Virus record (IMG/VR): IMGVR_UViG_3300041809_003479 | Span: 1-38,261 of that record | DNA: 38,261 bases | DNA from: a virus | Strand: one strand, 5' to 3' | Part shown: positions 1 to 38,261 of the stretch, piece after piece | Numbering within the stretch: the first letter of the stretch is position 1 | Layout of the letters: each line of letters starts with the position of its first letter | Program-made: the position numbers and the translations under genes | The notes under the pieces: generated by a model | Seen by the model: only the letters and a program-made list of their open reading frames with translations | Databases searched by the model: none | What the model was told of the DNA's origin: nothing

Positions 1-204
1 ATGAAAACTCTCATAAAGACAAAACCCGAAATCCTTAAATCCATCGAATCCCACCTTGAGCGCACCACTTGGGGACGTGGCATCTACATCCCTGGCATGG
101 TTGTGCCCGCCGCGCGCCCCGCGCAGATCAGAGCTGGTGCCCGAAAGCTCTATGACGTTCTCTCCGCCCAGATGCGCCGCGTGCAGAACCAGGTGGCGCT
201 CTAA
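1..204 (+). CDS. small hypothetical phage protein (67 aa)
   Basis: A 67-residue basic protein beginning on the first base of the window, so an earlier in-frame start outside the window cannot be excluded. I recognise no domain; it is Arg/Lys-rich, with a central stretch of small residues and prolines (about 30-42). It overlaps the next gene by one base (TAATG), the same coupling used through this early operon, which is the main support that it is a real gene. Function unknown. Confidence 0.55.
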   Translation: MKTLIKTKPEILKSIESHLERTTWGRGIYIPGMVVPAARPAQIRAGARKLYDVLSAQMRRVQNQVAL

Positions 205-422
205 TGGCCGGCCAAGCGTACATCACAGTCAAGATCGACATCGGCGAAGCCGCCCGGCGGGTCCTGCAAATAGAGATACACAACCGCCGCCAAGAGCTTC
301 AAGCAATCCAATCTGCAGTGAACGATGCGGTCCAATCGCTTGAGCGCTTCGCTTATAGCTGTGGAGTTCTCGGTGAGGTTGAGTTGGTTTCCGGGCCGGA
401 AGAGACGGCGGTGCAAGGATGA
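204..422 (+). CDS. small hypothetical phage protein (72 aa)
   Basis: A 72-residue protein whose central part (about residues 13-50) is predicted helical and could form a short coiled coil. Its ATG overlaps the stop of the gene before and its stop overlaps the ATG of the gene after (ATGA), consistent with a translationally coupled early phage operon. No family is recognised. It might be a small accessory or host-takeover protein, but that is only inferred from position. Confidence 0.5.
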   Translation: MAGQAYITVKIDIGEAARRVLQIEIHNRRQELQAIQSAVNDAVQSLERFAYSCGVLGEVELVSGPEETAVQG

Positions 423-775
423 GACTTGCACACAGCCGCTCTACCCTTGGCGCGAATCCCCTGCACGGAAACCTGTTCAACCCCAACGAGACGCCGCAAC
501 TGTTCTGTGACGCACCGGCACAGGACGGGCAACGCCTCATCTCACAGCAAGCCCAGGTTGAGGCCGTCATGGCCGATGGATTCTGGCGCACCCTTCCCAA
601 CATCTGCACCGAACTCCGCCGCCGTCACCCTGGCAGCAAGCACGGGGAGGCGTCTATCAGTGCGCGCTTGCGGGATATGCGCCGGCGCGGATGGACGGTT
701 GAACGCGAACGCACACGCCCAGGCAGTGGCCTCTATCAGTACCGCGCCGTCAAGATCGAGGCGGCCACATGCTAA
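419..775 (+). CDS. winged-helix-like phage protein (118 aa)
   Basis: The C-terminal half (about residues 45-110) reads as a winged helix: a helix, a recognition helix with SISARLRDMRRRGW, and a two-strand wing ending in GLYQYR. Such small wHTH proteins are common in early operons of temperate phages and are usually annotated only as hypothetical. DNA binding is inferred from this pattern. The ATG overlaps the preceding stop and the gene ends at the start of the HD phosphohydrolase gene. The target is unknown. Confidence 0.6.
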   Translation: MRLAHSRSTLGANPLHGNLFNPNETPQLFCDAPAQDGQRLISQQAQVEAVMADGFWRTLPNICTELRRRHPGSKHGEASISARLRDMRRRGWTVERERTRPGSGLYQYRAVKIEAATC

Positions 776-1446
776 TGGTCTCCGAATCTCCGCGCGTGAT
801 CCGCACTCAAGACACATTCATCCGCACTTTCACCGGCAAGAGATTCTGGCCGCTCGATCCGAAGCCGGAAGAGGTGGACATTGAAGACATTGCCCACGCA
901 CTCTCTCTTGTCTGCCGGTTCACGGGTCACACTTACTGCTTTTACAGCGTGGCCGATCACAGCTTGCGCGTGAGCAAGCTGGCAGAACAGTTGACGATGG
1001 CAGAGCACGGCGCACTTTCACTCCGCGTGAAGGCTGCCCGCGAGATGGCTCTTTGGGGTCTGTTGCACGACGCCTCAGAGGCTTATCTCTGCGATGTGCC
1101 CAGCCCGCTCAAACGCGCGCCTGGCCTGGGACAGCTCTACAAGGGCTTTGAACGCAAGCTCATGGAAGTGATTGCGGATCGGTTCAACCTATCACCGCAC
1201 GAGCCGGCCGTGGTGAAAGATGCGGATCGCATCCTGCTCAAGACGGAGATGCGGGATTTGATGAATGCAACAGAGGGCTTTTCGTTGGATTGGGATTATG
1301 CCGGCTATTCCCCTCTGCCTGAAACCATCTTTCCGCTCGACCCGCAACACGCCGAGGTGGAATTCCTGCGCCGCTTCAACGCCCTCAATACGGCGCGCTT
1401 GGCGGAGCGCCTCGCTGAAACACCCTCACCCAGAAAGGCCAGCTAA
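769..1446 (+). CDS. HD-domain phosphohydrolase (YfbR/DatZ-like)
   Basis: A 225-residue HD-family nucleotide phosphohydrolase. Visible motifs are His64-Ser (HSxxV), His100-Asp101 (the HD pair) and EAYxxD at 104-109, the usual divalent-metal site. The stretch around FWPLDP and IEDIAHALS is typical of the phage branch of the YfbR-like 5'-nucleotidase family, which also contains the dATP triphosphohydrolase DatZ. The probable role is hydrolysis of a (d)NTP or (d)NMP in the cytoplasm to adjust nucleotide pools; the substrate cannot be read from sequence. Two starts are possible, ATG 769 (GAGG seven bases upstream) and ATG 775, which overlaps the preceding stop. No PurZ homologue is present, so a 2-aminoadenine pathway is not supported here. 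Confidence 0.85.
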   Translation: MLMVSESPRVIRTQDTFIRTFTGKRFWPLDPKPEEVDIEDIAHALSLVCRFTGHTYCFYSVADHSLRVSKLAEQLTMAEHGALSLRVKAAREMALWGLLHDASEAYLCDVPSPLKRAPGLGQLYKGFERKLMEVIADRFNLSPHEPAVVKDADRILLKTEMRDLMNATEGFSLDWDYAGYSPLPETIFPLDPQHAEVEFLRRFNALNTARLAERLAETPSPRKAS

Positions 1447-1448
1447 CC

Positions 1449-1640
1449 ATGTACCTCCGCGTCGATTTGAAGACTTGCGAGGCTTGCGGCTCATTGTTTT
1501 GCCGGCCTGAAACCCAGCAGAACTGCTACTGCGCGCACTGCACTGAGTTGCTGAAAAACTTCCCGACGCCGGAGAGCCGCAAGCGCCGTGGCCGGCCGTC
1601 CCACAAAGTCAAAATGACCCGCATGGAGGTTGATGCGTGA
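1449..1640 (+). CDS. small zinc-ribbon protein (63 aa)
   Basis: A 63-residue protein with a CxxC at residues 10-13 (CEAC) and a second pair in CYCAHC near residues 24-29, forming a short treble-clef or zinc-ribbon-like knuckle, followed by a basic tail (KRRGRPSHK) resembling an AT-hook. It probably binds nucleic acid. It starts two bases after the HD gene and overlaps the next gene by four bases. No named family is claimed. Confidence 0.6.
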   Translation: MYLRVDLKTCEACGSLFCRPETQQNCYCAHCTELLKNFPTPESRKRRGRPSHKVKMTRMEVDA

Positions 1641-2020
1641 AACATAAGAAAGCCAAGCCCGTGGAAGAGCCAAAAGAGATTGAGCTGTACTTCCTCCGCG
1701 CCCACACGCACGGCCTGTTACGGCGTTATCTCTACAGCTCATTCCAACCTTGCCGCATCGGCTCCGTGTTGCGTGATCCGGTGGGCCGGGGATGGGTTTC
1801 AAGCCGGCCTATCTGCACTTTTGAAGATGCAATGCTCTTTGTGTTTGACATGGAGAAGTGCATCAAGTCCCTGCCCTCGCTGGACAGAGACATCCTCACC
1901 CGCACCGTGCTCCAGGAGTACACGCAAGCCGAAGCCGCCGTGTTGCTAGGCATGAGCGCGCGCGCGATGTCTTACAAGTTCGCAGCGGCCATGGACCGCC
2001 TCACGCGCAAGCTGATCTAG
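1637..2020 (+). CDS. sigma-70 region 4-like HTH protein (127 aa)
   Basis: The C-terminal part (about residues 75-125) has the pattern of sigma-70 region 4: LPSLDRDILTRTVLQ, then a helix-turn-helix AEAAVLLGMSARAMSYKFAAA and a closing basic helix. The first 70 residues show no region 2, so this is not a complete sigma factor. Possible roles are a small RNA-polymerase-binding activator of phage late genes, or an ordinary DNA-binding protein that shares the fold. It begins GTG (GTGAAAC) overlapping the previous stop by four bases. Confidence 0.6.
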   Translation: MKHKKAKPVEEPKEIELYFLRAHTHGLLRRYLYSSFQPCRIGSVLRDPVGRGWVSSRPICTFEDAMLFVFDMEKCIKSLPSLDRDILTRTVLQEYTQAEAAVLLGMSARAMSYKFAAAMDRLTRKLI

Positions 2021-2082
2021 GCCGAGTTGCTGGTCCTGCCCAGCGCCGCATAACTCAACCCTCTACCAAGAAAGAAGGCGTC

Positions 2083-2262
2083 ATGTCATTCGTACTTCAC
2101 TGGCCGCAATTGACCTATCTAGCTATCACAGTTGTGGGGCTGAGCATTTACGCCGCGCGCCACGGACAACCGCGCAAAGACAAATACAACGTTGGCACCT
2201 CGTTGATTGCGGTGGTAATCGTCTTGACCATCCTGTATTTTGGCGGTTTCTTTCGCCAGTAA
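2083..2262 (+). CDS. small two-helix membrane protein (59 aa)
   Basis: Starts at ATG 2083, preceded by AGAAGG. A longer upstream reading in this frame would overlap the previous gene and is not needed. The protein has two hydrophobic segments (about residues 8-22 and 38-55) separated by a short basic loop (RHGQPRKDK). The size and layout fit a phage small inner-membrane protein, possibly holin-like, but its position in the early arm, far from the endolysin, argues against a role in lysis. It may act on the host envelope early in infection. Confidence 0.65.
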   Translation: MSFVLHWPQLTYLAITVVGLSIYAARHGQPRKDKYNVGTSLIAVVIVLTILYFGGFFRQ

Positions 2263-2304
2263 ATCGCGGTGCTGTACTTCACCCTCAACCCATGAAAGGG
2301 AACC

Positions 2305-3471
2305 ATGACAACAGCAGTAAGTACCGAGTTAGCGGCGAAGAAACCGGAAGCACCGGAAGCCGCGCCGATGAAAGCGGCCATCACACTGAGCAATCTGAAA
2401 CAGGCGCTCAAGATTGTGGGCATGGCCATCGAGCGCACGGCCACCATACCGATTCTGCAATGCGTGCGCATGGAGCAGATACCAGACGGCCTCGCCCTCG
2501 AAGCAACAACCCTTGATGTGTATATTCGCGCGGTTGTGAAAGAGTTGGGCGGACCCGAAAAGCCGGTTGTGATTCCGGCGGAGAAGTTCACCGCATGGAC
2601 CAAGCTCCTGGCCGGTGAGGATGTGAAGATCAGCGCCACGGACCGCCGCGCCACGATGCAATGCGGACGTTCCCGCGCAGTGCTCCCCGTGATGCCGGCG
2701 GCAAGCTGGCCCAGCAACGAAGTGTACGGGATGAAGGCCGAGGGTATCACGCTTACCCAGGGTGATTTTGCCCGCGCTCTGCGCTTTGTCATGATCGCTG
2801 TGAGCCAGGAGGAATCGCGCTACACGCTCAACGGCGTGCTACTGCAAGGCGACGGTGAGCGGTTGCGCCTTGTGGCCACGGACGGCCACCGCCTGATGGC
2901 CTACACGCTGCCATGCACAGAGAAAATCACCCTGCTACTGCCCAGCCGGTTCATCAAGGCCCTGTTGCCGCTGCTCAACGATGAAGACGGCGGCGTCGAT
3001 CTGTGCTTTAGCGACCGGATGATTCTCTCCAGCATTGACGCGGACATGCGGGTCTATGTGGCCTCAACCAAACTGACCGGACAGTTTCCCAATTGGGAAG
3101 CGGTGATGCCCAGCGGCAAGCGCACGGAAATCACCGTCAACGCCAAAGAGATGCTGGCCAGCCTTGAGCGGTGCGGGCTGCTCAGCGATGAACGCTCGGG
3201 ATGCGTGAGGCTCACGTTTGATGAGCAGATCACGATTGAGGCGTCGAGTTCGCAGAGTGGAGAAGCCACGGAAACGGTGGACTGCAAAGGGCGTCCGAAT
3301 GAAAAGCTCTACATCGGCGTCAACGGCGCGTATCTGACCGATCTAGTCAAGCGGCTCGACGGCGAAATCACCATCTCTCTCCCGGACACGAATCAATCGC
3401 CACTGCTCATCAAAGCAGCCCCGCATGAAGGCGAAACGCTGGGCTACGTTGTGATGCCCATGAGGGTGTGA
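2305..3471 (+). CDS. dnaN: phage-encoded DNA polymerase III beta subunit (sliding clamp)
   Basis: A 388-residue beta clamp with the family's three-domain length. Domain 1 begins about residue 24 (ITLSNLKQALKIVGMAIE, then TIPILQCV), domain 2 contains GVLLQGDGERLRLVATDGHRLM, the most characteristic clamp signature, and domain 3 ends in VVMPMRV, matching the C-terminal MPMRL that lines the protein-binding pocket of bacterial DnaN. About 22 extra N-terminal residues (Pro/Ala/Lys-rich) precede the fold. It would form a dimeric ring that tethers polymerase to DNA. A good Shine-Dalgarno (AAAGGGA) precedes ATG 2305. A full clamp is uncommon in a lambda-sized phage. Confidence 0.9.
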   Translation: MTTAVSTELAAKKPEAPEAAPMKAAITLSNLKQALKIVGMAIERTATIPILQCVRMEQIPDGLALEATTLDVYIRAVVKELGGPEKPVVIPAEKFTAWTKLLAGEDVKISATDRRATMQCGRSRAVLPVMPAASWPSNEVYGMKAEGITLTQGDFARALRFVMIAVSQEESRYTLNGVLLQGDGERLRLVATDGHRLMAYTLPCTEKITLLLPSRFIKALLPLLNDEDGGVDLCFSDRMILSSIDADMRVYVASTKLTGQFPNWEAVMPSGKRTEITVNAKEMLASLERCGLLSDERSGCVRLTFDEQITIEASSSQSGEATETVDCKGRPNEKLYIGVNGAYLTDLVKRLDGEITISLPDTNQSPLLIKAAPHEGETLGYVVMPMRV

Positions 3472-3474
3472 CAG

Positions 3475-4089
3475 ATGCCCTGGGCGAAAGGTAACTACAA
3501 GGGCCGTGCGGTGACTGTACCGGCGGCCCACGGAACGGCAACGCGTTACCGGACGGGTTGCCGGTGTGATGGATGCCGGAGATCCTACGCGGCCGTACAG
3601 CGCGACCGCCGCGCCCGCGTGAAACGCAACGAATGCGATTGGACAGTGAGCGCGGATATGGCACGGGAACACTTGATTGAGTTACGCGAGAGCGGCGTGG
3701 GCAAGCGCGCGGTGATGGACTGCACGGGCATCTCGGATGTTGTGCTCATGGAGATACGCAACGGCAAGCGCCAGCGTATTCGCCAGAGCACGGAAGAGAA
3801 GATCATGCGTGTTACCGAGGATGCCCGCTCCGGCGGCGCGCTGGTAAGTGGAAAGCCCTCCACCTGGCTGATTGATGAGCTGATCGGCCATGGCTACACG
3901 ATGGCACAGTTGGCCACGCACATGGGCTATACAGACAAGCGTCTCCAGTTCTACGGGCATAAGTATGTGACCGCGACGAATGCAATGCGGATAGAGAAAA
4001 TGCACAAGGTTCTGATGCGCGAAAAGCCGGAGAGCGAGACGCGTGTAGACCGCATGATGAGGCTCGCGGCACATCGGAGGGTGGCGTAA
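3475..4089 (+). CDS. zinc-knuckle/HTH phage DNA-binding protein (204 aa)
   Basis: The N-terminus carries HGTATRYRTGCRCDGCR (residues about 20-36), a small Cys-rich knuckle (CRCDGC) seen in a group of phage and actinobacterial hypothetical proteins. A helical middle with an HTH-like pattern follows (GVGKRAVMDCTGISDVVLMEIR), then a second one (YTMAQLATHMGYTDKRLQFY). Two DNA-binding segments suggest a transcription or replication regulator. It lies three bases after dnaN and overlaps the initiator gene by one base. Function is inferred only. Confidence 0.6.
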   Translation: MPWAKGNYKGRAVTVPAAHGTATRYRTGCRCDGCRRSYAAVQRDRRARVKRNECDWTVSADMAREHLIELRESGVGKRAVMDCTGISDVVLMEIRNGKRQRIRQSTEEKIMRVTEDARSGGALVSGKPSTWLIDELIGHGYTMAQLATHMGYTDKRLQFYGHKYVTATNAMRIEKMHKVLMREKPESETRVDRMMRLAAHRRVA

Positions 4090-4940
4090 TGGCAAATTCA
4101 TGGCTCCGCCTGTGGCACGACATGCCCAACGATCCGAAGTGGAGAACGATTGCAAAGGCGAGTGGGCAGCCCATACCCACGGTGATTTCTGTCTACGTTC
4201 ACCTGTTAGTCGAGGCATCTGCGAACGCCAACGAACGCGGGCGAACGCAACCGAACGCGGAGGATTTAGCTTCCGCACTCGATGTGGAAATAGAAAGCGT
4301 TGCGGCGGTTTTGACCGCAATGGAAGGCCGCGTACTCGATCATGGAATGCTCTCCGGATGGAAGCACCGCCAACCCGAGAAAGAGGACGGAAGTGCAGAC
4401 AGGGCAAGGGCTTGGCGCGAAAAGCAGAAAGAGCTTAAAACCTCTACGAACGAAAACGAACGCGACCGAACGCCTGCGAACACAGATAAAGAAAAAGAGA
4501 AAGATAAAGAGAAGAAGAGACAAGAAACAACAGGCGCTCCGCTTTTTGTGTTGCCGGATTGGATTTCTTGTGAGGTCTGGAAGGACTTCGAGGAAATGCG
4601 CCGCAAGATCAAAGCGCCGCTCACAGACCGAGCCCGGCAGAACCTAGTGGCGGAGCTGATCCAGATCGAAGCAACGGGCCAACACGCGGAAGACGTGCTC
4701 AACCAAAGCATCACGAACAGTTGGCGCGGAGTATTCCCAATCAAGACAGACGGGGGCAGCAATGGACGTGGAGGCGGCAGTTACGGCAATCGTGGCCAGG
4801 CAAGAACCAACGGCAATCTCGAAGCCGCTCGATCCGCAGCGGAGGCTATCGCTGGTCAAGGTCATGACTGGGTTGGCGGAGGCCCGGCAAGCATCCGTGA
4901 GCGCGGAGACGTTGAAGCTGTACAGCGCTCATCTCTGTGA
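4089..4940 (+). CDS. phage replication initiator (lambda O / DnaD-like)
   Basis: A 283-residue protein. The N-terminal 110 residues look like a winged-helix replication domain (SWLRLWHDMPNDPKWRTIAKASGQ, then VISVYVHLLVEA). A charged low-complexity linker follows (about 115-150, KEKEKDKEKKRQE), then a C-terminal domain with WKDFEEMRRKIKAPLTDRA and NQSITNSWRGVFP, a signature of phage O/DnaD-type replication proteins. The role is origin binding and helicase recruitment. Two clusters of CGAACG repeats lie inside the gene, as lambda O contains its own origin. The 3' end overlaps the next gene by 179 bases in another frame. Confidence 0.7.
   Translation: MANSWLRLWHDMPNDPKWRTIAKASGQPIPTVISVYVHLLVEASANANERGRTQPNAEDLASALDVEIESVAAVLTAMEGRVLDHGMLSGWKHRQPEKEDGSADRARAWREKQKELKTSTNENERDRTPANTDKEKEKDKEKKRQETTGAPLFVLPDWISCEVWKDFEEMRRKIKAPLTDRARQNLVAELIQIEATGQHAEDVLNQSITNSWRGVFPIKTDGGSNGRGGGSYGNRGQARTNGNLEAARSAAEAIAGQGHDWVGGGPASIRERGDVEAVQRSSL
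4222..4257 (+). repeat. iteron cluster 1: four CGAACG repeats, 10-bp period
   Basis: CGAACG occurs at 4222, 4232, 4242 and 4252, every 10 bases exactly, each followed by C; the blocks read gCGAACGCca, aCGAACGCgg, gCGAACGCaa and cCGAACGCgg. Ten is not a multiple of three, so the repeat moves through all codon phases. It is therefore conserved as DNA rather than as peptide, and all copies face the same side of the helix. Candidate initiator-binding sites. Confidence 0.75.
4447..4482 (+). repeat. iteron cluster 2: four CGAACG-type repeats, 10-bp period
   Basis: CGAACG at 4447, 4457 and 4467 and CGAACA at 4477 repeat with the same exact 10-bp spacing as the cluster 195 bp upstream. The 3' side runs straight into a purine-rich, A-rich strand. 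Same interpretation as cluster 1. Confidence 0.7.
4483..4531. other. A/G-rich candidate DNA-unwinding element of the replication origin
   Basis: About 49 bases almost wholly A and G on the top strand, encoding the Lys/Glu linker of the initiator. It lies directly 3' of the second iteron cluster, the same order (iterons, then asymmetric A+T-rich DNA) as in the lambda origin inside gene O. Function as an unwinding element is inferred from this order. Confidence 0.5.
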
Positions 4941-5217
4941 CTTTGATTCCGGCGACGTGCGAGATGTTGTGCGCGCGCTGGCCATGCGCAAGCGCGCTGA
5001 GGGCGAGACCGCTTTCCCCGCCCTGGGCGATTTGGTAGAGCCGTTGGAACGGAAGCGGGAACGCCGCCGGGAAGAGAACAAGCGGGCCGGCCAAAGGCAA
5101 GCGGAGATTGTGGAGTTTTGGCGCATGGTCCCCGGATGGATGGAAATCACCGGCCAAAGTGAATCGGAAATTTTAGAGCGTTGGCCCAGCTTCAAGGGCA
5201 CGAAACCGAGGGTGTGA
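4762..5217 (+). CDS. helicase-loader-like phage replication protein (151 aa)
   Basis: The middle of the protein reads SAETLKLYSAHLCDFDSGDVRDVVRALAMRK, then TAFPALGDLVEPLE, which is the layout of phage helicase loaders (a helical unit with LxxYxxxLxDxxxxxVxxAxxxL followed by FPxxxEI). A charged coiled coil (ERKRERRREENKRAGQ) and a short C-terminal helix follow. Its place immediately after the initiator fits a lambda P / G39P-like role. The ATG at 4762 gives a 179-base overlap with the initiator; ATG 4864 would shorten this but would still keep the core. Function is inferred. Confidence 0.55.
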   Translation: MDVEAAVTAIVARQEPTAISKPLDPQRRLSLVKVMTGLAEARQASVSAETLKLYSAHLCDFDSGDVRDVVRALAMRKRAEGETAFPALGDLVEPLERKRERRREENKRAGQRQAEIVEFWRMVPGWMEITGQSESEILERWPSFKGTKPRV

Positions 5218-5792
5218 TGGCAGAGCAATCGCAGTTAGACGTGAGCAGATGGCAAGCGGCAACGCGCGGGTTTCAGTACACCCCGGCGCTGTGGTTTTTC
5301 TTTCGCATGATCGAGGTTGCGTTCCTTGACGCGCGCACGATCTACCCGGCCAGTGCGCCAGGGCAGAGGACAGAAGCCGCGCCATGTGCGCCGCCGCCGC
5401 TGTTGAGCGGGATGGCCGTGCCCATGGTTGTTTCCGATGACGAACCGTTGCCGGCATCGGCGTTGAAGTATCCCGGCCGGCCCACGGATGAGGCGTTGCT
5501 TGCACGCGATTGGATTGCACGCTCCGAGGCCGCGCCGACGTGGGTGTATGCGTTCGGTGCATCGCATGAGTTCTTGAGCTTTCCGGAGTGTTGCCAGATA
5601 TTAGGGCTCGATCCGGATGTGGAGAGAGCAGCCTTGCTGGAAGTGATTGACAAGGCTGTAGACAGTGACAATGACGAAGCCTGGGCGCGCTTGGATGAGC
5701 TGAGCACGCGTGAGCCTCAAGACGACGTGGAGCCGCTGTTCGATGCTCCTCGGGTTGTGCCGGCGCTGGATCAACTGGCGTTGTTCGCGTAA
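5217..5792 (+). CDS. hypothetical phage protein (191 aa)
   Basis: Start chosen at ATG 5217, which overlaps the preceding stop (TGATG). The product is acidic, with a Pro/Ala-rich middle and a conserved-looking segment ARDWIARSEAAPTWVYAFGASHEFLSFPECCQILGLDPDVERAALL. This last part resembles a short motif found in phage proteins located between replication and ASCH-domain genes, possibly a small regulator of transcription. No enzyme motif is visible. Function unknown. Confidence 0.6.
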   Translation: MAEQSQLDVSRWQAATRGFQYTPALWFFFRMIEVAFLDARTIYPASAPGQRTEAAPCAPPPLLSGMAVPMVVSDDEPLPASALKYPGRPTDEALLARDWIARSEAAPTWVYAFGASHEFLSFPECCQILGLDPDVERAALLEVIDKAVDSDNDEAWARLDELSTREPQDDVEPLFDAPRVVPALDQLALFA

Positions 5793-5801
5793 GGGAGAAC
5801 G

Positions 5802-6473
5802 ATGAAAGAACGTCCCATCTTATTCAGCGGCCCGATGGTCCGCGCATTCCTTGAAGATCGCAAGACGAACACGCGGCGAGTCATCAACTTTGACACGGTA
5901 GGCAACAGAGAACAAAGCCGCAATTGCTTTGGACCGGACGGATACGACACAGTGGGTGAAAAAAGCATCATTCGTGTCCCGTGGACGGTTGAAAGTTTGA
6001 AGCATCTTCTTGTCTGTCCATTCGGAGAAGTAGGCGACCGGCTGTGGGTGAAAGAAACATACTTCGCGTGGCGCTGCAAAACCTACACGTCAGAGGGAAT
6101 GACCGAAGGCCCCGAACAGTGCGTGTATGCCGCAGACGGCGGAACGTTGCTCAATGGTGCGAAATGGCGTCCGTCGATTTTCATGTTCCGCAGGTTTTCT
6201 CGCATCACGCTTGAGATTACCGATGCGCGGGTGCAACGGTTGCAGGAAATCACAGAGGAAGATGCACAGGCTGAGGGCGCTCTATTCCATGACGGCGGCG
6301 GCATCGGTCACAGCGGATGGAGGCATGACATCAACCACGGCTTTGTGTACGGAAATGCCCGCACTTCATTTGCCAAGCTGTGGGATTCTCTCAACGCGAA
6401 ACGCGGATTTGGATGGAACGAAAACCCGTGGCTATGGGCGTTGACCTTGCGCCGCGTGAAAGAGGGTGCGTGA
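5802..6473 (+). CDS. ASCH/PUA-like phage protein (223 aa)
   Basis: The opening ERPILFSGPMVRAFLEDRKTNTRRV, the middle FGEVGDRLWVKETYFAW and WRPSIFMFRRFSRITLEITDARVQRLQEI, and the end FAKLWDSLNAKRGFGWNENPWLWAL form the usual pattern of an ASCH-like (PUA-fold) phage protein often labelled morphogenetic or hypothetical. PUA-fold proteins bind RNA or modified bases, so a role in RNA or nucleotide recognition is possible. Good Shine-Dalgarno (AAGGGAGAACG) before ATG 5802. Overlaps the next gene by one base. Confidence 0.75.
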   Translation: MKERPILFSGPMVRAFLEDRKTNTRRVINFDTVGNREQSRNCFGPDGYDTVGEKSIIRVPWTVESLKHLLVCPFGEVGDRLWVKETYFAWRCKTYTSEGMTEGPEQCVYAADGGTLLNGAKWRPSIFMFRRFSRITLEITDARVQRLQEITEEDAQAEGALFHDGGGIGHSGWRHDINHGFVYGNARTSFAKLWDSLNAKRGFGWNENPWLWALTLRRVKEGA

Positions 6474-7375
6474 TGGGTGAAGTTACGAAAATTGCGTGGT
6501 GCGATCACACGTTCAATCCGTGGATCGGCTGCACGCGTGTTTCGCCTGGCTGCCAGCACTGCTACGCCGAAACGCAGAACAACTTTCACAAGTGGAATGG
6601 CGGCGCATGGGGGCCTGGCACAGAGCGGCGCATAACAAGCGACGGCAATTGGGCACAGCTCCGCAAGTGGGACCGCAAGGCGGTGTTAGATAGAGTGCGC
6701 CGCCGCGTATTTGTGGCCTCACTGGCCGACGTGTTTGACGCGGAGGCTCCGCTTGATACGCGTGAGCGGCTTTGGCTTGAGATTGAAAGTTGCGCTCATG
6801 GGCTGGATTTCTTATTGCTCACGAAACGGCCGGAGAATTGGAGCAAGTATCTGCCCGCGCATTGGCTCTCCGATTGGCCCGCGCATGTGCGGCTGGGATT
6901 CACCGCTGAGGATCAGACGCGGTGGGAAGAGCGTGCGAAGATCGCTCTTGACTTTCGGTTGACGGTGCGGAACTGCCTGCCGTTCTTTGTGAGCTGTGAA
7001 CCGCTGGTCGGTGAAATCGATCTTCAGTTGGTTCAATTGCCAGGGCCTAACCAACTCGCCGGCCATGATTGCGCGGTGGATTTGACCACGGCGCGTATCA
7101 ATGAGCGCCCAATGATCGGATGGGTGATTGTGGGCGGCGAGAGCGGCCACGATGCACGCCAGATGCAAGCGGATTGGGCGCGGCGGGTGAGGGATCAATG
7201 CACCCATGCCGGCGTGCCGTTCTTTTTCAAGCAATGGGGCGAATGGATGCCAACCACCGATCCCAGCATTGCCAAGGCACGCGGAATCCCACTTGAGCGG
7301 TGCATGAGCTACGTCGGCAAAAAAGCGGCCGGCAACCTGCTTGATGGCCGTGAGTGGATAGAGTTCCCGGCTTAA
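6473..7375 (+). CDS. DUF5131 / phage Gp37-Gp68 family protein (300 aa)
   Basis: Start set at ATG 6473, overlapping the previous stop; the family begins just before TKIAWCDHTFNPWIGC. Cysteines 20, 27 and 30 (CTRVSPGCQHCYAE) form the family's signature metal or Fe-S site, related to spore-photoproduct-lyase-like radical SAM proteins although its spacing (CX6CX2C) is not the classical CX3CX2C. Later signatures are LTKRPENW, LGFTAEDQ, FVSCEPLVGEI and GWVIVGGESGHDARQM, followed by VPFFFKQWGEW. Widespread in phages and beside some defence loci; its reaction is not established. A terminator lies 26 bases after the stop. Confidence 0.85.
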   Translation: MGEVTKIAWCDHTFNPWIGCTRVSPGCQHCYAETQNNFHKWNGGAWGPGTERRITSDGNWAQLRKWDRKAVLDRVRRRVFVASLADVFDAEAPLDTRERLWLEIESCAHGLDFLLLTKRPENWSKYLPAHWLSDWPAHVRLGFTAEDQTRWEERAKIALDFRLTVRNCLPFFVSCEPLVGEIDLQLVQLPGPNQLAGHDCAVDLTTARINERPMIGWVIVGGESGHDARQMQADWARRVRDQCTHAGVPFFFKQWGEWMPTTDPSIAKARGIPLERCMSYVGKKAAGNLLDGREWIEFPA

Positions 7376-7401
7376 TCCCGTAGCGTCCGACCAACTCGGC
7401 A

Positions 7402-7434
7402 AACAGGCCCGGCTCCGGCTGGGCCTGTTCTTTT
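7402..7434 (+). terminator. rho-independent terminator after the early operon
   Basis: AACAGGCCC (7402-7410) pairs with GGGCCTGTT (7421-7429) around a 10-base loop and is followed by CTTTT. On the opposite strand the hairpin is preceded by A-rich sequence, so it could also serve the minus-strand tRNA transcript. It closes the early operon before the tRNA. Confidence 0.7.
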
Positions 7435-7438
7435 GGCG

Positions 7439-7514
<76 letters not shown>

Positions 7515-7581
7515 GCCGTTTTCAGTCTACCCGAACCGTGACTTGCCTTCATTCGGGAATTTTCTCTACCTAGAAATGGAC

Positions 7582-7601
7582 AGCCTTAGAAAATAAAGGC
7601 T
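7582..7601. promoter_or_regulatory. small inverted repeat upstream of integrase
   Basis: AGCCTT (7582-7587) and AAGGCT (7596-7601) are separated by an A+T-rich eight-base spacer. It lies 46 bases before the integrase ATG, where an operator or excisionase/integrase arm site could sit. Only the symmetry is seen; function is a guess. Confidence 0.3.
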
Positions 7602-7606
7602 TTCTT

Positions 7607-7618
7607 GCGCGGTTTCGG
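7607..7618 (+). repeat. 12-bp direct repeat, left copy flanking integrase
   Basis: GCGCGGTTTCGG occurs here and again at 8819-8830, directly beyond the integrase stop codon. The two copies bracket the integrase gene almost exactly. Confidence 0.5.
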
Positions 7619-7646
7619 GATTTGGTTACCACAATGGCTACCAGAG

Positions 7647-8819
7647 ATGAAAAACACCCTTACAGTTGCCCGAATCCGCGCATTGGAGCCTCAAGCGAGG
7701 CATTACAAGGTCACAGACGGGCGCGGCCTGGCTTTGGAGGTGCGACCAAGCGGCCGAAAGACATGGCGCTTGCGCTACACGCTCCGCAGACAGCGCACAG
7801 AGATAAACCTGGGCCGATTCCCCCACCTCAGCCTTGCGGACGCACGACAGAGGCGCGACGTGCTGTTATCGGGCATCTCCGAGGGAACGTCTCCCGCCGA
7901 ACAGCGCCGCAAGGAAAAACTTGCGGAAGAGCGGGGAGAAACCGTTAAAGCGTTTGGCGAGAAGTATTTGACCGGGCACGTACAGCGCCGGCGGCGGGAT
8001 ATTGCTCCCATGCGCCGGTATTTGGAGCGGGATGTGTATCCGGTGATCGGCACACGGGCAATCGGCTCGATCCACACGGACGATGTGCGGGAGCTGATCT
8101 TCAAGCGCGTGGAAGACGGCAAACCGCAAAGCGCGCTGGCTATCCGTAACTTACTGAAAAGATTGTGGGATTATGCGCTTGTGCGAGGCGTTGCGGACAA
8201 GAATCCGTTGGCGGCGATCCCGGCGAAGTTTGTGGCGGAGATGAGTGAGCGCAATCGTTCGCTCAAGCCGGCGGAGATTGCGGCGTTTCTCAAGGCATTC
8301 GATTTGGCGCGGATTCGCGCTGATCTGAAAGCGGCTTTGTGGTTCATTCTGTTGACGTTGACCCGCAAAGGCGAAGCACGGCGCGCACGCTGGGATGAGT
8401 TCGATTTGGACAAGGCGGAATGGGCCTTGCCAGAAGCGCACAGCAAGACAGACACGCCGCTTGTGATCCCATTGAGCCGGCAAGCTGTGGAGTTGCTGAG
8501 AGCACAGCGCCAACGGCATCCGCGCGCAAGCGTTGTGTTTCCCATGCGCAGTGCGGATCACACACCGATTGCAGCCAGCACACTCAACCGTGCATTGAGC
8601 CGTATCCCTGTGAAGATAGAACACTTTACAGTGCATGACTTACGACGCACAGCAGCCACCAACCTGAGTGAGCAAGAGTACAACACCGATGTGATTGAGA
8701 AGGCGCTCAATCACAAGCTCAAGGGCGTTCGCGGCGTGTACAACCGTGCCCAATATGCCAAACAAAGAGCCGAGATGCTGCAAGCCTGGGCCGATTGGCT
8801 AGACAAGTTGAAGAATTAG
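7647..8819 (+). CDS. int: P4-type tyrosine integrase (390 aa)
   Basis: Start placed at ATG 7647, because the conserved N-terminal DUF4102 arm-binding domain begins at LTVARIRALEPQARHYKVTDGRGLALEVRPSGRKTWR; the TTG at 7605 would add 14 unlikely residues. A core-binding helical domain (about 98-185) and the catalytic domain follow. Catalytic residues visible are Arg240 (LTLTRKGEARRARW), Lys267, His330 and Arg333 (HDLRR), His356 and the nucleophile Tyr365 (GVYNRAQY). All are present, so the enzyme should be active. It would integrate and help excise the phage, and enzymes of this class often use tRNA genes as targets; a tRNA-Arg gene lies 133 bases upstream. Confidence 0.93.
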   Translation: MKNTLTVARIRALEPQARHYKVTDGRGLALEVRPSGRKTWRLRYTLRRQRTEINLGRFPHLSLADARQRRDVLLSGISEGTSPAEQRRKEKLAEERGETVKAFGEKYLTGHVQRRRRDIAPMRRYLERDVYPVIGTRAIGSIHTDDVRELIFKRVEDGKPQSALAIRNLLKRLWDYALVRGVADKNPLAAIPAKFVAEMSERNRSLKPAEIAAFLKAFDLARIRADLKAALWFILLTLTRKGEARRARWDEFDLDKAEWALPEAHSKTDTPLVIPLSRQAVELLRAQRQRHPRASVVFPMRSADHTPIAASTLNRALSRIPVKIEHFTVHDLRRTAATNLSEQEYNTDVIEKALNHKLKGVRGVYNRAQYAKQRAEMLQAWADWLDKLKN

Positions 8820-8830
8820 CGCGGTTTCGG
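8819..8830 (+). repeat. 12-bp direct repeat, right copy flanking integrase
   Basis: Second copy of GCGCGGTTTCGG, overlapping the last base of the integrase stop codon; see 7607-7618. Confidence 0.5.
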
Positions 8831-9128
8831 AGCGCACGGGTAAGACAGAGATAGAGGGCGTCTGCGGGATGGGCACAGCTTGAGGGCTGTGGGTGATGTC
8901 TGCCAACCCCGTATATCCATGATCCCACACGGGCCAGACGCTTACTCTTTGGAGGACTATCGACGGTAAGCCTTTGATACTCAACACGATGTGAGTTGAG
9001 CAACAGATGGGCCTCAGCCGCTCTCGGGCGCGCGGGTCCTTCCCCCGTGTGGCCCGCTGAGGGTGACGCATGGCCCCACGTGTGCCCTAGCGCCAGGGAT
9101 TTTTAACCTCATTTCCGTTTCCGTGCCT
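8820..9128. other. non-coding region before terminase; possible late promoter and cos region
   Basis: About 309 bases with no convincing gene. Two inverted repeats are visible: CTCAAC (8980-8985) with GTTGAG (8995-9000), and CCTCAGC (9012-9018) with GCTGAGG (9056-9062) around a G+C-rich loop. The position directly upstream of a Nu1/GpA-type terminase pair is where lambda keeps its cos site, so packaging signals and the late promoter plausibly lie here. No cos sequence can be recognised by eye. Confidence 0.4.
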
Positions 9129-9701
9129 ATGCCTAAGCCTGAAAACCCGCGCAATTACTCCGCCTTGCCCGTTTCGGACGTTGCGGAGTTGCTTGGAGTC
9201 ACTGACCGGCAAGTCCGCAACTGGATCAAAGACAAAGGCTTACAGTCCAAGAGCGATCCGCGCGGCCTGATGCTTGACTGGCCCACCACGCTCAGGTGGT
9301 ACGTGACCTATCAAGCGGACAAAAACGGCGGAAACGGCGGAAATCGCCGCCCGAATCCCGGCCAGGATGGTTCCGAATTGCCTTCCGAGACGCTGGAAGA
9401 GGCGATTTTGCGGAAAACCATGGCCGAAGCGGACCTGAAAGAGCTTCAACTTGCCCGCGAACAGGGTCAGATTGTCGCCATTACCGATCTGGAGCGCGTT
9501 CTTGCCAACTCCAACCGCTCCATTCAAACCCAAGTCCTCGCCCTGCCCGCCGGCCTCGCTCCCCAGCTCATCGGCATGGATGATCGTCAGAAGATTTTCA
9601 ACCTGATCGACCGGAGTTGCCGTTCGCTGCTCAGCAACCTGGCCAACATCGATGCCATCCGCCAGGCCCGCGCCCAGGAGCCGGAATCGGAAGAGGAATG
9701 A
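9129..9701 (+). CDS. terminase small subunit (Nu1-like)
   Basis: A 190-residue protein, with start set at ATG 9129; GTG 9123 or GTG 9063 are alternatives, and none has a clear Shine-Dalgarno. The N-terminal winged HTH (VAELLGVTDRQVRNWIKDKGL, then DWPTTLRWYV) is the DNA-recognition domain of Nu1-type small terminases. A central coiled coil (EAILRKTMAEADLKELQLAREQGQIV) and a C-terminal helical segment (NSNRSIQTQVLALPAGLAPQLIGMD) match the Nu1 family. It recognises the packaging site and hands DNA to the large subunit, whose gene overlaps its stop (ATGA). Confidence 0.85.
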   Translation: MPKPENPRNYSALPVSDVAELLGVTDRQVRNWIKDKGLQSKSDPRGLMLDWPTTLRWYVTYQADKNGGNGGNRRPNPGQDGSELPSETLEEAILRKTMAEADLKELQLAREQGQIVAITDLERVLANSNRSIQTQVLALPAGLAPQLIGMDDRQKIFNLIDRSCRSLLSNLANIDAIRQARAQEPESEEE

Positions 9702-11752
9702 TCCGGCCCCGCCAGCCCTACCAAACCAGCCCCGAGGGTATGGCCGCCACGGGCCGCGCTTTCAACAAGGCGCACAAGATGTTCTTGCCGCCCGCGCCCC
9801 TCACCCTCTCCCAATGGGCGGATGAGTACGCCCACATTCCCAAGGAAAACTCCGCTGCTCCCGGTAAGTTCCACACCTCCACGCTGGAGTATCAGCGCGG
9901 CATCATGGACGCCATCACCGATCAGGACACCGAGACGGTTGTTTTGATGCTGGCCGCGCAGTCCGGCAAAACGCAGTGCGCCAACCTCAACCCCATCGGC
10001 TACTACAGCCATTGGGAGCCGTCGCCGATCCTGTGCGTGCAGCCCACCCTGGCCGAGGCGGAAAAGTTCTCCAAGAACCGCATCGCCAAGATGATCCGCG
10101 ATACGCCCGTGCTCCGCGAACTGTTTCCCTCGCCGCGCTCACGAGACTCCGGCAATACTCTGCTCAACAAGGAATTCCCCGGCGGCGTCCTTGTCATCGT
10201 CGGCGCGAACTCTCCGCTGGGCCTGCGCGGCCTTCCCGCTCGCGTCATCCTCATGGATGAGGTGGACGGATACGAGGAATCCGCCGGCACGGAAGGCGAC
10301 CCGGTTGACCTTGCGAAAAAGCGATCCACTAAGTTTTGGAATCGCAAGATCGTCCTTACCTCAACGCCCCACATCAAGAACCTATCCCGCATCGAGCGGG
10401 CCTTTGACTCCAGCGACAAACGGTACTACTACGTGCCGTGCCCGCAATGCGGTGAGATGCAAAAGCTGGAGTGGCCGCGCCTCAAATGGAAAACCGAAGA
10501 CATCGCCGTGAACTCACGGCCGCGCGTGGTCGATTGGTACTACGTCTGTGTCAACGGTTGTGAAATCCGCGAACGCTCCAAGCATGAGATGATCCGCAGC
10601 GGATCGTGGCGCGCCACCGCCGTGAGTCACGACGGCAAGACAGCCGGCTTCCATCTCAATGCGCTCTACGGCGTGGTCGATTGGTTGAACCTCATCCAGG
10701 AATGGCTCGAAGCACAGACATCTCTTGAGCGGATGAAGGTCTTTGTGAACACGAACCTCGCGGAGACATGGGAGATTCGTGGCACCGGCGCGAACATGAC
10801 AGAGCTGGAAAAGCGCCCGCGCTTTGCACGCGAACCGCTTCCCTCCGGAGTTCTGTGGCTCACCGCCGGCGTGGATACTCAGGACAATCGCCTGGAATCT
10901 ACGGTGTGGGGATGGGGCCTAGACGATGAACGCTGGGCCATCGAACACAAGGTATTCCCCGGCGACACATCGTTGCCCGAAACCGATCCGGCCAGCCCGT
11001 GGGCCGCGCTCCGTGAGTACCTGTTGGAAGATTGGGAACACGCCCTGGGCGTGACGATGCGCATCTCTACCGCGCTCATTGACTCCGCCGGCCACGCCAC
11101 GGAACGGGTGTACGCGTTCACGCGCAAAAACGAGTTGCGCCGCTGGCACGCCATTGTAGGCCGCGCCGGCATCGGCAAGCCCTTGATTAGCTCCGGGAAC
11201 CGCGTCGGCCCATATAAAACGCTGGTCTACACCGTGGGCACAGACACCGCCAAGGAAGATGTATTCACATCGTTGCGCGTCCACAATCCCGGTTCGCAAT
11301 ATACCCATTTCAGCGATGCGCTCGATGCTGAGTATTTCCGTCAACTCACTGCGGAAAAGTTCGTCATCACCAAAAAAGACTTTCAGACCGTTGGTAATTG
11401 GGTAAAAACCGGCGAACGCAATGAGGCTCTCGATTGCGCCGTCTACGCCCGCGCCGCTGTCTCCGTACGCCGCCCCGCCTTCCGCAAGATCGCTCGTAGT
11501 CTCTTCCGCGCGGCGGAAAAGATTCGCCTGGAGCGCGAGGCCGCCGGTATGCCGGCTCCCGCGCCAACCGAGGAATACATCGGATCGGATGGGGAATCAG
11601 TCGCAAGCGAAACGCCGTCCGATTGGGCACAGAAGACAGCCGATACGGCTGTGAAGTTGGCAGCGGTGCTCACCCAGGCAACGAAACCCGCGCCCGCGCG
11701 CCGCCGCTCTTCCGCCGCATCCCGGCTCCGCAACTTTGGCCGTACCCTCTAA
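9698..11752 (+). CDS. terminase large subunit (lambda GpA-like)
   Basis: A 684-residue packaging ATPase-nuclease starting at ATG 9698 with GGAAGAGGA upstream. ATPase motifs are Walker A AAQSGKT (about 86-92), Walker B VILMDEVD (183-190) and motif III LTSTP (220-224). A Cys pair CPQC (about 249) lies in the linker, as is usual in GpA. The C-terminal nuclease domain contains GVDTQDNRLE, ALIDSAGHAT and ALDCAVYARAA. It translocates DNA into the prohead and cuts cos-like ends. The last 90 residues are Ala/Pro/Lys-rich. Confidence 0.93.
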   Translation: MIRPRQPYQTSPEGMAATGRAFNKAHKMFLPPAPLTLSQWADEYAHIPKENSAAPGKFHTSTLEYQRGIMDAITDQDTETVVLMLAAQSGKTQCANLNPIGYYSHWEPSPILCVQPTLAEAEKFSKNRIAKMIRDTPVLRELFPSPRSRDSGNTLLNKEFPGGVLVIVGANSPLGLRGLPARVILMDEVDGYEESAGTEGDPVDLAKKRSTKFWNRKIVLTSTPHIKNLSRIERAFDSSDKRYYYVPCPQCGEMQKLEWPRLKWKTEDIAVNSRPRVVDWYYVCVNGCEIRERSKHEMIRSGSWRATAVSHDGKTAGFHLNALYGVVDWLNLIQEWLEAQTSLERMKVFVNTNLAETWEIRGTGANMTELEKRPRFAREPLPSGVLWLTAGVDTQDNRLESTVWGWGLDDERWAIEHKVFPGDTSLPETDPASPWAALREYLLEDWEHALGVTMRISTALIDSAGHATERVYAFTRKNELRRWHAIVGRAGIGKPLISSGNRVGPYKTLVYTVGTDTAKEDVFTSLRVHNPGSQYTHFSDALDAEYFRQLTAEKFVITKKDFQTVGNWVKTGERNEALDCAVYARAAVSVRRPAFRKIARSLFRAAEKIRLEREAAGMPAPAPTEEYIGSDGESVASETPSDWAQKTADTAVKLAAVLTQATKPAPARRRSSAASRLRNFGRTL

Positions 11753-11794
11753 AAAGAAATCACTCGGTATCGTGCTCGCCGTCACATATCGAGC

Positions 11795-11818
11795 TATGAT
11801 TGCATAGTACGATACAAA
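11795..11818 (+). promoter_or_regulatory. candidate promoter with palindromic operator (copy A)
   Basis: TTGCATAGTACGATACAA at 11801-11818 is a near-palindrome (two mismatched pairs) matching the perfect palindrome TTGTATCGTACGATACAA; a second, better copy lies at 37540-37557. A -10-like TATGAT (11795-11800) abuts it, and a half-site GTATCGTGC lies at 11767-11775. The arrangement suggests repressor control of the three-gene insert 11840-12953. A -35 box is not evident. Confidence 0.55.
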
Positions 11819-11839
11819 CAGATCAGAAAGGGGTCAAAG

Positions 11840-12070
11840 ATGAGGTCTGAAACGTTACGGAAACTAGCACACGGAGGAAACGTTCGGCTTGTCTCCGCAC
11901 TTGAGACGATGGACGCATATCGCAGACTCGCAGAGAAAGCCCTTGCGAAGGATGATTTCCTGGAAGCCCGAAAATACTATTCCGCTCTGTCTGAGCACGC
12001 TAGCGGCGTTTCAACACGGCTTTATCATCTTCAAAACAGACAAAACCGCGTGTCGGAATCGGAAGCGTGA
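11840..12070 (+). CDS. small helical hypothetical protein (76 aa)
   Basis: A 76-residue, largely helical protein with an internal segment LAEKALAKDDFLEARKYYSALSEHA that looks like a single tetratricopeptide-type helical hairpin. Preceded by AAAGGGG. It is the first gene downstream of the palindromic operator at 11801-11818 and starts an insert between terminase and connector genes. No family recognised; probably an accessory (moron) gene. Confidence 0.6.
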   Translation: MRSETLRKLAHGGNVRLVSALETMDAYRRLAEKALAKDDFLEARKYYSALSEHASGVSTRLYHLQNRQNRVSESEA

Positions 12071-12071
12071 C

Positions 12072-12725
12072 ATGAAAGACAAGATCACAGAACAGCAATA
12101 CCTCGATTTTCAAGCCGCGTTCGATTTCTTCAACGCTCAGCTCTTTGCGGACACGCTCCCTCAAGTGCTGGTCACCTTGCAGCGTCACGCCAAGGCGCGC
12201 GGGTACTTCGCGCCGGAACGCTTCCACGGACGCGGCAACAAGGTTACCATCCATGAAATTGCCCTCAACCCCGATTGCTTCTGTGATGAGACAGACGAGC
12301 GCATTCTCTCTACCCTGGCGCATGAGATGGCTCACCTTTGGCAGCAAGCCCACGGCCGCGCGCCGCGCCGCTGCTATCACGACCGCGAGTGGGCGGGGAA
12401 GATGAAAGCTATTGGCTTGCAGCCCACCACGACGGGCGGTCCCGATGGCAAAGAGACAGGCCAGCACGTCACCCACTTTGTTGTGAAGGATGGCCCCTAC
12501 GCCCGCGCCTATGCCAAGCTCAAGGCCAAGGGCCTCAAGCTCCGCTGGGAGTCACCCGCGCCCATGGCCGCCGAGGCCAAGGCCAAGAACGAAAGCAAGA
12601 CAAAGTTCACCTGCCCATCGTGCGAACAGAACGCCTGGGCCAAGCCGGATGCCGTGCTGATCTGCGGCAACTGTTTTGAAGATGATCCCAGCGACCCGCA
12701 AACCATGCTGGCCAACGTAGCGTGA
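12072..12725 (+). CDS. SprT-like zinc metallopeptidase (217 aa)
   Basis: Start at ATG 12072, one base after the previous stop. The zincin motif HEMAH is at residues 84-88, followed by a third-ligand region around CYHDREW (101-107), as in SprT/Spartan proteins. A C-terminal zinc ribbon is formed by CPSC (about 180) and CGNC (about 197). SprT-like proteins are DNA-linked metalloproteases; the eukaryotic relative Spartan removes DNA-protein crosslinks. In this phage it could clear proteins from DNA before packaging or act on a host factor; that is inferred. It sits in the operator-controlled insert downstream of TerL. Confidence 0.85.
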   Translation: MKDKITEQQYLDFQAAFDFFNAQLFADTLPQVLVTLQRHAKARGYFAPERFHGRGNKVTIHEIALNPDCFCDETDERILSTLAHEMAHLWQQAHGRAPRRCYHDREWAGKMKAIGLQPTTTGGPDGKETGQHVTHFVVKDGPYARAYAKLKAKGLKLRWESPAPMAAEAKAKNESKTKFTCPSCEQNAWAKPDAVLICGNCFEDDPSDPQTMLANVA

Positions 12726-12740
12726 AAGTGAGGCGATGAA

Positions 12741-12953
12741 ATGCAAGGACAGTTGCGAGCACGGATCGATTACGACGAACAGGAGAGAGTGTTTGTCGTA
12801 ATCGAGAATGAAGACGGCACAGAGTTCGATGGCGAAGTTGGAACCATTTCTTTCTTTAGTCCCATCGGCTACCCAGGTGCTCTGAGTGGTGCGTACATAG
12901 AAACCACGATCAACGGCAAAGAAATGACTATTCCGGCCTATATAGTTCCTTAA
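12741..12953 (+). CDS. small hypothetical beta-rich protein (70 aa)
   Basis: A 70-residue protein with alternating hydrophobic residues (RVFVVIENEDGTEFDGEVGTISFF) that suggests a small beta fold. GTGAGG lies seven bases before ATG 12741. It closes the insert that starts at 11840 and is followed by the hairpin over the next start codon. No family recognised. Confidence 0.55.
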   Translation: MQGQLRARIDYDEQERVFVVIENEDGTEFDGEVGTISFFSPIGYPGALSGAYIETTINGKEMTIPAYIVP

Positions 12954-12980
12954 AAGCTCTAAATTCGCGCTAAATCGCCA

Positions 12981-13011
12981 AGGTTGCCCATAGTCAAGTT
13001 ATGGGCAACTT
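12981..13011 (+). promoter_or_regulatory. hairpin burying the start codon of the gpW-like gene
   Basis: GTTGCCCATA (12983-12992) and TATGGGCAAC (13000-13009) are a perfect inverted repeat around the seven-base loop GTCAAGT. With a G-U and an A-U pair outside it, the stem is 12 bp. The ATG at 13001-13003 lies inside the 3' arm and no Shine-Dalgarno precedes it, so in mRNA the start would be closed. Translational control is the likely meaning. Confidence 0.65.
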
Positions 13012-13645
13012 ACTCAATCCAGCTACGCCGATCAACCAATTCTATGATTCCGATATTCCGCTGGAGCCCACCGACCTCCGCGCCGGCGATTCATGGAATT
13101 GGATGCGCGTGTTCCCCGATTTCCCCAGCGGACTCTACCAGCTCAAGTACATCCTCAACAGCGCGAACAACCGCTTTGTGATCGATGGAACGCTGGCCAC
13201 GAACCCGCCCATTACCGCCGATAGCGACGGTCAATCCTTCGACATTCAAGCTCCCGCAACGCTCACCAACGGATGCCCGGCCGATACCTATCAGCTTGCG
13301 GCCATCCTGTTGGGCATTGCGGGCACCACGGCGGCCGGTGAGCAAGTCACCTTGCCGTTGCAAGACGTGTGCGTGTCGCCGAACCTGGCCGCCGCCACCG
13401 GCCCCGTGGATACGCGCTCCAACGTCAAGAAAAATCTTGACGCCGTTGAAGCGTGTCTCTTGGGCAACACCGACCCCAGCGTCTCTGAGTACATGATTAA
13501 CGGCCGCCAACTCCGCCGTTTCCCCCGCGCCGACCTCATCAAAGAGCGTTCATTCTGGCGTGCTCAATACAAATCCGAACTCCGCGCCAAGGGTGAGTAT
13601 GCCCCGCGCCGCGTAATAGGTTTCCGCTTCACAACGAGTCTGTAA
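13001..13645 (+). CDS. head-tail connector with gpW-like C-terminal domain (214 aa)
   Basis: The C-terminal 70 residues (KKNLDAVEACLLGNTDPSVS, then EYMINGRQLRRFPRADLIKE) follow the gpW-type head-completion pattern: an alpha helix, a short hairpin carrying GRQL, then a long helix. Lambda W lies in the same place, between TerL and portal. The first 130 residues are a separate beta-rich domain (WNWMRVFPDFPSGLYQLKYILNSANNRFVIDG) of unknown role, making this about three times gpW length. Its start codon is enclosed in a hairpin. It probably plugs the portal and accepts the tail. Confidence 0.65.
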   Translation: MGNLLNPATPINQFYDSDIPLEPTDLRAGDSWNWMRVFPDFPSGLYQLKYILNSANNRFVIDGTLATNPPITADSDGQSFDIQAPATLTNGCPADTYQLAAILLGIAGTTAAGEQVTLPLQDVCVSPNLAAATGPVDTRSNVKKNLDAVEACLLGNTDPSVSEYMINGRQLRRFPRADLIKERSFWRAQYKSELRAKGEYAPRRVIGFRFTTSL

Positions 13646-13654
13646 GGGAGCCGC

Positions 13655-15424
13655 ATGGCACACGTTGACATCATCAATCGCAGCATCGTTTCCCGCTTCC
13701 GTGGCGCTATCGATGTGTTCCTTGGCAAGCGTTCGCTCACTTCCGATTCAACCCTGGCGCAACTCGGCGGTTCCAACGGATACTCCGGCTTCCAGGCTGC
13801 AAAGCAGAACCGGATGAGCGTTGATTGGCCCTCCGCATCGCGCTCCGCCGACCAGGACTTAATGGTCGATCTGCGCAAGCTCCGCGCCCGCGCCCGCGAT
13901 CAGGCCATCAATTCGCCTATTGCTTCCCGGTTCCTGGGCATGGTGCGCGCCAACGTTGCCGGCCGCCACGGCGTCAAGCTGGCGTTCAAGGTTGCCCAGG
14001 TACGCAAGAGCAAACAGAGCAACGGCCTTGATGAAAAGGCCAATGAGGAGTTGCGCCGCGCGTGGCGTGAGTGGGGCAAGAAAGGTTCTTGCACCGTCTG
14101 TGGCCGCTACTCATGGCGCGAGGTGCAACGGCTCGTTACGGAGAACACTGCGCGCGATGGAGAGCAGCTTATCCGCAAAGTCTACGTGCCCAAAACCGTC
14201 AACCCGTTCGGCTTTCAAATCCAACTCATCGACGCCGATCAGCTTGACGACAATTACAACCTCATGGGCGCGGCCGGCGGAACACAGATACGCATGGGCG
14301 TTGAGGTGGATCAATACCAGCGTCCGATGGCCTATCACATGTTTCAGGGCAACCCGTACGAAGCCTCGTTCGGCAGCTCCAACCGCCAGCGCGTTCCCGC
14401 CGATCAAATCATTCATTGGATCGTGGCGCATCGCACCGGCCAGACGCGCGGTTACCCGTGGATGGCCTCCGGCATGGGACAGTTGCGGATGCTTGACGGA
14501 TATTTTGGAGCGGAGTTGGCCGCCGCCCGCATCGGCGCTTCGATCCTCATGTCCATCGAGACAGCCAAGGACGCCGATCCCGACGCCGATGAAATCGAAG
14601 GCGACGGCATCAATGCCGATGGCTCCAAGGCTATCGACATCGGCATGGGGAGCGCCCTCGACCTCACGGGCACCGGAGCCACGCTCAACAATCACACGCC
14701 CACCCATCCCACCAACGCCTTTGACCCGTTCGTCAAGCAATCCGGCCGGCTCATCGCATCTGGATTCAACGTCCCTTATCACTCGCTGTTCAACGATCTA
14801 AGCGGCGTCAATTACAGCTCCGCGCGCATCGGCGAGATGGAGGTACGTGAGTTTTGGATGGAGATGCAGACCTCGTTTATCGACAACGTCACAGAGCCTA
14901 TCTACGATGCGTGGCTCGGCGCTGGTCTCCTCAATCAAGCCATCGCCCTGCCCTTTGCGGATCGCAAGCGGTTCTGCGGTGAGTTCATCAAGTGGGAGCC
15001 GCGCCGCTGGCCGTGGATCGATCCGCTCAAGGATGTACAGGCCAACACCTTGCTCGTGCAAAACGGATTTGAGACGCATGAAAGCATCCTCAACAGCGTG
15101 GGCCGTGACTTGGAAGAAACCTACACGTCACTGGCGCGTGAGCAGGAACTTGCGGACGACTTAGGCATCGCGCTTGGCACCGATATTCGCGGCCAGGGTA
15201 CAAGCGAAATCAACAACGAAGATGAGACGCCGGAAGATGCCACCGGCGAGGCCCCGAAAGAGGAAGACGAAAAGCCCACGTCGCCCGCAAAACCCGCCAA
15301 GCCAAAGCCCGGCGCAAAGCCCGCGCCCGGCAAACCAAAAGTGAAACCCGGCCGCAGTCTCACGCGCGGGATGCACCCGGCGAACGCGGCTCTGTGGGAC
15401 TTGACGAAAGAGGAAAACGAATGA
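13655..15424 (+). CDS. portal protein (lambda gpB family)
   Basis: A 589-residue lambda-family portal. Recognisable parts are RARARDQAINSPIASRFLGMVRANV near residues 70-95, a DADQLDDNYN segment near 190, HIVAHRTGQTRGYPWMA-like residues around 262, and the FNDLSGVNYSSARIGEMEVREFW signature near 375-398. The final 85 residues are low-complexity Pro/Lys/Ala-rich, longer than usual. Twelve copies should form the dodecameric ring at one capsid vertex, through which DNA passes. A Shine-Dalgarno (AAGGGAG) precedes ATG 13655. The stop overlaps the next start. Confidence 0.92.
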   Translation: MAHVDIINRSIVSRFRGAIDVFLGKRSLTSDSTLAQLGGSNGYSGFQAAKQNRMSVDWPSASRSADQDLMVDLRKLRARARDQAINSPIASRFLGMVRANVAGRHGVKLAFKVAQVRKSKQSNGLDEKANEELRRAWREWGKKGSCTVCGRYSWREVQRLVTENTARDGEQLIRKVYVPKTVNPFGFQIQLIDADQLDDNYNLMGAAGGTQIRMGVEVDQYQRPMAYHMFQGNPYEASFGSSNRQRVPADQIIHWIVAHRTGQTRGYPWMASGMGQLRMLDGYFGAELAAARIGASILMSIETAKDADPDADEIEGDGINADGSKAIDIGMGSALDLTGTGATLNNHTPTHPTNAFDPFVKQSGRLIASGFNVPYHSLFNDLSGVNYSSARIGEMEVREFWMEMQTSFIDNVTEPIYDAWLGAGLLNQAIALPFADRKRFCGEFIKWEPRRWPWIDPLKDVQANTLLVQNGFETHESILNSVGRDLEETYTSLAREQELADDLGIALGTDIRGQGTSEINNEDETPEDATGEAPKEEDEKPTSPAKPAKPKPGAKPAPGKPKVKPGRSLTRGMHPANAALWDLTKEENE

Positions 15425-16398
15425 AGAGCTTGCTACGAATTGCAGCCATTACCCTCGCAATGCTTGCCGGAATCGCATCGCTCTCCGCGCAGACCGTGAA
15501 GACTGTACCCTGTTCGTCTTTGGTTGCCGGTACGCAAGGCACGGTCACTGTGACCGCCTCCGACCTTGGCGGCTTGACGCCTCTCACGGGCATTGTGTCC
15601 TTTCAGCCGACGTTGGCGAATGGTGTAGCAGCCAGTTACCAGATGCCGAATGGCGGCCAGTCTATCTCTCTAGCCTGCACAACCTACGCTGTGGCGGGCG
15701 TATTTTCAATCACCCTTCCCGATGTCACGTTGACTACGCCTCCGGACCTCTGTTTCAAGGTAACCGCTCAGCTCAACGGCGCACAGGCTCTTGGGCCGGG
15801 ATATTCATGCGTTCAACCTCATGGCACAGCAACGTCGCCAACCGATTGGTGCCAGGCCGGCGTATGCAACTTCGATAACTACATCCCCGTGCTGACTCTT
15901 CCGCAAACCAGCTTTCCCGGCTTGCCTGGGCCGCCAGACATGATCGGCATGTGGAATTCGATGGTAAGCAATAACATCACCGCCGGTGGTCACATCACGC
16001 CCGTTGCGCTTACGGATGCGGCGGTAGTCACCTGGAGCGCCACGAATCCCAACCTCAACGAGGCAACGTTGCCGCTCTACACTTTGGCTGGTCCACCGAC
16101 CAACTGCGGCGCTGCTCCGCTCACATCGTGCCTGCCGACCGCAGACGGTCTCACTGCGCGCACCATCAATCTCACAGGCATGGTGGCCGGCGGGCGTTAC
16201 ATGCTCATCCTCAATGCCATGGGCGAGGCCGCCGGTGCGCAGACCGTCACTCTCGGATCAGGCTGCACCTGGCAATGGACGCCGGGGAATGTGTCGATGT
16301 CCGGAAATAGCTTTGTCATTCCCGTCTGGGTTAATTTCAGCACTCTTGTGGTGTGGAGTTATGACGGCACGACTTGCGCCGGCACTGTGGTTGACTAA
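15421..16398 (+). CDS. exported hypothetical protein (325 aa)
   Basis: Start at ATG 15421, coupled to the portal stop. Residues 1-23 are a Sec signal peptide (MKSLLRIAAITLAMLAGIASLSA, cleavage before QT). The rest is Thr/Gly/Pro/Cys-rich beta protein: an Ig-like N-terminal domain (VTVTASDLGGLTPLTGIVSF) and a C-terminal jelly-roll-like domain (TINLTGMVAGGRYMLILNAMG, then FVIPVWVNFSTLVVWSYDG). A signal peptide is unexpected for a virion protein, so this looks like a cell-surface or periplasmic protein made by the lysogen or infected cell. Alternatively it is a decoration protein with a hydrophobic N-terminus. Confidence 0.7.
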   Translation: MKSLLRIAAITLAMLAGIASLSAQTVKTVPCSSLVAGTQGTVTVTASDLGGLTPLTGIVSFQPTLANGVAASYQMPNGGQSISLACTTYAVAGVFSITLPDVTLTTPPDLCFKVTAQLNGAQALGPGYSCVQPHGTATSPTDWCQAGVCNFDNYIPVLTLPQTSFPGLPGPPDMIGMWNSMVSNNITAGGHITPVALTDAAVVTWSATNPNLNEATLPLYTLAGPPTNCGAAPLTSCLPTADGLTARTINLTGMVAGGRYMLILNAMGEAAGAQTVTLGSGCTWQWTPGNVSMSGNSFVIPVWVNFSTLVVWSYDGTTCAGTVVD

Positions 16399-16447
16399 CC
16401 CACCGCATCGTGGTTTCGATGCCTCAACCCATTCCCAAGGAGAGAAT

Positions 16448-16879
16448 ATGAAATTGAAATTTGCGGTTTTCGGTTTGGTCTGTGCATGCGCGCTGGCGCT
16501 GGCCGTTTCATTCTGTGGAGCGCAGAGCACAGTGCAAACCCCAATCGCCTACGACATGAACGGACATCCGATCTATGGCGGCGCTGATTGCGTTTCCAAG
16601 ACAGCTCCGGCAGTTTGTTCCAACTATCTCACCGGCTCCGTGGTTGTGGCCGCCGGTGCCACCACGGTTGTGGTCAACGATTCAAGCGTTGCCTCCGGAT
16701 CGCACATCATCGTGCAGGAAGACTCCTCGCTGGGTGCAACCTTGGGCGTTACCTGCAATGTGACCCCGGCCACCGCGCCGCCCACCGTCTCCGCGCGCGT
16801 CATCGGTACCAGCTTCACCATCACTACGACCGCGCCTACCACCAACCCTCGCTGTTTCAGCTTCCACCTGTTCAGCTAA
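16448..16879 (+). CDS. exported hypothetical protein (143 aa)
   Basis: ATG 16448 follows AAGGAGAG. Residues 1-26 form a clear signal peptide (MKLKFAVFGLVCACALALAV, then SFCGAQ). The mature part is small, beta-rich and has four cysteines after the signal region that could form disulphides, which fits a periplasmic or surface location. Together with the gene before, it forms a two-gene exported-protein insert between portal and capsid genes. No family recognised. Confidence 0.65.
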   Translation: MKLKFAVFGLVCACALALAVSFCGAQSTVQTPIAYDMNGHPIYGGADCVSKTAPAVCSNYLTGSVVVAAGATTVVVNDSSVASGSHIIVQEDSSLGATLGVTCNVTPATAPPTVSARVIGTSFTITTTAPTTNPRCFSFHLFS

Positions 16880-16894
16880 GTCGAAAGAGCGTCA

Positions 16895-17578
16895 ATGACT
16901 CCGTACTATGAGCACGCGGGCATCACTATCTATTGCGGGGATTGTCGCGAGGTGTTAGGGGGGGGCAGCATAAAAGCTGCCCTCCTCTGCACCGATCCGC
17001 CGTACGGCATCGGCGCGGCGCGACATAAGTTTGGCGGCCACGGCGTCAAGCAACATCACACTGGCCTGGCGGCCGGAAAGATGATTGCAAAACGCGATTA
17101 CGGCGACGGCGGTTGGGACGATGCTCCGCCCGATGCGGAGCTGATGGACCTCATCCGCTCATGCGCGCCGTACCAGATCATCTTTGGCGGCAATTACTTT
17201 CAACTCCCACCCTCCAAGTGCTGGCTGGTGTGGGATAAGTTGCGCGGCAATACAGACTTTGCCGATTGCGAACTGGCTTGGACCAATCTCAACAAGGCCG
17301 TGCGCCGCATCGCCTATCGATGGAATGGGTTTCTTGTGCAGCCCGGTTGCAAGGATGTGCGCACCCATCCCACACAGAAACCGCAAGACGTGATGCGCTG
17401 GGCCATCCTGCAAGCGCCCGGCACGTGTAAGTCCGTGATCGATCCATTCATGGGCAGTGGCACCACGTTGGAAGCTGCCAAGGCCCTGGGCTTGTCTGCC
17501 ATCGGCATCGAGCGCGAGGAGCGTTACTGCGAGATTGCGGCACAGCGGCTCTCGCAAGAAATGCTTATCACCATCTGA
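16895..17578 (+). CDS. DNA adenine/cytosine-N4 methyltransferase (227 aa)
   Basis: A small N4/N6 DNA methyltransferase. The catalytic motif is DPPYG at residues 34-38, and the SAM-binding motif DPFMGSGTT is at 183-191, so catalytic precedes SAM-binding motif (beta-type order). HPTQKPQDVM (158-167) is the usual motif X of this group. No specificity domain or nuclease is next to it, so it is an orphan enzyme that may protect phage DNA from host restriction or alter expression. Its place between portal and capsid is unusual. Confidence 0.88.
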   Translation: MTPYYEHAGITIYCGDCREVLGGGSIKAALLCTDPPYGIGAARHKFGGHGVKQHHTGLAAGKMIAKRDYGDGGWDDAPPDAELMDLIRSCAPYQIIFGGNYFQLPPSKCWLVWDKLRGNTDFADCELAWTNLNKAVRRIAYRWNGFLVQPGCKDVRTHPTQKPQDVMRWAILQAPGTCKSVIDPFMGSGTTLEAAKALGLSAIGIEREERYCEIAAQRLSQEMLITI

Positions 17579-17617
17579 AATTGGCGGGCTTTCTTCAAAG
17601 CAAGGCAAGGTTGAACT

Positions 17618-19651
17618 ATGAGCACTGAAAAGAAAGCACCATCCTCATTTCCGGTACAGTATCGCGCCGCCAAAATCGACGCTACGCCGAAAGATGGGGA
17701 ACGGTTGTCGGGTGCCGATCCGGGCCGCTTCCGGTTCGCGGTGTCGAGTGAAGAGCCGTATCTGCGGAACTATTGGTCGGGACCGGGCAATGAGATTTTG
17801 CAGCACGACAAAAAATGCATTCGCACCGGGCGTCTCGACTCCGGCCAGGTGCCCAACAATTTCAATCACGATCCCAATAAGCAGCTTGGCGTGGTGGATA
17901 AGTACGAAATCAAAGATGGCCGCATGACCGTAGAGGGTCCATTCAGCCGCTCTGTTTTCGCGCAGGAAAAACGCCAGGATTACGACGACAAAATTCTCAC
18001 CTCCGCATCCATCGGTTACCGCGTTCACAAGATGGTCCGCACCGAGGATGAGGACAACCCCGATGCGCCCGACGAATGCCGCGTAACCGATTGGGAGCCG
18101 CTCGACGCATCCCTTGTCACTGTGCCCGCCGATCCCACCGTAGGCGCGGGACGCTCCGCCAAAGAAGACGAGGAGTTTCCCGTCGAAATTGAAACGGTAT
18201 TGCGGCGTAGCGCGGTTCCCGCGCCCGCTGCTCAACCTGCAATCGAAGTGCAACCGAAACAGGAGAGAACCATGGCCGAAACGGCTGAGAAAACCGCAGC
18301 GGAACTCGAGCTTGCGCGGCGCAATGACATCATGGCCGTTGCGACCGATCCCGATTACCGCAAGTACGTCACCATCGACGATGCACAGAAAGCCATCGGC
18401 GAAAACACCTCTGCGGAGAAATTCCGCGAGGCACTCTGGCGCAAAGTTGTTGCCGAGAACGATGTCACCAAGGTGGGCACCGCCGGTACGAATCTCTTCA
18501 AAGAGATGGACAAGAGCGACCAGAATCGCTTTAGCCTCTTCCGCATGATTCGCGGGCAGGTCAACCAGATGTCTCCCGGCAAGTTCTCAAAGGCGACCAG
18601 CGATGCCCGCCTGGAGATGGAATACAGTGACGAGCTGAAAAAGCGGATCGGGATCGATACGGATGGCGTTCTGTTTCCTGACACCCTTTCAATGCGCGCC
18701 CTGGGTACGCAGACCATTGGCTCCGGTGCCGGCCAGCTCGGGTTGACTGGTGAACCCGGCGCGCTCATGACCGTTACGCGCCCCGAGGTGATTGAGTTGC
18801 TGCGCAACCGGCCATTCATTGAGAAGCTGGGCGCGCGGCGCATGGGCGGCTTGCAGGGCGTTGTCAAGTTGCCCCGTCAGTCCGGGCCTGGCACTGCTCA
18901 GTGGGTCGGTGAAGGCGCGGCGACGAATCCTGCCGATCTCGCGATGGACTCGATTTCTGTGACTCCGCATCGCATCTCCGCGCAGACTGCGTGGGATGTG
19001 GAACTGTTGGCGCAGACCTCTCCCGATGTGGAAGGATTGGCCCGCGCCGATCAGGATCAGGTGATCTTCCTGTTGCTCGACTTGACGGCGATCAGCGGTC
19101 CTGGCACGGCGAACTCTCCAACCGGGGTCATGAGCACCACGGGTCTCACGCTGCTTTCGCCCTCCGGCACTGCCTTTAGTGACGGTGGCAAGCCGCTCAC
19201 CTGGCTCGACATACTGAATTACGAAATGATCCCTGCAACCGCCAACGCGGACGTGGCCACCTCCGCATTTCTCTTCACGCCGGAAGTGCGCGCCCAGCTC
19301 AAGGACACGCCGAAGTTTCCCAGCGGTCTCGCCGTGCCGATCTGGAACGATGGCCCCAAAGACCCGTTCGGGATCGATCTGCAAGGCCCCGCCGGCTATC
19401 GCGCGGCCGTCACCAACCAGCTTGCCAAAAACGGAACCAAGGCGGGCGTAACCGGAGCCATTCTACACAACAGCATCTTTGGCGATTGGGGCCAATTGGT
19501 TTTGGCGGATTGGGGAGCGCGTGAGATTGTGGTTGACCCCTACACTCAGGCGGGCAACGGTGCAATCGTGGTGACCCAGCGCGCCCTGCACGATGTTGCA
19601 ATCCGGCACATCGCCGCGTTCGTCGCTAACCCCTACATCGCAATCTCGTAA
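17618..19651 (+). CDS. prohead protease - major capsid fusion (677 aa)
   Basis: Residues 1-185 are an HK97-type prohead protease with His84 (FNHDPNKQLGVV) and Ser131 (LTSASIGYRV) as catalytic residues. Residues from about 219 form a scaffold-like helical delta region followed by an HK97-fold capsid protein (VTRPEVIELLRNRPFIEKLGARR, GTAQWVGEGAATNPADLAMDSISVTPHRISAQT, and GAREIVVDPYTQAGNGAIVVTQR). The protease would cut itself free during assembly. An internal AGGAGAG/ATG at 18272 could make capsid protein without the protease. HK97-style capsid alongside a lambda-style terminase, portal and tail is a mosaic head. Confidence 0.9.
   Translation: MSTEKKAPSSFPVQYRAAKIDATPKDGERLSGADPGRFRFAVSSEEPYLRNYWSGPGNEILQHDKKCIRTGRLDSGQVPNNFNHDPNKQLGVVDKYEIKDGRMTVEGPFSRSVFAQEKRQDYDDKILTSASIGYRVHKMVRTEDEDNPDAPDECRVTDWEPLDASLVTVPADPTVGAGRSAKEDEEFPVEIETVLRRSAVPAPAAQPAIEVQPKQERTMAETAEKTAAELELARRNDIMAVATDPDYRKYVTIDDAQKAIGENTSAEKFREALWRKVVAENDVTKVGTAGTNLFKEMDKSDQNRFSLFRMIRGQVNQMSPGKFSKATSDARLEMEYSDELKKRIGIDTDGVLFPDTLSMRALGTQTIGSGAGQLGLTGEPGALMTVTRPEVIELLRNRPFIEKLGARRMGGLQGVVKLPRQSGPGTAQWVGEGAATNPADLAMDSISVTPHRISAQTAWDVELLAQTSPDVEGLARADQDQVIFLLLDLTAISGPGTANSPTGVMSTTGLTLLSPSGTAFSDGGKPLTWLDILNYEMIPATANADVATSAFLFTPEVRAQLKDTPKFPSGLAVPIWNDGPKDPFGIDLQGPAGYRAAVTNQLAKNGTKAGVTGAILHNSIFGDWGQLVLADWGAREIVVDPYTQAGNGAIVVTQRALHDVAIRHIAAFVANPYIAIS
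18261..18274 (+). promoter_or_regulatory. internal ribosome binding site and ATG in the capsid fusion
   Basis: AGGAGAG (18261-18267) precedes an in-frame ATG at 18272, in the linker after the protease domain. Translation from here would give a 459-residue capsid precursor starting MAETAEKT. It is a better match to the Shine-Dalgarno sequence than the AAGG before the upstream start at 17618. Confidence 0.6.
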
Positions 19652-19679
19652 TCCAACCGCAACACACAAACCACAACAG

Positions 19680-19699
19680 GCGGGGCCGCAAGGCCCCGC
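19680..19699 (+). other. GNRA-type hairpin after the capsid gene
   Basis: GCGGGGCC (19680-19687) and GGCCCCGC (19692-19699) pair perfectly around a GCAA tetraloop. There is no T tract after it, so it is more likely an mRNA-stabilising or processing hairpin than a full terminator. Confidence 0.6.
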
Positions 19700-19723
19700 G
19701 CTTGAATCCTCATGAGGTGAAGA

Positions 19724-20029
19724 ATGCTGAAAGCGATGAACAATAAGCGCCGGCCCGTCAACGCGGTGTTGCGGTACGCGATGATCGTCAACAAAGAACC
19801 CCGCGAGGGTGGAGAAGTGGTGGAGTTGTCCTACGCCGATTTCACCTACCTCAACACCCATGAGCGCGTTTTCGAGGCTACTCCTGAAAACATTGCACTC
19901 GTCAAGGATGAGTTGAGGCGCGCGAAAGAAGCGGTGGCCAGGCGCAACCAACCTAGCGACACCGAAACTCTCAAGGCCCGCATCGCTAATTTGGAAGCCG
20001 AACTGGCAGTCGCAAAGAAAGGCAAGTAG
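19724..20029 (+). CDS. small structural or assembly protein with coiled coil (101 aa)
   Basis: Starts after GAGGTGAAG. Residues 20-55 look like a small beta domain (MIVNKEPREGGEVVELSYADF), and the C-terminus (about 60-100) is a charged heptad-like helix (TLKARIANLEAELAVAKKG). Placed between capsid and the FII-like joining gene, where head-completion or DNA-packaging accessory proteins (lambda FI region) lie. Function inferred from place. Confidence 0.55.
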   Translation: MLKAMNNKRRPVNAVLRYAMIVNKEPREGGEVVELSYADFTYLNTHERVFEATPENIALVKDELRRAKEAVARRNQPSDTETLKARIANLEAELAVAKKGK

Positions 20030-20035
20030 ACCGCC

Positions 20036-20338
20036 ATGTTTGGGGATTCCGATCTGTCCGTGTTCTTTGGCGATTTCGGGAAAGAGTCTCCCGTGATCTG
20101 GAATAACGAGCCGGCCGTGAACGGAATCCTTGACACGTCTACCGATGTTTTCTCCCACGGCGGCGGCCCCGGCGGATTCGAGCGCAACACGATAGTGCTG
20201 CACATTCCGTACAACGCTTTCACGGCCACGCCCAAACCCCTTGACCCTATCACCGTGGGCGGTGTCGCGTACACCGTCCACTCCCTGCCTGAATCGCGCG
20301 ACATGCAGGTCACAGAGCTATATCTCAAGCGCGCGTGA
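20036..20338 (+). CDS. head-tail joining protein (lambda FII-like)
   Basis: A 100-residue protein with the FII-family outline: MFGDSDLSVFFGDFGK at the start, GFERNTIVLHIPYNAF in the middle and ITVGGVAYTVHSLPESRDMQVTELYL at the end. FII proteins complete the head connector and form the surface on which the tail docks. Its order after capsid and before tail terminator agrees. Confidence 0.8.
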   Translation: MFGDSDLSVFFGDFGKESPVIWNNEPAVNGILDTSTDVFSHGGGPGGFERNTIVLHIPYNAFTATPKPLDPITVGGVAYTVHSLPESRDMQVTELYLKRA

Positions 20339-20396
20339 GGTTCTATGCAAACCGGATTAACGAATCGAATGTTGCACGTTGAAAGGAACGTCAACC

Positions 20397-20783
20397 ATGA
20401 GCAAGAGCGTGAATTCAGTTACCCTGCTGGGCAACGTAGGCCAGCCGCCGGAAACCAAAGCATCGCAAAACGGAACGTTGCGGACGACGGTCTCCATCGC
20501 AACCAACGAACGGAAGAAAGTTCCCAACAGCGATAAGTGGGAAGATCACACCGAGTGGCATTCGGTGATCCTCTTTGGCCGCCTGGCTGAAATCGCCCGT
20601 GACTACCTCCGCAAAGGCTCCAAGGTTTATATCTCCGGCCGTCTCCGCACCATCTCCTGGGAAGACGACACCCAACAGAAACGCTGGAAAACGAACATCG
20701 TTACTGAGGAGCTTGTCTTGCTCGACAGCAAAGACGCCGGCACGGCCAAGGTTCCCGATGAAGCGTACAGCGGGGCGTTCTGA
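20397..20783 (+). CDS. ssb: single-stranded DNA-binding protein (128 aa)
   Basis: An OB-fold SSB: SKSVNSVTLLGNVGQPPETKASQNG, then EWHSVILFGRLAEIARDYLRKGSKVYISGRLRT and KTNIVTEELVLLD. Start is ATG 20397, after AAAGGA. It is short, and the C-terminus (EAYSGAF) lacks the long linker and the acidic DDDIPF-type tip that recruits host partners. It is odd that a replication protein sits between head-joining and tail-terminator genes, where it would be expressed late. It may coat single-stranded DNA during late replication or packaging, or be a recent insertion. Confidence 0.92.
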   Translation: MSKSVNSVTLLGNVGQPPETKASQNGTLRTTVSIATNERKKVPNSDKWEDHTEWHSVILFGRLAEIARDYLRKGSKVYISGRLRTISWEDDTQQKRWKTNIVTEELVLLDSKDAGTAKVPDEAYSGAF

Positions 20784-21235
20784 TGGCTCAGACCATCTGG
20801 ACACAGGCCGCAACGGCCATCATGACCGCACTCAACGCCATCGGCGCGCCCGCTACATTCTACCGGGCGCGCTTTGAGGCGGTGGGCAACACTGAAACCG
20901 CCGGCAACCTCTACCCCACCAAGATCGATTGCAAGTACGAGTGCGCCCAGGACTCCGTAAAGATCGATGCCACGATGGTGGTACGCGCCAACATCGCCGC
21001 AACCAGCGAAGTTGACCTGGCCGCCGATCCGCTTGTGCAGTGGGCATGGACTCAAATCCGCCGCGACCCCACGCTGGGCCAACTTGTGGAAGATGTATAC
21101 GTCGATAACATCGAAATCGGCTACGTGGACAAGTCCGCAAGCGACCAAGTTTGCGTGGATATGACGATCCGGGTTGAAGTAGAGGTAGGACGGAATGACC
21201 CGTCAATCAATAAGACGTACGGCTCTCAGTTGTGA
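20783..21235 (+). CDS. tail terminator-like protein (gpU position, 150 aa)
   Basis: A 150-residue alpha/beta protein placed between FII and the tail tube, the slot of lambda U. A helical N-terminus (TAIMTALNAIGAPATFYRARFE), a beta core and a final strand CVDMTIRVEVEVGRND fit a tail-terminator fold, but no unique signature is visible. It would cap the finished tail tube and bind the head. The ATG overlaps the SSB stop. Confidence 0.6.
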   Translation: MAQTIWTQAATAIMTALNAIGAPATFYRARFEAVGNTETAGNLYPTKIDCKYECAQDSVKIDATMVVRANIAATSEVDLAADPLVQWAWTQIRRDPTLGQLVEDVYVDNIEIGYVDKSASDQVCVDMTIRVEVEVGRNDPSINKTYGSQL

Positions 21236-21252
21236 GCCTGGAGGAATAAGAA

Positions 21253-21996
21253 ATGTCTTTGCTTGTGCCTACAGTAACCGTCACCCCAGCGCCTACTACC
21301 GTCACCGCAGTGCAGGCGGTTGCGGTCACTGTTGCCGTCACCGGCACAGGTGCCACACCCACCGGTGCCGTGAAAATCGTCAGTGGTGCATTCGCATCCG
21401 CCGCTGTGGATTTGGTGGCCGGCTCCGCTATCATCGCCATCCCGCCCGGCGCATTGGCGGTAGGCGTCAACGCACTCACCACAACCTACACGCCCGATGT
21501 GAATAGCGATGCTGTGTATACCGGCGGAACCGGAACGGCCAATGAGACGGTAACCGCCGTCAATGTGACGCCCTTAAAACTGCAAGGCTATCAAGCGCAG
21601 TTGGGCTACGTTCCGGCCGCCGGCGGAGCCATGCAGATTCTTGCCGGCCTCAAGGACCTTGACGGCGAGTTCAAGGCGGATGAGTTGGATTCGAGCGACC
21701 ATGGCGGATCGTGGAAGGGCCGCATGTTGGGGATGCTCGATTTCACCGCTACCGCCAAACTCGATTACATCGCCGGCGATGCAGGGCAGGAAGGATTTCT
21801 GGCCGCGCTCATCAACCGTACGCCGCTGCAAATCTATCTCTTCCCCAAACAGAGCACCGGCTCTGGCGTCGATGTGTACGCGGGAACGGTGGTCATTCCC
21901 AGCTACAAATGGTCTGGCAAGATGAAGGATTTGCAGGATGCCACTTTCTCGCTTGCCAACGCCGCCAACACCGGCTTTACCGTCTCTGTGCAGTAA
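21253..21996 (+). CDS. major tail tube protein with N-terminal Ig-like domain (247 aa)
   Basis: Residues 5-100 resemble a bacterial Ig-like (Big_3-type) repeat (TVTAVQAVAVTVAVTGTGATP, then GALAVGVNALTTTYTPD). Residues about 105-247 form the tube domain, with LDGEFKADELDSSDHGGSWKGRMLGMLDF and PSYKWSGKMKDLQDATFSLA typical of siphophage tubes. Lambda gpV has its Ig domain at the C-terminus; here it is N-terminal. Such domains decorate the tail surface. Strong Shine-Dalgarno GAGGAA; a terminator follows. Confidence 0.8.
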   Translation: MSLLVPTVTVTPAPTTVTAVQAVAVTVAVTGTGATPTGAVKIVSGAFASAAVDLVAGSAIIAIPPGALAVGVNALTTTYTPDVNSDAVYTGGTGTANETVTAVNVTPLKLQGYQAQLGYVPAAGGAMQILAGLKDLDGEFKADELDSSDHGGSWKGRMLGMLDFTATAKLDYIAGDAGQEGFLAALINRTPLQIYLFPKQSTGSGVDVYAGTVVIPSYKWSGKMKDLQDATFSLANAANTGFTVSVQ

Positions 21997-22043
21997 GGTT
22001 TTATGAGGGCGCGGGCCTTGTAACCCCGCGTCGGTTCGAGGGA

Positions 22044-22078
22044 GGGCGGCGTCTCGTAATGAGCGCCGCCCATTTTTT
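22044..22078 (+). terminator. rho-independent terminator after the tail tube gene
   Basis: GGGCGGCG (22044-22051) pairs with CGCCGCCC (22064-22071), with an inner CTC/GAG stem, and is followed by A and six T residues (22073-22078). It would reduce transcription into the chaperone and tape-measure genes, giving more tail tube than downstream proteins. Confidence 0.9.
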
Positions 22079-22091
22079 CAGGTGAGGACAA

Positions 22092-22844
22092 ATGCAAAAC
22101 GTGGTGCTCTACAAAGAACCGATCTTTGTTGACTTCGACCGCCGGCGGCGCGTGGAAATCAATCTTGGCTCCGAGATACTGATCCGCAACGCCGGCGGCA
22201 AAGAGGCTCCGGCATGGGAAGAGGTGGGCCACCGTATCAACCCGGCCACGGGTGAGCGGGAATGGGCGCTTGCCGTCAATGAAGACAACCTCCGCCTCTA
22301 CCTGTGGGCAGCCTTGCAAGAGGACGCCAAGGCGCACAGCGAGACGCTCACCATGGAAGACTTGCGGTGGTTGAGTGAGCGGCATAACTGGGCGGAGCAA
22401 GGCGTGTTGGCAATCCGCCGCGCTCTCAATCAGTATTACGGCGGAGCTGCCCAGGCGAAATCCAAGCCCGCGAAATTGAGACGGGCGAAGCGCAAGCAAA
22501 CTACATGGGAAGACGCCTTCCGTATCGTCTGTGGTGAGCTTGGGTTAGCGCCCGATGCGTTCTACCGCCTCCAGTACAGCGAGTTGATTCTCATCCTTGA
22601 GGGCCGCTCTGCACGTCACAAGCGCGAGACGCGCGAACGCCGTGAGGAATCCGCATGGAAGGTGAGCTGGCTTCTCATGCCTCACAAGAAAGCTGACGCC
22701 GATCCCATCACGCCCGATCAACTCATGGGCCGCAAGCAACGCGGCAAGCCCGCGCCGGTGTTCTCCAGTGACGAAGACAAGGCACGTGCGTTCGTAACTG
22801 CATTCAGGGCACAATCAAAAGAGGCGGTGACCGATGGCAAGTAA
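22092..22844 (+). CDS. fused tail assembly chaperone (G-T like, 250 aa)
   Basis: Located directly before the tape measure, the place of lambda G/GT. The first 125 residues are a G-like domain, and after a basic linker (KSKPAKLRRAKRKQ) the second half (WEDAFRIVCGELGLAPDAFYRLQYSELILILEGR) resembles a T-like domain. In lambda the two are joined by a -1 frameshift; here one open frame covers both. The protein would coat the tape measure before tail tube polymerisation. Confidence 0.65.
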   Translation: MQNVVLYKEPIFVDFDRRRRVEINLGSEILIRNAGGKEAPAWEEVGHRINPATGEREWALAVNEDNLRLYLWAALQEDAKAHSETLTMEDLRWLSERHNWAEQGVLAIRRALNQYYGGAAQAKSKPAKLRRAKRKQTTWEDAFRIVCGELGLAPDAFYRLQYSELILILEGRSARHKRETRERREESAWKVSWLLMPHKKADADPITPDQLMGRKQRGKPAPVFSSDEDKARAFVTAFRAQSKEAVTDGK

Positions 22845-24867
22845 AAGCGGGGGCGTGATTGTGGTCGTATCCGGCGAAGACAAAACCGGGGAAGTCTTCA
22901 ACGCAGTCAAGAAACACTTGGAGGAAACCGAGGAGAAAGCCAAAGAGACTTCCCTGTCTCTCGGTAACATCGCTGAGACACTTGAGAGCGGTCTCGCAAC
23001 CGCCGGTATCGCTATCGGCGCACGGGAGATTGTTGGCGGATTCAAAGAGATGATTCAGTCAACCATGGAGGCTGGCGTCGAAATCGGAAGGCTCCGCGAA
23101 CAGACGGGCATCTCCGCCGAAAACCTCTCTGAATTGCGGTACGTGGCCGCCTCGACGGGCACCACATTTGAGGCCCTTACCAAAGGGTTCAAGAACATCT
23201 CTACCGCCGTTCATGAGGCCGAAGAGGGCAGCCCGAAAGCGACCAAAGCCTTTGCGGACCTGGGCATCTCGGTTGCCGATCTGCGCGCCAAGGGTGACGA
23301 TATGCTGGGCGTTTTGCGGATGGTTGCCGATAAGTTCCATGATCTTCCGGCGGGCATCGATAAGAACGCGATTGCTACGGAGTTGTTCAAAAAGTCCGGC
23401 CAGGACTTGATACCCGTCTTGGATTCTCTGAGCGGTTCACTGGAGGAAGCGAAATCGCACGCCGCCATCTTCACCGATGACGACATTCAGAAGATGAAAG
23501 AGATGCACGAGTCGGTTGCCGATCTTAGCGCGGAGTGGCAGAAATTTGAGTTGACCATAACCAGCAAGATTGCTCCCGGCCTTGCCGCATTCTTTCAGGA
23601 GCTATCCAGCGGACACGCCACGCGGGATGCTCTTTCCGGGTTCATGGGTGCCTGGAATCCTCTCCTCTACACTCTCCCTGATGCTCCCACCTACAAGCCC
23701 AAACCGCCCGGCTTGCCTCCACCCGATCCGGAGAAACAAAAGAAGGATGGCCCCGATCCCAAGGACGTTGCCAAACAGCAGCGCGCCGCCTCCGAGTTGG
23801 CCGCCCTGCAAGAGCGTCTAGACGGCACGCTCCGCCAACTTGCCGACGCCGGCGCAAAGTTGGATGAGACGCGCGCCCGTGTTCACTTTCAAACCATGCT
23901 CTCCATTCTTGAGGACATGCACAAGCAAGGGCTCGTCTCCGAGGCCGATTACCTCACGCAAAAATCCAACCTGCAAAATGCGGGATACGATGCGGAGCGC
24001 ACCAAACTGCTCACCGAACGCCGCGCGCTCACCGATCAAATGAACACGCTTTCCTCGGGGGCTGCCAAGACGGGCAAGGATCGGCTCGATACGGAAATTA
24101 AGTTGAATGCACTCCAGGCAAAGAACCTTGAGATTGAGAGCCAGTTGGTTGTGCTGGATGCCAAGCGCGCAACCTCCGCGCGGCAGATTGAAGAGGCGTA
24201 CGCCGCGCTCATGGCGAAGCCGATTGACATGTCGGAGTTAGATCAGGGTATGCCGAAAGGTATCTTCCCCGCCGCCAAGCTGCCTACCGTCACGCTGGCA
24301 AAGGATTACAGCCAGATCGATAACGAGGCGGAGAAATTCGCGCACGGTCTGTTCGATCCGCTCTTCAACCTCGGCGAAAAGTGGGATCAGCAATGGAAAC
24401 AGATTCGCGCCAATATGCTCCGTGACATCGGGCAGACGGCGGAGTCTCAACTCTTTGGCCAACTGTTCGGCGATTCCTCCGGACGCGGAGGTAAGGGCTG
24501 GGATGGCAGCGGCGGCGACGGCAATAGTGGCCACAATGGCCTATTGAATCAAGGCATCGGCAAGGCGGGGGACTTGCTAGGCGGTTTGTTCCACAAGAAA
24601 TCAAGCGCCGTATCTAACGGAACGGGAACCGCCGGGGCCGGCGTCTTGGCTGATGCGGCGGCCAGTCAGTTGGGGGTGGGTAAGGCCGCATCGTCGAGTG
24701 CGGGCGCTATCAATGTGACCGTCATCAATCAGGGCACGCCTCAGCAGGTTGTTTCTACATCACAGTCTGGCGACCAAGGTGAAGCAATGTTTTACCAACT
24801 TGTCACGAAAGACTTGGACACGAATGGCCTACTGACTCAGGGTATTCTGGGCAAAATCCAAGGATAA
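22834..24867 (+). CDS. tail tape measure protein (677 aa)
   Basis: Long, mostly helical protein beginning with a coiled coil (AVKKHLEETEEKAKE), then MEAGVEIGRLREQTGISAENLSELRY and FADLGISVADLRAKG, typical of the tape-measure central domain. A Pro-rich break lies near 287-310, with a further coiled coil to about 460. The Gly-rich C-terminus ends in a segment with NVTVINQGTP. At about 0.15 nm per residue the tail would be close to 100 nm. The start overlaps the chaperone gene by 11 bases. Confidence 0.88.
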   Translation: MASKSGGVIVVVSGEDKTGEVFNAVKKHLEETEEKAKETSLSLGNIAETLESGLATAGIAIGAREIVGGFKEMIQSTMEAGVEIGRLREQTGISAENLSELRYVAASTGTTFEALTKGFKNISTAVHEAEEGSPKATKAFADLGISVADLRAKGDDMLGVLRMVADKFHDLPAGIDKNAIATELFKKSGQDLIPVLDSLSGSLEEAKSHAAIFTDDDIQKMKEMHESVADLSAEWQKFELTITSKIAPGLAAFFQELSSGHATRDALSGFMGAWNPLLYTLPDAPTYKPKPPGLPPPDPEKQKKDGPDPKDVAKQQRAASELAALQERLDGTLRQLADAGAKLDETRARVHFQTMLSILEDMHKQGLVSEADYLTQKSNLQNAGYDAERTKLLTERRALTDQMNTLSSGAAKTGKDRLDTEIKLNALQAKNLEIESQLVVLDAKRATSARQIEEAYAALMAKPIDMSELDQGMPKGIFPAAKLPTVTLAKDYSQIDNEAEKFAHGLFDPLFNLGEKWDQQWKQIRANMLRDIGQTAESQLFGQLFGDSSGRGGKGWDGSGGDGNSGHNGLLNQGIGKAGDLLGGLFHKKSSAVSNGTGTAGAGVLADAAASQLGVGKAASSSAGAINVTVINQGTPQQVVSTSQSGDQGEAMFYQLVTKDLDTNGLLTQGILGKIQG

Positions 24868-24877
24868 CCGTGTTACG

Positions 24878-25291
24878 ATGTTGGCCATGCGAAAAACTCT
24901 ATTGTTCTTGTGTGCCCTTTGTTCCCTGTCCGCTGTCTGTGGTGCCCAACAGCCACCGCAGACGGGAGATGCCACGGTCCATTTTTACCGTTATAAGCAA
25001 TATGTTGGGAGTCTTCTCAAGCCATCAATCTACTGCGATGGGGCAGAGATTGGGAGAGTTCAGGGCGGTACGGTGTTCGACGTGAGGCTGTCACCTGGGC
25101 CTCACACGTTTTACGCCAATGATAAGCAAGCTGGGGCTCTTGTCACGCTTGAGTCAGGGAAAGAGTATTACTTTCGGACTGATCTTCAGACCGGATTCTG
25201 GAAGGGGCACTTTCGGTTGACTATGGTGATGCCAGAGCAAGGGGCCTTTGATGTTGGCAAGCTAAAGCTGATAGACGGGGCTACTCGCTAA
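24878..25291 (+). CDS. exported DUF2846-like protein (137 aa)
   Basis: A signal peptide (MRKTLLFLCALCSLSAVCGA, with ATG 24878 or 24887 as start) precedes a beta-sandwich with VHFYRYKQYVGSLLKPSIYCDG, EIGRV, LSPGPHTFYAN and LESGKEYYFRT, a layout resembling DUF2846-type bacterial periplasmic proteins. No virion role is evident; more likely a lysogenic-conversion (moron) protein acting at the envelope. It is convergent with the immunity gene, and the two stop codons overlap in CTAA (25288-25291). Confidence 0.7.
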   Translation: MLAMRKTLLFLCALCSLSAVCGAQQPPQTGDATVHFYRYKQYVGSLLKPSIYCDGAEIGRVQGGTVFDVRLSPGPHTFYANDKQAGALVTLESGKEYYFRTDLQTGFWKGHFRLTMVMPEQGAFDVGKLKLIDGATR

Positions 25292-25488
25292 GCGCTGGGA
25301 AGCGCTTCAGGGTCAATCTCCCCGCAAGCGGCCCAGGCTAGCGCCACTACCCACCCAACAAATGTCCAGCCAAGGAAGAGATTGACGACGCCGATACCCG
25401 CAATGGCCTTACATTCGCGCTTGGCGGCCACAATGAAAGGCAAAATGTAGACAGCCAATGCCACCATGATGAGCAGAAATGTTCCCAT
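25288..25488 (-). CDS. superinfection immunity protein (66 aa)
   Basis: A small membrane protein with two hydrophobic segments (residues about 3-20 and 32-52) flanking the conserved loop AAKRECKAIAGIGVVNLFLGWTFVGWVVALAWA. This N-x-x-L-G-W-T-x-x-G-W-V pattern is the signature of the Imm superinfection-immunity family, known in T4 Imm, which blocks DNA entry of related phages. It is read from the minus strand within the plus-strand tail operon, with GGGGGA before its ATG. It could be transcribed independently in a lysogen. Confidence 0.82.
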   Translation of the reverse strand: MGTFLLIMVALAVYILPFIVAAKRECKAIAGIGVVNLFLGWTFVGWVVALAWAACGEIDPEALPSA

Positions 25489-25534
25489 AGCTTCCCCCGG
25501 AGTTGCGACCGCAGTCTACCACACCCACCAACCG

Positions 25535-26242
25535 TTACGATGTGATACGCAACCCGCGCGCCATGATCTGACGCCAGGTGCCAGCCCATAGCTCCGGGAA
25601 TGCCGATTGCGCCGCCTTCTCCACGTCCCGTTGCATCTCGAGCCTTGGCTTGATGTGCGCCTCCGGAATGAGCAGGTAAAACGGGTAGGCGTCCCGATCC
25701 GTCCAGTACCGGCCCATGATGGCCTTGTGCCCATCGCCGAGGCTCTGCACAAAGAACACGAACCCCTGTACAACTTTCTGATTGCGCAGTGCGATCTGGC
25801 CTTTGCGCGTGTGCGCCGTGAACCGGCCGCCCACCGCAGTGAGCAGCGCCCCAGGTTTTAGTTCCGCCGGGATGATCCCTGGGGCCAACTGCCGGAGATA
25901 TTTGGTTGGCACCGAGACGTAATGGTGCCCGCCCCACGGGACTTTCTCCCCACCATCCTCTTGAATGCCAAGATAATCAGGGTGCCCTGGCGTGTCGGTG
26001 TGCGTGTGAACATCCGCCTCGATCACCGCGCCATTCTTCTCAGCCGGCTTGATGCGGATACCTTGCTGTGTGAATTTATTCCGGAGCGTGAACTTGCCGC
26101 CCAGGTTCTCTTGCACCACGGTCTGCCCGGCCTTGGCGCATCCCGTCAACGTCTTGGCCAGCGCAAACGGCAAGCTCTTGTGTTGTAGCTCATCCAAGCC
26201 CGCCACCGCTTCACTCACATCTACCGTCGCTTTGAGTTGCAT
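25535..26242 (-). CDS. minor tail protein Z-like (235 aa), minus strand
   Basis: Start set at the minus-strand ATG at 26242, where the family pattern begins (LKATVDVSEAVAGLDELQHKSLPFALAKTLTGCAKAG); upstream codons in this frame overlap the divergent gene and are unlikely. The part FTLRNKFTQQGIRIKPAEKNG matches lambda Z/HK97 gp10-type tail-completion proteins. A tail gene on the opposite strand, next to an immunity gene, is unusual. Alternatively it is an accessory protein using the same fold. Confidence 0.65.
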   Translation of the reverse strand: MQLKATVDVSEAVAGLDELQHKSLPFALAKTLTGCAKAGQTVVQENLGGKFTLRNKFTQQGIRIKPAEKNGAVIEADVHTHTDTPGHPDYLGIQEDGGEKVPWGGHHYVSVPTKYLRQLAPGIIPAELKPGALLTAVGGRFTAHTRKGQIALRNQKVVQGFVFFVQSLGDGHKAIMGRYWTDRDAYPFYLLIPEAHIKPRLEMQRDVEKAAQSAFPELWAGTWRQIMARGLRITS

Positions 26243-26330
26243 AGCTCTATTTTCCACCCCATTGGCATGGACCCGCCAACGGGGACCCCGGACTTTGCGC
26301 CCTTTTCGATAAGAGCCGCATGGTTGAGGT
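26243..26330. promoter_or_regulatory. divergent intergenic region
   Basis: This 88-base gap separates the minus-strand Z-like gene from the plus-strand M-like gene, so promoters in both directions would be expected. I see no convincing -35/-10 pair. A short G+C inverted element (CCCCGG/ACGGGG near 26278-26290) is the only structure. Confidence 0.3.
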
Positions 26331-27269
26331 ATGGCGACATTCCCGCTCATCTTTCCGTCACTTTCGCGCCAACCTTCGATGGACACCTCGAAGAAAACCG
26401 AGGATGACACGATCCGCGATCCGGCGGAGAGCGGGTATGTCTCCACCCGCCCGCGCGGGACCCGCGCCCGCCGCACATGGCCGTTCAACGTCCGCAACCT
26501 CGTAGCGGAAGACATCCGCGCGTTGGATGAGTTTTTCATGTCACCTAGCTACGCGGCGCGCGGCGGCAACAGCTTTCTCTTTCCCAACCTCCTGCCCAAT
26601 TGGTCCTTTGAGTTTCCAGCCCTCACCGCCTCCGATCTTGTCTTGGGGTGGAACATCTCCAGTGCCCCGGTTCAGGAGTCCATCGGCATCGGCACTACCA
26701 CGGTTGCGGACGGAACCCAGGCAATCGAGTTCGGAACCGTGGCCACAAAGACCATTGCCGCGAACACAACCGTCACAGGCGCGCTCAACTGCGATCTGGC
26801 GGTGCCCTGCAAGCCCGGAGAGGTTTACGTCTTCACAGCGGCCTTGGATGCGATCCAGGGCACACTGGCGGCGGGCGTGCTTGGCGCGCAAGTGAGCGTG
26901 TCTTACCTGAATGCCGGCGGCGGAGCGCTGTCAACGGTCAACGGCACGGCGGCAACCATCGGCGTCGGCTGGCAGACGTACGGCTATCAATTCACCGTGC
27001 CGGCCAGCGCGGCCAGCTTCAAAGTGAGTCTCCTCGTCACGCTCACCAACTCCACCGCCTCAGCGATCACGCTTGACGGCTCCGCCTCAGTCTCATGGGA
27101 CACGGTGGGTTGCAGCTTGCTCACGCCGCTCACGCCCTACGGTCGCATGGTTGGATCGCAATCGCTGGGCTGTCTTGTGCGCTTTTCTTCTCTGCCTGAA
27201 ATCGCAGACATCGGCTGGGGTAACGGCGTGAAAGTCTACGGAGCCAAGCTCGAATTGACGGAGGTTTAA
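26331..27269 (+). CDS. minor tail protein M-like with inserted jelly-roll domain (312 aa)
   Basis: The first 80 residues (SGYVSTRPRGTRARRTWPF, then LVAEDIRALDEFF) and the last 45 (SLGCLVRFSSLPEIADIGWGNGVKVYGAKLELTEV) together look like one short lambda M-type distal tail protein. Between them (about 85-265) lies a Thr/Ala/Gly-rich beta domain opening with NLLPNWSFEFPALTASDLVLGW, a pattern seen in carbohydrate-binding modules. The insertion could place a glycan-binding domain on the tail tip. L- and K-like genes follow in lambda order. Confidence 0.7.
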   Translation: MATFPLIFPSLSRQPSMDTSKKTEDDTIRDPAESGYVSTRPRGTRARRTWPFNVRNLVAEDIRALDEFFMSPSYAARGGNSFLFPNLLPNWSFEFPALTASDLVLGWNISSAPVQESIGIGTTTVADGTQAIEFGTVATKTIAANTTVTGALNCDLAVPCKPGEVYVFTAALDAIQGTLAAGVLGAQVSVSYLNAGGGALSTVNGTAATIGVGWQTYGYQFTVPASAASFKVSLLVTLTNSTASAITLDGSASVSWDTVGCSLLTPLTPYGRMVGSQSLGCLVRFSSLPEIADIGWGNGVKVYGAKLELTEV

Positions 27270-27271
27270 CC

Positions 27272-27937
27272 GTGCCTACTGCCGTCTCTCCCATGGCCGT
27301 TCTCTCCCTTGCTGCCCAGCGCGATAAGTTCGTGCTGGCCTCCGGAGATGCCTGGCTCCTGTTGCTCGACATCATTTGGAACGGGCAGCACATGCGCTTT
27401 GCGCGCAACGTTGACCCTATACAGTTCGACGCCGGCGACGGCAACGGCGTACAGACCTATCAGCCCTTCAACTTTGAATTCTCCGCTGAGCAGCCAGGCT
27501 CTGGGCAACTGCCCACGATGGCCCTCAAGGCCTCGAATACCATGCGCATCCTGCAAGGCGTCATTGAGCAGTACGGCGGCATTGCAGGGGCCATTGCGAA
27601 CGTGTACGTCTACAACACGGCACATCCTGCCGGCGAGCCTGACCTGGCCGTCTCCACCACGGTCATGAAATCCGTTTGCACGGCGGAGCTGGTCACGTTC
27701 TCTCTCTCCGCGCCCAGCCCGTTGCGCCAACTCTTTCCCAAGTACCTTTACCGTGCCAATTTCTGCATGTACGTTTCGCACTACAAAAGCATTTGGTGTG
27801 GATACACCGGGCCGCTCTCTAACTGCGATGGCACGTACAACGGCGCGAATGGTTGCCAGGTGCATAACAATGCCGGGCGCTTCGGAGCGTTCCCAGGCAT
27901 CGGAACCAACGGCACAGTACTGGCGGCACAAAATTGA
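27272..27937 (+). CDS. minor tail protein L (lambda gpL-like, Fe-S)
   Basis: A 221-residue protein starting at GTG 27272. The C-terminus holds four cysteines in the gpL arrangement: Cys165 (NFCMY), Cys176 (IWCGYTG), Cys185 (SNCDGT) and Cys195 (GCQVHNNAGRFGAFPGI). In lambda these ligate a 4Fe-4S cluster in the tail tip. The N-terminal half is a beta domain with the usual NVDPIQFDAG. The stop overlaps the TTG start of the next gene. Confidence 0.85.
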   Translation: MPTAVSPMAVLSLAAQRDKFVLASGDAWLLLLDIIWNGQHMRFARNVDPIQFDAGDGNGVQTYQPFNFEFSAEQPGSGQLPTMALKASNTMRILQGVIEQYGGIAGAIANVYVYNTAHPAGEPDLAVSTTVMKSVCTAELVTFSLSAPSPLRQLFPKYLYRANFCMYVSHYKSIWCGYTGPLSNCDGTYNGANGCQVHNNAGRFGAFPGIGTNGTVLAAQN

Positions 27938-28323
27938 AGACAATTCCTTACTCTCTGTGGGCGGACTTGCTACCCAAGCCGTGGCGGAAGGATGCGCGCG
28001 GGCCAGATGCCTACGATTGCGTTGGATTCTTCCTTGAAATCGAACGCCGCCTCGGCTTCCCCGTCCCGGCATACGCCAGCGAAGTGGAAGCGGTTGAGCT
28101 TGCAGTTGCCGATTGGGAGTTAGTTGCCGATCCGCAACCCGGAGATGCAATCTTGATTCGCTCTCTCGATCCGCGCTGGCACATCGGCGTGGTCTGCGGA
28201 GATGGTTGGATGCTGCACTCGCGTGAGGGCGCGGGGGTGGCAAAAGAGCGGTATAACGCGTTTCCGTGGAAAGCTCGAATTGAGGGCTTTTATCGATGGA
28301 AACAAATCTCATCCCCGCTCTAA
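27934..28323 (+). CDS. NlpC/P60 tail peptidase (lambda gpK-like, 129 aa)
   Basis: Cysteine peptidase with Cys29 in DAYDCVGFFLEIERRLG, His83 in RWHIGVVCGDGWMLHS and a possible third catalytic residue His95. It lacks the N-terminal JAB domain of lambda K and is only the NlpC/P60 half. It probably cleaves cell-wall peptides at the tail tip during entry or helps tail-tip assembly. Start is TTG 27934, coupled to the L stop (TTGA). Confidence 0.82.
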   Translation: MKTIPYSLWADLLPKPWRKDARGPDAYDCVGFFLEIERRLGFPVPAYASEVEAVELAVADWELVADPQPGDAILIRSLDPRWHIGVVCGDGWMLHSREGAGVAKERYNAFPWKARIEGFYRWKQISSPL

Positions 28324-31300
28324 ACGCACCGATTGTCTCTATCGCCGAGGCCGCGCCCGCGCCATACGTGTTGCCTGATATCCCAGACACGCTGAGCCTC
28401 CGCCCCGTTCGCATCATTGAAAATCTGAATCCGTTTCACGTGGAAGAGCGCCGCGTGATCCAGATAGCTCCGCTCGACAATGAAAGCGCGGCTGCACTGG
28501 TCACCCGCGCCGCCATTCATCTGGACGATTACAAGTGCAGCCTCAACGGGTCTCTTATTCCAGACGCCGAGTTGTGGTCAACGGCGGTGCAACCCGGAGA
28601 CGAGATAGTCCTCTTTCCGCGCGCCGCCGGCGGCCGTGTGTGGGAAATGATTTCCATGGTTGCGCTGTTGACGCTGGTCGCGTGCTTCACCGGCGTCGGC
28701 GTTGGCTTTGCCGGGTTCGCGGCCATGATGGGCATGTCGGGCACCGCCGCCGGTTTGATCGGGGCAGCCGCTCTCATGGGCGGCAGTATGCTCATCTCCT
28801 GGGCATTCCAACCGGGCCAGCCCAGCTCTCCCTCGTGGTCCTCAACCTACGATCCCACCGGCCCCAAGGGCCTCGCACAGCCCGGCGTACCCGTTCCCAA
28901 GGCATACGGCACCATGGGCTGGTGCGGCAACGTCATTTCGTCTTATGTGAACTTCGACGGCAAAGACGCTTACATCAACTGCCTTGTCTGCTACGGCTGG
29001 GGCCAGGCCGTGAGCATTTCCAATGTGCTCATCAATCAACAGCCCATCTCTGTTTTTAGCAATTGTTCGTATCAGGTGCGCCTAGGCACCAACAATCAAG
29101 CGCCTATCGACGGCTTTGACCGCACAACCAACGGCTACCCGCAAGAGATTGAGATGTTGATTTCTAACGGGCCTATCGTGGTGCAGGGCACGGGAACCAA
29201 CGTCCAGGGGTTGGACATCACCGTCAAGTTCCCCTCGGGCCTCTACCGCATCACCGGCGACGGCAACGATGTACCGCTCAAGGTGATTTACAAGATCGAG
29301 GTTTCGCCGCACAACACAAACACCTGGACATCTCCGCTCTTCCCGAACAACACACAGACGGTTGCCACCACGCACAGCAACGGAACGCAGACCTGGCCCG
29401 CGTGGGTTGTGGTGCCCACGGATCGCTTCGCCGGATCGGGCATCGTCTACGCCAGTGACAACGGAACTCACACGCCCGGCGACCTGTGGAGCAACACGGA
29501 AACGGTGACCACTGTCAACGTGGACGGCACCACTTCAAACACCTCCGCCACATTTAGGGGTGAGTGGCAGCCATGCGACCCCAACCTCAATCAAGCTCTG
29601 GCCACCAATTGGTGGCAGGGTTACCGCGTGATCGAGAATTGCACTTTCTCCGCATTCTTTGACACCGTGAGCGTCTACGGCCTCGCCGCCGGCCAATGGG
29701 ATGTGCGCGTAACCAAGGTTGCGTGGGAGTGGGATAACAACCACTACATCTTCTACAGCGATGCAACCAGCTCTCAAACCGTCTGCGATTGCTGGCTGTG
29801 GAACATCAATGAGATTTTCTGGTCGAACCTCTCTTACCCGAACATGATCCTCGTTGGCGTCAAGGCCCTGGCCACGTCACAACTCAACGGTGGCAGCATT
29901 CAACTGATGTCCACCATCAAGCATGACATCGGCGCGGATACCGTGATCCCCGCGCAGCTCTCCAGCTACGAACACGACAACCCGGCCATCGTGGCCTATG
30001 ACATGCTCGTCAATCCGCTCTACGGCATGGGCATTGCCGCCAACCTGATCGATGTTCCCGCCTTCGTCGCATGGGCCGCGTTCAACGATCAGATGGTTAC
30101 GAATCAGGACGGTTCTCAGGTGCGCCGGCACATCTTCTCGGGCGCATTCGATCAGGCCGGAGATGCGTGGCACGCGCTGGGCGTCATCGGCGGCATGAGC
30201 CGCGCTTCCATTATTCAACTCGGGATGCGTTACACCGTGATCCTCGACGCGCCCGGCGATCCGGTACAGCTCTTCACCGTGGGCAACGTGAAGAAAGACA
30301 GCTTCACCGAGGCATGGGTCGCTCTCGATGATCGTTGCACGCTGATTGAGGTTGACTTCGCCGACGCCGCCCGCAATTACCGCATGGACTTGCCCGTCTC
30401 TGTCATGACGGCGGCGGACATCAACAGCGGCTTGCAACCCAAGATCACGCGCACCAAGCTCACCGGATGCACAAGCCGCGACCAAGCCTGGCGCTGGGCT
30501 TACTTCCATCTGATGAGCACCAAGCTCACGTTGCGCACTGTGCAATTCAGCGCGCCCGTCGAGGCCGTCTGTTGCTCACTCGGATCGGTGATCGCTATCC
30601 AGTCCGATGTTGTGCAATGGGCCGTGGGTGGCCGCGTACAAGCCGGTTCCACCCTCAACACGTTGAGCGTTGACCGCACCGACCTGACCTTTGCGGCGGC
30701 CTCTGGGTGGACGGTGAGCGTACAGCATCCCGTGGTGCAACGCGGAACCGCACAGGTGCAATCTGTCTCCGGCCTCAACGTCACCATGACGGCCGCGCTG
30801 CCCGCTGGGCGCATTGTCAAGGCCGTTGACGGACCCGGAAATGAGTACATCGTTACCGGCTACTCCGGCTCAACCATCACGCTCTCAGGCAGCACGGGCA
30901 GCCTTTCCGCCGGTAAGGTGCTCACGCTCTACGATTGCAACGTGATTGACAACCTCAGTGTCACCGCCGTGGCCGTTACTCCGGGATTTGGCTCGGTGGT
31001 TTCCGTCTCGGGGCAGTTCTCCGCCGTGCCCTCGAAAGATAGCGCCTGGGCCTATGGGCAGAGCGCCGGCGCTCAACCCGCCAAGCTCTTCCGCGTGGTG
31101 AGCATTAAGAAATCCGGTGAATTCAACTTTGACATCGGGGCCATGGAGTACAACGCCACCATCTACACCGATGTGGTTCCCAACTACGGTGAGATTGTGG
31201 GCGTGCCCGATTCGTCGCCGGTGATCACCGACCTCACGTTGGTTGAGCAGTTTCAAAACGGCACTCTCACCGGCTCATCCAACTCGGCGGTGGTCTCCGT

Positions 31301-32132
31301 TGGCTGGCGCAACAATAACACCGCCGTGGGCGCCCAGGTGCAAGTGCAAGCCTCCGGCGGAACATGGAACACGCTGGGCAACATTCAAGGGCAGAGCTGC
31401 ACTTTTGTGGGCACCATCGGCACCACGTACAACGTGAGCGCGACCGGCTTCGATTGGCAAGGAAACTTGCTAGGCAACCCGGTTACGGGATTGATTACCG
31501 TGCAAGCCTCCACCAATGTGCCCGCCAACGTCACCGGGTTTAGTTGCGCCATCAACGCGAGTGGCTTGCCGGTGCTCACCTGGACCGCCGTCACCGGCGC
31601 GGATCACTACGAGATTCGCTACCAGGGCAGCCAGGACTATTACCCGTGGGACACGGCGACCGTGCTGTGGGATGGCACCGGAACAACGTGGACGGATATC
31701 ACGCTCCGCAACGGCATGTACATGATTGTCGCGGTGCTTTCCGTGGCCGCCGGCGGCCTCATGAGCCTCATTCCGGCGTACATCACGCCGTATCCCGATC
31801 CGCCCATTGTCACCATCTCGCAGAGCGCCACCAACACAAGCGGAAGCGGCGGAAGCGCAACGGCAAGCGCCGGAGTCACGGTCAACTCAAACGGTTCTGT
31901 CACTACGGCTGCAATCGTGTGGCTCACCATCTCCTGGACGTGGCCCAGCAACTATCCCACGCCTTCCGCCTTCAACGTCGTCGCTTTTACCGGGTCCGAT
32001 CCCACGGCGGCGGCTAACTACCTTTTCGATATGGTCACGGTCGGGGCTACCACCACGTCCTACACCGTCCCCGTTTGCCCAACCGCCGCAATGAGCATCG
32101 TCAACGCGGCTGTAAGGAGTGTGTATGCCTAA
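28296..32132 (+). CDS. tail tip fusion: gpI-like N-terminus and gpJ host-specificity protein (1278 aa)
   Basis: Residues about 38-112 form a ubiquitin-like beta-grasp domain with hydrophobic segments after it (about 116-136 and 145-171), the layout of lambda tail assembly protein I. From about 185 (GPKGLAQPGVPVPKAYGTMGWCG) the protein follows the central-fibre J family, through the baseplate hub domains, to fibronectin-III-like repeats near 975-1160 (VTGFSCAINASGLPVLTWTAV). I and J are separate genes in lambda. J forms the central fibre and binds the receptor. Confidence 0.85.
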   Translation: METNLIPALNAPIVSIAEAAPAPYVLPDIPDTLSLRPVRIIENLNPFHVEERRVIQIAPLDNESAAALVTRAAIHLDDYKCSLNGSLIPDAELWSTAVQPGDEIVLFPRAAGGRVWEMISMVALLTLVACFTGVGVGFAGFAAMMGMSGTAAGLIGAAALMGGSMLISWAFQPGQPSSPSWSSTYDPTGPKGLAQPGVPVPKAYGTMGWCGNVISSYVNFDGKDAYINCLVCYGWGQAVSISNVLINQQPISVFSNCSYQVRLGTNNQAPIDGFDRTTNGYPQEIEMLISNGPIVVQGTGTNVQGLDITVKFPSGLYRITGDGNDVPLKVIYKIEVSPHNTNTWTSPLFPNNTQTVATTHSNGTQTWPAWVVVPTDRFAGSGIVYASDNGTHTPGDLWSNTETVTTVNVDGTTSNTSATFRGEWQPCDPNLNQALATNWWQGYRVIENCTFSAFFDTVSVYGLAAGQWDVRVTKVAWEWDNNHYIFYSDATSSQTVCDCWLWNINEIFWSNLSYPNMILVGVKALATSQLNGGSIQLMSTIKHDIGADTVIPAQLSSYEHDNPAIVAYDMLVNPLYGMGIAANLIDVPAFVAWAAFNDQMVTNQDGSQVRRHIFSGAFDQAGDAWHALGVIGGMSRASIIQLGMRYTVILDAPGDPVQLFTVGNVKKDSFTEAWVALDDRCTLIEVDFADAARNYRMDLPVSVMTAADINSGLQPKITRTKLTGCTSRDQAWRWAYFHLMSTKLTLRTVQFSAPVEAVCCSLGSVIAIQSDVVQWAVGGRVQAGSTLNTLSVDRTDLTFAAASGWTVSVQHPVVQRGTAQVQSVSGLNVTMTAALPAGRIVKAVDGPGNEYIVTGYSGSTITLSGSTGSLSAGKVLTLYDCNVIDNLSVTAVAVTPGFGSVVSVSGQFSAVPSKDSAWAYGQSAGAQPAKLFRVVSIKKSGEFNFDIGAMEYNATIYTDVVPNYGEIVGVPDSSPVITDLTLVEQFQNGTLTGSSNSAVVSVGWRNNNTAVGAQVQVQASGGTWNTLGNIQGQSCTFVGTIGTTYNVSATGFDWQGNLLGNPVTGLITVQASTNVPANVTGFSCAINASGLPVLTWTAVTGADHYEIRYQGSQDYYPWDTATVLWDGTGTTWTDITLRNGMYMIVAVLSVAAGGLMSLIPAYITPYPDPPIVTISQSATNTSGSGGSATASAGVTVNSNGSVTTAAIVWLTISWTWPSNYPTPSAFNVVAFTGSDPTAAANYLFDMVTVGATTTSYTVPVCPTAAMSIVNAAVRSVYA

Positions 32133-34623
32133 TTCGCCTTGGACTGAAACAGGAAGCTCGATCAGTTTAGTACCGTCAACCACCACGATTGGCAGCGATC
32201 CGGAGAACGTCAACTATCTATCGAATCAGGACAAAATAAACCTGATGGCGCAATACACCGCCGAGTTGGCAATGAAAACCTCTCTCGATACGCTTGCCTC
32301 AACGTGGAGCGTGTCTAGCACCTTCTATGACAACGCGGTCGCGGGAATCAGCTCGGGACTCATCACAGCCGGTGCTCCATCGAACTGGGCAACCACCTGG
32401 CCGGATGGCACCACAAGCGGCCCGTGGCCCGGCATACAAACATCGCTGGCCAACCTGTGGGCACAGGTGGCAACCCAGCGCACGGCGTTGCAATCGTCTA
32501 TCTCCTCGGCACAGGCGGCGGCGGCACAGGCGGCGGCGGTATCGGCAGCGGCTACAGATGCAAGCACCAAGATGAATACCGCCATCGCGGACGCCCAAAG
32601 CTACGCCAACGGTGCACAAGCCGCTGCTATCAGTGCAGCGGCAACAGCGGCGGCGAATACTTATGCGGCATCAATATCCGCTCCGGTTATGGTTTCCACC
32701 CTTCCAATATTGCCTAGTAATAGCTATCCAGTGGGTAAGATCGCTTTACTTACAACAACAGGCGTCCTTTACTACAGTACGGGTAGCTCATGGACACTCG
32801 CCGGTGTATCGGGAAGCAGCATCGTCGCCAACAGTATCACAGCGGGACAGATTGCAGCGGGGGCGATTGGAGCAACTCAGATTGCAGCAAACTCGATTAC
32901 GGCGGGTAATCTTGTGGTTGCAAATTTCGATAACCTGATTCCAAACCCAAACAGTGAGCAAGCCGCACCCGCAGGGGGCTGGCCCACTGGTGCATGGGAG
33001 GGGATAAATGTAACCACTGCAACGTCCAATGACGGTACAAGGTGCCGATACATATCTAACAACCACGCGGTTGCTTGGGTCAAGATTACGCCTTTGATTC
33101 CATGCTCCGCTGGAGATTCTTTCTATTTTGAGGGGTGGGCCAAACGAGATAATTCACAGGTATCAGCGGCCAATGTGGCCTACGTTCAATTCTACGATTA
33201 TGCGGGGGTTGCGACGGGCGCATTTGCTACACCCGGAACCACAGCCACCTGGGCTAAGCTATCAGTGGCAGCCGTTGCCCCGCCCGGATCATCCTATACA
33301 CAAATCATTCTCGAAAATGATGACACCGGGTCAGCCGGATCAACATACTGGGATACGTTATATTTTCGCCGCATGGCAGACGCCAACTTGATCGTTGACG
33401 GCACTATCACCACTCAAAAGATTGCAGCGGGACAAATTACCACTACGCTCCTTGCAGCAAACGTGGTCACAGCGGCCAACATTCAAGCGGGTGCAATCAC
33501 CGCAAACAAGCTGGCAATTACACCAATCGGGTCAACTATCAATTATGACCCGGCTCTCTCAGACCCAACGGCTTGGACGTCGGCTAATGTTACTTTCTCC
33601 GGTGGTCCTGCCAACGCCAGCGGAGCCGTGGGAAATCCTTATGTTTCCAGCACCATTCAAGATGGATATGCTCAAAGTGTACAAGCATACCCGATTGACC
33701 CCACTAAGGTTTATAAACTGAGCGCCAATCTGTTTGCTGGAGCGGGAAATAACCGTTTCATGCTTATTTATGTACAGTTCCATGACGTGACAGGTGCAAG
33801 CATCGCCGGGTATTGGAGCAATGGCAGTGCAAGCACAGGTTATGCGGTGTACATTGGTCCCACGGCTTCAAACAATGCGTTTGCCCGGTATGGCTCACAG
33901 TTTGGAGCGGGCACAGCTCTCCCGATTCCTTCAAATGCTGCAACGTGCAACATCGGGATATGGTTCCAATTCAGTCAATCAGGCTCCACGTCAATTGGGC
34001 AGGCTGCTCAAGACCTACGCCTTGAGACGGTGGTAGATGCTTCTCTCATAGTTGACGGCACTATAACGGCCGCCAAGATCGCAGCTGGGGCCATAACAGC
34101 AAGCATGATTACCACCGGCACGCTCAACGCCACCAACGTAGCGGTTACCAACCTCAACGCAAGCAACATCACCACGGGCACGCTCAGCGCAAACATGGTG
34201 CTCTTTCCGGACGGCACAGAGTTGAGCACAGCCAACCGCGTTGTGACGATGTTTAAGCAGCCATCATCTGACAACATTGCTGTGGGATCAGGTACCGCAT
34301 TGATTCCAGGGTTGAGCTGGCCGGTAACTGTGCATTCGGGAGCCGATGTATTCAACTTTTTCGGAGCGCTCACCGCAGAGCAGACATCTGGAACAACCAA
34401 TAGCCCTGTGAATGTCTATTTTTATGTGGATGGGGTTTTTGCTGGGCTCTACCCGTGCGTCCCACGGTTCCCATCTCTCAACACCTGGTATGTCTTTCCG
34501 ATTGCCGCCACCGTCACAGGATTGACCACGGGGGCGCATACCATCGCGATCTACGCAAACAATAATGGGTATCCCTTCACCGTGAAAGCGGAAACGCGGG
34601 TCACCTGTCAGCAAATCTACTAA
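32125..34623 (+). CDS. tail fibre with repeated tail-fibre and carbohydrate-binding-like domains (832 aa)
   Basis: ATG 32125 follows AAGGAG (32114-32119) and overlaps the J stop. Residues about 100-185 are Ala-rich coiled coil. Three trimeric-fibre-type repeats (SITAGQIAAGAIGATQ near 236, LIVDGTITTQKIAAGQI near 421, LIVDGTITAAKIAAGAI near 640) separate two beta domains (about 265-415 and 460-635), the first opening with NLIPNPNSEQ as carbohydrate-binding modules do. Residues 690-832 form a distinct C-terminal domain. From about 32700 the DNA is visibly richer in A+T than neighbours. Likely receptor-binding fibre. Confidence 0.75.
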   Translation: MPNSPWTETGSSISLVPSTTTIGSDPENVNYLSNQDKINLMAQYTAELAMKTSLDTLASTWSVSSTFYDNAVAGISSGLITAGAPSNWATTWPDGTTSGPWPGIQTSLANLWAQVATQRTALQSSISSAQAAAAQAAAVSAAATDASTKMNTAIADAQSYANGAQAAAISAAATAAANTYAASISAPVMVSTLPILPSNSYPVGKIALLTTTGVLYYSTGSSWTLAGVSGSSIVANSITAGQIAAGAIGATQIAANSITAGNLVVANFDNLIPNPNSEQAAPAGGWPTGAWEGINVTTATSNDGTRCRYISNNHAVAWVKITPLIPCSAGDSFYFEGWAKRDNSQVSAANVAYVQFYDYAGVATGAFATPGTTATWAKLSVAAVAPPGSSYTQIILENDDTGSAGSTYWDTLYFRRMADANLIVDGTITTQKIAAGQITTTLLAANVVTAANIQAGAITANKLAITPIGSTINYDPALSDPTAWTSANVTFSGGPANASGAVGNPYVSSTIQDGYAQSVQAYPIDPTKVYKLSANLFAGAGNNRFMLIYVQFHDVTGASIAGYWSNGSASTGYAVYIGPTASNNAFARYGSQFGAGTALPIPSNAATCNIGIWFQFSQSGSTSIGQAAQDLRLETVVDASLIVDGTITAAKIAAGAITASMITTGTLNATNVAVTNLNASNITTGTLSANMVLFPDGTELSTANRVVTMFKQPSSDNIAVGSGTALIPGLSWPVTVHSGADVFNFFGALTAEQTSGTTNSPVNVYFYVDGVFAGLYPCVPRFPSLNTWYVFPIAATVTGLTTGAHTIAIYANNNGYPFTVKAETRVTCQQIY
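33389..34089 (+). repeat. imperfect 45-bp repeat within the fibre gene (two copies)
   Basis: The stretch 33389-33432 recurs with changes at 34045-34089; both contain GTTGACGGCACTAT and encode LIVDGTIT-x-x-KIAAG. It is the DNA trace of a duplicated fibre domain unit about 656 bases apart. Confidence 0.6.
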
Positions 34624-35063
34624 TGGTAGATCACGCCGAGAACAGGGGCCTGGCAGCCAGACGCCAGATACACATCCGGGGCCTTGCAGACGGGCAAGAA
34701 CAGGTTGTGAATCGCAAAGGGAGCCGCGATCGATATATCCGCCGCCGTCATCGCATAAGCCAATTTGCGGTGACGGTGAGCGGACAGCCTCCGCGCCACC
34801 CAGTATTGTGCGTAGACCATTCCGCCGGAGTAGAGGGCCATCACCGGCGGATGGTTGGCGATCCATCCCGGTAACGTGCCCTCTTTGTTGCCCGCCGATT
34901 CCGCCCAATGCGTTGAGTAGACATCCAGGCCCCGCGCCGCCGCGTCGGTGGCTAGCAGTGCCCATTCTGCGCGGTCAAGGCGCGGTGTAGGGGATTCAGG
35001 CAAAGACTGCGCATAGCCAACATTGGCAAATACCAAGACGAATGCGAAAAGAATCCCCTTCAT
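34620..35063 (-). CDS. exported/membrane hypothetical protein (147 aa), minus strand
   Basis: An N-terminal signal peptide (MKGILFAFVLVFANVGYAQS) is followed by RLDRAEWALLATDAAARGLDVYSTH, then hydrophobic stretches near 70-86 and 102-125. Good Shine-Dalgarno (GAGGTG) on the minus strand. It is convergent with the fibre gene (overlapping stops) and resembles chromosomally encoded small membrane proteins more than virion parts; a lysogen-expressed accessory gene is likely. No family name can be given. Confidence 0.65.
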   Translation of the reverse strand: MKGILFAFVLVFANVGYAQSLPESPTPRLDRAEWALLATDAAARGLDVYSTHWAESAGNKEGTLPGWIANHPPVMALYSGGMVYAQYWVARRLSAHRHRKLAYAMTAADISIAAPFAIHNLFLPVCKAPDVYLASGCQAPVLGVIYH

Positions 35064-35186
35064 CGTTCACCTCAAAGGTCGGAGCTTAACTCGTTACCGG
35101 CTGGATGTCGAGTGACAGCCGCCACTACTCCCAAAATGGCCTGTTTTTCGTGATCCGCGCCACACTCACCGTAGAGAGGGTGAGCG

Positions 35187-35633
35187 ATGCAACTGAGTGC
35201 GACCGGGCTTGCGCTGTTGAAACAATCCGAGGGTTTCCGTGGCAGCCGATACCTTGACGTTGCCGGCATTCCCACCATCGGCTACGGTCACCGCCTGTTG
35301 CCCGGTGAAAGCTATCCCAATGGAATCACTGAGGCGGAAGCCACGGTGATACTGAGCCGCGACGTGGCCATCTCCGAGGGCGCTGTTGCGCGCATGGCGC
35401 GGGTCACGCTCACACAAGGGCAGTTCGATGCGTTGGTTGATTTCGTGTTCAACCTGGGCCAGGGTCGGCTGGCCGGCTCCACGCTGCTCAAAGACTTGAA
35501 CGCGGGGCAATCGGATGCGGCTGCCCTCCAACTCTTGCAATGGGACCACGCCGGCGCAAAAGAGTGTGCGGCGCTCAAGACACGCCGCGCGGCGGAGTAC
35601 CAACTTTGGACCGGGCACGCGCCGGCAAAATAA
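35187..35633 (+). CDS. GH24 endolysin (T4/P21-type lysozyme, 148 aa)
   Basis: The catalytic triad spacing E-x8-D-x5-T is exact: Glu15 (KQSEGFR), Asp24 (YLDVAGIP) and Thr30 (PTIGYGH). The later helix TLTQGQFDALVDFVFNLGQG and STLLKDLNAG complete the family. It hydrolyses peptidoglycan glycan chains at the end of infection. No signal-arrest sequence is seen, so it needs a holin. AGAGAGGGTGAG precedes ATG 35187. Confidence 0.93.
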   Translation: MQLSATGLALLKQSEGFRGSRYLDVAGIPTIGYGHRLLPGESYPNGITEAEATVILSRDVAISEGAVARMARVTLTQGQFDALVDFVFNLGQGRLAGSTLLKDLNAGQSDAAALQLLQWDHAGAKECAALKTRRAAEYQLWTGHAPAK

Positions 35634-35680
35634 CAACCTCAACCATCAACCGGCCAACAGGCCAAAGGAAGGTTATTCGC

Positions 35681-36046
35681 ATGGGCAATGTTTTTGAGAC
35701 TATCGGGCACGATGTCAAGGTCGGTGCCGAGGATGTGGGCAAGGGCGTCGAGAAGGCCGTCGAGTTTGCCATCGTTCACCCCATCGAGTTCTGTGTCAAG
35801 GCCGAAGCGGTGATTGCCTCTGCGGTCAAGGATTCGCCGGAAGTCAAGACGGCCGTGCTGGGCCTGGTGAAACAGGCCACCGGCGTGATTGGCGACGTTG
35901 CCACGGCCACGGCAGAAAAGGGCATCAACCTTGCCGACGACGCCAAAGCCCTCGCGGACGCCGAGGCATTCTTCAACTACTTCAAGAGCACGTTCATTCC
36001 GCTCGTGGAGTCCCTGTACGCCGAAGTCAAGACGGACGTTCAGTAA
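35681..36046 (+). CDS. small helical phage protein after endolysin (121 aa)
   Basis: Start chosen at ATG 35681 (AAAGGAAGG upstream), beyond the endolysin stop. The product is predicted nearly all helix, with alternating hydrophobic patches (VEKAVEFAIVHPIEFCVKAEAVIASAV and FFNYFKSTFIPLVESLYAEVK). No clear transmembrane segment. Its place after the endolysin suggests a lysis accessory protein or a late structural protein. A hairpin follows. Confidence 0.6.
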   Translation: MGNVFETIGHDVKVGAEDVGKGVEKAVEFAIVHPIEFCVKAEAVIASAVKDSPEVKTAVLGLVKQATGVIGDVATATAEKGINLADDAKALADAEAFFNYFKSTFIPLVESLYAEVKTDVQ

Positions 36047-36066
36047 GTTCGCATCATTCACAACCC

Positions 36067-36094
36067 AAAGGCTCCGCTAACTCGCGGGGCCTTT
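36067..36094 (+). terminator. hairpin terminator after the lysis region
   Basis: AAAGGCTCCGC (36067-36077) pairs with GCGGGGCCTTT (36084-36094), one G-U pair, around a six-base loop. The stem itself ends in TTT and is followed by GCATTTG. Probable terminator, somewhat weak in its U tract. Confidence 0.65.
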
Positions 36095-36129
36095 GCATTT
36101 GTAGGCATAGTGAAGTTAGGGAGACGCCC

Positions 36130-36411
36130 GTGTCGCAAACTGAGTCAACAGCAATCCACGAACTAACTGAGGAAGTGCGGGGCCTCCGCACTGACTTGCG
36201 CGTGTTTTACACCAAGCTCTTTGGAGATGAAACCGGAGAGAACGCGCAAGGCCGCATTCCACGCATCGAAGCCACCCAGGCAAACCATGAACGCCGCATT
36301 CTTCGCATTGAGCGGTTCACGTGGATCGGCGCGGGCGCGGTGATGATCCTCGCATTCGCGGGCAAAGCAGTTGAGTTTATTTATCACATCGTTGGAATCG
36401 TGAGGCACTGA
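36130..36411 (+). CDS. single-span membrane protein, holin-like (93 aa)
   Basis: Begins at GTG 36130 after AGGGAGACGCCC. Residues 1-65 are a charged coiled coil, and residues about 66-88 (WIGAGAVMILAFAGKAVEFIYHIVGI) form one transmembrane helix near the C-terminus. This layout resembles XhlA-type haemolysin and holin-accessory proteins that anchor an endolysin system. It is the best holin candidate near the GH24 endolysin, but this is only by topology. Confidence 0.55.
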   Translation: MSQTESTAIHELTEEVRGLRTDLRVFYTKLFGDETGENAQGRIPRIEATQANHERRILRIERFTWIGAGAVMILAFAGKAVEFIYHIVGIVRH

Positions 36412-37529
36412 TGGCCACCGTACCTGTAAGCACCCAGCGCAAGATTGTGGAGCTGGCCGGCAAAGGACTCTCCAACCGCGCCATCGGCCTAAAACTCAAC
36501 CTGCACAATACCACCGTCATGCGCTACCGCCAGAGCGGCGTGCATGAGCCTATGACCGATCCGGTTGACGTGGACGCGGAGATTCGCAAGCACCTCCGTC
36601 GCGCCCCTGTCACCGTGGCCGATCTGGCCGGAATGATGGGAATCACCGCCGGCACAGTCAAGCGGACCATCGGCCAGATGAAAGAGCGCGGCGTGTTGAT
36701 TGCGGAACATCCGGGCGGCATCTTCGAGATGGCCTCCACAGTGAACCTCGCGCCGGGCCGCTTTGAACTCAAGTCCAAGCCAGGTGAAGAGCAAATCTAC
36801 GGCGTTACCTCTGACAACCATCTGTGCAGCAAGTACAGCCGTCTCGATGTGCTCAACGCAGCCTATGACCACTTTGAGCGCCGTGGCATTGAGCACGTAT
36901 TCAACGCCGGCAATTGGATCGATGGTGAGGCCCGGTTCAACAAGACAGAGCTGTTGACTGCGCCCGGCATGGACAATCAGCTTGACTACCTGATTGACAA
37001 GTTCCCCGTGCGCAAGGGAATCACCACGCATTTCATTGCCGGCGACGATCACGAGGGCTGGTATGCCCAGCGCGAGGGCATTGAGATTGGCCGCTATCTG
37101 GAGAACCGCGCCAAGGATGCCGGCCGCACCGATCTGCATTACCTGGGTTACGCGGAGTCCGACGTTTCTCTGCGATGCGGCTCCGGGGCCGCTGTGGCCC
37201 GCGTGGTGCATCCCGGCGGGGGTTCGGCCTATGCCACTAGCTACACGGCACAGAAGCTCGTGGAGAGCTATCAGGGAGGCGAGAAACCGCAAGTCCTTAT
37301 CATTGGCCACTACCACAAGTTTGAGTACGGCTTCCCGCGCGAGGTGCATTCCGTACAGGCCGGATGCACGGAAGATCAGAGCCTTTTCATGCGCAAGAAA
37401 AAGATTGCCGCGCACGTGGGCTTTCTGGAGTTGCGCATCAAGCAAGACTCCGCCGGCGTTATCACGCGCTTTGGCGTCGAATGGTTCCCATTCTTCGACC
37501 GTGGCTACTACGAGCGACGGTACAAGTAG
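36411..37529 (+). CDS. HTH - metallophosphoesterase fusion (372 aa)
   Basis: Residues 1-45 are a homeodomain-like HTH (RKIVELAGKGLSNRAIGLKL, then NTTVMRYRQSGV), and 55-105 are a winged helix (VTVADLAGMMGITAGTVKRTIGQM). From 128 it is a calcineurin-like phosphoesterase with SDNH (134-137), GNW (168-169 region), GDDHE (211-215) and GHYH (299-302). The expected two-metal site is present. Two DNA-binding modules suggest the enzyme acts on or near DNA, perhaps as a nuclease or as a regulator. Its substrate is not known. ATG 36411 overlaps the previous stop. Confidence 0.82.
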   Translation: MATVPVSTQRKIVELAGKGLSNRAIGLKLNLHNTTVMRYRQSGVHEPMTDPVDVDAEIRKHLRRAPVTVADLAGMMGITAGTVKRTIGQMKERGVLIAEHPGGIFEMASTVNLAPGRFELKSKPGEEQIYGVTSDNHLCSKYSRLDVLNAAYDHFERRGIEHVFNAGNWIDGEARFNKTELLTAPGMDNQLDYLIDKFPVRKGITTHFIAGDDHEGWYAQREGIEIGRYLENRAKDAGRTDLHYLGYAESDVSLRCGSGAAVARVVHPGGGSAYATSYTAQKLVESYQGGEKPQVLIIGHYHKFEYGFPREVHSVQAGCTEDQSLFMRKKKIAAHVGFLELRIKQDSAGVITRFGVEWFPFFDRGYYERRYK

Positions 37530-37539
37530 AGTCTTCATG

Positions 37540-37557
37540 TTGTTTCGTACGATACAA
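37540..37557. promoter_or_regulatory. palindromic operator (copy B)
   Basis: TTGTTTCGTACGATACAA is palindromic except for one pair. It shares GTACGATACAAA with the site at 11808-11819, and both stand 19-22 bases before the ATG of a small gene. A candidate binding site for one repressor acting on two loci. Confidence 0.6.
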
Positions 37558-37576
37558 AACCAAAGAAGGGGAGAGC

Positions 37577-37909
37577 ATGAGTCAAGCTGTGCTTGAGAGC
37601 ACCTTAACGCAATACCAATTCCTCAACGCCAAGTTCCTTGAGGCGATGAATGAGATTGGCAAGTATGGGAATGAGAAGTACGGGAAGGATAGTTTCCACC
37701 AACGCGCCCTGGCTGGAGACAAATCGCGCGGGAGCCTGGATCGTGCAAAGCCGGAAGTGATTGCCAGACACGCCGCCGATCACTTCGCGGATGGTAACGC
37801 CGGCATTCTTCACGATCACTTCCACACACGCACACATCAATATGCCGCGTCTGCCTTCAACGCCATGATGGAGTTCTACTTTGCCGGCCTGGAAGACGAG
37901 TCTACCTAG
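37577..37909 (+). CDS. putative dATP/dGTP diphosphohydrolase-like protein (110 aa)
   Basis: ATG 37577 follows AAGGGGAGAG and the operator at 37540. The pattern KYGNEKYGKDSF, then EVIARHAADHF and HTRTHQYAASAFNAMMEFYFAGL, with acidic and histidine residues spaced along helices, resembles the all-alpha MazG/MazZ-like dNTP pyrophosphohydrolases of phages, but the match is loose. If right, it would trim dNTP pools with the HD enzyme at 769. Could equally be an unknown helical protein. Confidence 0.5.
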   Translation: MSQAVLESTLTQYQFLNAKFLEAMNEIGKYGNEKYGKDSFHQRALAGDKSRGSLDRAKPEVIARHAADHFADGNAGILHDHFHTRTHQYAASAFNAMMEFYFAGLEDEST

Positions 37910-37949
37910 AGCGCGCCGCCGCCGATGCAGAGACAGCGCGCCCGTTCGG

Positions 37950-38261
37950 TTACACCTGCGGCTGTTGAGCGGTGTAGTGCTGTGCCGTCTCCGGCGTGAT
38001 GTGGCCCGCAAGGCGCGGGTCGCGCTTAACAAAGCATGAATTCAAGAGGTCGGTCAGGCGGCGCAACTCCAGCCGTTGGCCGGCCTCTTCTATGCTCTGC
38101 TCATCAAATTCCTGGGATCGAAGGAACTTTTTCAGCACTACCGCAAACATGATTGCGTCGTCGCCGCGAACGAATACACCTGGCCAGTCTTCCCCAAAGC
38201 GTACCGGGCCGGTTTCGATGCGTTCGTCGTTCAAAGGAAATTCCACTGTCTTGCGTCTCAT
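37950..38261 (-). CDS. hypothetical protein (103 aa), minus strand
   Basis: Reads from the last base of the window, starting ATGAGACGC on the minus strand, so it may be complete or have a start outside. It is charged, with WPGVFVRGDDAIMFAVVLKKFL and a helical EEAGQRLELRRLTDLLNSC. No family is recognised. It is convergent with the gene ending at 37909, the intervening 40 bases being G+C-rich with a GCGCGC inverted element. Confidence 0.5.
   Translation of the reverse strand: MRRKTVEFPLNDERIETGPVRFGEDWPGVFVRGDDAIMFAVVLKKFLRSQEFDEQSIEEAGQRLELRRLTDLLNSCFVKRDPRLAGHITPETAQHYTAQQPQV

Follow-up and report, generated by a model that had tools for sequence, protein, structure and literature searches.

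The replication origin of phage lambda lies inside the initiator gene, O, between the DNA-binding and helicase-recruiting halves of the protein, and the same is true of its Stx-phage relatives (PMC7466680, PMC5043065). The lambda iterons come first and are followed by an A+T-rich tract, one strand of which consists almost entirely of purines (PMC5043065, PMC7466680), and the O sites bind dimers (PMC5043065). The iteron plasmid origins of RK2, P1, F and pSC101 also carry direct repeats that are specific to their initiator and in helical phase, and an A+T-rich region adjoins them (PMC5043065).

Here we describe a locus that resembles both systems, in a viral DNA of 38,261 bases that makes up an entire IMG/VR record (the window). 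Like the lambda origin, it sits inside an initiator gene, between the DNA-binding and presumed helicase-recruiting halves, and like the plasmid origins it has direct repeats in helical phase beside an A+T-rich region. We consider it very likely, with a probability of roughly 85%, that positions 4222–4530 are the replication origin of this phage, located within the gene for its own initiator and acting through iteron binding and tract melting.

The arrangement of the repeats differs from both precedents. Lambda has a single cluster of four 18-bp iterons that start 20–24 bp apart, or one iteron per two helical turns, whereas the window has two clusters of 6–7 bp words that are 10–11 bp apart, or one per turn. 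Plasmid iterons are about 17–22 bp long and usually lie outside the initiator reading frame; those in the window, in contrast, encode part of the initiator. The two hallmarks of a lambda-type internal origin are nevertheless present, namely repeats within the initiator coding sequence, to which the initiator presumably binds, and an adjoining A+T-rich, strand-asymmetric purine tract. The first-pass annotation had matched the locus to lambda O in both layout and gene order, and the layout, with iterons and then a purine tract in the initiator gene, indeed agrees. The gene order does not, as a sliding-clamp homologue lies upstream and the downstream open reading frame has no family match. Membership of the lambda O family itself was considered and rejected: the window protein has another kind of DNA-binding domain and does not match Phage_rep_O (PF04492 / TIGR01610), which lambda O does, BLASTP against lambda O found no similarity (E=6), and the locus has neither the single cluster of 18-bp iterons at 20–24 bp spacing nor the cII-O-P order. 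At the sequence level, the data fit a locus that would work like a lambda-type internal origin but whose protein is not a Phage_rep_O member.

The initiator gene and its iterons

The initiator gene (4089–4940, + strand) encodes 283 residues, arranged as an N-terminal winged helix, a linker and a C-terminal domain of O-like or primosomal type, as judged from PHROG matches and an AlphaFold2 (AF2) model. In PHROG profile searches residues 1–145 matched phrog_3729, 'replication initiation protein' (E=1e-38), a match across the N-terminal half that places the protein in PHROG 3729, and residues 114–237 matched phrog_678, 'replication initiation O-like' (E=5e-21). Searches of Pfam and NCBIfam with the same protein gave no match. 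The AF2 model contains a winged-helix domain, within which residues 68–78 (coding positions 4290–4322, + strand; block pLDDT >90) form the predicted recognition helix and may read the DNA. The C-terminal helical domain, residues 161–209 (4569–4715, + strand; phrog_678 match and AF2), is presumed to recruit a helicase or helicase loader. With the model as query, the Foldseek hits in the PDB were limited to weak ones to winged-helix regulators (E>0.1), none of them confident, and a PDB sequence search found nothing firm.

The upstream sliding-clamp homologue (DNA polymerase III beta, with three Pfam domains; 2305–3471) is two genes away from the initiator, and a phrog_1590 reading frame likewise lies upstream. 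The downstream reading frame (4762–5217) overlaps the 3’ end of the initiator gene, in the position of a helicase loader, and has no match in PHROGs, Pfam or NCBIfam. The early region also encodes a DUF5131 protein (6380–7375; PF07505, E=3e-71).

Two iteron clusters lie within the gene, on the + strand. In cluster A (4222–4258) the word CGAACG starts at 4222, 4232, 4242 and 4252, and in cluster B (4447–4482) it starts at 4447, 4457 and 4467, followed by CGAACA at 4477, all as the first-pass annotation had placed them. Cluster A is about 200 bp upstream of B and encodes ANANERGRTQPNA, in the loop between helix 29–45 and the HTH helix 57–64 of the AF2 model, while B encodes the end of helix 102–123 and the beginning of a disordered linker. 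A proposed genome-wide enrichment of CGAACG did not materialize, with 33 copies found in the window and 33.9 expected; the signal is in the spacing rather than the abundance of the word, and window-wide enrichment is not needed. Identical 6-mers at 10/11-bp steps form chains of up to four in the window but never of more than two when the whole window was dinucleotide-shuffled 60 times, and within the gene seven copies stand in 10/11-bp steps compared to at most four across 200 codon-synonymous shuffles. The raw copy number taken alone is only mildly unusual once the peptide is fixed: 181 of 20,000 synonymous shuffles contain at least seven copies, since it is the repeats that make up this peptide. 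The idea that the 10-bp step is out of register with the codons held up, as the copies occupy frames 1, 2, 0 and 1 in cluster A and 1, 2 and 0 in cluster B.

Conservation of the repeats and the purine tract among homologues

Homologues were gathered from viral contigs, bacterial genomes and phage records. Loss of the repeats from relatives with a conserved protein had been put forward as evidence that would count against an origin, and we see the opposite: the repeats persist at both places, and it is the word and the local peptide that vary. Nearly all members of the main clade have repeats in the loop before the HTH (A) and in the interdomain linker (B). The word follows the clade, being CGAACG(C) in the relatives of the window, GTCACG in a large group found in Pseudomonas, Bordetella, E. 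coli and others, and GTAACG in two separate groups. Escherichia phage Evi and Aeromonas phage pAEv1818 carry initiators of the GTCACG class. The 10/11-bp chain lies beyond all 200 synonymous shuffles in 47 of 52 non-redundant homologues, and the steps within clusters are mostly of 10 bp (157) or 11 bp (39), with 13 skips of 20–22 bp and the rest rare. All three codon frames are used to a similar extent (38/48/40 for CGAACG and 90/69/62 for GTCACG), which makes the repeat peptide a by-product; no homologue was found in which the peptides are kept but the DNA is recoded. A minority of relatives lacks cluster A or has degenerate repeats (L264, L111 and L102). In L102 (3001–4305; Pantoea sp. BAV 3049) the winged helix is kept and the usual B repeats and tract are absent; in their place is a stretch that resembles, by eye, a GIY-YIG domain, with CTACGTAG-like repeats.

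In each of the 59 genes for which a word could be called at A and at B, the two are identical, and the word has changed at least six times on a winged-helix tree, which was built without the A loop and has few columns and many unresolved forks. Agreement of the two clusters despite these changes is as expected if one protein reads both. The related sequences in all these counts are not independent events, which matters least for the word changes counted on the tree and for the changes of frame. Inspection by eye of closely related pairs that differ in their word (for example L270/L276/L273) showed no simple code by which single residues of the winged helix would specify the word. Helical phasing between A and B showed some preference within word classes, with R values of 0.57 and 0.70; the mean phases differ and the sequences are related, and we do not claim it.

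Cluster B leads into a purine-rich tract (4484–4530, + strand; AGATAAAGAAAAAGAGAAAGATAAAGAG... on the coding strand), a candidate DNA unwinding element. The A/G-rich strand noticed in the first-pass annotation is confirmed, with 41 of 45 purines from 4483 on, the most on the + strand of any 45-bp segment in the window. The tract is also the least stable 45-bp segment in the 38 kb, by nearest-neighbour energy, and encodes the remainder of the disordered linker after cluster B (AF2). Along the window, GC skew switches sign at about 2.2 and 8.3 kb and shows no sharp change at the tract. In the homologues the last iteron is followed by (C/T)AGATAAAGATA... in fixed register, such that the first base of the last exact iteron mostly lies 8, 18 or 28 bp (±1–2) ahead of the tract, the offsets of 18 or 28 bp occurring in genes with one or two degenerate final slots. 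The GC content is 0.29 in the tract compared to 0.54 in the gene and is lower in 48 of 48 genes. The ratio of GAT to GAC codons for Asp is 167:2 within the tract and 390:362 elsewhere, and the tract uses ACA for 73 of 83 Thr and AGA for 23 of 27 Arg. Furthermore, identical tract DNA, AGATAA..., is read as TDKDKDK, RLDKRR or QIREEE depending on the gene; seven genes have RLDKRR or QIREEE in place of TDKDKDK, although one of these, L106, is apparently a frameshifted copy. The tract behaves as a DNA element that is kept when the reading frame and the peptide change.

It could be argued that these are protein features, with charged low-complexity linkers (ERNRT, DKDKDK, DTDTDT) selected as peptides and tandem DNA repeats arising as by-products of slippage. 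Both sites encode parts of the protein, a loop or a disordered linker, whose sequence can vary freely, and the DT and DK runs, for example in L006, look slippage-prone. We find this explanation scarcely credible, however, because the 10-bp steps rotate the codon frame and use all three frames about equally, because the tract codons are extremely skewed to GAT, ACA and AGA and the tract survives frame changes, and because the A and B words switch jointly and cluster A can be relocated into a helix (see below).

A second possibility is that the repeats are autoregulatory operators, through which the winged-helix protein represses its own gene or blocks elongation, with the origin elsewhere. An intragenic array bound by its own product could serve as a roadblock, and cluster A at least, ~200 bp from the tract, could be regulatory. 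This would however leave unexplained both the fixed register between B and a tract with such an extreme A+T and purine content and the conservation of the tract DNA, and the protein families concerned are replication initiators. We therefore regard regulation without an origin as unlikely and favour an internal origin.

Hairpins are found 3’ of the tract at p≤0.05 in 25 of 80 genes and are absent in many, the window included. In six relatives (L088, L091, L095, L109, L263 and L290) the hairpins have the loop TCACTACGTTC in common and differ in their stems (ACCTACC/GGTAGGT, ACCCACC/GGTGGGT, TCTTCC/GGAAGA and GTAGATACC/GGTATCTAC), and other relatives have CCCCCTAACCCCC...GGGGG 3’ of the tract. 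The hairpins are possibly a further origin or transcription element.

PHROG 3729/21423/15931 initiators, which include proteins named 'DnaT-like ssDNA-binding domain-containing protein' in E. coli genomes, are homologous to the window protein, and a GTCACG-type relative is present in 785 of 5426 complete E. coli genomes. The C-terminal domain is O-like in the window and DnaT-like in the E. coli relatives (PF17948). These initiators are annotated as proteins only, and a literature search, with most subscription journals outside its reach, returned no description of an internal origin in them. The putative internal origin of PHROG 3729-type initiators is apparently undescribed.

Exchange of the coding cassette and related designs

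The DNA-binding domain, both iteron clusters and the tract together form an exchangeable cassette (4077–4535, + strand). A locus, L004, is 94.3% identical to the window over 2279–4076 and 95.4% identical over 4536–5806 and unrelated in between, with one breakpoint immediately upstream of the start codon and the other immediately downstream of the tract. The L004 piece encodes a different initiator N-terminal domain (phrog_9474, E=1.5e-15). The repeats of this piece are weak, so that L004 reveals what is exchanged as a unit rather than providing a second clear iteron set. Recombination junctions that coincide with the cassette boundaries might also be expected if the arrays served another phage DNA transaction, such as a packaging start, a partition site, a recombination hotspot or satellite interference. 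We judge this very unlikely, since the position of the arrays in the initiator gene and the matching word switching argue that the initiator itself is the reader, and the terminase gene is ~5 kb from the arrays.

The combination of iterons and tract could also be retrieved from DNA alone. Scans of viral contigs that made no use of the protein found at least 66 distinct readable places. At least 65 were in this initiator gene and one, L350, was in a winged-helix initiator of variant type; among the matches listed, all places had at least two upstream A copies. In L350 and in L263, cluster A is absent from the usual loop and sits in the coding sequence for the recognition helix (codons 67–78, NAIERIRTHMN). 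In these two relatives the iterons would encode the very helix that is predicted to read them.

Similar arrangements occur in other initiators. Only cluster B is present in a cyanophage-like clade (MDWFRWHHG...), where the words are NNNACGCC and the tract is AGAGGAGAG. DUF1376 initiators (L302, L325, L336 and L480–L559) have 11-bp repeats, followed by a CCAATAACCAATAACC tract or, in L336, by a GATACA tract; the repeats of L336 read ACGAATC and occur in two positions. A CCAATAACC-type tract is present in 28 of 29 non-redundant DUF1376 genes, while the exact-repeat statistics are significant in only 7 of 29. These sequences suggest that DUF1376 is an origin-binding domain. We hypothesize, at about even odds, a general phage design in which the initiator DNA-binding domain, iterons and unwinding tract make up one coding cassette, so that the initiator has its target inside its own reading frame and the specificity switches or is swapped as a unit, and which reappears in combination with unrelated N-terminal domains, DUF1376 among them (L336, L325 and L302).

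A proposed mechanism and its implications

From these sequences we infer binding of the repeats by the winged helix, melting of the tract and initiation of replication at this site. In the mechanism we propose, the N-terminal winged helix would bind the CGAACG iterons of cluster B, and probably also those of A, with a single protomer on each helical turn; that a word recurs once every turn suggests monomers aligned on one face of the DNA. The nucleoprotein array on B, held in fixed register with 4484–4530, would then melt the tract under negative supercoiling, by analogy with lambda and the iteron plasmids, and would probably hold one strand of the melted tract. The C-terminal domain could then recruit a helicase loader or helicase. 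Cluster A may assist by adding affinity, by loading, by looping to B, or by repressing the gene in an autoregulatory role.

Our results provide a base-level prediction of the replication origin for a large family of phages and prophages, now annotated merely as a protein. The natural word switches between CGAACG, GTCACG and GTAACG, together with the matching initiator sequences, are material for studying how initiators recognize their origins. If confirmed, the coding-cassette origin would be widespread and DUF1376 would be an origin-binding domain. Low-complexity peptides that are common in phage replication proteins, such as DKDKDK, CHDESRNVTTDK and TNNQEPITNNQ, may be reinterpreted as origin DNA that is read in frame, and this family would be a clear case in which DNA function dictates protein sequence.
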